DNA of 39,362 bases from Candidatus Cybelea sp. (lineage in GTDB: Bacteria > Vulcanimicrobiota > Vulcanimicrobiia > Vulcanimicrobiales > Vulcanimicrobiaceae). Below the pieces are notes generated by a model. The model saw only the letters and a program-made list of their open reading frames with translations, searched no databases and was not told where the DNA came from. The position numbers were made by a program, and so were the translations under genes. Positions 1 to 39,362 of the stretch are shown one piece after another; position 1 is the first letter of the stretch, and every line of letters begins with the position of its first letter. The stretch covers positions 104,585 to 143,946 of the forward strand of contig DASXFZ010000064.1 of NCBI GenBank assembly GCA_036489315.1, read 5' to 3'.

Positions 1-2
1 CG

Positions 3-608
3 ACGGTGATCTCGCTGCCGCGCTTGGAGAGCGACGGCGTGCGGCTCCGCGACGAAAATCGACGGCTCGCCAAAGAGAACGCGCGGCTTCACGAACTCGC
101 CGCCGCGTACGCTGCGACCACCGCAGTTCGTCCGGTCGTAACGCTCTACGACGGCATCGAGGCCCGCGTCATCGGCTTTCCGCCGGAGAACGAGTCGCGA
201 GCCGTGACGATCGATCGGGGCTCGAACGCCGGGATCCACAAGGACGACGGAGTTATCGCCGCAGAGGGTGTCGTCGGACGCATCGTCTCGGTGTCGCCGT
301 TCTCGAGCACGGTGCTGCTGGTCACCGATTACGCAAGCCGTATTCCCGCCGTCGTGCGGCGCGGGCGCTGGTGGGGCATCGCCCGCGGGAACCTTTCGAG
401 CGTCGTCATCGAGTACGTCGAGCAAGACGCGCCGCTGCGCGCCGGCGACGTCGTCGTCACCGGCGAAGGGCGGTCGTTTCGCTCGGGAGTTCCCATCGGA
501 ACGATTGCCGCCGTCGAACGCGGCAGCACAACGCTCTATCAGACGGCCATCTTGAAGCCTTTCGTCGATCTCGGCGCCCTCGACCGCGTTGTCGTCGTCT
601 CGAAGTAA
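3..608 (+). CDS. mreC: Rod shape-determining protein MreC (5' end outside window)
   Basis: MreC is a bitopic periplasmic scaffold that links MreB and MreD to the elongation peptidoglycan synthases. The visible part starts inside the heptad-rich coiled coil (LESDGVRLRDENRRLAKENA) that follows the membrane anchor. It then runs through the two small beta-barrel domains typical of the family, with glycine/valine-rich strands such as DRGSNAGIHKDDGV and GDVVVTGEGR. The N-terminal transmembrane segment must lie upstream of the window, so a GTG at position 6 is probably internal. The frame is open to the window edge. The 3' end overlaps the likely mreD start by about 20 nt, and the order mreC-mreD-mrdA supports the call. 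The identification is firm; only the start is missing. Confidence 0.9.
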   Translation, partial: TVISLPRLESDGVRLRDENRRLAKENARLHELAAAYAATTAVRPVVTLYDGIEARVIGFPPENESRAVTIDRGSNAGIHKDDGVIAAEGVVGRIVSVSPFSSTVLLVTDYASRIPAVVRRGRWWGIARGNLSSVVIEYVEQDAPLRAGDVVVTGEGRSFRSGVPIGTIAAVERGSTTLYQTAILKPFVDLGALDRVVVVSK

Positions 609-1116
609 GCCGCACGAAGCCCCGTTCGTCGGACCGCCCTGGTATGTGGCGGCGGCTTGGCTTGTTGCGGCCGTCGTCGCGCAAGCGACGATCGTGCACG
701 CGCTGGCGATCCGCAACGTCGTACCCAGCCTCGTTTTAGTCGTCGTCGTGTGGTACGCGATCCGGGTCGACGCGCGGCGCGCGGCCGTCTATGGTTTGGC
801 CGCCGGCCTGTGCGAAGATGTGCTCTCCCCGGGAACCGGGGCCGCATGGATGCTTTCAACCGGCATCAGCGCCGTTATCGCTAGCATGCTCTCGCGCGGT
901 TTTTTTGCCGACTCCATTCCGCTTGTAACGGGAATCACGCTCGTAGTGACGCTGCTGCGTGCGCTGCTCTTCTGGGTTGCGATGGCGCTTATGGGTTATC
1001 CGGCCGGGCTCGGCATGATGCACCTGCACGAGGCGCTCTTCGCGGGACTTCTCAACGCGACGACCGTCGTCGTCGCGATGATCGCCTACCGGCGCTACGA
1101 CGCCCTCAAGCGGTGA
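589..1116 (+). CDS. mreD: Rod shape-determining membrane protein MreD
   Basis: This is a 175-residue integral membrane protein of the MreD family, part of the Rod complex that positions lateral-wall synthesis. After a short polar N terminus it shows about five hydrophobic segments: VAAAWLVAAVVAQATIV, VVPSLVLVVVVWYAIRV, a glycine-rich stretch around residue 70, and two C-terminal helices. The segment AAVYGLAAGLCEDVLSPGTG resembles the conserved GxxxGLxxDxxS region of MreD. The longest frame starts at TTG 589, inside mreC. A GTG at 643 is an alternative that leaves less N-terminal sequence before the first helix. The stop overlaps the mrdA start as GTGA. Family assignment rests on position between mreC and mrdA, hydropathy and length. 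Confidence 0.85.
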   Translation: MSSSRSKPHEAPFVGPPWYVAAAWLVAAVVAQATIVHALAIRNVVPSLVLVVVVWYAIRVDARRAAVYGLAAGLCEDVLSPGTGAAWMLSTGISAVIASMLSRGFFADSIPLVTGITLVVTLLRALLFWVAMALMGYPAGLGMMHLHEALFAGLLNATTVVVAMIAYRRYDALKR

Positions 1117-2969
1117 GCCTGCCGCGAACTCCACGGGCCTCGGGATGGCGCCTGCCGGTATGGCGTCTCGCTGCGTTTTGCGCGATCGTCGTGCTCGCGC
1201 TCGCGGCTCTGACCGCGCGCCTCATCGAGGTACAGCTCGTTGACGGCGAACGCTACCGCGCCGCCGCGCAAGCGAATCAAATTCGCTTGATTCCGGTCGC
1301 AGCGCCGCGCGGAATGATCTACGATCGCCACGGTGCGATCATGGCGCGCAGCAGTCCCTCGTTCGTCGTCGGACTGATTCCCTCGGAGGTGACGGACGCT
1401 CGCACCGAGCTCGCGACGCTCTCGCCGATCGTCGGCGTCGACGAGGCTACGCTTTGGGATCGGCTGCTCCGTCATCGCGGCGTTGCGTATCCGAGCTTTG
1501 CCGCCGTCGCGGCAAACGAGCCGTACGGTCCGGTCGTACTCGCAAGCGGTCTACCCGTGGCGACCGTCGCGCGGCTCTCCGAGGTGCTTTCGGATCTGCC
1601 GGGCGTCGACCTCGAGGTGCAGCCGATCCGCGACTATCCGCAAGGACCGGTTGCGTCGCATCTGATCGGGTACGTCGGTGCGATCACACAAGAAGAGTAC
1701 GAGCGCCTCAAACATCAGGGATACACTCCCAACGACGTCATCGGCAAGGACGGGCTGGAATTCTCCTACGACCGCTATCTGCGCGGCGTGCCGGGGGGCC
1801 AACGCGTCGTCGTCGACGCGACCGGTGCGGTCGTTTCGACGATCAAGTTGGGCTCGAAGCCGCCGATTTCGGGCGACGCGCTGATCACGAACGTCGACTG
1901 GCGCTTACAGCGAATCGTCGAAGCGGCGCTTGCCGACGGACTGCGCGCCGCCGGTCATGGCCGCCGCCTCTCGGGCGCGGTCGTCGCGGAGGATCCGTGG
2001 AACGGCGGTATCCTCGCGCTGGCGAGTTACCCGAACTACAATCCGAACGACTTCGCCGCCAATCGCTGGAAACGAGTTGCCTACGATTTGACCGACGCGT
2101 CGCAGCCCTTGTTCGACCGCGCGATCGCCGCCGCCACGCCGACCGGGTCGACGTTCAAGATGGTGACCGGCTCGGCGGCGTTGACCGAAGGCGTCGTGAA
2201 GGTCGATCAGGTCGTCTACGACACGGGCGGTTGGGACTGCGGCGGCTATTACGCGCGCGACATTGCGGCCGGCGGCCTGGGCAACACGACCTTCGTGCCG
2301 GCGCTTGCCGCGTCGAGCGACGGTTATTTCTTTCGGCTCGCATGGTGGCTCGGCAACGCACGTCTGCGCAAATACGCACTCGCCTTCGGACTCGACGCCA
2401 AGTCGGGGGTCGATCTTCCCGGTGAAAACGAAGGGAACTGGCCGACCAACGCGTGGGAGATGCGCGCGTTCGGCGTCCCGATGGAGCCAAGCGATGCTTG
2501 TTTCTTAGGCATCGGACAAGGCGCGATGCAAGCGACGCCGCTGCAGATGGACAACGTGGCCTCAGCCGTGATCAACGGCGGCGCGTTGTACAAGCCGCAA
2601 ATCGTGCGCGAGATCCGCGGACCGGACGGACGCGTCGTGCAGCGCTTCTCACCGCAGGTAATTCGCCAAGTTCCGGTTACCGATTCGGCGCTCGCCGCGG
2701 TACGCGCCGGCATGGCGAAGGTAACCGACCCGGGCGGCACAGCCTACGGTTTGGCGATCGACGGACTGCCGTATTCTGGAAAGACGGGCACGGTGGAAAC
2801 GGCGGGCGGGAACGGCCCAAACACGACGTGGTTCATCGCCTGGGCGCCCACGGCGCACCCGAGACTCACGTTGGCCGTCTTCGTCGATCGCAGCGGGGGC
2901 TACGGCGCGACCGTCGCCGCGCCGATCGCGCGGCAGATCCTCGTGAAATACTTTAACAAAAAGCCCTAG
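1113..2969 (+). CDS. mrdA: Penicillin-binding protein 2 (elongasome transpeptidase)
   Basis: This is a class B PBP, the D,D-transpeptidase that cross-links peptidoglycan during cell elongation together with RodA and MreCD. It is 618 residues, normal for PBP2. Residues 17-40 form the single N-terminal membrane anchor (LAAFCAIVVLALAAL). The dimerisation/pedestal domain follows, with APRGMIYDRHG near residue 68 and a VIGKDGLE-type motif near residue 207. The catalytic domain has all three active-site motifs: SxxK as S346-T-F-K349, SxD as S401-S-D403, and KTG as K557-T-G559. The GTG start overlaps the mreD stop (GTGA at 1113-1116). No rodA is visible downstream. The gene ends tail to tail with the HEAT-like gene, and the two stop codons share a CTAG. 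Confidence 0.95.
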   Translation: MSLPRTPRASGWRLPVWRLAAFCAIVVLALAALTARLIEVQLVDGERYRAAAQANQIRLIPVAAPRGMIYDRHGAIMARSSPSFVVGLIPSEVTDARTELATLSPIVGVDEATLWDRLLRHRGVAYPSFAAVAANEPYGPVVLASGLPVATVARLSEVLSDLPGVDLEVQPIRDYPQGPVASHLIGYVGAITQEEYERLKHQGYTPNDVIGKDGLEFSYDRYLRGVPGGQRVVVDATGAVVSTIKLGSKPPISGDALITNVDWRLQRIVEAALADGLRAAGHGRRLSGAVVAEDPWNGGILALASYPNYNPNDFAANRWKRVAYDLTDASQPLFDRAIAAATPTGSTFKMVTGSAALTEGVVKVDQVVYDTGGWDCGGYYARDIAAGGLGNTTFVPALAASSDGYFFRLAWWLGNARLRKYALAFGLDAKSGVDLPGENEGNWPTNAWEMRAFGVPMEPSDACFLGIGQGAMQATPLQMDNVASAVINGGALYKPQIVREIRGPDGRVVQRFSPQVIRQVPVTDSALAAVRAGMAKVTDPGGTAYGLAIDGLPYSGKTGTVETAGGNGPNTTWFIAWAPTAHPRLTLAVFVDRSGGYGATVAAPIARQILVKYFNKKP

Positions 2970-3283
2970 TTTAGCAATTCGAGCGTGCGCGCAAGGCGCG
3001 CGGCGCGTTCGCCGCGATGCGTCGCGAAAAAGCGCTCGAGCTCGTCGTTGCGCCCACCCCCGGTCAGGACTCGAGCCGCAGCCAGCGCAACGGCTTCGTC
3101 GGAGTCGTCGAGCGCGCGCTGCAGCAGCTCGACCGTCGTAGGATCCTCCACTGCGCCGATGGCGAAGATGAAGTCGACTCGCTGCGCCGCGGAGAGCTTC
3201 GAGTACTGGGACGCGATAAAATCGTCGGCGGGCGGTTCTTCCCGGCGAAAAGCGCGCGTGAGCGCGTCGAAGATTCCCGGCAC
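2966..3283 (-). CDS. Small HEAT-like repeat protein, function unknown
   Basis: This is a small soluble protein of about 105 residues. The segment DPTTVELLQRALDDSDEAVA followed by LAAARVL has the spacing of a HEAT/PBS-lyase-type helical repeat, and a second degenerate repeat (ELERFFATHRGERAARLART) ends the protein. The segment SKLSAAQRVDFIFAIGA could be a further helix pair. I chose GTG 3283 because a GGAG lies about 6 nt upstream. An ATG at 3358 would extend the protein by 25 arginine/serine-rich residues that overlap the end of the preceding gene and look like shadow sequence. It lies directly downstream of the DUF11-repeat gene on the same strand, so the two are probably co-transcribed. A scaffolding or interaction role is possible but not shown. 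Confidence 0.6.
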   Translation of the reverse strand: MPGIFDALTRAFRREEPPADDFIASQYSKLSAAQRVDFIFAIGAVEDPTTVELLQRALDDSDEAVALAAARVLTGGGRNDELERFFATHRGERAARLARTLELLN

Positions 3284-3299
3284 CCCGAACTCCGATACC

Positions 3300-6200
3300 T
3301 TAAGCGACCGAATGCAGCGACGCGACGACCGCATCGAGCGCGGAATCGAGCGCGACATCCTCGTGGTGCGCGAGCACGTCGATGAAGTCGTTTGAATCGG
3401 CGTCGAGCAACGCGTCGAGGGCGTCGATCAGCCTCGCGCGATAGGCGAAGAATGCGCCGCCTTGCGACGGCAAAAGGCGCGCGAGCGCCGCCCACGGCGC
3501 CGCCGTGGCGAGCGGTGTCAGGGCCAGCCGGTCGCCAAGTTCGCGCAGCTCGACGGGGTCGAGCGCGCCGCGCAGAGCGAGCGCGACCGTTGGCGGCTCC
3601 TCCGGCACGCCCCGCGCCGCCGCGGCCTCGGCGATCAGGCGCTCGAGCGTCGACCGCAGCGAGGGCGTCTCCACGTCGCGCGGGGCGATCGCATAACCGG
3701 GCAATCGCAATTTGATGAAGAGGCGATCGAACTCGTCGCGCAGGAGTTCTTTTGTTGCGCTGAGAGCGCCGCAGCGCGCGTCGCCGATGGCGTCGGGCAA
3801 GAAGGCGCGCAGTGCGAAGATGTGCGTTATCAATCCGCCGAAGCGCGCTTCGCGCAGGAAGCGCGCCGTGCGGCCGAGGCGCTGCGCGGTAAACGCCGTC
3901 AGCGTCGCCGTGGTCCCCGCCGCTTCGGCCGCGCTCACGCTTTCGTAAATCTCAAGTGGGCTCTCCGGCTCGCTTTGCGTGCCAGGAGAAAGCTGGGCTA
4001 AGGCAAACGCGCCGTTACCCTCGGCGACCGGCGTCGCCGGCGGCAGCGCGACGAAGCGGTCCTGCGTGAGCGCCGGCGCGCGATCGCTCGCTGCCGGACC
4101 GATCATTCCGTCAAGTCCGAACGGCAGTCCGGCGATTGCGTTGGCGAAGATCGGCGTCGCGCGAACTCGAAGTTCATCCGAGACGATCTCATCATCGCGA
4201 TCGCCGTCGTAGCGAACGTGCGCGCTCAGCGCGATCGACGTACCGCCCGCCATGGCGTTGTGAACCACGCTGCGCCAGCGGATCGCGGCTTCGACGCCGG
4301 GGTCGACCTCGCTGAGGATGACGCCTTCCCCGCAGCAGACCGGCGGGAGCGCGCCGCCATCGCGGATCGGAACGTCGTTGATCGTCGTGGAGTTGGGAAC
4401 ATAGATGAGCGAATCCGGCATTGCCGTTGCGATCGCGACGAGACGCGCGGTTCCGTCCCCGCCGTTGCGCACTTGCAGCGTCCATTCCACCGTGTCACCC
4501 GGCGAGACGACGTCCGCGGGTTCGCTGCGCAGAACGCCGACGGAAAAGTCCGGCTCGGCGCTGGTGGCAATCGTCAAGCGCGCCAGCGGCACGGGAAGGA
4601 CACCGTCAGCGGTGACAACGCCGTCGACCGTAACCGGCCAGTCCTTGGCGAGTCCTCGCAGCAGACGCAGCCCGAGGCGAGCCCGTGCCGCCGCGCCGGG
4701 TGCCAGCTCGCCGAAGAGCAGCGACGACCGCTCGCGCGTCGCGCCGTCGACGCTCTCGAGCCGCGCCTCCGATGAGAGGTAGGTGCGTAGGCGGACGTCG
4801 TGCGCGATATCCGTGCCGATGTTGGTCACGAGAACGTCGACGTCGGCGAGCTGATTGGGCCGCAGCACCTGTTCGCCCGCGAGATCCAAACGCGACGACT
4901 CCGCGTCGAAACCGGGATGCGAGTCGACGCGCCACGACGCCTCGGGCAGCCGAATCTCGCCGAGCTCGCGCGTGTGCAGGCCGGCGCCGATTCGGATCTC
5001 GGTCGCGTCGGCACACGGGGACGGCACGCGAGCGCGCAGCGTAAAGCGCCGCGAGGCGTACGCTTCGATCGGCCCAAGCTCGAGGGTATCTCGATGCGAG
5101 CCGACCGAACTGCGCTCGATCGAGAGCCGCGAACCGCCTTCGAAAACGCTGAGGTCTTCGAGCGGCGGCAGGATGCGCAGCCGCAGCACGCCGTCGTTGG
5201 CGTCGGCGCTTCCTTCGTTTTCGAGTGCGATGGCCGCTTCGATCTCGCCGCCCGGCGCAACGGTCGCGTTTCCCGTACGGATCAGCGTGTTGCGGCGCGG
5301 CGCGAAGGCCGGCTCGGAACGGACGACGACGCTGCACTCTAAACGCCGCTCGTTTTGTGCCCCCGACGGTTCCCAGTCGAGCGTTGCCGTTGCCGAAACG
5401 ATCGTACCGTTCGCTGCCGGAGCGAGCAAAACGGCGTCGGCGCAGAGCGTGACTCCCGAACCTGTGCCGATCGGGCCGAGCTGGAAACGCAGGTCTTTGC
5501 GGCGCTCGCGAACCGGACGGCCGTCGATCGTCGTCGCGCCGCGAATGAAGAGCAGTCCCTCGGAGAGCTCGATCACAGCGGTCACTCTAGACGCCGCGGC
5601 AGTTCCCGCGTTGAAGGCGCGCAGCGTGAACCGTACCTGTTGTCCGGGCCGCAAATCCGCAAACGGCGCGGCCCCTAACGTCGTGTGCGGGTCACTGAAA
5701 TCGGGTGCGGACGCGATCGTGAGCGACGCCGGCTCGAGTGCAAAGCCCGCCGTCTCCTGCGAAGCAATTTCGGCGCGTGCGACGACCTGCGTACCGCCGG
5801 CCAACGGGTTGTCGATCGCGAGGCGATAAACCAACGTTGCAGAGGCGCGGGCCGGAAGCGATTGCAGGATGACCGGCGCGTGCAGCCGGTCGAACGGCGC
5901 GCCCAGCCCGCGTTCGATCTCACGTCCGTTTAACGCAGCCGAGCCAGCGACGTACGTCGAGTTTTCCGGAATGGGAGCCGCGACGATCACGTCACGTGCG
6001 GTCGATTCGCCCGCATTGTGAATGCGAATCGTAACTTGCGCTTGGGAGCCCGGAATGGGATCCGCCAGCGGCTCGATCGCGATTCGCGTCAGCGCGTTGG
6101 CCAACTGCGGTTTGCTGCGGGCGACTAGGCGGACGACGTTCGAGCCGGTCGGCGGTAACTCGAACGAGGCAACCGCTGCCTGCAGTTCGACGATCGTACC

Positions 6201-6578
6201 GTTTTCGATCGCACCCGCGACGCTGTAAGCGATTTCGACGCGGCGCTCTTCATCGGCCGCCACGTCGCCGACGGAGGCGCCGGCGCGAGAGAGCAGGGGC
6301 GAGTTGCCGGACTCGTCATCGAGTTCGCGGCCGTTGAGGCGCCCGCTGCCGACGAGATAGACGAGTCCGTCGGGGAGGTTGAAACGAATCCGAACGCCGG
6401 TCGCCGTTGCGCCTCCGTGGTTGCGGAACGTGAAGCCGGCCTGGACCGTGACCCCAGGTTCCAACTCGCGCTCGGGCGAAACGACGAGCGTCCGCAGCCG
6501 CTCCGGCAACGTCGGTGCTCCAGGCGCGAAAACCTCGGAGAGAGGTCGCATGACGCGGGGACGATTCGCCGCGGGCAA
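3300..6578 (-). CDS. Large protein with six DUF11/CARDB-like beta-sandwich repeats
   Basis: This is a 1092-residue protein of unknown function. Six tandem immunoglobulin-like units begin near residues 41, 176, 311, 442, 574 and 693. Each opens with a P-G/N...F/W/V-x-N strand (PGVTVQAGFTFRN, PGSQAQVTIRIHN, PGQQVRFTLRAFN, PGDTVEWTLQVRN). Four carry the DUF11 hallmark of the type LPDGLVYLVGSGRLNGREL, IPENSTYVAGSAALNGREI or MPDSLIYVPNSTTINDVPI. A proline-rich linker (about 810-875) leads to a mostly helical C-terminal region of about 215 residues. No signal peptide or membrane helix is visible, which is unusual for DUF11 proteins. The TTG at 6578 has GGGAG about 5 nt upstream; an ATG at 6551 (residue 10) lacks a clear ribosome site. 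The HEAT-like gene follows. Confidence 0.8.
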   Translation of the reverse strand: MPAANRPRVMRPLSEVFAPGAPTLPERLRTLVVSPERELEPGVTVQAGFTFRNHGGATATGVRIRFNLPDGLVYLVGSGRLNGRELDDESGNSPLLSRAGASVGDVAADEERRVEIAYSVAGAIENGTIVELQAAVASFELPPTGSNVVRLVARSKPQLANALTRIAIEPLADPIPGSQAQVTIRIHNAGESTARDVIVAAPIPENSTYVAGSAALNGREIERGLGAPFDRLHAPVILQSLPARASATLVYRLAIDNPLAGGTQVVARAEIASQETAGFALEPASLTIASAPDFSDPHTTLGAAPFADLRPGQQVRFTLRAFNAGTAAASRVTAVIELSEGLLFIRGATTIDGRPVRERRKDLRFQLGPIGTGSGVTLCADAVLLAPAANGTIVSATATLDWEPSGAQNERRLECSVVVRSEPAFAPRRNTLIRTGNATVAPGGEIEAAIALENEGSADANDGVLRLRILPPLEDLSVFEGGSRLSIERSSVGSHRDTLELGPIEAYASRRFTLRARVPSPCADATEIRIGAGLHTRELGEIRLPEASWRVDSHPGFDAESSRLDLAGEQVLRPNQLADVDVLVTNIGTDIAHDVRLRTYLSSEARLESVDGATRERSSLLFGELAPGAAARARLGLRLLRGLAKDWPVTVDGVVTADGVLPVPLARLTIATSAEPDFSVGVLRSEPADVVSPGDTVEWTLQVRNGGDGTARLVAIATAMPDSLIYVPNSTTINDVPIRDGGALPPVCCGEGVILSEVDPGVEAAIRWRSVVHNAMAGGTSIALSAHVRYDGDRDDEIVSDELRVRATPIFANAIAGLPFGLDGMIGPAASDRAPALTQDRFVALPPATPVAEGNGAFALAQLSPGTQSEPESPLEIYESVSAAEAAGTTATLTAFTAQRLGRTARFLREARFGGLITHIFALRAFLPDAIGDARCGALSATKELLRDEFDRLFIKLRLPGYAIAPRDVETPSLRSTLERLIAEAAAARGVPEEPPTVALALRGALDPVELRELGDRLALTPLATAAPWAALARLLPSQGGAFFAYRARLIDALDALLDADSNDFIDVLAHHEDVALDSALDAVVASLHSVA

Positions 6579-6640
6579 CGGCGCTCCCGCGCTCGCCCGC
6601 GCCGTGCGTTATATTGTTTTTTAGGAAGGATCGCTAGAGT

Positions 6641-7837
6641 ATGCTCGCAGTTCACGAAGACCGTCTCGCCGCCGCCGTCGCACGGCTGGGTGCGGAGAAC
6701 GCGTTCGAGATTTTGGCCCGCGCTCGAGAACTCGAAGCTGCCGGGCGCCGCGTCGTTCACATGGAGATCGGCGAGCCCGATTTCGATACGCCGGCGGAGA
6801 TCAAAAAAGCCGCGGTAGACGCGCTGTACGATAATCACACCCACTACACGCCGTCGAGCGGGCTGCTCTCCTTGCGCGAGACGATCGCCGACTATGCCAG
6901 CCGCTTTCGCAACATCACGCCGGCCTGGAACGCCGACAACGTCGTGATCTCACCCGGCGCGAAGCCGGTGATCTGGAACACGCTGAGCGCGCTGCTCAAT
7001 CCCGGCGACGACTTCATCTACTTCGATCCCGCCTACCCTGCGTACGCATCGGCCGCGAGCTATCTGGAGGCCAACGTGCACGCGATCCCGCTGCGCGAGT
7101 CGCGCAACTGGCGCATGGACCTCGACGAGCTCGCCCGCCGCGTCAGCGCGAAGACGAAGCTCGTCGTGATCAACTCGCCCCACAATCCCACCGGCGGGGT
7201 CCTGACGCGCGGCGACCTGGAGTTTATCGCCGACCTGGCGCAGCAGTACGATTTTCTCGTTCTCGCCGACGAGATCTACAGCCGCAATTTCTACCTCGAC
7301 ACGCCGTTCTTGTCGATCTCGTCGCTGCCGGGGATGCGGGAACGGACGATCGTCGTCGACGGTTTCTCGAAGGCGTACGCGATGACGGGCTGGCGGCTCG
7401 GTTATGCGATCCTGCCCGAACGGCTGGCGCGCACGGTGACGCTCTTCAACAACAATACGTTTAGCTGCGTCGCCACCTTCGTCCAGATGGCCGGGATTGC
7501 GGCGCTGACCGGATCGGACGAGCCGGTGCTGCGAATGAACGAGATCTTTCGCCAGCGGCGTGACCGGCTCGTGAACGGCCTCAATCAAATTCCCAATGTC
7601 TCGTGCTTACTGCCGGAAGGCGCGTTCTACGCGTTTCCAAACGTCTCGTCGATCACGCAGGACGACCGCGGTCTCGCCAAGTTTCTCCTGGAGGAGGGCG
7701 GCGTTGCCTGCGGCGGCGGCTCGTCGTTCGGAGCGGCCGGCAAAGGTTATCTGCGATTCTCTTATGCCGCCTCGCTGGAAGATATCGACTGGGCGCTGGA
7801 ATCGATCGAGCACAACCTGCGCAAGTTCAAGGGGTAA
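6641..7837 (+). CDS. PLP-dependent class I/II aminotransferase, AspC-like
   Basis: This 398-residue enzyme belongs to fold-type I aminotransferases and probably transfers amino groups between an acidic or aromatic amino acid and a 2-oxo acid. Visible signatures are the substrate loop GEPDFDTP (residues 44-51), the cofactor-contacting INSPHNPTGG with N182, D210 and Y213 in LADEIYSR, the Schiff-base lysine K244 in DGFSKAYAMTGWRLGY, and a C-terminal YLRFSYA arginine that should bind the substrate carboxylate. An AGGAAGGA at 6623-6630 lies about 10 nt before the ATG. A TATATT at 6610-6615 could be a -10 box, but no good -35 is seen. It ends convergently with trpS, overlapping by 11 bp. Exact substrate cannot be set from sequence; aspartate or another standard amino acid is most likely. 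Confidence 0.9.
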   Translation: MLAVHEDRLAAAVARLGAENAFEILARARELEAAGRRVVHMEIGEPDFDTPAEIKKAAVDALYDNHTHYTPSSGLLSLRETIADYASRFRNITPAWNADNVVISPGAKPVIWNTLSALLNPGDDFIYFDPAYPAYASAASYLEANVHAIPLRESRNWRMDLDELARRVSAKTKLVVINSPHNPTGGVLTRGDLEFIADLAQQYDFLVLADEIYSRNFYLDTPFLSISSLPGMRERTIVVDGFSKAYAMTGWRLGYAILPERLARTVTLFNNNTFSCVATFVQMAGIAALTGSDEPVLRMNEIFRQRRDRLVNGLNQIPNVSCLLPEGAFYAFPNVSSITQDDRGLAKFLLEEGGVACGGGSSFGAAGKGYLRFSYAASLEDIDWALESIEHNLRKFKG

Positions 7838-8825
7838 ACTTCATCGCGCGCCGCACGTCGGCGAGCGTATCGGCGGCGATGGACCGCGTACGAGCCGTCC
7901 CGTCGTCGATGATCTTTGTAACCACTGCGGGATCGCTGCGGTACTGCGCGTAGCGCTCGCGCACCGGGCGAAGATACGCGTTGAGCGCTTCGGCGAACTC
8001 GGCCTTATCCTGCACGCAGCCGAGGGCTCCCGAGCGGCAGCCTTCGGCGATCGCGTCGAGCCGGAGCGGATTGACGAAACGCCATAAAGCAAAGAGCGGG
8101 CAGATCTCCGGACGGCCCGGGTCGCCGCGCCGCACCTTGAGCGGATCGGTCAGCATCGAGCGCACCTTCTGCGTGGTCGTCTCCTCGTCGTCGGCGATCA
8201 GGATCGCGTTGTCGTAGGATTTGCTCATCTTGCGCCCGTCCGTGCCGGGCACTTCGGGAAACTCGGAGAGCGTCGGCTTCGGCTCGACGAGGATCTCGCC
8301 GCCCTCGCCGTAGAGATGATTGAACCGGCGGACGATCTCGCGCCCGAGCTCCAAGTGCGCGACCTGGTCGCGACCGACCGGCACGTATTGACCCCGCACG
8401 ACGGCGATGTCGCAGAGCTGCAGCAGCGGGTATCCGAGAAAGCCGTAGGTCGCGATGCTCTGACCGAGCGCCTCGATCTGCCCCTTGTACGTCGGTACGC
8501 GTTCGAGCCACGAGACGGGGGTGATGATCGAGAGAAGCGTGTGCAGCTCGGAGATTTCGGGGACGCCGGACTGCAGAAAGATCGTGCAGCGCCTGGGGTC
8601 GACGCCGGCGGCGAGCCAAACGGCAACCATCGCTTCGCGCGCGTCGCAAACGACCTGCGGATCGGCGAACTGCGTGGTGTAGGCGTGCAAGTCGGCGATT
8701 TCAAAGAACGCGTCGTCGTTCTCGCAATATTTTTCCCACTGCGTGAGAACGCCGACGAGATGGCCGAGATGAAGCGGGCCGCTGGGCCGCATTCCCGACA
8801 TCACGCGCCGTTTGATCGGATTCAT
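7827..8825 (-). CDS. trpS: Tryptophanyl-tRNA synthetase
   Basis: This is a class Ic aminoacyl-tRNA synthetase that charges tRNA-Trp. At 332 residues it has normal bacterial TrpRS length. It carries the HIGH-like signature HLGH (residues 19-22) after SGMRPSGPL, the KMSKS loop (199-203) in GRKMSKSYDN, and the conserved VGRDQVAHLELGREI segment (residues 150-164). Start ATG 8825 follows the thiD stop by about 48 nt, so it is probably the last gene of a thiE-thiD-trpS run. The stop lies inside the 3' end of the opposite aminotransferase gene. Nothing indicates truncation. Confidence 0.95.
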   Translation of the reverse strand: MNPIKRRVMSGMRPSGPLHLGHLVGVLTQWEKYCENDDAFFEIADLHAYTTQFADPQVVCDAREAMVAVWLAAGVDPRRCTIFLQSGVPEISELHTLLSIITPVSWLERVPTYKGQIEALGQSIATYGFLGYPLLQLCDIAVVRGQYVPVGRDQVAHLELGREIVRRFNHLYGEGGEILVEPKPTLSEFPEVPGTDGRKMSKSYDNAILIADDEETTTQKVRSMLTDPLKVRRGDPGRPEICPLFALWRFVNPLRLDAIAEGCRSGALGCVQDKAEFAEALNAYLRPVRERYAQYRSDPAVVTKIIDDGTARTRSIAADTLADVRRAMKFTP

Positions 8826-8873
8826 CCGCGCGTCAATGCGGCTAGCCGGCGCCCAATGCCTCTCCGGCAGCGC

Positions 8874-9605
8874 TCAGTGCTTTGCGATTTCGGCCCGCAC
8901 GAAGGTGCGCGCGGCACGCACCGCCTGGCGCAGCGTGCTGCCCGCGGCAAGCTCGCAGGCCAACGCCATTGCGAGCGTGCAGCCGGTGCCGTGCATCGAA
9001 CCGGCAATTCGCGAATCGCTCAGGATCTCGACGCCGTCGCCGGAAGCAAGCACGTCGACCGGCTCACCTTCGAGGTGGCCGCCGGTGAGCAATACTGCCG
9101 CCGCGCCGCGCTCGCGCAGCCGGCGCGCCGATTCGCCCATGGCGTCGCGGCCGACGGGTCCGCAACCCAAGAGGTAGGCCGCCTCCGCGAGGTTCGGGGT
9201 GAGGATGACGCTGGGCAAGCGCGCCAGTTCGTCGCGCAGCGCCTCGCCCGCCGCCGCGTCGGCAAGCTCGCCGCCGCTGCTCGCGCGCAAGACCGGATCG
9301 ACGACCGCCGGTAACCATGGCCGTCGCGCGAGCGCGGCCGTAAGCGACGCAACCGCGCGCGCCGTAGGCAACGCGCCGACCCGCACCGCACCGGCGCTCT
9401 CCCACGGCAGCACCTGGATCTGACTTTCAAACAGGTCGGGGTCGACGGGCCGCAGCGCGACGACACCTCCGGCATCCTGCGCGCTGATCGCCGCCACCGC
9501 GGTGAAGACCCGCGCCCGCAGGGCGCAGCCGACGACGAGGTCGCGGCCGACGCCCGCGACGTTGCAGGGATGGGTCGTGCCGATCGAGATCACGATGCTC
9601 GCCAT
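8874..9605 (-). CDS. thiD: Hydroxymethylpyrimidine/phosphomethylpyrimidine kinase, divergent
   Basis: This is a ribokinase-fold kinase that should phosphorylate HMP and HMP-phosphate in thiamine synthesis. It is 243 residues. The C-terminal anion-hole motif is intact (SMHGTGCTLAMALACELAAG), as are VVDPVLRASSG and LTPNLAEAAYLLG, both characteristic of ThiD. The N-terminal motif is unusual: where most ThiD proteins have a DPSGGAGIQADLK-type loop, this one reads GTTHPCNVAGVGRDL, keeping only part of the glycine pattern. I chose ATG 9605 because upstream sequence in this frame is arginine-rich shadow of thiE. It lies 11 nt after thiE, which strongly supports the pathway. A related pyridoxal-type kinase is a less likely alternative. 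Confidence 0.82.
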   Translation of the reverse strand: MASIVISIGTTHPCNVAGVGRDLVVGCALRARVFTAVAAISAQDAGGVVALRPVDPDLFESQIQVLPWESAGAVRVGALPTARAVASLTAALARRPWLPAVVDPVLRASSGGELADAAAGEALRDELARLPSVILTPNLAEAAYLLGCGPVGRDAMGESARRLRERGAAAVLLTGGHLEGEPVDVLASGDGVEILSDSRIAGSMHGTGCTLAMALACELAAGSTLRQAVRAARTFVRAEIAKH

Positions 9606-9616
9606 TGTTGCCGCCG

Positions 9617-10267
9617 CTACCCGCTGCCGGACCACGCGCGCAGAAGCCGTCGCGCGGCTTCGTTTGCATCGGGCGCGCAGAGCGCGGAGATGACCGCCGC
9701 CATCGCGACGCCGGTTTCGCGCACCGCCGCCAGGTTCTGCGGACCGATGCCGCCGATCGCGGCGACCGGCAGGCGCGTCTGCGCCGCCAACGCGCGCAGG
9801 CCCCCCAGACCGATCGGCGCGCCGGCATCGGCCTTCGAAGAGGTTGCAAAGACGGAGCCGATGCCCAAGTAGTCGACGTCGTTGCCGGCGCGCGCGACTT
9901 CGCCGGCATTGCCGCACGAGAGCCCGATCAAACGCTCTTGCACCGCCGCGCGCAAGGCGGCCGGCTCATCGAACCCCTCGTCGCCGGGGCCGAGGTGAAC
10001 GCCGTCGCAATCGAACTCGACGGCCCGCCGCCAGTCGTCGTTGAGTATGAGGAGCGCGTCGTGCCGGCGCGCGAGCGCGTGCAAGCGGCACAGTGTCTCT
10101 GCACCGAACGCGCTCTTCGGACGATACTGAACGATCCGAACCCCCGCTTCGAGGATCGCTTCGGCGCGCGCGACGACGCCGGCCTCCTCGTTGAGAATCG
10201 CATAGATTCCGTGTAAGCGCGCGGCGCGCTGCGCGCGCGTTACACGCGAGGGCGCATCCGCTGCCAT
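9617..10267 (-). CDS. thiE: Thiamine-phosphate synthase
   Basis: ThiE joins HMP-pyrophosphate with thiazole phosphate to give thiamine monophosphate in the cytosol. The 216-residue TIM barrel shows the family elements in order: GVRIVQYRPK near residue 42, LILNDDWRRAVEFDCDGVHL with the ND metal/diphosphate site, DYLGIGSVFATSSKADAGAP with the phosphate-binding serine loop, and VAAIGGIGPQNL. The usual first-strand LVTD reads AILN here, so one typically conserved aspartate is replaced. The ATG at 10267 overlaps the end of the small membrane-protein gene by 28 bp. thiD follows 11 nt downstream. I see no TPP riboswitch in the short leader, since parB ends immediately upstream of the membrane-protein gene. 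Confidence 0.9.
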   Translation of the reverse strand: MAADAPSRVTRAQRAARLHGIYAILNEEAGVVARAEAILEAGVRIVQYRPKSAFGAETLCRLHALARRHDALLILNDDWRRAVEFDCDGVHLGPGDEGFDEPAALRAAVQERLIGLSCGNAGEVARAGNDVDYLGIGSVFATSSKADAGAPIGLGGLRALAAQTRLPVAAIGGIGPQNLAAVRETGVAMAAVISALCAPDANEAARRLLRAWSGSG

Positions 10268-10422
10268 AGCACGATGTTGGCGACTACGTAGGCGATGTAA
10301 ACGACGGCAACGACGATGGCAAGCGCGATACTATGACGCGCGAGCGAGAGCGGAACGAGTATTCCGAAACAGAGAACGCCGGCCATCAGCAGCGCGACGA
10401 TACGCGAGACCGGAAAGAGCAT
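10240..10422 (-). CDS. Small two-helix membrane protein, unknown
   Basis: This 60-residue protein is nearly all membrane: helix one is IVALLMAGVLCFGILVPL and helix two is ALAIVVAVVYIAYVVANIVL, joined by SLARHS. The short N terminus and the C-terminal RMRPRV leave little outside the bilayer. Support that it is real comes from a strong GGAGG placed 6 nt before the ATG and overlapping the parB stop codon (TAGGAGG). It overlaps the 5' end of thiE by 28 bp, so it probably couples thiE translation to the parB transcript. I do not recognise a family. Confidence 0.65.
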   Translation of the reverse strand: MLFPVSRIVALLMAGVLCFGILVPLSLARHSIALAIVVAVVYIAYVVANIVLWQRMRPRV

Positions 10423-10430
10423 GAAACCTC

Positions 10431-11291
10431 CTACGATTCCTGCGGCAGCAGCAGATCGCCCAAGCGCACGAGCTCGCCGTCGTTCTGAAAACGCAGCTCG
10501 ATCCGGCCGCCGCGGCCGGTGCGGACGAGGGCAACGTGCGTACCGAAGCGCTCGCGCAGGCGCCGTTCGAAATCGTCTTCGTCGGGGGAGAGCCCGCGCG
10601 GTACCCGATCGTCCTTATGGCGCGCCGGCGCGTCGGCGTTTGCAAGCCGCTCGAGACTGCGTACCGTCAGTCCTTCGTTTACCGCGCGCCGCGCGAGCGG
10701 CATTCGCTGTGCATCCGGCGCCGCCAATAACGCGCGCCCGTGGCCGGCGGAGAGTTCGCCGTTTACCAGCATCGCCTTGATCGTCTCGGAAAGGCCGAGC
10801 AGACGCATCGCGTTGGCGACGGCCGGGCGGCTCTTGCCGAGCCGGCGCGCGACCTCTTGTTGCGTGAGCGCGTGCTCGTCGATCAGGTATTGAAAGCCGG
10901 CGGCCTCCTCCAGCGGATTCAAGTTCTCGCGCTGCAGATTTTCGACGATGGCCAGCTCGAGCGTTTCGCGGTCGTCGCTAGTGCGAACGATCGCGGGAAT
11001 CGCGTTTCGCTGCAGTGCAGCGCACGCGCGCCAGCGCCGTTCACCGGCGATGAGCTCGTACCCGTCGTCGCGCCGGCGGACGATGATTGGGACGAGGACG
11101 CCGTACTGCGCAATCGACGCTTTGAGTTCGTCGAGTGCGTCGCCGGCGAAGTGCTTTCGCGGTTGAAACGGATTGGGCGTGATCTGCCCGAGCGGTATCT
11201 CGCGTACGATCTCCTGCGAGCTGGTGACCGGCACCGAGTTCTCGCCGAGCAGGGCGGCCAGTCCTCTGCCCAAACCGCGCCGTGCGGTCAC
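10431..11291 (-). CDS. parB: Chromosome-partitioning protein ParB
   Basis: ParB is a CTP-dependent DNA clamp that loads at parS sites, spreads, and with ParA segregates the origin region. The 286-residue protein starts at the GTG overlapping the parA stop (GTGA, 11288-11291). The N terminus RRGLGRGLAALLGE is the classical ParA-stimulating peptide. The N domain follows with ITPNPFQPRK, the CTP-binding ELIAGERRWRA and the conserved AIVENLQRENLNPLEEA. A helix-turn-helix (LTQQEVARRLGKSRPAVANA) provides parS recognition. The C-terminal dimerisation region ends LGDLLLPQES. Two parS-like elements lie about 2 kb upstream on the same transcript path. A much longer open frame upstream of this GTG is shadow of parA and cca. 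Confidence 0.95.
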   Translation of the reverse strand: MTARRGLGRGLAALLGENSVPVTSSQEIVREIPLGQITPNPFQPRKHFAGDALDELKASIAQYGVLVPIIVRRRDDGYELIAGERRWRACAALQRNAIPAIVRTSDDRETLELAIVENLQRENLNPLEEAAGFQYLIDEHALTQQEVARRLGKSRPAVANAMRLLGLSETIKAMLVNGELSAGHGRALLAAPDAQRMPLARRAVNEGLTVRSLERLANADAPARHKDDRVPRGLSPDEDDFERRLRERFGTHVALVRTGRGGRIELRFQNDGELVRLGDLLLPQES

Positions 11292-12061
11292 GCCGAAGCT
11301 CGAGCTGGTTCGAGCATCTCGCGCGCAACCGCAATATAGGCTTGCGCGCCGCGGCTCTTGAGATCGAAAAGAATTACAGGCTTCCCGAACGAGGGTGCTT
11401 CGGATAGCCGCACGTTGCGGGGAATTTGCGTTTTGAACATTTCGCGCGGAAAGTACTTCTCCAGTTCGCGAATCACTTCGAGCGCCAAACGAGTGCGGCC
11501 GTCGAACATCGTAACCAACACGCCGCTGACGTGCAGCGTCGGATTGAGCGCGTCGCGTACCCGCCAGATGACGTTGGTTAGCTGCGCGAGGCCTTCGAGC
11601 GCGTAGAACTCGGCCTGCACTGGGATGATGCAATCCTGTGCCGCAGTCAGCGCGTTGATCGTTAGTAAGCCGAGCGACGGAGGAGAGTCGATCAACACGA
11701 AATCGTACGAGCTCTCCAGCGGCGCGAGCGCTTGACGAAGACGCGTTTCGCGCGAAAGCGCCGCGACCAGTTCGACGTCGGCTCCGGCGAGATTGATCGT
11801 GGCCGGAGCGAGGCTGAGATTCTCGACCTCCGTGCGCACGACGACGCTTTCGAGCGGCGCCTCCTGGAGAAGCGCGTGGTAGACGTCGCGCTCCAACTGC
11901 GTTTTGTTGACGCCCAATCCGGTCGTCGCATTGCCTTGAGGATCGGTGTCGACGACGAGGACGCGCCGTCCGAGCATCGCTAACGCCGCGCCAAGATTCA
12001 CCGCCGTCGTGCTTTTCCCGACGCCGCCCTTCTGATTGACGAGCGCGATGATGCGGCCCAG
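11288..12061 (-). CDS. parA: Chromosome-partitioning ATPase ParA (apparent CTG start)
   Basis: ParA is a deviant Walker ATPase that binds the nucleoid and moves ParB-parS complexes. Reading from CTG 12061 gives 257 residues with the motifs in place: GRIIALVNQKGGVGKSTTA (Walker A, residues 11-18), VVDTDPQGNATTGLG (Walker A'), and DFVLIDSPPSLGLLT (Walker B). The first ATG/GTG/TTG in frame is GTG 12001, which begins after the Walker A lysine and would give a dead protein. No standard start exists between the previous in-frame stop and that point. A GGAG sits exactly 7 nt before the CTG. I therefore infer CTG initiation. The cca stop lies just upstream, and parB is coupled through GTGA. Confidence 0.88.
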   Translation of the reverse strand: MGRIIALVNQKGGVGKSTTAVNLGAALAMLGRRVLVVDTDPQGNATTGLGVNKTQLERDVYHALLQEAPLESVVVRTEVENLSLAPATINLAGADVELVAALSRETRLRQALAPLESSYDFVLIDSPPSLGLLTINALTAAQDCIIPVQAEFYALEGLAQLTNVIWRVRDALNPTLHVSGVLVTMFDGRTRLALEVIRELEKYFPREMFKTQIPRNVRLSEAPSFGKPVILFDLKSRGAQAYIAVAREMLEPARASA

Positions 12062-12073
12062 AACTATTCTCCG
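12060..12073 (-). promoter_or_regulatory. Ribosome binding site deciding the CTG start of parA
   Basis: On the minus strand the sequence CTCGGAGAATAGTTCTG places a GGAG seven bases before CTG. This spacing is ideal for initiation, while no ATG, GTG or TTG in this frame gives a complete ParA. The same bases contain the end and TAG stop of cca, so ribosomes finishing cca are delivered directly to this site. Confidence 0.6.
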
Positions 12074-13464
12074 AGTCTTTGGGGCGGTGGCGGATGCTCG
12101 AGATACTGCTCGAGAGCGTGCAGCAGCAACGCCCGCTCGTTACGTCGGGGCTCGTCGGTGACCTGCTCGAAGAGCCAGTGCAAGGCCTCGCCCACCCGGC
12201 GGTCGCCGCGGAAGTTCGGCGCAACGTCGCCGCGCCGGCGCAAGGCGGCGATCACGTCGTCTCCGCTCACAGCGAGATCGGTGACCGCAAAGGCCGGCTT
12301 GCGGTCGATCTCCTCACGCACCCGCGCCTCGAAGCGCTCGTTGCCGTCGCTTCGCTTTGGCAGTCCGCTGCCGAGGATGTCGGCCCGGCGAAGAGCGAAC
12401 AGGTGTTCGATCTGCGCGAGCTCCGCGCGGCGGATGAAGCGGCGCAGCGCGGCGTCGCCGATGTCGGGATCGGCACCGTACATGTGCTGTCGCACCAAGT
12501 GCGTGACGCTGCGAACGGCCTCGGCGGGAAAACGGAAGCGCTCGAGCATGGCCTCGGTCATCTCCGCACCCACGATTTCGTGCCGGTAGAAGTGGGGACC
12601 ATCCTTCGTTCGGGGTTTTCCGATGTCGTGCAGCAGCGCCGCGAGGCGAAGGGTCAGATCGCCCGGCGGCGCGGCGTCGGCGGTGGCCATGAGGTGCCCC
12701 CAGACGTCGTAGGCGTGCCACTCGTTCTGCTCGACCGCGACGCCCTCGAGCAGCTCCGGCCATACGTATCGAAGGACGTTGGTTTCGCGCAGCAGTTCGA
12801 GCCCGATCGAGGGCTTTTTCGCCAATTTTAGCAGCTTCGTGAGCTCCTCTTGGATGCGTTCGGCAGCGATGCTGGCGACCAGCGGCGCCGCCGGCGTCAT
12901 CGCCGTGCGCAGCACCGGCGTCGGCTCGAATTCGAATCGCGCGGCAAACTGGGAAGCGCGCAGCATGCGCAGCGGATCCTCGACGAAGGTCTGCGGAGAA
13001 AGAACGTCGATCCGGCGCGCGCCGATGTCGGCAACGCCCCCGTAGGGATCGATCAGTTCGCCGCCAGGCAGGGCCCGGGCCATCATATTCATCCGGAAGT
13101 CACGTCGAGCGAGATCCTCCTCGAGCGTCACGTCCGCTCCGCTGCTCACCTCAAAATCTCGGTGTCCAATGCCGGTTGAGCGCTCGCGCCGCGGCAAGGC
13201 GACGTCGACGGTCTCTCCGTCAACGGTGACCTTGAGAACGGCGAAAGAGGCGCCGACGAGATCGACGCGGCCGATCCGCCGCAGGCGCTCGACGAGCTCC
13301 TCGAGCCCGACGCCGGCGACGACGTAGTCCGAGTCGGCGCCGGAGGCCCTTTCAATCTGCCCGTCGGCAGCTCGAATCTCATCCCGAACGCGTCCGCCGA
13401 CCGCAAACAGGGAATTTGCGGGGAGCACGGCGGCGAGCCGTCCGTCGAGCGGCGTTAGTTTCAC
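12064..13464 (-). CDS. cca: CCA-adding tRNA nucleotidyltransferase with HD domain
   Basis: This 466-residue class II nucleotidyltransferase builds or repairs the 3' CCA of tRNAs. The head domain has GGRVRDE (residues 23-29), the metal-binding DSD (44-46), RRDFRMNMMA (120-129) and EDPLRMLRASQFAARF (162-177). The RNA-binding neck and body follow. An HD phosphohydrolase-type segment with LLHDIGKP (H279, D280) sits after a WHAYDVWGHLM stretch that supplies further histidines. A poly(A) polymerase cannot be fully excluded by sequence alone. The GTG start overlaps the stop of the upstream small gene as GTGA, and both lie inside a parS-like element. Confidence 0.9.
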   Translation of the reverse strand: MKLTPLDGRLAAVLPANSLFAVGGRVRDEIRAADGQIERASGADSDYVVAGVGLEELVERLRRIGRVDLVGASFAVLKVTVDGETVDVALPRRERSTGIGHRDFEVSSGADVTLEEDLARRDFRMNMMARALPGGELIDPYGGVADIGARRIDVLSPQTFVEDPLRMLRASQFAARFEFEPTPVLRTAMTPAAPLVASIAAERIQEELTKLLKLAKKPSIGLELLRETNVLRYVWPELLEGVAVEQNEWHAYDVWGHLMATADAAPPGDLTLRLAALLHDIGKPRTKDGPHFYRHEIVGAEMTEAMLERFRFPAEAVRSVTHLVRQHMYGADPDIGDAALRRFIRRAELAQIEHLFALRRADILGSGLPKRSDGNERFEARVREEIDRKPAFAVTDLAVSGDDVIAALRRRGDVAPNFRGDRRVGEALHWLFEQVTDEPRRNERALLLHALEQYLEHPPPPQRLGE

Positions 13465-13486
13465 GTGGAACTACCCCGTGAAACAG
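13458..13486. promoter_or_regulatory. parS: parS-like compound element 1 (full site plus half-site)
   Basis: This 29-bp element has perfect 7-bp inverted arms, GTTTCAC (13458-13464) and GTGAAAC (13478-13484), separated by 13 bp and followed by AG. The left 14 bp, GTTTCACGTGGAAC, match 13 of 14 positions of the known ParB-binding consensus GTTTCACGTGAAAC. The right arm is a half-site. It lies across the GTGA junction of the LAGLIDADG-like gene and cca, so it contains a start and a stop codon. parA and parB are 1.4 kb downstream. Binding by ParB is inferred from consensus match and location. Confidence 0.75.
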
Positions 13487-13826
13487 AATCCGGGGCGAGC
13501 CCGTAGCGCTCGACCATCGCCTGAAGCCGGCCGTAGGAGTGGTCGTCGATCTGCTCCCAGGGCAGCGCGCGAAGCAGCGGGATGAGTTCGGAGCGCAGCG
13601 CCGGCCCGCGAATCATCAGCTGGAAGTAATGGCGTCCGCCGTGATGGTAGGGTCCGTAGAGGCGAGAGAACGGAATACGATCCTGCAGCCAGCGCAGCAG
13701 CCGCTCGTGACGGACGTGCATTTTGAGCGTGATTTGCGCCTGTTTGCCGTCCCCTCCGACGTGCCCCTGGGCGATCAGAAGGCCGAGGATCAAACCCTTT
13801 TCAAAATCAGTTCGAATCGTCTCCAA
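13461..13826 (-). CDS. Single-motif LAGLIDADG-fold protein with degenerate active site
   Basis: This 121-residue protein looks like one LAGLIDADG domain. Residues 9-20 (EKGLILGLLIAQ) form the motif helix. The strand GKQAQITLKM, the helix ERLLRWLQDRIP, and strands around RLYGPYHHGGRHYFQLMIRG complete the alpha-beta-beta-alpha-beta-beta pattern. The usual acidic metal ligand at the motif end is replaced: the sequence reads LLIAQGHVGGD rather than LIDADG, so cleavage activity is doubtful. Fold assignment is by pattern only; WhiA-like proteins use the same fold for DNA binding. TTG 13826 is preceded by AGGAG at 5 nt spacing. The stop overlaps the cca start. Both gene ends are bordered by parS-like elements, which suggests a DNA-binding role near the centromere. 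Confidence 0.62.
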   Translation of the reverse strand: METIRTDFEKGLILGLLIAQGHVGGDGKQAQITLKMHVRHERLLRWLQDRIPFSRLYGPYHHGGRHYFQLMIRGPALRSELIPLLRALPWEQIDDHSYGRLQAMVERYGLAPDSVSRGSST

Positions 13827-13847
13827 AGCTGCTCCTCAGGCGATTTT

Positions 13848-13876
13848 GTTTCACCGGTAGGTTTCCCGTGAAACAG
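13848..13876. promoter_or_regulatory. parS: parS-like compound element 2 (half-site plus full site)
   Basis: This is the second 29-bp element, exactly 390 bp from the first. It has the same arms GTTTCAC (13848-13854) and GTGAAAC (13868-13874), the same 13-bp spacing and the same trailing AG. Here the full site is on the right: GTTTCCCGTGAAAC (13861-13874) matches 13 of 14 bases of the ParB-binding consensus, and the left arm is the half-site. It occupies most of the 63-bp intergenic gap between rsmG and the LAGLIDADG-like gene. Confidence 0.78.
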
Positions 13877-13889
13877 CACCGTTCCTCGC

Positions 13890-14576
13890 TTACGAGCAGA
13901 GCGGGCGTTTTTGGGCGACGCCGGTGCGGCGCGGGAAACGCAGCGAGGTGCTGCGCTCTTTTTTCACCAGGATGATTCGGCGGTCGTTCTCCAGGGCCAC
14001 GATTTGATCGAGGCGTCCTCCGAGAACGAGCGCCGCGTCTTCGAGGCCCGTTCGCTCGCCCTCGTCGAAGCGGCCGCGCTGCAGGATGCCGGTCCCGCCG
14101 ACGGCGATCAGGGGAAGGAGGAACTCCTCGGTCGCCGCGGCCGTCGCGACCGCCCGGCAGGTACCGCTGGCAAAGCGCTCGCGTAAATCGACCCGGTGGC
14201 CCGCGGTTTCGGCGCGCTCGGCAACCACCTGCCCCTTCAGGGCCAGGCGATCCAAAATTTCCTCGAGCAAGCGCGCTTTCTTCGCCGTCGCCTCGATCAT
14301 CGTCACTTCGAAGCCCGTCGCGACCGCGACCGGGATCGCCGGAAAGCCGGCGCCCGACCCCACGTCGACGAAGGGTGCGCGGACGTAGGGCACCACGCTC
14401 AGGCTATCGATGATATGCTCGGCGATCTCGGATTCCGACTTGGCCCCGGTGACGTTGAAGTTACGATTCGCGGCAAGTACGAGCGCCCCGTAGCGTGCGA
14501 GACGCCGCACGACGTCGGGATCGGCGCAGGCGCCGGCGAGCAAACGCTCCAGCTCAGCCTGAGCCGTCTCTGCCAC
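13890..14576 (-). CDS. rsmG: 16S rRNA (guanine527-N7)-methyltransferase RsmG (GidB)
   Basis: RsmG methylates G527 of 16S rRNA using S-adenosylmethionine. The 228-residue protein carries NRNFNVTGAKSESEIAEHII (the family's N-terminal signature), DSLSVVPYV, and the SAM-binding VDVGSGAGFPAIPVAV. VTMIEATAKKARLLEEIL follows, where the acidic residue binds the ribose, then the CRAVATA strand. The usual short helix after the RAVA motif has an alanine/threonine-rich variant. It starts 3 nt after the mnmG stop, as in the classical gidA-gidB pair. Loss of this gene is known to give low-level streptomycin resistance in other bacteria. Confidence 0.93.
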   Translation of the reverse strand: MAETAQAELERLLAGACADPDVVRRLARYGALVLAANRNFNVTGAKSESEIAEHIIDSLSVVPYVRAPFVDVGSGAGFPAIPVAVATGFEVTMIEATAKKARLLEEILDRLALKGQVVAERAETAGHRVDLRERFASGTCRAVATAAATEEFLLPLIAVGGTGILQRGRFDEGERTGLEDAALVLGGRLDQIVALENDRRIILVKKERSTSLRFPRRTGVAQKRPLCS

Positions 14577-14579
14577 CGC

Positions 14580-16439
14580 TTAGCCGGCGGCGGTCGTAAA
14601 CTCGCGCCGCCCCTTGTGCAGGAAGAGTCCGACAATCGCCACGTCGGAGGGCGTAATTCCGGGAATCCGCCCGGCCATCCCGAGGGTGCGCGGCTGCCGA
14701 GAGCTGAGCTTCTCGCGCGCCTCGCGAGAGAGCGCGGCGATCGACGCGTAGTCGAAATCCGGCGGAATTGCGGCATTTTCGCTCTTCGCCGCGCGCTCGA
14801 TCGCCAGTTCCTGGCGCCGAACGTAACCCTCGCATTTGAGCTCGATCGCGAGGCGTTCGCCGATTTGCGGTTCCAGCGGCGGGTCGAAACACGCCGCCAC
14901 GTCCGCGAACCCCAGCGCGGGCCGCCGCAGCGCATCGGCGATCGTGTGGCCGGCATCGAACCTCTCGCCGCCGATCCGTGTGCGGCCGAGACGCGTCCGT
15001 GCGGCGCTGCGCCGGCCCGCTTCGAGCTCCGCTCGCCGCTGCTCGAAGCGTTCCCACTGCAGGTCGGCGACCAGGCCGATCTCGCGTCCGACCGGCGTCA
15101 GGCGTAGATCGGCGTTATCGTGACGCAGCACGACGCGGTGCTCGGCGCGCGAGGTCAGCATACGATACGGCTCGTCGACGCCTCGGGTGACCAAATCGTC
15201 GATCAGCACGCCGATGTAGGCCTGCGAGCGGCTCAAGCGCAGCGGTTGGTCGCCGCGGGCCGCTCGCGCCGCATTGATTCCCGCGATCAACCCCTGTGCC
15301 GCCGCCTCCTCGTAGCCCGAGGTTCCGTTGAGCTGGCCGCAGTGATAGAGGCCGGCGACCCGCCGGGTCTCCAGGGTCTCGTGAAGCTCCGTCGGGGGCA
15401 CCATGTCGTACTCGACGGCGTACCCGGCACGGAGCATACGGCAGGCCTCGAGGCCCGGCAGCGTCTGCAGCATTGCCAACTGGATTTGCGCCGGCAGCGA
15501 CGTCGAAAAGCCGCCGACGTAGAGCGTCGGCTCGTCCCAGCCTTCCGGCTCGAGGAAGATCTGATGCGTCGGATTGTGCGCAAATTTCACGACTTTGTCT
15601 TCGATCGACGGGCAATACCGCGGGCCGATTCCGCGAATCAAGTCGAGCCCGTACAGCGGCGACCGGTGGAGATTCTCCCGCACGAGCGCGTGAGTTCGTG
15701 CGTTGGTTTCGGTCAGATAGCAGGGAAGCTGCGGCCCCGCAAAGCGCGCAGAGCTCGAGTACGAAAAGAGCAGCGGCGTCGAGCTGGGCGGCTGCGGCCT
15801 CAGGGCCGCATAATCGACGCTGTGCTTGTCGATTCGCGGCGGCGTTCCGGTTTTGAGCCGCTGGGTGGGAAATCCGAGCTCGCGGAGCGCCCGTGCGAGT
15901 CCGATAGCGGGCGCTTCACCGAAACGCCCTTCGGCGCGAACGTCCGCTCCGCAAAACGACTTTCCGCCCAGGAACGTCCCCGTTGCAAGGACGACCCTTC
16001 TTGCGGCGAAGACGCGGCCCCCGGCGCAACGGACGCCGCGCACCTCTCCGTTGCGAACGATCAGCGCCTCGACGAGGCCGGCCACGATCTCCAGGTTGGG
16101 CACAGCGTGCAGCAGCCGGGTCGCGAGCTCGCGATAGGCCGGCTTGTCCATCTGCTGGCGCAGCGCGCGGACCGCGGGCCCTTTGCTTTCATTGAGAAAG
16201 CGCGCGTGCAGGCTGCAGCGGTCTGCCAGGCCGGCCATCGCTCCGCCGAGCGCGTCGATCTCGCGGACGAGTTGGCCCTTTGCGCTGCCGCCGATCGACG
16301 GGTTGCAGGGCAACGTACAGATCTTAGCCGGATCGCCCGTGATCAGCAGCGTCGGAACGCCGAGCCGGGCGGCCGAAAATGCCGCCTCGACGCCGGCATG
16401 ACCGCCGCCCACGACGATCGTGCCGGCATCGTCGAGCAT
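14580..16439 (-). CDS. mnmG: tRNA uridine-5-carboxymethylaminomethyl modification enzyme MnmG (GidA)
   Basis: MnmG is the FAD-dependent partner of MnmE in modifying the wobble uridine (U34) of tRNAs. It is 619 residues, normal length. The FAD-binding [12 protein letters not shown] lies at residues 9-20. The family signature [22 protein letters not shown] follows, and later LKTGTPPRI, the active-site [12 protein letters not shown], and the second signature [13 protein letters not shown]. The C-terminal helical domain ends [17 protein letters not shown] 16439 is chosen because it begins immediately before the Rossmann strand; upstream residues in this frame are shadow of the next gene. mnmE is three genes upstream, separated by two unrelated small genes. 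Confidence 0.95.
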
Positions 16440-16444
16440 CGGAC

Positions 16445-17023
16445 TTAGGTGGCCGGCGCTACCGGGAGGGCCGAGGCGTGCGAACGCAGACGCAGTGAGA
16501 ACGCGATCATCATGATGCCGAAAATGATCGCATAGGCGCCGATCAGCCAAATGATCGCGAGCGCGCCCGCGAGTGGCCGCCAGAGCATCAAGACGCCGAA
16601 AGCGATCGACGCGAGGCCGCCGAGAATTAGCCAGAACTCATTGCTGATGTGCTTGCGCAGCTGAAAGGCCGCTACGATCTCCAGAACTCCGGTGATGAAT
16701 GCCCACGCCGCAATCGTGAGATAGAGCGCGAACAACGTAATGCCGATGTCGTAAAAGGTGATCGCCGCGATCAATATTCCGACGACCCCTTCGATCAACA
16801 TTGGCCACCAGCGCGGCTGATGCTGCTCGGCCGCGCGAATCGTTGCGTAAATCGCAAAGACTCCGTCGATCAGCGCGTAGGCGCCGAAAAGAATTCCGAT
16901 CGCGAGAATCGTCGCGCCGGGCCATAAGAACGCTAAAAGACCGAAGATAATTGCCGCGATTCCGCGGATCAGCAGCACCCACCAATTGCGTGCTACGACG
17001 TCGACTAAACCTTTTGCTAGCAT
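16445..17023 (-). CDS. HdeD/DUF308-family membrane protein
   Basis: This 192-residue protein has six predicted membrane helices arranged as three hairpins. The repeated pattern is typical of HdeD-like proteins: [23 protein letters not shown], then [19 protein letters not shown], then [22 protein letters not shown]. Each repeat begins with W/F-x-L...G and ends in a proline-containing turn. HdeD is linked to acid resistance in enterobacteria, but most members have no known function. ATG 17023 is the best start, giving [15 protein letters not shown]. It lies 4 nt after the secreted-protein gene and 5 nt before mnmG, so it is in the same operon. Confidence 0.85.
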
Positions 17024-17027
17024 TGCG

Positions 17028-17396
17028 TTACTCGAGCTCTTTGCCGTTGGCAAGAAGAACGCGCTGCACCGTGCAGAGCTTGGGCTGCGGACCATCCCAA
17101 ACTTCGCCGACCAGCGCGTCGGTTAGATTGTGATTGATTTGAGCGCCCTGGGAAAACGAACCGCGATCGGCCAGCACGTACGTGTGCTTGCGATAGCGCA
17201 GTTTGAAATCCACTTCGGTGGCGGGCGATGCGTGCGTATTGTAATAGACGACGTTGACACCATTGGTGTGGCCGCCGTTGGAGTTGACGACACAGCTGCC
17301 GATCGTGATGCCGAGGTTCGATACGACCTTGGCCGAAACGACGCACGGCGACAAGAGTGCCCCCAGCGTAAAGCCCAAGAGGAAAAGGCGTCGCAT
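17028..17396 (-). CDS. Small secreted protein, function unknown
   Basis: This 122-residue protein has a clear Sec signal peptide: RR, then LFLLGFTLGALLSPCVV, then a likely cleavage after VSA near residue 22. The mature part is about 100 residues, rich in beta-forming and polar residues (NGVNVVYYNTHASPATEVDF). It has two cysteines, in GSCVV and PKLCTV, that could form a disulfide in the periplasm. An AAGGAGAG sits about 7 nt before the ATG, the clearest ribosome site in this operon. It lies between mnmE and the HdeD-like gene. I do not recognise a family. Confidence 0.78.
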   Translation of the reverse strand: MRRLFLLGFTLGALLSPCVVSAKVVSNLGITIGSCVVNSNGGHTNGVNVVYYNTHASPATEVDFKLRYRKHTYVLADRGSFSQGAQINHNLTDALVGEVWDGPQPKLCTVQRVLLANGKELE

Positions 17397-17424
17397 ATGG
17401 TTTCTCTCCTTCTTGATTAGCGTG

Positions 17425-18780
17425 TTATTTCCCGATGCAAAAGCGGGAGAAGATACCGGCGATTATTTCTTCGGCAGCCACCGGCTCGCTTACATGCCCA
17501 AGCGCTGAAAATGCACGTGCGAGCTCCGTCGCGGCGAAATCGACTGGTTCGCCCGCAGCGAGCGATTCGAGAGCCTGGCGCAGCGCGGCGAGCGCGTCGT
17601 TGACGGCCTCGAACTCGTGCAGCGCCGCTAAATGTGGACGCGTCGCGTCGAAACTCGCTCCGCGCCAACCCGCCTGCGCGATCGCGTCGCGCAAGGCTTG
17701 GAGCGTCGCCGGTTCGCGGACGCTTCCGGCGACGGCTTCCGGAAGTCGGCGCGCAAGGGCCGCGTCGGCCCCCAGATCGGCCTTGTTGAGGTAGAGAATG
17801 CGAGTCTTTTCCGACGTGCGTTCGAGGAGCCGATCGGCGTCGGGGCCCGAAGGCTGGGAGCCGTCAAGCACGACCAAAGCGATGTCGGCCGCCTCGAGGG
17901 CCGCCTGAGATCGGGCGATTCCGGAGGCCTCCAGGCGGTCGGCATGGCTGCGGATTCCGGCGGTATCGATTAACCGGACGGGGACGCCGTCGACGGCGAG
18001 GACCTCCTCAATCGTGTCGCGGGTCGTTCCGGGGATCTCCGAGACGATCGCCCGCTGCGTGCCCAGCAGGGCATTGAGCAGCGAAGATTTGCCGGCATTC
18101 GGGGGCCCCACGATCGCCACCGCTAGGCCCTCCCGCAGAACGCGCCCCGCCTCACCATCCAGTCTCAGGCGCTCGAGCCGCTCGTAAAGCGGCGCGATCC
18201 GCTGCGCGAGGGCGGCGCGATTCGGTTCGGGGACCTCGTCGGGAAAATCGATCGCTCCCTCGAGCTCTTCGACGACTGCCCGCAGCCCGGCGCGAGTTTC
18301 CCGGACCTCGCCGCCGACGCCGCTCTCGAGATTTGCCAGCGCTGCGCGGGCGGCGCGCCGCGTCTGGGCGTCGATGAGATCGGCGACCGCGGCCGCTTCG
18401 TGCAGCCCTAGCTTGCCATTGAAAAAAGCGCGGCGCGTGAACTCCCCGGGCTGGGCGAGACGGGCCCCGCCACCGAGCAGGGCGCGAACGACTTCCCGCA
18501 CGACCACCGGAGACCCGTGAGTCTGCAGCTCGAGCAGGTCCTCGCCCGTGTAGCTGTGCGGCGCCGGAAAAAGCAGCGCCAGGCCGTGGTCGAGCGGTTC
18601 GCCGCTTTCATCCAGCAGCGTCGCTCGAGTGGCGATCCGCGGCCGAAACGGGGACTTGGTACGCACGAAGCGCTTTGCCAGCCGGTCCACGGCCGGCCCG
18701 CTGATGCGGACGATGCTGACGGCGCCGGTTCCGGGCGGCGTCGCAACGGCGACGATCGTCTCGTCAGGTACCGTCGTCAG
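17425..18780 (-). CDS. mnmE: tRNA modification GTPase MnmE (apparent CTG start)
   Basis: MnmE is the folate-binding GTPase that, with MnmG, modifies U34 of tRNAs. Reading from CTG 18780 gives 451 residues, the usual length. The N-terminal TrmE domain begins TTVPDETIVAVATPPGTGAV, then IVRISG, matching the family's start. The G domain has GPPNAGKSS (residues 225-233), the switch motif EIPGTTRDT and the G3 motif DTAG. The protein ends in the invariant FCIGK. The first ATG/GTG/TTG in frame is GTG 18690, which would delete 30 conserved residues including the ATPPG and RISG motifs. The CTG shares bases with the jag stop (CTGA), the same coupling used at many junctions here. Confidence 0.9.
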   Translation of the reverse strand: MTTVPDETIVAVATPPGTGAVSIVRISGPAVDRLAKRFVRTKSPFRPRIATRATLLDESGEPLDHGLALLFPAPHSYTGEDLLELQTHGSPVVVREVVRALLGGGARLAQPGEFTRRAFFNGKLGLHEAAAVADLIDAQTRRAARAALANLESGVGGEVRETRAGLRAVVEELEGAIDFPDEVPEPNRAALAQRIAPLYERLERLRLDGEAGRVLREGLAVAIVGPPNAGKSSLLNALLGTQRAIVSEIPGTTRDTIEEVLAVDGVPVRLIDTAGIRSHADRLEASGIARSQAALEAADIALVVLDGSQPSGPDADRLLERTSEKTRILYLNKADLGADAALARRLPEAVAGSVREPATLQALRDAIAQAGWRGASFDATRPHLAALHEFEAVNDALAALRQALESLAAGEPVDFAATELARAFSALGHVSEPVAAEEIIAGIFSRFCIGK

Positions 18781-19382
18781 CGAGGAAAAATTACGACGCG
18801 CCGTTCCGGCTCTTCGCCTTCCGATTCCGTGCGGACGAGCTCCGAATCGGCGAGCGCCAGATGAACGATCTTTCGCTCGGAGGGCAGCATCGGCTCGAGC
18901 TTCTGCGGCGCTTTCTCACGCACGCATCGCTCGAGGGTCGCCAGCGCAAGGCTTTTGAGCTGCTCGGCGCGATGCGCGCGGTAGCCTTCGGCGTCGATCG
19001 TATAGTAGTGCCGATTGTTGCGCACGCCGGCATTGAAGGCGTTGTTGAAGACGAGGTTGAGGGCTTCGAGGGTGTTGCCGTGGCGCCCGATGAGCATCCC
19101 GAGGTGCGGCCCCGCGACCTCCAAATACTCGCCTTCGGGGCGGGAAATGTAATAAATCTCGGTCGGGCCGCCGCCCATTCGCTCCAAGATTTCACGCAAG
19201 AGCTCTCCCGCGGGCTTCGCCTCGTCCGGCAGCTCGGCGGCCTGGCGCGCCGGAGGACCGCTGCGCCGGGTATCGCGCCGCCGCGTACCGCCGCCGCGGC
19301 CGCCGCCCGACTTTCCGCCGATAGTGCGGTCCCGAACGTCGGCGGGCTGCTCCTCGAACTCGAAATCGTCTTCGTACAACAT
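18777..19382 (-). CDS. jag: RNA-binding protein Jag/KhpB (KH and R3H domains)
   Basis: Jag-type proteins bind RNA and affect cell elongation; they are usually encoded next to yidC. The protein is 201 residues. An acidic N terminus (MLYEDDFEFEEQP) leads to a glycine/arginine-rich linker, then a type II KH domain with LIGRHGNTLEALNLVFNNAF (the GxxG loop is GRHG). The C-terminal R3H domain contains LEPMLPSERKIVHLALADS. The typical Jag_N domain is absent and replaced by the short acidic region. ATG 19382 is chosen; upstream residues in frame are shadow of yidC. Its TGA stop overlaps the mnmE CTG. Confidence 0.92.
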   Translation of the reverse strand: MLYEDDFEFEEQPADVRDRTIGGKSGGGRGGGTRRRDTRRSGPPARQAAELPDEAKPAGELLREILERMGGGPTEIYYISRPEGEYLEVAGPHLGMLIGRHGNTLEALNLVFNNAFNAGVRNNRHYYTIDAEGYRAHRAEQLKSLALATLERCVREKAPQKLEPMLPSERKIVHLALADSELVRTESEGEEPERRVVIFPR

Positions 19383-19404
19383 GATTGGTGCTTTCTTACG
19401 AGCC

Positions 19405-20286
19405 TTATTTGTTCTTACGCTTCGACCGCGAGGAACGCGCCGAGCGTTGCGGATTGGATTTTGCGACACCGTTGCCGCTCGAGATCGCCTTCGCACCGTT
19501 CTCTTTCGGCTTGCCCGCATCGGCTCCGACGCTTTCGGTAATCGGGTGCTCGCTGTCGATGAGCGCGAGTGGTTGATGGTAGCGCCGCAGTAAGAAAAAC
19601 TGCTGTCCCATCGTTAGGATATTGTAAGAGAACCAGTACAGGACCATCGCCGATGGCCAGTGATAGCGCCAGCCGAAAAAGCCGAGCATCACCGGAGATA
19701 TCCAGGCCATGGTGCGCTGCATCTGTGCCTGCTGAGGATCGGTCGCCGGCTGGCTGACGTAGCGGATGCTGAAATACATCGAGGCCGCGTAAAACAGAAT
19801 CAAAATGAGATCGGGAACCGCGAGGCTCGCGGCAAAGACCGGCGTTCCGAAGATCGCCGGGGCGCTCGCCCCTTTGGTAAAGGCGCTGCCGATCCAGAGC
19901 CAATTCTGATTTGCGAAGAGACCTTTGTGATTGAGCACGACGTAGTAGACGCTGATGATCACCGGGTACTGGACCAGCATCGGCCAGCAGCCTGCGAGCG
20001 GGTTCACGCCGTGCTCTTTGTAGAGCGCCATCGTCTCTTGCTGCTGCTTCTGACGATCGTCTTTGTACCGTTCCTGCACGCGTTTGAGCAGCGGCGCGAT
20101 CTTCTGCATCTTGATGAACGCTTTGAACTGCGCGGTATTGAGCGGCCAGAAAACCAGGCGAATCAGCGCCGCCAGGATGATCAGGCTCCAGCCGAGGTTG
20201 CCCACCGGCTTGTCGATCGCCATCACGACCCCAGAGAGAAAATTGACGATGGGATCGAGCCACGACGCCGCGAGAAGAAGGTGCAC
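19405..20286 (-). CDS. yidC: Membrane protein insertase YidC, short form
   Basis: YidC inserts and folds inner-membrane proteins, alone or with SecYEG. This is a 293-residue form with about five membrane helices: a first helix near residue 10-25, NLGWSLIILAALIRLVFWPL containing the conserved groove arginine (R42), the helical hairpin of charged residues 55-95, and three more helices to LYWFSYNILTMGQQFFLL. It lacks the large periplasmic P1 domain found in proteobacterial YidC. The C-terminal tail is strongly basic (RSARSSRSKRKNK), probably for ribosome contact. GTG 20286 lies 3 nt after the yidD stop. Confidence 0.93.
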   Translation of the reverse strand: MHLLLAASWLDPIVNFLSGVVMAIDKPVGNLGWSLIILAALIRLVFWPLNTAQFKAFIKMQKIAPLLKRVQERYKDDRQKQQQETMALYKEHGVNPLAGCWPMLVQYPVIISVYYVVLNHKGLFANQNWLWIGSAFTKGASAPAIFGTPVFAASLAVPDLILILFYAASMYFSIRYVSQPATDPQQAQMQRTMAWISPVMLGFFGWRYHWPSAMVLYWFSYNILTMGQQFFLLRRYHQPLALIDSEHPITESVGADAGKPKENGAKAISSGNGVAKSNPQRSARSSRSKRKNK

Positions 20287-20289
20287 GCG

Positions 20290-20520
20290 TTACCTCGGCT
20301 CTGCGCCCGGGACGAAGTCGACCCCGCCCGGATTCCAGGGGTGGCAGCGGCCTAGCCGCCGGGCGGCCAGCCACGCACCACGCAAAACTCCGTGCTCGCG
20401 GATCGCGACCAGCGCGTACTGCGAGCAGCTCGGATAGAAGCGGCAGGCGGGCGGCAGCAGCGGCGAGATAACCAGCTGATAGCCGCGAATGAGCCCCAGA
20501 GCGACGCTTCTCACGGGCAC
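20290..20520 (-). CDS. yidD: Membrane protein insertion efficiency factor YidD
   Basis: This is a small protein of about 76 residues that assists YidC-dependent insertion at the cytoplasmic face of the membrane. The signature is [20 protein letters not shown] then [12 protein letters not shown], with the conserved cysteines and CSxYA motif, followed by [18 protein letters not shown] 20520 or GTG 20514 are both possible starts; neither has a clear ribosome site. The gene begins 2 nt after the rnpA stop, so reinitiation is likely. The longer open frame upstream is shadow of rnpA. Confidence 0.9.
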
Positions 20521-20522
20521 TT

Positions 20523-20846
20523 CTACGCCGGATCCAGGGCTGAAGTTACTTCGCCCTTCAAATCGGCGAAGCTGGCACGCACGGCCGAGGGGCGCGGCAC
20601 CAGGAGCAGGCGCATCGGCCCGCACGACGGGAGCGCCTCGCGGACGATCGCCGACAAACGTCGACGCAGTTTGTTGCGCACCACGGCCTTTCCGATCGCT
20701 TTGCTTACCGTGATGCCCACAAGCGAAGTATCGTCCGCGAGCGAATCACTGCGGTAGATGGTGAGACTCTTGGTCGAAACGCGGCGTCCCGCCCGACGCA
20801 GCCGTGCAAAATCCGCCTGACGGCGAAGACTCGCCAACCGCTGCAT
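20523..20846 (-). CDS. rnpA: Ribonuclease P protein component
   Basis: RnpA binds RNase P RNA and helps process the 5' ends of tRNAs. The 107-residue protein shows the family's basic helix [22 protein letters not shown], with the RNR-like motif as RNKLRRR, preceded by LVGITVSK. The N-terminal [16 protein letters not shown] segment also fits. Its ATG overlaps the rpmH TGA by one base (TGATG). This is the conserved rpmH-rnpA-yidD-yidC order. I did not see the RNase P RNA gene in the window. Confidence 0.94.
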
Positions 20847-20980
20847 CAGACGGTGAGGCGATGGCGTCCCTTCTTCCGGCGGCGTGCGAGCACTCTGCGG
20901 CCCGCCTTGGTGCTCATGCGTTCCAGGAATCCGTGCACGCGCTTACGCCGGCGATTGTGCGGCTGATACGTCCGCTTCAT
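20846..20980 (-). CDS. rpmH: 50S ribosomal protein L34
   Basis: This is a very short gene of 44 codons. The protein begins [20 protein letters not shown] and continues [20 protein letters not shown] to the end RLTV. This is a full-length bacterial L34 with the conserved KRTYQP, HGF and [13 protein letters not shown] segments. An AAGGGA lies about 5 nt before the ATG. It is the first gene of the long minus-strand operon, with a good -10 box about 57 bp upstream. Confidence 0.97.
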
Positions 20981-21140
20981 AACGTCCCTTCGGTGATCGA
21001 GTAATGCCCCACACCCTTTGTGGCAGACAGCCCCTGATTATATCCGCCGCGCCGAGTCAGCGCAAGCGCGGCGGCACCGCAGTGAGGGGGACCACTCCCC
21101 GACGCTGCCGTAACTTGCTGAAGTTTTGAGCCCCTCTAGT
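20981..21140. other. Divergent rpmH/fabF intergenic region (160 bp)
   Basis: This is the only place where the two long gene trains face away from each other. It holds the rpmH promoter (given separately) and a small inverted repeat CCACA-CCCTT-TGTGG at 21009-21023, which would fall in the rpmH leader. No TTATCCACA-type DnaA box is visible, and dnaA is not adjacent. I see no convincing separate promoter for fabF. Confidence 0.5.
21037..21065 (-). promoter_or_regulatory. Candidate promoter of the rpmH operon
   Basis: On the minus strand a perfect TATAAT (21042-21037) is preceded by TTGCGC (21065-21060) with a 17-bp spacer. The -10 matches the housekeeping sigma consensus and the -35 matches its first three bases. 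Transcription would start near 21030, leaving a leader of about 50 nt before rpmH. Confidence 0.55.
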
Positions 21141-22400
21141 ATGCAGCCGCCTGCCCGTCGACGAGTCGTCGTGACGGGGCTCGGGGCGGTGACCCCCGTC
21201 GGCAACACCCGCGAAGACTTCTGGAGGCGCCTGATTTCGGGAGAATCCGGAATCGCGCCGATCACGGCGTTTGACGCGAGCGACTTCATAACGCGCTTCG
21301 CCGGCGAGGTAAAGGACTGGTACCCCGAACAGCTGATCGGGCGTAAAGAGGCGCGGCGAATGGATCGTTTTACGCAGTTCGCCTTCGTGGCGGCGCGCGA
21401 GGCGATCGCCGATGCGAAGCTTCCCGACGACCCGGAGTTCAAAGCGCGTGTCGGCGGCGTGATCGGAACCGGCATCGGGGGGATCATCACCTTTTGGCTC
21501 AACTCCGAAAAAGCCAACGAGAACGGAACGTGGTCGAAGGTCACGCCCTTCTTCATTCCGATGCTCATGGCTAATGCGGCGCCGGCGCACATCTCGATGG
21601 CCTACGGATACCAAGGGCCGTTCTTTGCCGCCGCGAGCGCCTGCGCGAGCGGTAACGACGCGATCGTCACCGCGTACAACGCCATCGTCTACGGCGATGC
21701 CATCGCGATGATCACCGGCGGCAGCGAGGCGACGGTCTCGCCGCTGGCCATCGGCGGCTTCTGCTCGATGCGCGCGATGTCGACGCGCAACGATGATCCG
21801 GCTAAAGCCAGCCGCCCCTTCGATCGTGAGCGAGACGGATTCGTGCTGGGCGAGGGGGCGGGCATTCTCGTGCTCGAGGAGTACGAACACGCGCGTGCAC
21901 GCGGCGCCTCCATCTACTGCGAGGTGCTCGGCTACGGTCAGTCCGCCGACGCCTACGACTTGGTCGCGCCCGATCCTGAGGGCAACGGCGTCCGACTTGC
22001 GCTCACGCGAGCTTTTGCCGGCGCGAACGTCGGCCCGGAGGACGTCGATTACATCAACGCTCACGGCACCTCGACGCCGATGGGCGATCCCGCGGAGTCG
22101 AAGGCGATCGAGCGGACGTTTGGCGAGCACGCTACCCGCATCGGCGTAAGTTCGACCAAGTCGATGCATGGCCACGCGCTCGGCGCCGCCGGAGGGATCG
22201 AGGGGGTCGCGACGGCCCTCGCCGTCTACAACGACCTCATGCCGCCGACGATCAATTACGAGTTTCCGGATCCCGACTGCACGCTCGACTACGTCCCCAA
22301 CGTCGCGCGCAGCGCGCCAATTCGCGTCGCGCTCTCGAACTCGTTCGGATTCGGCGGTCACAACAGCGTGATCGTCTTCGGTAAGGTTCGCCCCGGCTAA
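21141..22400 (+). CDS. fabF: 3-oxoacyl-[acyl-carrier-protein] synthase II
   Basis: FabF condenses malonyl-ACP with acyl-ACP in fatty-acid elongation. The 419-residue thiolase-fold protein starts RRRVVVTGLGAVTPVGN. It has the catalytic cysteine C168 in AASACASGNDA, H308 in INAHGTSTPMGD, and K340/H345 in STKSMHGHALGAAGG, where the usual threonine of SMTGH is histidine. The C terminus SNSFGFGGHNSVIVF is intact. ATG 21141 is chosen; a TTG 15 nt upstream is an alternative, and neither has a strong ribosome site. No acpP lies before rnc, although acpP-fabF-rnc is the common order elsewhere. Confidence 0.94.
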   Translation: MQPPARRRVVVTGLGAVTPVGNTREDFWRRLISGESGIAPITAFDASDFITRFAGEVKDWYPEQLIGRKEARRMDRFTQFAFVAAREAIADAKLPDDPEFKARVGGVIGTGIGGIITFWLNSEKANENGTWSKVTPFFIPMLMANAAPAHISMAYGYQGPFFAAASACASGNDAIVTAYNAIVYGDAIAMITGGSEATVSPLAIGGFCSMRAMSTRNDDPAKASRPFDRERDGFVLGEGAGILVLEEYEHARARGASIYCEVLGYGQSADAYDLVAPDPEGNGVRLALTRAFAGANVGPEDVDYINAHGTSTPMGDPAESKAIERTFGEHATRIGVSSTKSMHGHALGAAGGIEGVATALAVYNDLMPPTINYEFPDPDCTLDYVPNVARSAPIRVALSNSFGFGGHNSVIVFGKVRPG

Positions 22401-22431
22401 GGCCGCGCCGTGCGTTCGATGAGGAGCCCAC

Positions 22432-23154
22432 GTGAGTGGTGAGGCGTACCGGCGAAGGTTACGCGCGCTGCTGCGAGTCGCCGGTGTGCGCCAACTGCGC
22501 GACCTGAGCCTCTTTGAGGGCGCGTTCGTGCACCAGAGCCACGCGAAAGAGCGCGGCGGCAGCTCGAACGACCGGATGGAGTTTCTCGGCGATTCGGTTC
22601 TCGGATGCATCGCCGCCGGTTGGCTCTTCGAGCGCTTTCCGGAGGAGCCTGAAGGTCTCTTGACCCTGCGCAAAGCGGCGATCGTCAACGATGCCCAGCT
22701 CGCGCGCACCGCCAGGCGGCTCGGATTCTCCGATCTCGCGCTGCTCGGAGCGGGGATGCGCGCGGCCGGCGGGAGCGAGAACACCTCGGTACTGGCCGAC
22801 GCGTTCGAAGCCTTTGTGGGAGCGCTCTTTCTGCGCTTCGGTTTGGAAAAGGCGCGCGCTTTCGTCGTCGCGTCGCACATCGAAGCGCTGGATCACTCGC
22901 CCGACGCGCTTCTCGATTCCAAGACGCGTCTGCAGCACTACGCACAGGAGCATCTCGCCGGAACGCCCATCTATCGCGAGACCAGCCGCGGCACTCCGCA
23001 GTGTCCGGCTTTCAACTCGAAGGTAACGGTGAACGGAAAAGTCTTGGGCAAAGGTCGGGGGCCGTCGAAAAAAGCCGCGCAGCAGGAGGCTGCGAAGGCG
23101 GCGCTGCTCACACTGACGATCGGCGACCAACAGGGCGTCGCGGCAAGCACGTGA
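22432..23154 (+). CDS. rnc: Ribonuclease III
   Basis: RNase III cleaves double-stranded RNA, including rRNA precursors. The 240-residue protein has the catalytic signature NDRMEFLGDSVLG (E50, D54) and the second acidic pair in LADAFEAFVGALF (D123, E126). A C-terminal double-stranded-RNA-binding domain runs from about residue 163, with TRLQHYAQEHLAGTPIYRET, then the KGRGPSKKAAQQEAAKAAL helix. GTG 22432 follows a GAGGAG at about 6 nt. The stop overlaps the smc start as GTGA. Confidence 0.95.
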   Translation: MSGEAYRRRLRALLRVAGVRQLRDLSLFEGAFVHQSHAKERGGSSNDRMEFLGDSVLGCIAAGWLFERFPEEPEGLLTLRKAAIVNDAQLARTARRLGFSDLALLGAGMRAAGGSENTSVLADAFEAFVGALFLRFGLEKARAFVVASHIEALDHSPDALLDSKTRLQHYAQEHLAGTPIYRETSRGTPQCPAFNSKVTVNGKVLGKGRGPSKKAAQQEAAKAALLTLTIGDQQGVAAST

Positions 23155-26100
23155 AGCTCAGAAAAGTCCGAGCCTTCGGATTCAAGACGTTCGCCGAGCC
23201 GACGACGCTCGAGTTCGGGGACGGCGTCACGGCAATCGTCGGCCCGAACGGTTCGGGGAAGTCCAATCTCGTAGACGCGTTCCGTTGGGTGCTGGGCGAG
23301 ACGTCGACGAAGAGCCTGCGCTCGGGACGTTTGGAGGACGTGATCTTTGCCGGCAACGAGGCTCGCAAGCCGTTGGGCCTCGCCGAAGTCTCGATTCTGT
23401 TCGACAACGCCGATCGCGCGCTGCCGATCGACTTCAGCGAGGTGGAGATCACCCGGCGCGCCTACCGCGTCGGAGAGAGCGAATACTTCATCAATCGCGC
23501 GCAGGTTCGCCTACGCGACGTCATCGAGCTGGTCATGGGTACGGGTCTCGGGCCGGGTTCCTACGCGATCGTCTCTCAAGGTCAGATCGACGCGATTCTC
23601 GTCAGCAAGCCCGCCGAGCGTCGCGCGCTCTTCGAAGAGACCGCGGGCATCGGTAAGTTCTTGGCGCGCAAGCATGAGTCGATGCGCCGCCTCGAACGCA
23701 CGGAGCAGAACGCGATTCGCATCAGCGACCTGATCGCCGAGCTCGAACGGCGGATTCCCGAGCTGGACACGCAGCTGCGCCGCGCAAAGCGTTATCGGCG
23801 TATCAGCACGCGCGTGCGCGATCTGGAGATTTTAGGATACTTGCGCGCGGGCGCTTCGCGCCGCGCGGAGCGCGCGCAGCTGCGCATCGAGCTCGAGAAG
23901 CAGGAGGAGCAGCGTGCGGGGGCTGCGGCAAGAGCGGCGGCGCGCGGCGCCGAGGCCGCCGCGCTGCGAACCCAAGCGTACCGTTGCGAACTGCAGCTCG
24001 AGGAGCTGCGTTCGAAGGTTCAGAACGAACGCGCCGGGGTCGCCCGCCTGGAAGCCGAGTACGCGGCCGCGCTCGCGCGGCGCGAAGCGCTCGAACGGCA
24101 ATCGACGCAGACGTCGCAAGACGTGCAACGCGTAGAACAAGAACGGACTTCGCTCGTTGCCGCGACCACGCGCCTCGAAGAACTGCTGGTACCGCTGGGG
24201 GCCGAGCTCGAAGAGGCGCGCGACGGCGAGCTGGCGGCGTCGGCCGCCCTGGCTCGGGCACGCGCGCAGCTGGAGAGCGTTTTCACCGAGCTGCGAGAGG
24301 TCGAGGCACGCGCCGCGGAAATCGCCACGCGCAAAGCGGAGCGGCGCGTTCAGGCCGAGAGCGCCCGCAGCGAAGGCGAGCGCCTCGAGCGCGAAGAGCG
24401 GGCCGCACGCGATCGCACCGAGCAGACCGAGATCGCCGCCGGCGCAGCCGCCCATCGTTACGAGGAGCGCAAGCGCGCCGTCGCCGCGCTGGAGGCGGAG
24501 CTGCTCGAAGCGCGCGGGCGGGCCGAAAATGCGGAGCAGCGGGTCTCGACCGCGCAAACCGAGGTCGCAGCCGCGCTCTCGGTGCAGCGGGACCGGTCGG
24601 GCGAGGTTGCCGCGGCACAGTCTCGCCTGCACACGATCGAGGAGCTGGAGAATTCACTCGAGGGGCACGTGCCGGGCACGCGCGCCGTCGTCGAAGCCTG
24701 GCAGCGCGGCGAGCTGCACGGCATCGAAGAGATCGTCTCGAACCTCATAACGACCAGCGAACGCTTTGCGCGCGCCATGGACGTCGCATTCGGGGCGCGC
24801 CTCTCGAACGTCGTAACGACGACCTCCGAGGATGCCGAGCGGTGCGTCGAGTTCCTCAATCGAAAAGAGGCCGGCCGCGCGACCTTTCTGCCGCTCGATA
24901 CGCTTGCCGATCGCACCGGACGAACGCTCGACGCGAAGCTCGAAGGAATCCCCGGCATGCTCGGCTACGCGCACACGCTGCTGCAAACCGCGCCTCGCTA
25001 CGCGGGAATCGTCAATTTTCTCGTCGGCAACGTGCTGATCGTCGATCGCCTCGAGACGGGAATCGAGCTGGTCCGCGGACGAGGCGTACGCGACACGATC
25101 GTCACGCTGGGCGGCGAGCAGATCACCGGCGGCGGCGCGATCACCGGCGGCCGCTTCGTGCGCGAGCGCTCGATCCTCTCGCGGCGACTCTTGGCAGCGA
25201 GTCTTCGCGAGTCGCTCGTCGGCATGCGCGTCAAGCTCGAAGAGAGCGAAACCGCGCTGCGCGCGGCGCATCTGCACGCGGAAGCGGCGATCGCGCAACG
25301 CGACGCGGCGCGCGAGCGGCAAGCGCAGGCAGAGGCGCAGCTCGTTGGTTCGCGGGCGCAGGTCGAGGCACTGACGGGCGACGTCGCGCGGACGAAGGCG
25401 GAGCTCGAGACGGCCCGCGCCGGCGCGGCCGCGCTGCGCGAACAGGTCGCGCGAACGCGCGAGCTGGAGCTCGGATTCGAGCGCCGCGAGCCGGAGGCGG
25501 AGCGCAGTGAGAGCGAACGCACGCGGCTGGAGAACGCGCTCGAGCGCGTACGGGCAGAGATTGCCGCCGCGCAAGAGGCGCAGACCGGGGCGAGCGATCG
25601 CGCCGCTCATCTGCGCGAACGAAGCGCGGCGCTGACGGCGGAACGCGACGCAGCGAAGGCCCGCCTGGGGATGCTCGACGCGGATAGCGTGCGATCGACG
25701 ATGGCGCGCGAACAGATGCTCGCGGAGATCGCGGCGCTGATGGAGGAGACGCGCACCGCACACGCTCGCGTCGACGGGCTGTGGCGCGGAATCGCTTCAC
25801 TCGACGGAGAGCTCGAGGCCGCGCGCGGTAAGCGCGAGGAGCTCGTTACCGAACAGGCTCGCGTCGAATCGGACCTGCGCGTGGCCGAACTGGAAGAGCG
25901 CGAAGCCGTCGCGGGCGGCGAGCGTCACCGCACGAGGCTCGCGCAGATCGAGGCGGAGCTGGGCATGCTCGTCTCACAGTTCGCGCAGCATCCGGCGACT
26001 ACGCGGGAGTGCGCCGACGTCGAAGCACGCTATCGCGACGAGGACGACGCGGTCGTCGACGAGCTTCCGAAGCTGCGCGACGATCTCGCACGCATCGAAG

Positions 26101-26714
26101 CCAACGTCAATCTGAATGCCGAGTTGGAGCGCGATGAAGTCGCGCAGCGCGAACAGTTCCTGCGTACGCAGCTCGAAGATTTGGCCAAGGCCAGGGCGAC
26201 GCTCCTCGAATCGATCGCCGAAATCGAGCGCGAGAGCCAAGTGCAATTCAACCAGACGTTCGAGCGCGTCGCCGCGGCGTTTTCTCGAATGTACGAGCGG
26301 CTCTTCGTCGGCGGTTATGCGAAGATGTGGCAGACCGAACCGGACAACCTCAACGAGACGGGTATCGAGATCGCGGTTCAGCCTCCGGGGAAAAAACAGA
26401 TGCCGCTGGCGGCTCTCTCGGGCGGCGAACGCGCGATGACCGCGGCCGCGCTGATCTTTGCGCTCATCGAAACCAAACCGGCTCCGTTCTATTTGCTCGA
26501 CGAAGTCGACGCCGCGCTCGACGACGCAAACATCGAGCGGTTCTCGCAACTGGTGCGCGAGTTTGCGGCCGCGTCGCAGATGGTGATCGTCACCCACAAC
26601 AAGAAGACGATGGAGACAGCGGATCGCATGTATGGAGTGACGACGAAGGAAGCCGGCGTGAGCGCGATCGTTTCGGCCGAGCTCGCGGCCGAGACGGAAA
26701 TGTCGGTTGCGTGA
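23151..26714 (+). CDS. smc: Chromosome segregation protein SMC
   Basis: SMC is the ATPase arm of the bacterial condensin, loaded at ParB-parS and working with ScpA and ScpB. It is 1187 residues, full length. The N-terminal head begins KLRKVRAFGFKTFAEPTTLE with Walker A in VGPNGSGKSNLVDAFRWVLGE. Two very long coiled coils (about 165-480 and 680-1000) flank the hinge near residues 500-650 (LEGHVPGTRAVVEAW, ITGGGAITGG). The C-terminal head has the signature LSGGERAMTAAALIFAL and Walker B FYLLDEVDAALDD. GTG 23151 overlaps the rnc stop; an earlier open frame is shadow. scpA, scpB and ftsY are not in the window, but parA, parB and the parS-like sites are 10 kb away. Confidence 0.96.
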   Translation: MKLRKVRAFGFKTFAEPTTLEFGDGVTAIVGPNGSGKSNLVDAFRWVLGETSTKSLRSGRLEDVIFAGNEARKPLGLAEVSILFDNADRALPIDFSEVEITRRAYRVGESEYFINRAQVRLRDVIELVMGTGLGPGSYAIVSQGQIDAILVSKPAERRALFEETAGIGKFLARKHESMRRLERTEQNAIRISDLIAELERRIPELDTQLRRAKRYRRISTRVRDLEILGYLRAGASRRAERAQLRIELEKQEEQRAGAAARAAARGAEAAALRTQAYRCELQLEELRSKVQNERAGVARLEAEYAAALARREALERQSTQTSQDVQRVEQERTSLVAATTRLEELLVPLGAELEEARDGELAASAALARARAQLESVFTELREVEARAAEIATRKAERRVQAESARSEGERLEREERAARDRTEQTEIAAGAAAHRYEERKRAVAALEAELLEARGRAENAEQRVSTAQTEVAAALSVQRDRSGEVAAAQSRLHTIEELENSLEGHVPGTRAVVEAWQRGELHGIEEIVSNLITTSERFARAMDVAFGARLSNVVTTTSEDAERCVEFLNRKEAGRATFLPLDTLADRTGRTLDAKLEGIPGMLGYAHTLLQTAPRYAGIVNFLVGNVLIVDRLETGIELVRGRGVRDTIVTLGGEQITGGGAITGGRFVRERSILSRRLLAASLRESLVGMRVKLEESETALRAAHLHAEAAIAQRDAARERQAQAEAQLVGSRAQVEALTGDVARTKAELETARAGAAALREQVARTRELELGFERREPEAERSESERTRLENALERVRAEIAAAQEAQTGASDRAAHLRERSAALTAERDAAKARLGMLDADSVRSTMAREQMLAEIAALMEETRTAHARVDGLWRGIASLDGELEAARGKREELVTEQARVESDLRVAELEEREAVAGGERHRTRLAQIEAELGMLVSQFAQHPATTRECADVEARYRDEDDAVVDELPKLRDDLARIEANVNLNAELERDEVAQREQFLRTQLEDLAKARATLLESIAEIERESQVQFNQTFERVAAAFSRMYERLFVGGYAKMWQTEPDNLNETGIEIAVQPPGKKQMPLAALSGGERAMTAAALIFALIETKPAPFYLLDEVDAALDDANIERFSQLVREFAAASQMVIVTHNKKTMETADRMYGVTTKEAGVSAIVSAELAAETEMSVA

Positions 26715-26718
26715 CGCC

Positions 26719-28293
26719 GTGCCGGGCGCGCGGCGCACGGCGGCGCTCTTCTCGCTTTCAGATCGAACCGGGGCCGCGGAACTGGCGCAGGCGCTCGAGC
26801 GCCACGGCTTCGAGATCTATGCCACCGGCGGTACCGCAGCCTATCTCGCAGAGTCCGGCGTGGCAGCACGTGCGGTCGAAGACGTAACCGGTTTTCCGGC
26901 GCTCTTCGGCGGACGCGTAAAGAGCCTCCACCCGAAGATCTTCGGAGCGATCCTTTACGATCGTGCCGACGAAGAGCACCGGTCGCAAGCGGAAAAGTAC
27001 GCGATTCCCGAGATCGCCGCGGTCGTCGTCAACCTGTATCCGTTCGAAGCAACCGTCGCGCGACCGGGCGCGTCGCCACGCGAAGCGATCGAACAGATCG
27101 ATGTCGGCGGCGTCGCGCTGATGCGGGCGGCCGCGAAAAACTTCGAACACGTCGCCGTACTGACGCACCCCTCGCAGTACTCCGAGTACGCCCGAGCGAT
27201 CGAAACGGGGGAAGTGCCGGTCGCCTTACGCCGCCGCCTGGCGATCGCGGCCTTCGAACGTACCGCCGAGTACGACGTCGCAATCTCGCATTATCTCGCC
27301 GCCGCGGGCGAGGTTCTGCCGAGCGAACTGCCCGGAGCGCTCGCGCTGACGCTCCCCCTTGCTAAACGGCTTCGCTACGGAACCAATCCGCAAGAGCGCG
27401 CGGCGTTCTATCTCGACCGGCCACAGCGGCTTCCCGCGCAGCTGCACGGCAAAGCGCTGTCATACAATAATTTGCTCGATCTCGACGCGACGCTGCGTCT
27501 GCTTTCGCGCGCGCCGCTGGGCGCCGAGTTCGGCAGCGATCGGGCGCGCTTCGTTCGCGCGGCGGTCGTGAAGCACACGATCCCGTGCGGCGTCGCACAA
27601 CGGTCGGGCGTCGCCCTTGCAGTGCGTGAGGCGCTCGAAGCCGACCCCGTCTCGGCATACGGCGGAATCGTCGCTGCCGACGCACCGATCGACGTGGAAG
27701 CCGCCCTGACGCTGAGCGGCTACTTTCTCGAAATCGTCGCCGCGCCGGCCTTCGCGCCCGAAGCGCTCGACCTGCTTAAAAAGAAGCGCAACCTGCGGAT
27801 CATGCAGTTCGCCGGATCGGTTCCCGACGAACTTGCGCACGAACTTCGTCTGCGCAGCGCGCTCGGCGGCGTCTTGGCGGAGAACGACGATCCGTCGGCG
27901 CCCGTCGAGGAATGGCACGTCGTGAGCCGGCGCCACCCCAGCGCGCAGCAGTGGCACGACCTGGCCTTTGCCTGGGACGTCGTGCGTCACGTCAAGAGCA
28001 ACGGCATCGTCATCGTCGGGGGCGGCACGACCCGCGGAATTTGCGCGGGGCAGACCAATCGCGTAAGCGCGGTCAAAATCGCCGCGCGGCGTGCCGGCAA
28101 GCACGCTCGCGGTGCGGCCTGTGCAAGTGACGGCTTCTTTCCTTTTCCCGACGGGTTGGAGGCTGCGGTCGAGGGCGGCTGCACGGCGATCATCGCGCCG
28201 CGCGGCTCCGTTCGCGACGCGGAAGTCATCGCCGCCGCCGACTCACTCGACGTTGCCCTCGTCTTCTCCAGCTACCGTTACTTTTTGCATTAG
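26719..28293 (+). CDS. purH: Bifunctional AICAR transformylase/IMP cyclohydrolase
   Basis: PurH carries out the last two steps of purine nucleotide synthesis. It is 524 residues from GTG 26719. The cyclohydrolase domain shows RTAALFSLSDRTG, ATGGTAAYL, VTGFPALFGGRVKSLHPKI and NLYPFEAT. The transformylase domain shows RYGTNPQERAAFYL, SYNNLLDLDA, the active-site VKHTIPCGVA and SAYGGIVAAD. It ends ASDGFFPFPDGLEAAVEGG, IIAPRGSVRDAEVIAAAD and a family-like C-terminal RYFLH. A TTG at 26707 would overlap smc by 8 nt and is a possible alternative start. The smc-purH neighbourhood is not a usual pair. Confidence 0.94.
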   Translation: MPGARRTAALFSLSDRTGAAELAQALERHGFEIYATGGTAAYLAESGVAARAVEDVTGFPALFGGRVKSLHPKIFGAILYDRADEEHRSQAEKYAIPEIAAVVVNLYPFEATVARPGASPREAIEQIDVGGVALMRAAAKNFEHVAVLTHPSQYSEYARAIETGEVPVALRRRLAIAAFERTAEYDVAISHYLAAAGEVLPSELPGALALTLPLAKRLRYGTNPQERAAFYLDRPQRLPAQLHGKALSYNNLLDLDATLRLLSRAPLGAEFGSDRARFVRAAVVKHTIPCGVAQRSGVALAVREALEADPVSAYGGIVAADAPIDVEAALTLSGYFLEIVAAPAFAPEALDLLKKKRNLRIMQFAGSVPDELAHELRLRSALGGVLAENDDPSAPVEEWHVVSRRHPSAQQWHDLAFAWDVVRHVKSNGIVIVGGGTTRGICAGQTNRVSAVKIAARRAGKHARGAACASDGFFPFPDGLEAAVEGGCTAIIAPRGSVRDAEVIAAADSLDVALVFSSYRYFLH

Positions 28294-28347
28294 GCGCCGG
28301 TCTATGAGGCGGCAGGCACTTCGGCGCCGGAGGCTAAGCCGACCGCT

Positions 28348-28749
28348 ATGCCTCGCTTTCTCCATACTTCGATCTTCGTCAACGACATGAAGGAATCGAT
28401 CGAGTTCTATACCGAGAAGCTCGGCCTGCGGCTGCTCGACGGACCATTTCACTATCTGGGGAACGCGGATATGGCGTTCGTCGGAAGCGGCTGGGATGCG
28501 TACGTCGAGCTCGTGTACGATCTCGAAGATCATCCCGAGTACGCATTGGGCAACCGGTACGAGCATCTCGCGATCGAGGTCGACGGCGACTTGCAGCAGT
28601 ACGTCGACGCGCTGAAGACCAACGGCGTCAAGATTCTCAAAGATGTTTATAAATCGCCGAGCGGCATGCGTGCGATCGCCTTCATCGAGGATCCCAACGG
28701 AATCCCGGTCGAACTGCTCGAGCCGAGGAAGACTCCGCGCCCCGCATAG
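28348..28749 (+). CDS. VOC-family protein, lactoylglutathione lyase (glyoxalase I)-like
   Basis: This 133-residue vicinal-oxygen-chelate protein has two beta-alpha-beta-beta-beta modules. The first begins RFLHTSIFVNDMKESIEFYT, then EKLGLRLL; the second begins RYEHLAIEVDGDLQQYVDAL. All four expected metal ligands are placed as in glyoxalase I: H in FLHTSI, E in AYVELVY, H in YEHLAI, and E in IPVELLE. The pattern YKSPSGMRAIAFIEDPNG is typical of GloA. It probably converts hemithioacetal adducts of methylglyoxal, but thiol specificity is unknown. It lies 54 bp after purH and ends 4 bp from the convergent YcgQ-like gene. Confidence 0.82.
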   Translation: MPRFLHTSIFVNDMKESIEFYTEKLGLRLLDGPFHYLGNADMAFVGSGWDAYVELVYDLEDHPEYALGNRYEHLAIEVDGDLQQYVDALKTNGVKILKDVYKSPSGMRAIAFIEDPNGIPVELLEPRKTPRPA

Positions 28750-28753
28750 CCGT

Positions 28754-29227
28754 CTAACGATAGACGAACGGGTCGATCGGAGGCGCTATTCGCTGCGTCC
28801 GGGCGGCCTTGAGCCGGAGATCGCCGTCGATACGGCCGTCGACACGAAGCCACGTGCCGGCTTCGTACGGCGGCGCTCGATCGAGGCGGACGACGACCGG
28901 CGAGGCGTCGGCGCGGCAGCAGGTAATCGCGTAGCGGACGACTGCGATGTGCGATCCGTCCCGCACCAGCGTCCCGGTAAACGTCAAGCGCTCTCCCGGG
29001 AAGAGGCCGCTGAGCGTCGTTTCGGTCGCGTAATACGGAGGGGGCGGGGCCGCGGTGAAGAGGCCGGCGAGCATCAAGATTGGGGCCGCGCGCTGTGCCG
29101 GCGAGATCTCGCGGCGGTGTCTGGCTGCGCCGGCGAGCGCGATCGCCGCCGAAAAGCCGAGCACCGGAGCCAACGCAGGATGGACCAGCGCATCACCCCC
29201 GCGCAGTGCGACGGCGCCGAGCGCCAC
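28754..29227 (-). CDS. YcgQ-like (TIGR03943/DUF1980-type) membrane subunit, start uncertain
   Basis: The protein has two N-terminal membrane segments and an exported or soluble C-terminal domain. The C-terminal pattern LTFTGTLVRDGSHIAVVRYA, then ITCCRADASPVVVRLD, matches the YcgQ family, in which the CCxADA segment is conserved. YcgQ proteins are encoded next to YcgR-type permeases, as here. The start is unclear. GTG 29227 is the nearest standard codon but cuts the first helix in half; good codon use extends back to about 29272, where the frame has only CTG 29248 or a distant ATG at 29353. A frameshift fusion with the permease is the other explanation. Function is unknown. Confidence 0.68.
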   Translation of the reverse strand: MALGAVALRGGDALVHPALAPVLGFSAAIALAGAARHRREISPAQRAAPILMLAGLFTAAPPPPYYATETTLSGLFPGERLTFTGTLVRDGSHIAVVRYAITCCRADASPVVVRLDRAPPYEAGTWLRVDGRIDGDLRLKAARTQRIAPPIDPFVYR

Positions 29228-29879
29228 GGCGAGCAGCGCGTATGCCAGCGCATCGCGACGCGGCGTGACGTGCCCGCCGGCTCGATAACGCGCGCAGATC
29301 GACGATGCCCGCGACGCAGAGGAAAGCCGTCGCCGCCAGCGGCGAACGGGCATGAAGCGCTCCGGCGATGGCGACGGCGCCCAACGCGCAGGGCGCAGCC
29401 GCAAATCCGAGCAGGCCGCCCGCCAGCATGCAGAGCACCGGCGGGAGACGCGCGGGGTTGAGCGCGCCGCCGAATTGCATCGCGGCGCCGGCCGCCAGCG
29501 CCGCCGGAAGAAGTTCGGCCAGCTCGCCGGCGAGATCCGCCGGCTCGTGCGGGCAGGCAGCGTGGAATCGCCGGCGCAGCGCCCTCGCGGTCACGATCGC
29601 GGCCGAAAGACGTGCCGCCGCGACGATCGGTCCGAAGATCATGCAGGTTGCGACCGCCGCGGGCAGCGACCGGGCCGATGGGCCGCTGCCGCAGCCGCAT
29701 CCTAGAAATGCCGCGGCGCCCGGACGGCGCAGCAGACGTGCGACGATTGCGGCAGCCAGCACGAAGGGCGTTGCCTCGAAGAGCGTGCTCGCGGCCGAGG
29801 CCAGCGCACCGCGCAGCAAGTCGGGTGAAAAGAGCAGCGCAAGCGCCAGCGGCGCCGCTCCGTAGAGCGCGATGCGCAC
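29193..29879 (-). CDS. UPF0718/YcgR-like permease
   Basis: This is a 228-residue membrane protein with five or six helices. STLFEATPFVLAAAIVARLL resembles the first conserved E-x-x-P-F helix of the UPF0718/ArsP-like permeases. FLGCGCGSGPSARSLPAAVA matches their cysteine-containing CxCG...P-S-A-R-S-L-P loop. A further hydrophobic pair lies at residues 150-195. The last 28 residues (from about 201) are abruptly arginine-rich and coincide with the reading frame of the YcgQ-like gene, so the true end may be near residue 200. Members are proposed exporters or metal-linked transporters, but the substrate is unknown. It diverges from hisS. Confidence 0.72.
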   Translation of the reverse strand: MRIALYGAAPLALALLFSPDLLRGALASAASTLFEATPFVLAAAIVARLLRRPGAAAFLGCGCGSGPSARSLPAAVATCMIFGPIVAAARLSAAIVTARALRRRFHAACPHEPADLAGELAELLPAALAAGAAMQFGGALNPARLPPVLCMLAGGLLGFAAAPCALGAVAIAGALHARSPLAATAFLCVAGIVDLRALSSRRARHAASRCAGIRAARRGARRRRTARG

Positions 29880-29946
29880 GGACGGCTATCACGCGCCGTC
29901 GCGCAATGGCTAGTGCGCGGTGTCGGCGAACGGGGGGTGCCGGGAT

Positions 29947-31221
29947 ATGCCTGAATCGATCAGCGCTCCGCGCGGCACGCAAGATTTCTATCCCCCAGAG
30001 TCGACGAGTTGGAACGAACTCGAGGCGCGTATTCACGCGCTCGCGGCGCGCTTCGGCTACGGCGAGATCCGCACGGCGGTCTTCGAGTCGACCGACCTTT
30101 TCGTCCGCGGCGTCGGCGAACAGACCGACATCGTCGAAAAAGAGATGTATACGTTCGAGGACCGCGGCGAACGCAGCCTCACCCTGCGCCCGGAATGGAC
30201 GGCCCCGGTCGTCCGGGCGGCGCTCGAGCACCACCTCTTCGCGCAGGGACCGCTGCGGCTTTACTACATCGGGCCGATCTTCCGTTACGAGCGCCCGCAG
30301 AAGGGGCGCTATCGCCAGTCGCATCAATTCGGCGTTGAGTGCTTCGGCTTCGAAGGACCGGAAGCAGATCTCGAAGTGATTTCGCTCGCGTGGGAGCTGA
30401 TCCGGGGACACGGCATCGAGGACGCGGTGCTCAACATCAACTCCATCGGCGACGAGCAGTGCCGCCCGCGTTATCGTCAAGCGCTGGTCGAGCACTTTCG
30501 ACCGCACGCCGCGGTTCTCTCGCCCGAGTCGCTGCGCCGCATCGAGCGCAACCCGCTCCGGCTGCTCGACAGCAAGGATCCGGCCGACGCGCCCTTTATT
30601 GCGAGCGCCCCGCGGTTCGAATCCTTTCTCTGCGCGCAGTGCCGCGAGCACTTCGACGCGCTGAGGTCGTATCTCGATTTGTCCGGCATTGCGTACGTGC
30701 TCAACCCGCGCATCGTGCGCGGTCTCGATTACTACTGCCGAACCGTCTTCGAGTTCACCTCAGGTGTCCTCGGATCGCAAAACAGTCTGTGCGGCGGCGG
30801 CCGATATGACGGCCTTGTGGAGTCGCTCGGCGGCCCTGCCGTTCCCGCGGTCGGCTTCGCGCTGGGAATGGAGCGCTTCTTAATGACGCTGCGCGCCGGC
30901 GGCGCGCAGCCAGAGGGACCGAGGCGAGGATTGCAGGCAATTGCGCTCGGCGCGCAGGCGCGCGCTACGCTGGCGCCGGTCGTCGTCGAGCTGCGCCGAT
31001 CCTTGAACTCGCCGACCTATATGGATTATCTGGAACGCAAGCTTTTGGCGCAGCTGAAGATCGCCGACCGCAATCGAGCTCGCTACGCGTTGATCGTGGG
31101 CAGTGAGGAGCTCGCTGCGGGAGAGGCGATCTTGCGAGACCTCGAGTCGCGCAGCGACCGCGCGGTGCCGCTGCATACGGTAAGAGTCCTTGTGGAGCTT
31201 CTCGTAGAAGCGGGTCTGTAA
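29947..31221 (+). CDS. hisS: Histidyl-tRNA synthetase
   Basis: HisRS charges tRNA-His. The 424-residue protein has motif 1 around APRGTQDFYPPE, motif 2 in YIGPIFRYERPQKGRYRQSH then QFGVECFG, the histidine-A motif RGLDYYCRTVFEF, and motif 3 in GFALGMERFL. The C-terminal anticodon-binding domain is present (about residues 330-424), which argues against the shorter HisZ regulator. A CAQC pair at residues near 234 matches the CxxC insertion of many bacterial HisRS. ATG 29947 has a GGGGGG stretch about 11 nt upstream; GTG 29920 is an alternative. The TAA overlaps the accB ATG by one base (TAATG). Confidence 0.94.
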   Translation: MPESISAPRGTQDFYPPESTSWNELEARIHALAARFGYGEIRTAVFESTDLFVRGVGEQTDIVEKEMYTFEDRGERSLTLRPEWTAPVVRAALEHHLFAQGPLRLYYIGPIFRYERPQKGRYRQSHQFGVECFGFEGPEADLEVISLAWELIRGHGIEDAVLNINSIGDEQCRPRYRQALVEHFRPHAAVLSPESLRRIERNPLRLLDSKDPADAPFIASAPRFESFLCAQCREHFDALRSYLDLSGIAYVLNPRIVRGLDYYCRTVFEFTSGVLGSQNSLCGGGRYDGLVESLGGPAVPAVGFALGMERFLMTLRAGGAQPEGPRRGLQAIALGAQARATLAPVVVELRRSLNSPTYMDYLERKLLAQLKIADRNRARYALIVGSEELAAGEAILRDLESRSDRAVPLHTVRVLVELLVEAGL

Positions 31222-31664
31222 TGGACGAGCGCTATGCCGAGGAGACAAAAACGCTGCGAGAGCTGCTCGAGCTCATGCACGAGCACGACCTCGATACGAT
31301 CAAGGTCAAGCTCGGCGATGCGATTTACGAGCTTTCCCGGCGCGGAGCGGACGCGGCCGAGGCGTGGGCGCCGCCGGCTCCGGCCTCGGCCGAGCAAACC
31401 TCGCCAACCGCACCCGCCAACGTCACTAAAGTCGCCGCTCCCTTGACCGGCGTGTTCTATCGCGCTTCGTCGCCGGATGCGGTGCCGTACGTCGAGGTCG
31501 GCGATCGCGTCGAGATCGGCGACGTTGTCTGCGTCCTCGAAGCGATGAAGCTCTTTAACGAAATTCAAAGCGACTACGCCGGCACGATTCTGCGAATCGT
31601 TCCGGGCAACGGCGAGCTCGTCTCGCAGGGTGAGGATCTCTTCTGGATCGAGCCGCACTCGTGA
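31221..31664 (+). CDS. accB: Biotin carboxyl carrier protein of acetyl-CoA carboxylase
   Basis: AccB carries biotin between the carboxylase and transferase subunits that make malonyl-CoA. The 147-residue protein has an N-terminal helical region (LRELLELMHEHDLDTIKVKL), a proline/alanine-rich linker (residues 49-66) and the biotinyl domain. The biotinylated lysine sits in VLEAMKLFNEI (the EAMK motif, near residue 114), and the domain ends NGELVSQGEDLFWIEP. The ATG is fused to the hisS stop and the TGA overlaps the gmhA GTG. accC, its usual neighbour, is not present in the window. Confidence 0.94.
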   Translation: MDERYAEETKTLRELLELMHEHDLDTIKVKLGDAIYELSRRGADAAEAWAPPAPASAEQTSPTAPANVTKVAAPLTGVFYRASSPDAVPYVEVGDRVEIGDVVCVLEAMKLFNEIQSDYAGTILRIVPGNGELVSQGEDLFWIEPHS

Positions 31665-32266
31665 GCAAAGCCGCTCCCGACTATCACGCGGAGCGCGGCT
31701 TCGACGAGCTGCTCGCCGACCGCAGCGGGCTGCTCGACGAGGCGCGTTATCGCCCGCAGGTCGAAGCGATCGTCGATGCCCTCGTCGGCGCGCTGCGCGC
31801 GGGCAAGAAGATCCTCTGGTGCGGCAACGGAGGAAGCGCTGCCGAGGCCCAGCACATGGCCGCCGAGCTTTCGGGCCGGTATCTGCGCGAACGGCCCGGG
31901 CTGCACAGCGAGGCGCTCTCGGTAAACTCCTCAACCCTCACCTGCGTTGGCAACGACTACGGATACGATCGCGTCTTCTCGCGGCAGGTCGAAGCGTTCG
32001 TCGCGCCCGGTGACGTCGTAATCGGGATGACGACCAGCGGCGGATCGCGCAACATCGTGCTCGCGCTCGAGGCGGCCAAACAACGCGGCGCCGTAACGGT
32101 GGCCTTCACCGGTAACGGCGGCGGCAAGGTCGCGGATCACGCCGATTACGTCCTCATGGGGCCGGACGGCTATGCCGCGATCGTTCAAGAGGTTCATCAA
32201 GTAATGGCGCATATCGTCTGCGATCTTGTCGAACAGCGCCTGATTTTCGAAGACGGTCTGCGATGA
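31661..32266 (+). CDS. gmhA: Sedoheptulose-7-phosphate isomerase
   Basis: GmhA converts sedoheptulose 7-phosphate to D-glycero-D-manno-heptose 7-phosphate, the first step to ADP-heptose for LPS inner core. The 201-residue SIS-domain protein has ILWCGNGGSAAEAQHMAAEL then SGRY, which is the GmhA phosphate-binding signature. VGNDYGYDRVFSRQVEA, GMTTSGGSRNIVLALEAAKQ and VQEVHQVMAHIVCDLVE follow. It starts with GTGA on the accB stop and ends with ATGA into hldA, so the heptose genes are tightly coupled to accB. Confidence 0.94.
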   Translation: MSKAAPDYHAERGFDELLADRSGLLDEARYRPQVEAIVDALVGALRAGKKILWCGNGGSAAEAQHMAAELSGRYLRERPGLHSEALSVNSSTLTCVGNDYGYDRVFSRQVEAFVAPGDVVIGMTTSGGSRNIVLALEAAKQRGAVTVAFTGNGGGKVADHADYVLMGPDGYAAIVQEVHQVMAHIVCDLVEQRLIFEDGLR

Positions 32267-33243
32267 CGTCAATAATGGCGCCCGACGCCCGGACGCTCTT
32301 TGAGCGCGCGAACGGACGGCGCATTCTCGTCATCGGCGATCTGATGATCGACGAATGGATTTGGGGAACGGTGACCCGCATCTCGCCGGAGGCGCCGGTT
32401 CCCGTCGTCGCCGTCGTCGACCACTCGTTTACGCTCGGGGGCGCCGGCAACGTCGCAAATAACCTGCGGGCACTTCGGGCGAACGTCGTCTTTGCGGGAA
32501 CCGTCGGCGACGACGACTTCGGCGTACAAGTGCGACGCTTGTTGGGCGAACAGCAAGTGGACGACAGCGGGATCGTCACGCTGGACGATCGCCCGACGAC
32601 GCGTAAGACGCGCGTCGTCGCCCACAATCAGCAGGTTGTGCGCGCAGATTGGGAGTCGACCGCGCCGCTGGAGGGCGTGGACCGTTCGCGCGTCGCCGCC
32701 TTCGTGCGCGAGCGTGCGGCGCAATGCGACGGCGTGATTCTCAGCGATTACGCGAAGGGACTGCTCTCGCGCGAGATCGTCGAGGCCGCATCGCTCTGCC
32801 CGCTCGTGTTAGCCGATCCAAAGCCGCTCAACGTCGGCTTGCTGCGCGGGGTGACCTGCGTCGCGCCCAATGCCGGCGAGGCGTCGACCATGACCGGCAT
32901 AACGATCGTCGACGAAGCGAGCCTCGAAGTAGCGGGCCTACGGCTGATCGAGATGCTGGATTGCCGCTACGCGGTCATCACGCAAGGCGAACACGGCATG
33001 TCGCTCTTCGGGCGAAACGGAGAGCGATTGACGATTCCGTCGGTAGCGCGAACCGTCTACGACGTCAGCGGCGCGGGCGATACCGTCATCGCGATGCTGG
33101 CGCTCGCGCTCGCCGCCGGTGCTTCGATCGAGCAGGCGATGCAGTTGGCAAACTTCGCCGCCGGGGTGGTCGTCGAGAAGCTCGGAACGGCGACGGCCTC
33201 GCCCGAGGAGATCGTCGCGCTGGTCGAACCGGCGACGGCGTGA
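32263..33243 (+). CDS. hldA: D-glycero-beta-D-manno-heptose-7-phosphate kinase
   Basis: This PfkB/ribokinase-family enzyme phosphorylates heptose 7-phosphate at C1. The 326-residue protein shows RRILVIGDLMIDEWIWGTVT, RISPEAPVPVV, FTLGGAGNVANNLRALRA, SDYAKGLLS, DPKP and the C-terminal catalytic DVSGAGDTVIAMLALALAAG. It corresponds to the N-terminal half of the fused HldE of proteobacteria. The adenylyltransferase half follows as a separate gene joined by GTGA. ATG 32263 overlaps the gmhA stop; ATG 32275 is a possible alternative. Confidence 0.94.
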   Translation: MTSIMAPDARTLFERANGRRILVIGDLMIDEWIWGTVTRISPEAPVPVVAVVDHSFTLGGAGNVANNLRALRANVVFAGTVGDDDFGVQVRRLLGEQQVDDSGIVTLDDRPTTRKTRVVAHNQQVVRADWESTAPLEGVDRSRVAAFVRERAAQCDGVILSDYAKGLLSREIVEAASLCPLVLADPKPLNVGLLRGVTCVAPNAGEASTMTGITIVDEASLEVAGLRLIEMLDCRYAVITQGEHGMSLFGRNGERLTIPSVARTVYDVSGAGDTVIAMLALALAAGASIEQAMQLANFAAGVVVEKLGTATASPEEIVALVEPATA

Positions 33244-33746
33244 ACGAGCACGCTCCATTTTCGGCTCGGCTTTTCGACGTCGACGGCGCCGTCGAGTGGC
33301 GCGACGAAAAGCGTTCGCGTGGACGCACCGTCGTCTTCACGAACGGCTGTTTCGACGTGCTGCACGCGGGTCACGTTGCGTACCTCGCGTGGGCGCGCGA
33401 GCAAGGCGATGCTTTGATCGTCGGGCTCAACGAGGACGATTCGGTCAGACGGCTCAAGGGGCGCGCACGCCCGATCGTACCCTTTGCCGATCGCGCGGCG
33501 CTGTTGTGCGCGCTGCGCAGCGTCGACGCCGTCGTCGGGTTTGCCGATCTCACGCCAGAGGTCGTTCTCGATCGGATTCGCCCCGACGTTCACGTCAAGA
33601 GCGAGCAGTACCGCGAGGACGAGCTTCCGGAACGAAGCGTCGTGCTGAGCCACGGCGGCCGAATCGCACTGGCGCCGCACGCTTCGGGCAAGAGCACGAC
33701 GGAGACGATCGCCCGCATCCTCGATGCGTATAGCCGTCACGGCTAA
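33240..33746 (+). CDS. hldC: D-glycero-beta-D-manno-heptose 1-phosphate adenylyltransferase
   Basis: This 168-residue nucleotidyltransferase makes ADP-heptose from heptose 1-phosphate and ATP. The cytidylyltransferase-like signature GRTVVFTNGCFDVLHAGHVA contains the HxGH motif (HAGH). LIVGLNEDDSVRRLKG and a later GRPI-like segment ARPIVPFADRAALLCALRSV follow, then PDVHVKSEQY and the end SKSTTETIARI-type segment (GKSTTETIARIL). GTG 33240 overlaps the hldA stop. An upstream continuation of this frame is shadow of hldA. The 3' end overlaps the next gene by 23 bp. gmhB, the phosphatase between these two steps, is not in the window. Confidence 0.92.
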   Translation: MNEHAPFSARLFDVDGAVEWRDEKRSRGRTVVFTNGCFDVLHAGHVAYLAWAREQGDALIVGLNEDDSVRRLKGRARPIVPFADRAALLCALRSVDAVVGFADLTPEVVLDRIRPDVHVKSEQYREDELPERSVVLSHGGRIALAPHASGKSTTETIARILDAYSRHG

Positions 33747-34941
33747 CGGTCCCGGCGAGGTGGCCGGCTGGCTGCGGCCTCTGCTGCGATCGCTCTACGC
33801 CCGCCGGCCCGATTTGGAGGCTTTCGTTTTTCTCGTCCCCGACGACTACGCGAGCGGCTTCGAGGCCGAGATGCTGCAGCAGTGGTTCCCTGCGGCTCAC
33901 GTGTACGATCCGAAGCGGTATCTGCGATTTGCGCTCGGCGGACGGCTCGAGGATCTGCCGGCCAGCGTCGACATCGTGCAGTATATCGGCGGCGATCTCT
34001 TGCACGCGAGGCGCGTGCACGCACGCCTGCACGGTCACGCCGCGACCTACAAGTTCTCCCGGCGGTCGTATCGCACGCTCTTCGAGCGGGCCTTCGCCGT
34101 CGACGCGCACAACGTCGAACAACTCGAAGGTTGGGGCATTCCGCGCGATCGGATCGAGCGCGTTGGAAACCTTGCGATCGACGGCGCGCTCTTCGAAGCC
34201 GCGCAGGCGCGAGAGGAGGGCTCGCCGGAGGACGGGATCCTCATCATGCCCGGCTCGCGCACCTACGAAGTAGAGAATTTGATACCGTTTTTCTTCGCGG
34301 TCGCGCTGCGAATGCTGCGCGATCGTCCGGGCCTGCCGATCGCGTTTGCCATATCGCCTTTCACCTCGCGCGCGCACGTCAAAGCGGCGATCGAGGGCGG
34401 CGGCCATCCGCGGATGTTCGGGCGCCGAGGCCGGCTCGTCGTGGAAGACGAGCGGGAGTTTTTGGAGGATGACCGGCGCGAAGTGCGCGTTCCGCTCCTG
34501 CGCAACGGGCTTGCCGCAGCGCGCCGCGCCCGGCTGGTCCTCACGATTCCCGGAACGAAGACCATCGAACTCGCTGTGCTTGGTAAACCCGCCATTACGA
34601 TCACGCCGTTGAATGCCCCCGAGTTGGTGACGATCAACGGACCACTCACCTATCTCAACCGCGTTCCGCTTGTCGGCGTCCCGCTCAAGCGTGCGGCCGC
34701 GGTCGCAGTATCACACCGCTTCCGCCATCACACCCAGCCGAACATCGATGCGGGCAAAACGCTGATTCGCGAGGTGCACGGGACGGTGACGCCGGCAAGG
34801 ATCGCGCGCACGGCGCTCGACTCCTACGACGACCCGGTTTGGATATCGTCGGCCGGCGAGGCGCTCGCCGGGCTCTATCGCGATCACGCGGGCGCAGCCG
34901 ACCGAATGGCCGATTCACTCTTGCGCCTTGCGGCCGCATAG
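33724..34941 (+). CDS. Lipid-A-disaccharide synthase (LpxB)-related protein
   Basis: This 405-residue protein has a GT-B glycosyltransferase organisation resembling LpxB. The N terminus MRIAVTANGPGEVAGWLRPL replaces the usual LpxB AGExSGD with GPGEVAG. It contains VDIVQYIGGDLLHARRVHAR, then RIERVGNLAIDG, ILIMPGSRTYEVENLIPFF (the LpxB-like PGSR motif), and a C-terminal donor site with LVLTIPGTKTIELAVLGKPA and ITITPLNAPEL. It may make a different sugar-lipid than lipid A. It overlaps hldC by 23 bp and leads a run of glycosyltransferases, so an envelope role is probable. Confidence 0.75.
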   Translation: MRIAVTANGPGEVAGWLRPLLRSLYARRPDLEAFVFLVPDDYASGFEAEMLQQWFPAAHVYDPKRYLRFALGGRLEDLPASVDIVQYIGGDLLHARRVHARLHGHAATYKFSRRSYRTLFERAFAVDAHNVEQLEGWGIPRDRIERVGNLAIDGALFEAAQAREEGSPEDGILIMPGSRTYEVENLIPFFFAVALRMLRDRPGLPIAFAISPFTSRAHVKAAIEGGGHPRMFGRRGRLVVEDEREFLEDDRREVRVPLLRNGLAAARRARLVLTIPGTKTIELAVLGKPAITITPLNAPELVTINGPLTYLNRVPLVGVPLKRAAAVAVSHRFRHHTQPNIDAGKTLIREVHGTVTPARIARTALDSYDDPVWISSAGEALAGLYRDHAGAADRMADSLLRLAAA

Positions 34942-34956
34942 CGACGAGATTACGCG

Positions 34957-35838
34957 ATGGAGTTCTCCGTCGTCATCGCAACGAAGGACCGGCGCGACTT
35001 TCTGGCCGGCGCGCTCGAGTCGCTACAGGCTCAGGCAGATGCACCGCCCTTCGAAGTCATCGTCGTCGACAACGGGTCGACCGACGGCACGCGCGCCGAG
35101 GTCGAGGCGTACGCGAACGCGAGCCGGCCCGTGCGGTATCTCTGGCAGCCCGAACCCAACCGCGGTAAGTCGCGCAACCGCGGCGTCGAAGCGGCGCTCG
35201 GCCGCTACATCGCATTCTGTGACGACGACGTTCGGGTCCCCGCGGGCTGGCTCGCCGCGCATGCCGCCGCGCAGACGGGCGACGAGTACGTCGTCAACGG
35301 ACCGATTCTCAACGTGGCTTCGGTCGACGTTAGGCCAAAGCCGGCGCCCGCCAACTATTCGCGCGCCTTTCTCTGCACGTGCAACGCGTCGCTGGCCAAA
35401 CACGCATTCGAACGCGCCGGCGGGTTCGACGAGTCGTTCGATTTATACGGCTGGGAGGACACCGAACTGGGCGTGCGGCTGCGCGAGTCGGGATGCCGCT
35501 GGCGTTTTGCCTGGAGCGCCTATCTCTGGCACCTCAAACCCGACGTCCGCGGTGCACTCGAGGTCGAGGCGGCAAAGGCGCTCGAGAAGGCGCGCATGGC
35601 GAGCCGCTTTCTTGCGAAGCATCCTTCCCGGCGCGCCCGCCTGGCCACCGGCGCGCATCCGCTGAACCTATTTCGCGCGCGTTATTTGCTCCCGGAGGCG
35701 CTGCTCGCGTACTATGCGGGCATCTCGAAGAGCTCGCGCGTCCCGGCGTGGCTGCGAGCGCTCAGCCGCGGCCAGCTTTTGGACGGTCTGTACGCGCGCG
35801 AGCTCGTTCGCGCGCTCGATGCGGAGCATGAACGCTAA
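34957..35838 (+). CDS. Glycosyltransferase family 2 (A)
   Basis: This 293-residue GT-A enzyme begins FSVVIATKDRRDFLAGALES. It has the nucleotide-binding VIVVDNGSTDGTR (near residue 36), NRGKSRNRGVEAALG, and the metal-binding DDD in YIAFCDDDVRVP (near residue 90). The acceptor/base region is GGFDESFDLYGWEDTELGVR. The C-terminal ~100 residues are helical and basic, suggesting membrane association. It starts 15 nt after the LpxB-like gene and overlaps the next GT9 gene by 11 bp. The sugar and acceptor are unknown; a lipopolysaccharide core or surface glycan is likely. Confidence 0.88.
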   Translation: MEFSVVIATKDRRDFLAGALESLQAQADAPPFEVIVVDNGSTDGTRAEVEAYANASRPVRYLWQPEPNRGKSRNRGVEAALGRYIAFCDDDVRVPAGWLAAHAAAQTGDEYVVNGPILNVASVDVRPKPAPANYSRAFLCTCNASLAKHAFERAGGFDESFDLYGWEDTELGVRLRESGCRWRFAWSAYLWHLKPDVRGALEVEAAKALEKARMASRFLAKHPSRRARLATGAHPLNLFRARYLLPEALLAYYAGISKSSRVPAWLRALSRGQLLDGLYARELVRALDAEHER

Positions 35839-36820
35839 CCGCGCGCTGCTCTACTGCGCGGGCGGTGGTATCGGCGATTCGCTGGTCGCGTCGATTGTCG
35901 CGCGGGCGATGCGGCAGCGATTCTCGTCGGTTGACGCCTTGACGCTTCGGGGACACGCCGAGTTGCTGGAACGCGTGCCCGACGTCGATCGGGTCTTCGT
36001 CGACGAGGGCGACGAGCGCGCGCTCGCCGAGCGCATGAGCCGCGAAGCATACTCCGCCTGCATCGTCACCTGGGCGACGTCGAGGACGGCGGCGGTCCCT
36101 TGGCGGGCTGGCATTGCCGTTCGCGTCGGGCAGGCGCGTCGCTTTTATTCGTACCGCTTCACCAAGCGGGTCGTCGTCCGCAGCGAACGCGGCGACGTCA
36201 CCTCGCACTGGTCCGACGTGCTGCTCGATTTTGCGCGCGCGATCGGCTGCGATACCGACGACCGCCGCTATCGATTCTTACCGACGCCGCACGACGAAGC
36301 CGAGGCGGCGAAGATCGCCGGCGGCCGCGGTGAGTTCATCCTGCTCAATCCGTGCAACGCGATCGCCGCGCGGCGCCGCTGGCCGGTCGATGGGTGGGCG
36401 ACGCTCGCGGCGGCGTTGCGCGAACGTTACGGCGTCGAAGTGCTCGTGAGCGGTTCTCGTGCCGATGCGCCGCTGGCCGAAGCCGTCGCCCGCGTCGCCG
36501 GAGGCGACGGGATTGCCTCGATCGCGGGATGCACGAGCCTCGGCTCGTTCGGTGCGCTCGCGCGGCGGGCGCGCGCGTTCGTGGGTATAACGACGGGTTC
36601 GATGCACGTTGCAGCGGCGGTCGGGTGCCCGACCGTCGGTATCTTTCCGTTTCAGTCGGACTACCCGGAGCGATGGTCGCCCCTGGGCGATCGCACGGCG
36701 ATCGTGCGCGCAACCTATCGGTGCCATCGAGGGGATACCAAAGAGCGCTGTCGAGACTACGCCTGCATCGAGCGTCTCGATCAGACTCGAATCCTCGCCG
36801 CGGCGGACTCGCTGCTCTGA
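35828..36820 (+). CDS. Glycosyltransferase family 9, heptosyltransferase-like (A)
   Basis: This 330-residue GT-B protein belongs to the ADP-heptose:LPS heptosyltransferase family. The start ALLYCAGGGIGDSLVASIVA corresponds to the family's GxGDxL acceptor loop. The donor domain has FILLNPCNAIAARRRWPVDG, then AGCTSLGSFGALARRARAF, and VGITTGSMHVAAAVGCPTVG (the usual DTGxxH reads TTGSMH). The C terminus is cysteine-rich (CHRGDTKERCRDYACIERL), as in many GT9 proteins. ATG 35828 overlaps the GT2 end; ATG 35819 is an alternative. Neighbouring gmhA, hldA and hldC supply the likely donor ADP-heptose. Confidence 0.87.
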   Translation: MNANRALLYCAGGGIGDSLVASIVARAMRQRFSSVDALTLRGHAELLERVPDVDRVFVDEGDERALAERMSREAYSACIVTWATSRTAAVPWRAGIAVRVGQARRFYSYRFTKRVVVRSERGDVTSHWSDVLLDFARAIGCDTDDRRYRFLPTPHDEAEAAKIAGGRGEFILLNPCNAIAARRRWPVDGWATLAAALRERYGVEVLVSGSRADAPLAEAVARVAGGDGIASIAGCTSLGSFGALARRARAFVGITTGSMHVAAAVGCPTVGIFPFQSDYPERWSPLGDRTAIVRATYRCHRGDTKERCRDYACIERLDQTRILAAADSLL

Positions 36821-37713
36821 TGATTCGCGCCACGATTCAGCTCTGCACCTACAACCGGGCCGCGCTGCTCGAGCGCGTACTCGAAGCCTGCTTCGACCAA
36901 ACCGTTCCGAAGGAGTCTTACGAGGTCGTGCTGGTCGACGACGGGTCGACCGACGCTACGGCTGTGGTCATCGAGCGCGCTCGAGCGCGCGCCGACTGCC
37001 GGTTTACCGCGATCGCCCAACCCAATCGCGGGCTGGCTGCGGCTCGCAACACCGGCATTGGGCGAGCCGTAGGCGAGCGCATCATCTTCATCGACGACGA
37101 TGTGCTCGTGCTCCCGAATTTCGTGCAGGAGCATCTGCGCAGCAACGTCGCTCACCCAGCGGCGGTCGTGCGCGGCGGAGCGATCGAAGTGGAGGATCTC
37201 GACGTCCTTCCGCCGCCGGTCTGGAGCATCACGAACTATAGCGGCAACTTCTTTTGGACGACCAACGTCTCGGTGCCGCTGGCGACGATTCGCACGGTCG
37301 GCGGATTCAACGAATCCTTCGCGGAGTACGGCTGGGAGGATATCGACGTCGGGATGCGCCTGCGCGGCGCCGGCGTGCGGGCCGTCTTCAACCCGCGCGC
37401 CCTCGTCTATCATTTCAAGCCGCATCCGCGCGTAGACCGCGTGGACGCGATGCTCTCCCAGGCGCGCGCTAAAGCGCGTACTGCCGCCGCGCTCGTGCGC
37501 CTCCATCCTCATTGGCGCACGTATCTCGCAACGGGAATCAATCCGGTCTCGCGGCGCTTGGCCTCGCTGCGGCGCGGCCTGCGAGTGGCCGACGCTCTCC
37601 GCCGCCGGCTCGCCGCTCTGCGGGGCGACCGCGAGCTGACGCGCGGCGAGCTGCTCGCGGTGCGCGCGTTGGCCAACGAGATCTACTACGAAGAGCTGGA
37701 GCGAGCGCTGTGA
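36820..37713 (+). CDS. Glycosyltransferase family 2 (B)
   Basis: This 297-residue GT-A enzyme begins RATIQLCTYNRAALLERVLE. It has VVLVDDGSTDATAVVIERAR, NRGLAAARNTGIGRAVG and IIFIDDDVLVLPNF with the DDD metal site. GGFNESFAEYGWEDIDVGMR is the catalytic ED segment. The C-terminal region is basic and helical, similar in layout to GT2 (A), so the two may be paralogues acting on successive sugars. ATG 36820 overlaps the GT9 stop by one base (TGATG), and the stop overlaps the next GTG. A longer open frame upstream is shadow of GT9 (A). Confidence 0.88.
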   Translation: MIRATIQLCTYNRAALLERVLEACFDQTVPKESYEVVLVDDGSTDATAVVIERARARADCRFTAIAQPNRGLAAARNTGIGRAVGERIIFIDDDVLVLPNFVQEHLRSNVAHPAAVVRGGAIEVEDLDVLPPPVWSITNYSGNFFWTTNVSVPLATIRTVGGFNESFAEYGWEDIDVGMRLRGAGVRAVFNPRALVYHFKPHPRVDRVDAMLSQARAKARTAAALVRLHPHWRTYLATGINPVSRRLASLRRGLRVADALRRRLAALRGDRELTRGELLAVRALANEIYYEELERAL

Positions 37714-38699
37714 GGATCCTGCTCTCTCGCACCGACCGCATCGGAGATCTGGTGCTCTCGACGCCCGCGATCGCCACCGTGCGCGCCTCGTTTCCTAAGG
37801 CGCACCTCGCCATCGTGACGAGCAACTATAATCGGGTGGTGATGGAGCGCAACGACGACGTCGACGAGCTCATCGTTATTCCCGAGGGAGCGTCGCCGCG
37901 CGGCTTCGGCGCGAGCCTGCGCGGCTACGACGCCGCGGTCGCGCTGGCCCCGCGTGCCGTCGATCTGCAGCTCGTCGGAGCGACGAAGGCACCTTTGCGG
38001 GTCGGGTACACCTACGAGCGGCGGTGGATCGCGCGACTAACGGCGGGGCTCTACCTCGATCGCATCATGGTCTCCGAAGCCGATCCGGAGCTCTCCGATC
38101 GGGACCCTCGCCGCATCGTGCGGCACGAGGTCGTGCAGCTGCTCGACCTCGTCGCGCTCGCCGGTGCGCGCGAGCGCGTCACGCGGCTGCGGCTCGATTT
38201 GGTCGACGCGGACCGCAGCATCGCGCGCGAGCTTCCGGAAGGCCCGATCGTTCTGCACCTCGCGCCGCGCTGGTTCACCGGCGGCAGCACGCTCGAGTCG
38301 ACGCTCGAGATGGTGGACGAACTCGGCCAGCTTGCACCGGTCGTGATCACCTGCGCGCGAGAGTGCGAAGAGCAGGCCCCCTTTTTCGATGCCAAGCACA
38401 GCGTCGTCCGTTGTCTGCGTCGGCTGCCGTTCCACCAGTGGGCGGCGGTGCTGCAGCGCGCGCGCGTCGTCGTCACGGTCGATACCGGCGCGACGCACGT
38501 CGCGAGCGCGGTCGGCCGGCCGACGCTGGTCGCCTTCGAACATCGCTACTTTCGCCTGAACTCGCAGGAATGGTCGCCATACGGCGTGCCGCACGTCCTG
38601 GTCCGCAAGCCGCCGGCACGCGATCCGGAGATGCTCGCCCGGTTTCGCAGCGAGATCGCCGGCGGCGTAGCCTCGCTGCTGCGCGCGAAAGTATCGTAG
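37710..38699 (+). CDS. Glycosyltransferase family 9, heptosyltransferase-like (B)
   Basis: This 329-residue GT-B protein of the heptosyltransferase family begins MRILLSRTDRIGDLVLSTPA, an almost canonical family start. It continues with YDAAVALAPRAVDLQL, then RVGYTYERRWIARLT. The donor domain has IVLHLAPRWFTGGS and VVVTVDTGATHVASAVGRPT, which keeps the DTGxxH motif that is altered in the first copy. GTG 37710 overlaps the GT2 (B) stop as GTGA. It is probably the more standard of the two heptosyltransferases, adding heptose to the lipid A-proximal core. Confidence 0.9.
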   Translation: MRILLSRTDRIGDLVLSTPAIATVRASFPKAHLAIVTSNYNRVVMERNDDVDELIVIPEGASPRGFGASLRGYDAAVALAPRAVDLQLVGATKAPLRVGYTYERRWIARLTAGLYLDRIMVSEADPELSDRDPRRIVRHEVVQLLDLVALAGARERVTRLRLDLVDADRSIARELPEGPIVLHLAPRWFTGGSTLESTLEMVDELGQLAPVVITCARECEEQAPFFDAKHSVVRCLRRLPFHQWAAVLQRARVVVTVDTGATHVASAVGRPTLVAFEHRYFRLNSQEWSPYGVPHVLVRKPPARDPEMLARFRSEIAGGVASLLRAKVS

Positions 38700-39362
38700 T
38701 GCCCGAGATCTCGGTCGTCATCCCGACCTACAATCGCCTCAACACCCTCTCGCTCGTCCTGCCGACGCTGCTCGCGCAAGATCTTCCCGCCGAGCAGTAC
38801 GAGCTGCTCGTCTGCGATTCCAACTCGAACGACGGCACGGAGCAGTTCCTGCGCGACGTCGGAGCCCTGCATCCCAATGTACGGTATTTGCCGGGGGCGT
38901 ACACCGGCCGGGCGGCCGCGCGCAACGCCGGCATCGATCGAGCGCGCGGCGAGATCGTGCTATTCAACGATGCCGATATCTTTGCATCGCCCGATCTGCT
39001 CTCGGTGCATCTCTCCCGGCATCTGCAGCGAGCCGGCATCGCCGTCGTCGGCTTGGAGGTGCAGGCGCGCGACTACGAAGAGTACGAGTATAAGCGCGAC
39101 CACCCGCAAGCGCGCGGGCATCTGCATCCGCCCTCGCGAAAGAGGCTGCCGTGGTTATATTTCCTCACGGGCAACGCCTCAGTGCGGCGTACGGATCTGC
39201 TGCGGGCAGGCTGCTTCGACGAAAGCTTCACCGGCTACGGTCACGAGGATCTCGAACTCGGCTATCGACTGCAGCGGCTCGGCATAGAGATCTGTTACGA
39301 GCCGCGCGCCGTGAACTATCACTGTCAAGATGTGTCGCACGACGACCAGAAGGAGAAAATGC
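38699..39362 (+). CDS. Glycosyltransferase family 2 (C), 3' end outside window
   Basis: The first 221 residues of a GT-A enzyme are visible. The GTG shares a base with the GT9 stop (TAGTG). It begins PEISVVIPTYNRLNTLSLVL and shows ELLVCDSNSNDGTEQFL (the usual DDGSxD reads DSNSND) and TGRAAARNAGIDRARG. The metal site is NDAD in IVLFNDADIF rather than DxD/DDD. The segment LTGNASVRRTDLLRAGCFDE, then GYGHEDLELGYRL, is the catalytic region. The frame remains open at the window end. The altered motifs suggest a different sugar donor from the other two GT2 genes. Confidence 0.88.
   Translation, partial: MPEISVVIPTYNRLNTLSLVLPTLLAQDLPAEQYELLVCDSNSNDGTEQFLRDVGALHPNVRYLPGAYTGRAAARNAGIDRARGEIVLFNDADIFASPDLLSVHLSRHLQRAGIAVVGLEVQARDYEEYEYKRDHPQARGHLHPPSRKRLPWLYFLTGNASVRRTDLLRAGCFDESFTGYGHEDLELGYRLQRLGIEICYEPRAVNYHCQDVSHDDQKEKM

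Follow-up and report, generated by a model that had tools for sequence, protein, structure and literature searches.

A candidate CTG start codon for mnmE at the jag stop, and recurring near-cognate starts in its bacterial family

The window analysed here, 39,362 nucleotides of a Candidatus Cybelea sp. genome (GCA_036489315.1, contig DASXFZ010000064.1, positions 104,585 to 143,946), carries an mnmE gene whose conserved 5' end lies upstream of every standard start codon in its frame, which raises the question of where translation of this gene begins. The source is a draft genome of 3.09 Mb in 64 contigs, and the closest named relatives of its mnmE carry the label Candidatus Eremiobacterota. The one available NTG codon is CTG. 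PMC11497404 describes CUG as initiating poorly in E. coli and as not common among bacterial starts, and PMC5622118 reports that two of 61,358 AUG starts reconstructed across 36 genome groups changed to CUG, a count that presumably depends on existing annotation. PMC4611024 lists AUU, AUC, and AUA among bacterial starts and places the non-canonical ones under IF3 discrimination. Our literature searches yielded nothing relevant on Eremiobacterota start codons, translation, or annotation among the matches listed, and nothing on point among those listed for rpsA non-AUG/AUC starts.

On the minus strand jag ends with CCT CGC TGA, and the mnmE frame reads CTG ACG ACG GTA CCT GAC GAG ACG ATC GTC GCC from position 18780, giving the conserved MnmE N terminus LTTVPDETIVAVATPPGTGAVSIVRISG (Table 1). 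Between the upstream in-frame stop and GTG 18690 the frame holds no ATG, GTG, or TTG; CTG 18780 is the single NTG between that stop and the conserved block, and 52 open codons precede the T of TIVAVATPP. Alignments to the NCBIfam MnmE models begin 5' of GTG 18690, at frame residue 51 for one model (profile position 3) and at residue 58 for the other (profile position 1). The frame and these alignments bear out the observation, made in an earlier note on this DNA, that the conserved N terminus precedes GTG 18690, and the sequence confirms that the frame reaches a CTG overlapping the jag stop. The same note had likened this junction to ATG and GTG overlaps elsewhere in the window, and we read three of these: GTG 1113 with an ORF end at 1116, GTG 31661 with 31664, and ATG 32263 with 32266. 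The 5' boundary of jag is provisional, ATG 19520 being the longest candidate start only.

Table 1. Features of the mnmE and parA loci, in window coordinates
Feature	Position	Strand	Basis or remark
Candidate mnmE CTG start, overlapping the jag stop as CTGA	18778..18780	-	sole upstream NTG; no Shine-Dalgarno match
mnmE, tRNA-modifying GTPase, 451 codons counted from CTG	17425..18780	-	NF003661, TIGR00450
jag TGA stop	18777..18779	-	sequence reading
jag/eloR, upstream of mnmE	18777..19520	-	NF041568, E 2e-33, under model cut-off
GTG, first standard start of mnmE frame, internal	18688..18690	-	23 codons past conserved T of TIVAVATPP
parA CTG start codon	12059..12061	-	aligned with ATG/GTG/TTG elsewhere; no NTG upstream in open frame
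GGAG Shine-Dalgarno site, 7 nt 5' of parA CTG	12069..12072	-	
parA, ATPase with NQKGGVGK motif, followed by parB	11288..12061	-	motif and neighbour

We propose that mnmE would be initiated at CTG 18780 by ordinary fMet-tRNA: ribosomes that end jag at its TGA would shift back by one base and reinitiate at the CTG, and the protein would begin with formyl-Met and read (M)TTVPDETIVAVATPPGTGAVSIVR. No Shine-Dalgarno site would be needed here because of the reinitiation from the overlapping TGA. More broadly, about one to a few percent of the genes in the family would keep a near-cognate start, CTG or one of ATC/ATT/ATA, backed either by a stop-start overlap, as at mnmE, or by a Shine-Dalgarno site, as at parA. 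We hold this account as a whole, jag-coupled reinitiation together with the family set of near-cognate starts, to be probable from the comparisons that follow.

The jag-mnmE junction was read in 34 genomes (30, with 4 added) belonging to the source genome's GTDB family, and in 11 of them the open mnmE frame has no ATG, GTG, or TTG anywhere; the whole-frame test covered 14 loci lacking a start, the other three belonging to another family and having distant NTGs. Candidate starts in the 11 frames are CTG in seven and NTA within a stop overlap in three, with nothing obvious in one. The CTG forms a CTGA overlap in four of these seven (the source genome, G013, G011, and G027), and in a fifth it directly follows a TAG. 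The start lies 3-7 codons from the conserved anchor; its place varies from genome to genome by a few codons, with no fixed column. Each of the 76 mnmE loci from other phyla has a standard start no more than 16 codons before its TI anchor; by the same criterion, 23/34 loci of Eremiobacterota have one (Fisher 5e-7, locus L031 being excluded as a duplicate of L020; p = 0.08 when controls are limited to the 10/76 with GC >60%). On a tree of 40 MnmE proteins the non-standard label, carried by 12 rows of which two are uncertain (G020 and G045, labelled 'none'), requires 10 changes against a mean of 10.5 for shuffled labels; because these values are so similar, the non-standard start comes and goes. 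Most of the comparison genomes look like metagenome bins.

Several of these loci show less familiar arrangements. The NTA overlaps are CTA in CTAG (G002), GTA in GTAA (G026), and ATA in ATAG (G022) (loci L010, L016, and L030), and mnmG of G007 (L116) has TTA in TTAG where most other genomes have ATG; such would-be starts would pair only very weakly with fMet-tRNA. In G020 the mnmE frame (L026/L129) opens seven codons past a TAA and has no NTG or ATH before the conserved core, so some mnmE cases need yet another start. Genus g26 (G045, G048, G050) has no NTG nearby, its NTGs lying at least 34 codons upstream; the likely jag stop sits in ACTAA (G045, L255), ACTGA (G048, L258), and ATTGA (G050, L259), and in G050 the ATT of this five-nucleotide overlap may be the start.

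The second CTG gene that the earlier note had reported in this window is parA, whose CTG 12061 aligns with the standard starts of relatives. It lies between a CCA transferase gene and parB; no NCBIfam model matched it at E 1e-40. Of the 18 family loci that contain parA, eight carry CTG three codons before IIALVNQKGG and lack a standard start within 25 codons. ATT occupies the site in one locus, and in the others ATG, GTG, or TTG is found there or close to it. Two of the CTG loci carry an in-frame stop 6 and 11 codons upstream, and there is therefore no room for another start. In a wider search of 99 family genomes, two sequence patterns matched parA in 58, with CTG as first codon in 40, TTG in 9, ATG in 7, GTG in 1, and ATT in 1; the proportions hold for matched genomes only, since the 42 missed by the pattern have a differing N terminus. 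The first base was A, C, or T in 57 matches (the single GTG came from the overlapping pattern), and the eight other HTH codons that the pattern permits did not occur. All 49 Leu-type codons at the start site end in TG. At an internal Leu position in these 57 matches CTC is commonest (32), and 18/54 Leu codons end in TG (p = 2e-14 for the comparison). The third base is thus held at G at the parA start. Correspondence in position between CTG and the ATG, GTG, or TTG of relatives is found for parA and in part for mnmE. In other phyla all 26 readable parA genes have a standard start; 4 of the 30 control loci had been dropped for a missing motif, and GC exceeds 60% in 5/26.

The two genes differ in what surrounds the start. 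Counting a match of at least 4 bases located 4-10 nt 5' of the start, a Shine-Dalgarno site accompanies all nine non-standard parA starts (eight CTG and the ATT), 3/7 of the ATG/GTG/TTG parA starts, and 7.5% of 20,000 random positions. It accompanies none of the 10 near-cognate mnmE starts, 7 of which share a four-base overlap with the jag stop. CTG thus appears to be used in two modes, assisted by a Shine-Dalgarno site at parA and coupled to upstream termination at mnmE, where the source genome combines the CTGA overlap with the lack of an independent Shine-Dalgarno site expected of termination-reinitiation. PMC10666635 describes termination-reinitiation at ATGA/GTGA overlaps; the arrangement there is alike in its four-nucleotide stop-start overlap without a Shine-Dalgarno site, whereas its starts are ATG or GTG and those proposed for mnmE here are CTG, or NTA in NTAG/NTAA overlaps.

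The earlier note had explained its two CTG starts by a more relaxed initiation rule and had looked to IF3 and tRNA-fMet for unusual changes. The first part stands insofar as parA, lpxB (see below), and the orthologous sites of relatives indicate that CTG works as a start; an altered machinery finds no support. IF3 of the source genome aligns over its full length with solved IF3s, and the single initiator tRNA read there is standard, with a CAT anticodon, three G:C pairs (GGG/CCC) in the anticodon stem, and C1:A72; most relatives contain an identical anticodon-loop string. Six pattern matches to an initiator tRNA with a CAG anticodon, in 5/41 genomes, were discarded, as the scan of 4 of these loci found no tRNA. 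The 3' end of 16S rRNA matched the exact pattern in 2/41 genomes, the source genome not being one of them, and is normal in both; this scarcity would fit the absence of rRNA from many bins. In these two genomes the 790 and 1338/1339 regions agree with the E. coli sequence. Where it could be read, then, the machinery gives no sign of alteration at the sequence level.

A near-cognate start of infC (AUU, AUA, or AUC) serves IF3 autoregulation, and this holds to form in the class: all 15 motif-readable infC loci of 30 start with ATT, ATA, or ATC, the source genome with ATA. Like mnmE and parA, infC is a conserved gene kept at a near-cognate start; its start is non-NTG, with a third-base mismatch that acts as an IF3 sensor, whereas the CUG of mnmE and parA is mismatched at the first base.

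Near-cognate starts of the ATH type are also predicted elsewhere. In the source genome the initial 84 codons of rpsA, which encodes ribosomal protein S1 (C64:5223-6395, L191:5223-6395, minus strand), contain no ATG, GTG, or TTG. The gene seems to begin at ATC; an ATT lying two codons further 5' is another possible start. An in-frame stop lies 3-5 codons upstream of this ATC in the source genome, G010, and G013, with no NTG between. A pattern that also permitted ATG matched rpsA in 31 of 99 family genomes and returned ATC in 26, ATT in 3, ATA in 2, and ATG in none, the matched ATH being confirmed as the start by upstream reading in three genomes only. As read from these frames, AUH starts occur beside CTG starts in the lineage.

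For frequency, we assessed 898 conserved frames in 400-kb samples of the source genome (143), G010 (294), G013 (302), and G044 (159), the last from another family of the class. The scan flagged 74 frames without a standard start, of which 15 were accepted on reading; these include two of the usual infC cases and two uncertain ones (mreC in the source genome, cobA in G013). The remaining 11/898, five of them CTG, are mnmE, parA, and lpxB (CTG) and rpsA (ATC) in the source genome; rpsA and putrescine aminotransferase (ATC) in G010; mnmE (CTG), rpsA (ATC), and the aminotransferase (ATT) in G013; and smc (ATC) and pth (CTG) in G044. This is an undercount, because the criterion demands that the whole frame lack a standard start. 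ATG, GTG, and TTG are the great majority of starts, and CTG is a minority start in the source genome (3/143). The survey beyond the window that the earlier note had called for thus found a third CTG gene, lpxB, which has GTG in G010 and G013. Among the flagged frames not accepted, three are formate dehydrogenase and the others were judged tails of overlapping genes.

Some of these genes merit separate description. The putrescine aminotransferase start, ATC in G010 (L212:1594-2976) or ATT in the G013 ortholog, lies three codons past a TGA and is preceded by a conserved GAGGTGACCGAAA leader found in 5/60 genomes. In G044 the ATC of smc stands behind GAGG, and pth probably starts at CTG with GGAG upstream (L311:4398-7955 and L303:6925-7542). 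In the mreC frames of the source genome (L196:4353-5192) and of G013, GTC or ATC corresponds to the GTG of G010; the start of mreC is just beyond the window, and in the source genome a GGAG is found 8 nt 5' of the ATC. Formate dehydrogenase alpha (G010 L215:17877-19517; orthologs in G013 and G044) has an in-frame TGA just before HAPSV that probably encodes selenocysteine.

A tally of aligned starts between genome pairs, at first swamped by shadow frames and conserved overlapping upstream genes, gave CTG at 14/470 starts after cleaning, most of them with another NTG nearby. Four rows survived (lpxB twice, parA, and mnmE of G013), and an additional G013 row without a nearby NTG was left out because it resembles a shadow frame. 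G044 was too divergent from the family genomes for a clean tally. Two GC-rich Sinorhizobium pSymB replicons, a small and close pair, yielded 70 aligned starts, none of them a CTG for which no other start was available. The no-start scan flagged 55/203 of their frames, a rate no lower than in Eremiobacteria. This control is weak because the two species are too similar.

Of the alternatives for mnmE, the one that survives best, with a small share of the probability, is that a neighbouring near-cognate codon (ACG 18777 or 18774, GTA 18771, or ATC 18756) serves as the start and the CTG is incidental. The ATC/ATT/ATA starts of the family and the G020 mnmE, which lacks any CTG, lend it some weight, but the CTG falls exactly at the stop overlap here and likewise in G013, G011, and G027, and the conserved E/D-T before the I speaks against ATC 18756. 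Ribosomal frameshifting near the jag stop, producing a Jag-MnmE fusion that would make a start codon unnecessary, is improbable. The mnmE frame is indeed open into jag for 52 codons in the source genome, 133 in G013, and 150 in G026, yet the offset varies from a one-frame overlap in the source genome to the same frame after the stop in G017 and G020, the jag stop lies far upstream of mnmE in G005 and G008, and no shared slippery site was seen by eye; parA, moreover, has the CTG habit with a Shine-Dalgarno site, and a fusion is unnecessary there. Still harder to credit is a MnmE without its first strand, begun at GTG 18690. This internal codon is the earliest start available in the standard set, but the 30 residues lost would be ones that are conserved at the protein level across the class and form the beginning of the MnmE profile. 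Least probable is an error in this draft of 64 contigs that hides a true ATGA or GTGA, given that CTG is repeated at mnmE of other genomes and at parA in 40 genomes.

Initiation of mnmE at CTG 18780 thus remains the preferred reading. Near-cognate starts are already known; their recurrent, conserved use in this lineage, as predicted here, is new. In Deinococcus deserti, proteomics by Baudet and colleagues in 2010 reportedly found non-canonical starts, a case alike in that non-standard starts of a bacterium were unannotated; the evidence here differs in being comparative and family-wide, and for one gene CTG is the start seen most often. Tentatively, the near-cognate starts of Eremiobacteria may be stable signals under selection and not accidents that are merely tolerated, and together with infC they may mark a set of genes throttled by IF3 and including parA and rpsA. 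If so, chromosome partition and the supply of S1 would be tied, through the IF3 throttle, to the condition of the initiation machinery. If CUG is indeed the commonest start of a core gene in this family and S1 does not begin with AUG, gene callers that accept only ATG, GTG, and TTG would truncate or miss essential proteins in the family, which would offer a natural system for studying the evolution of start-codon discrimination.
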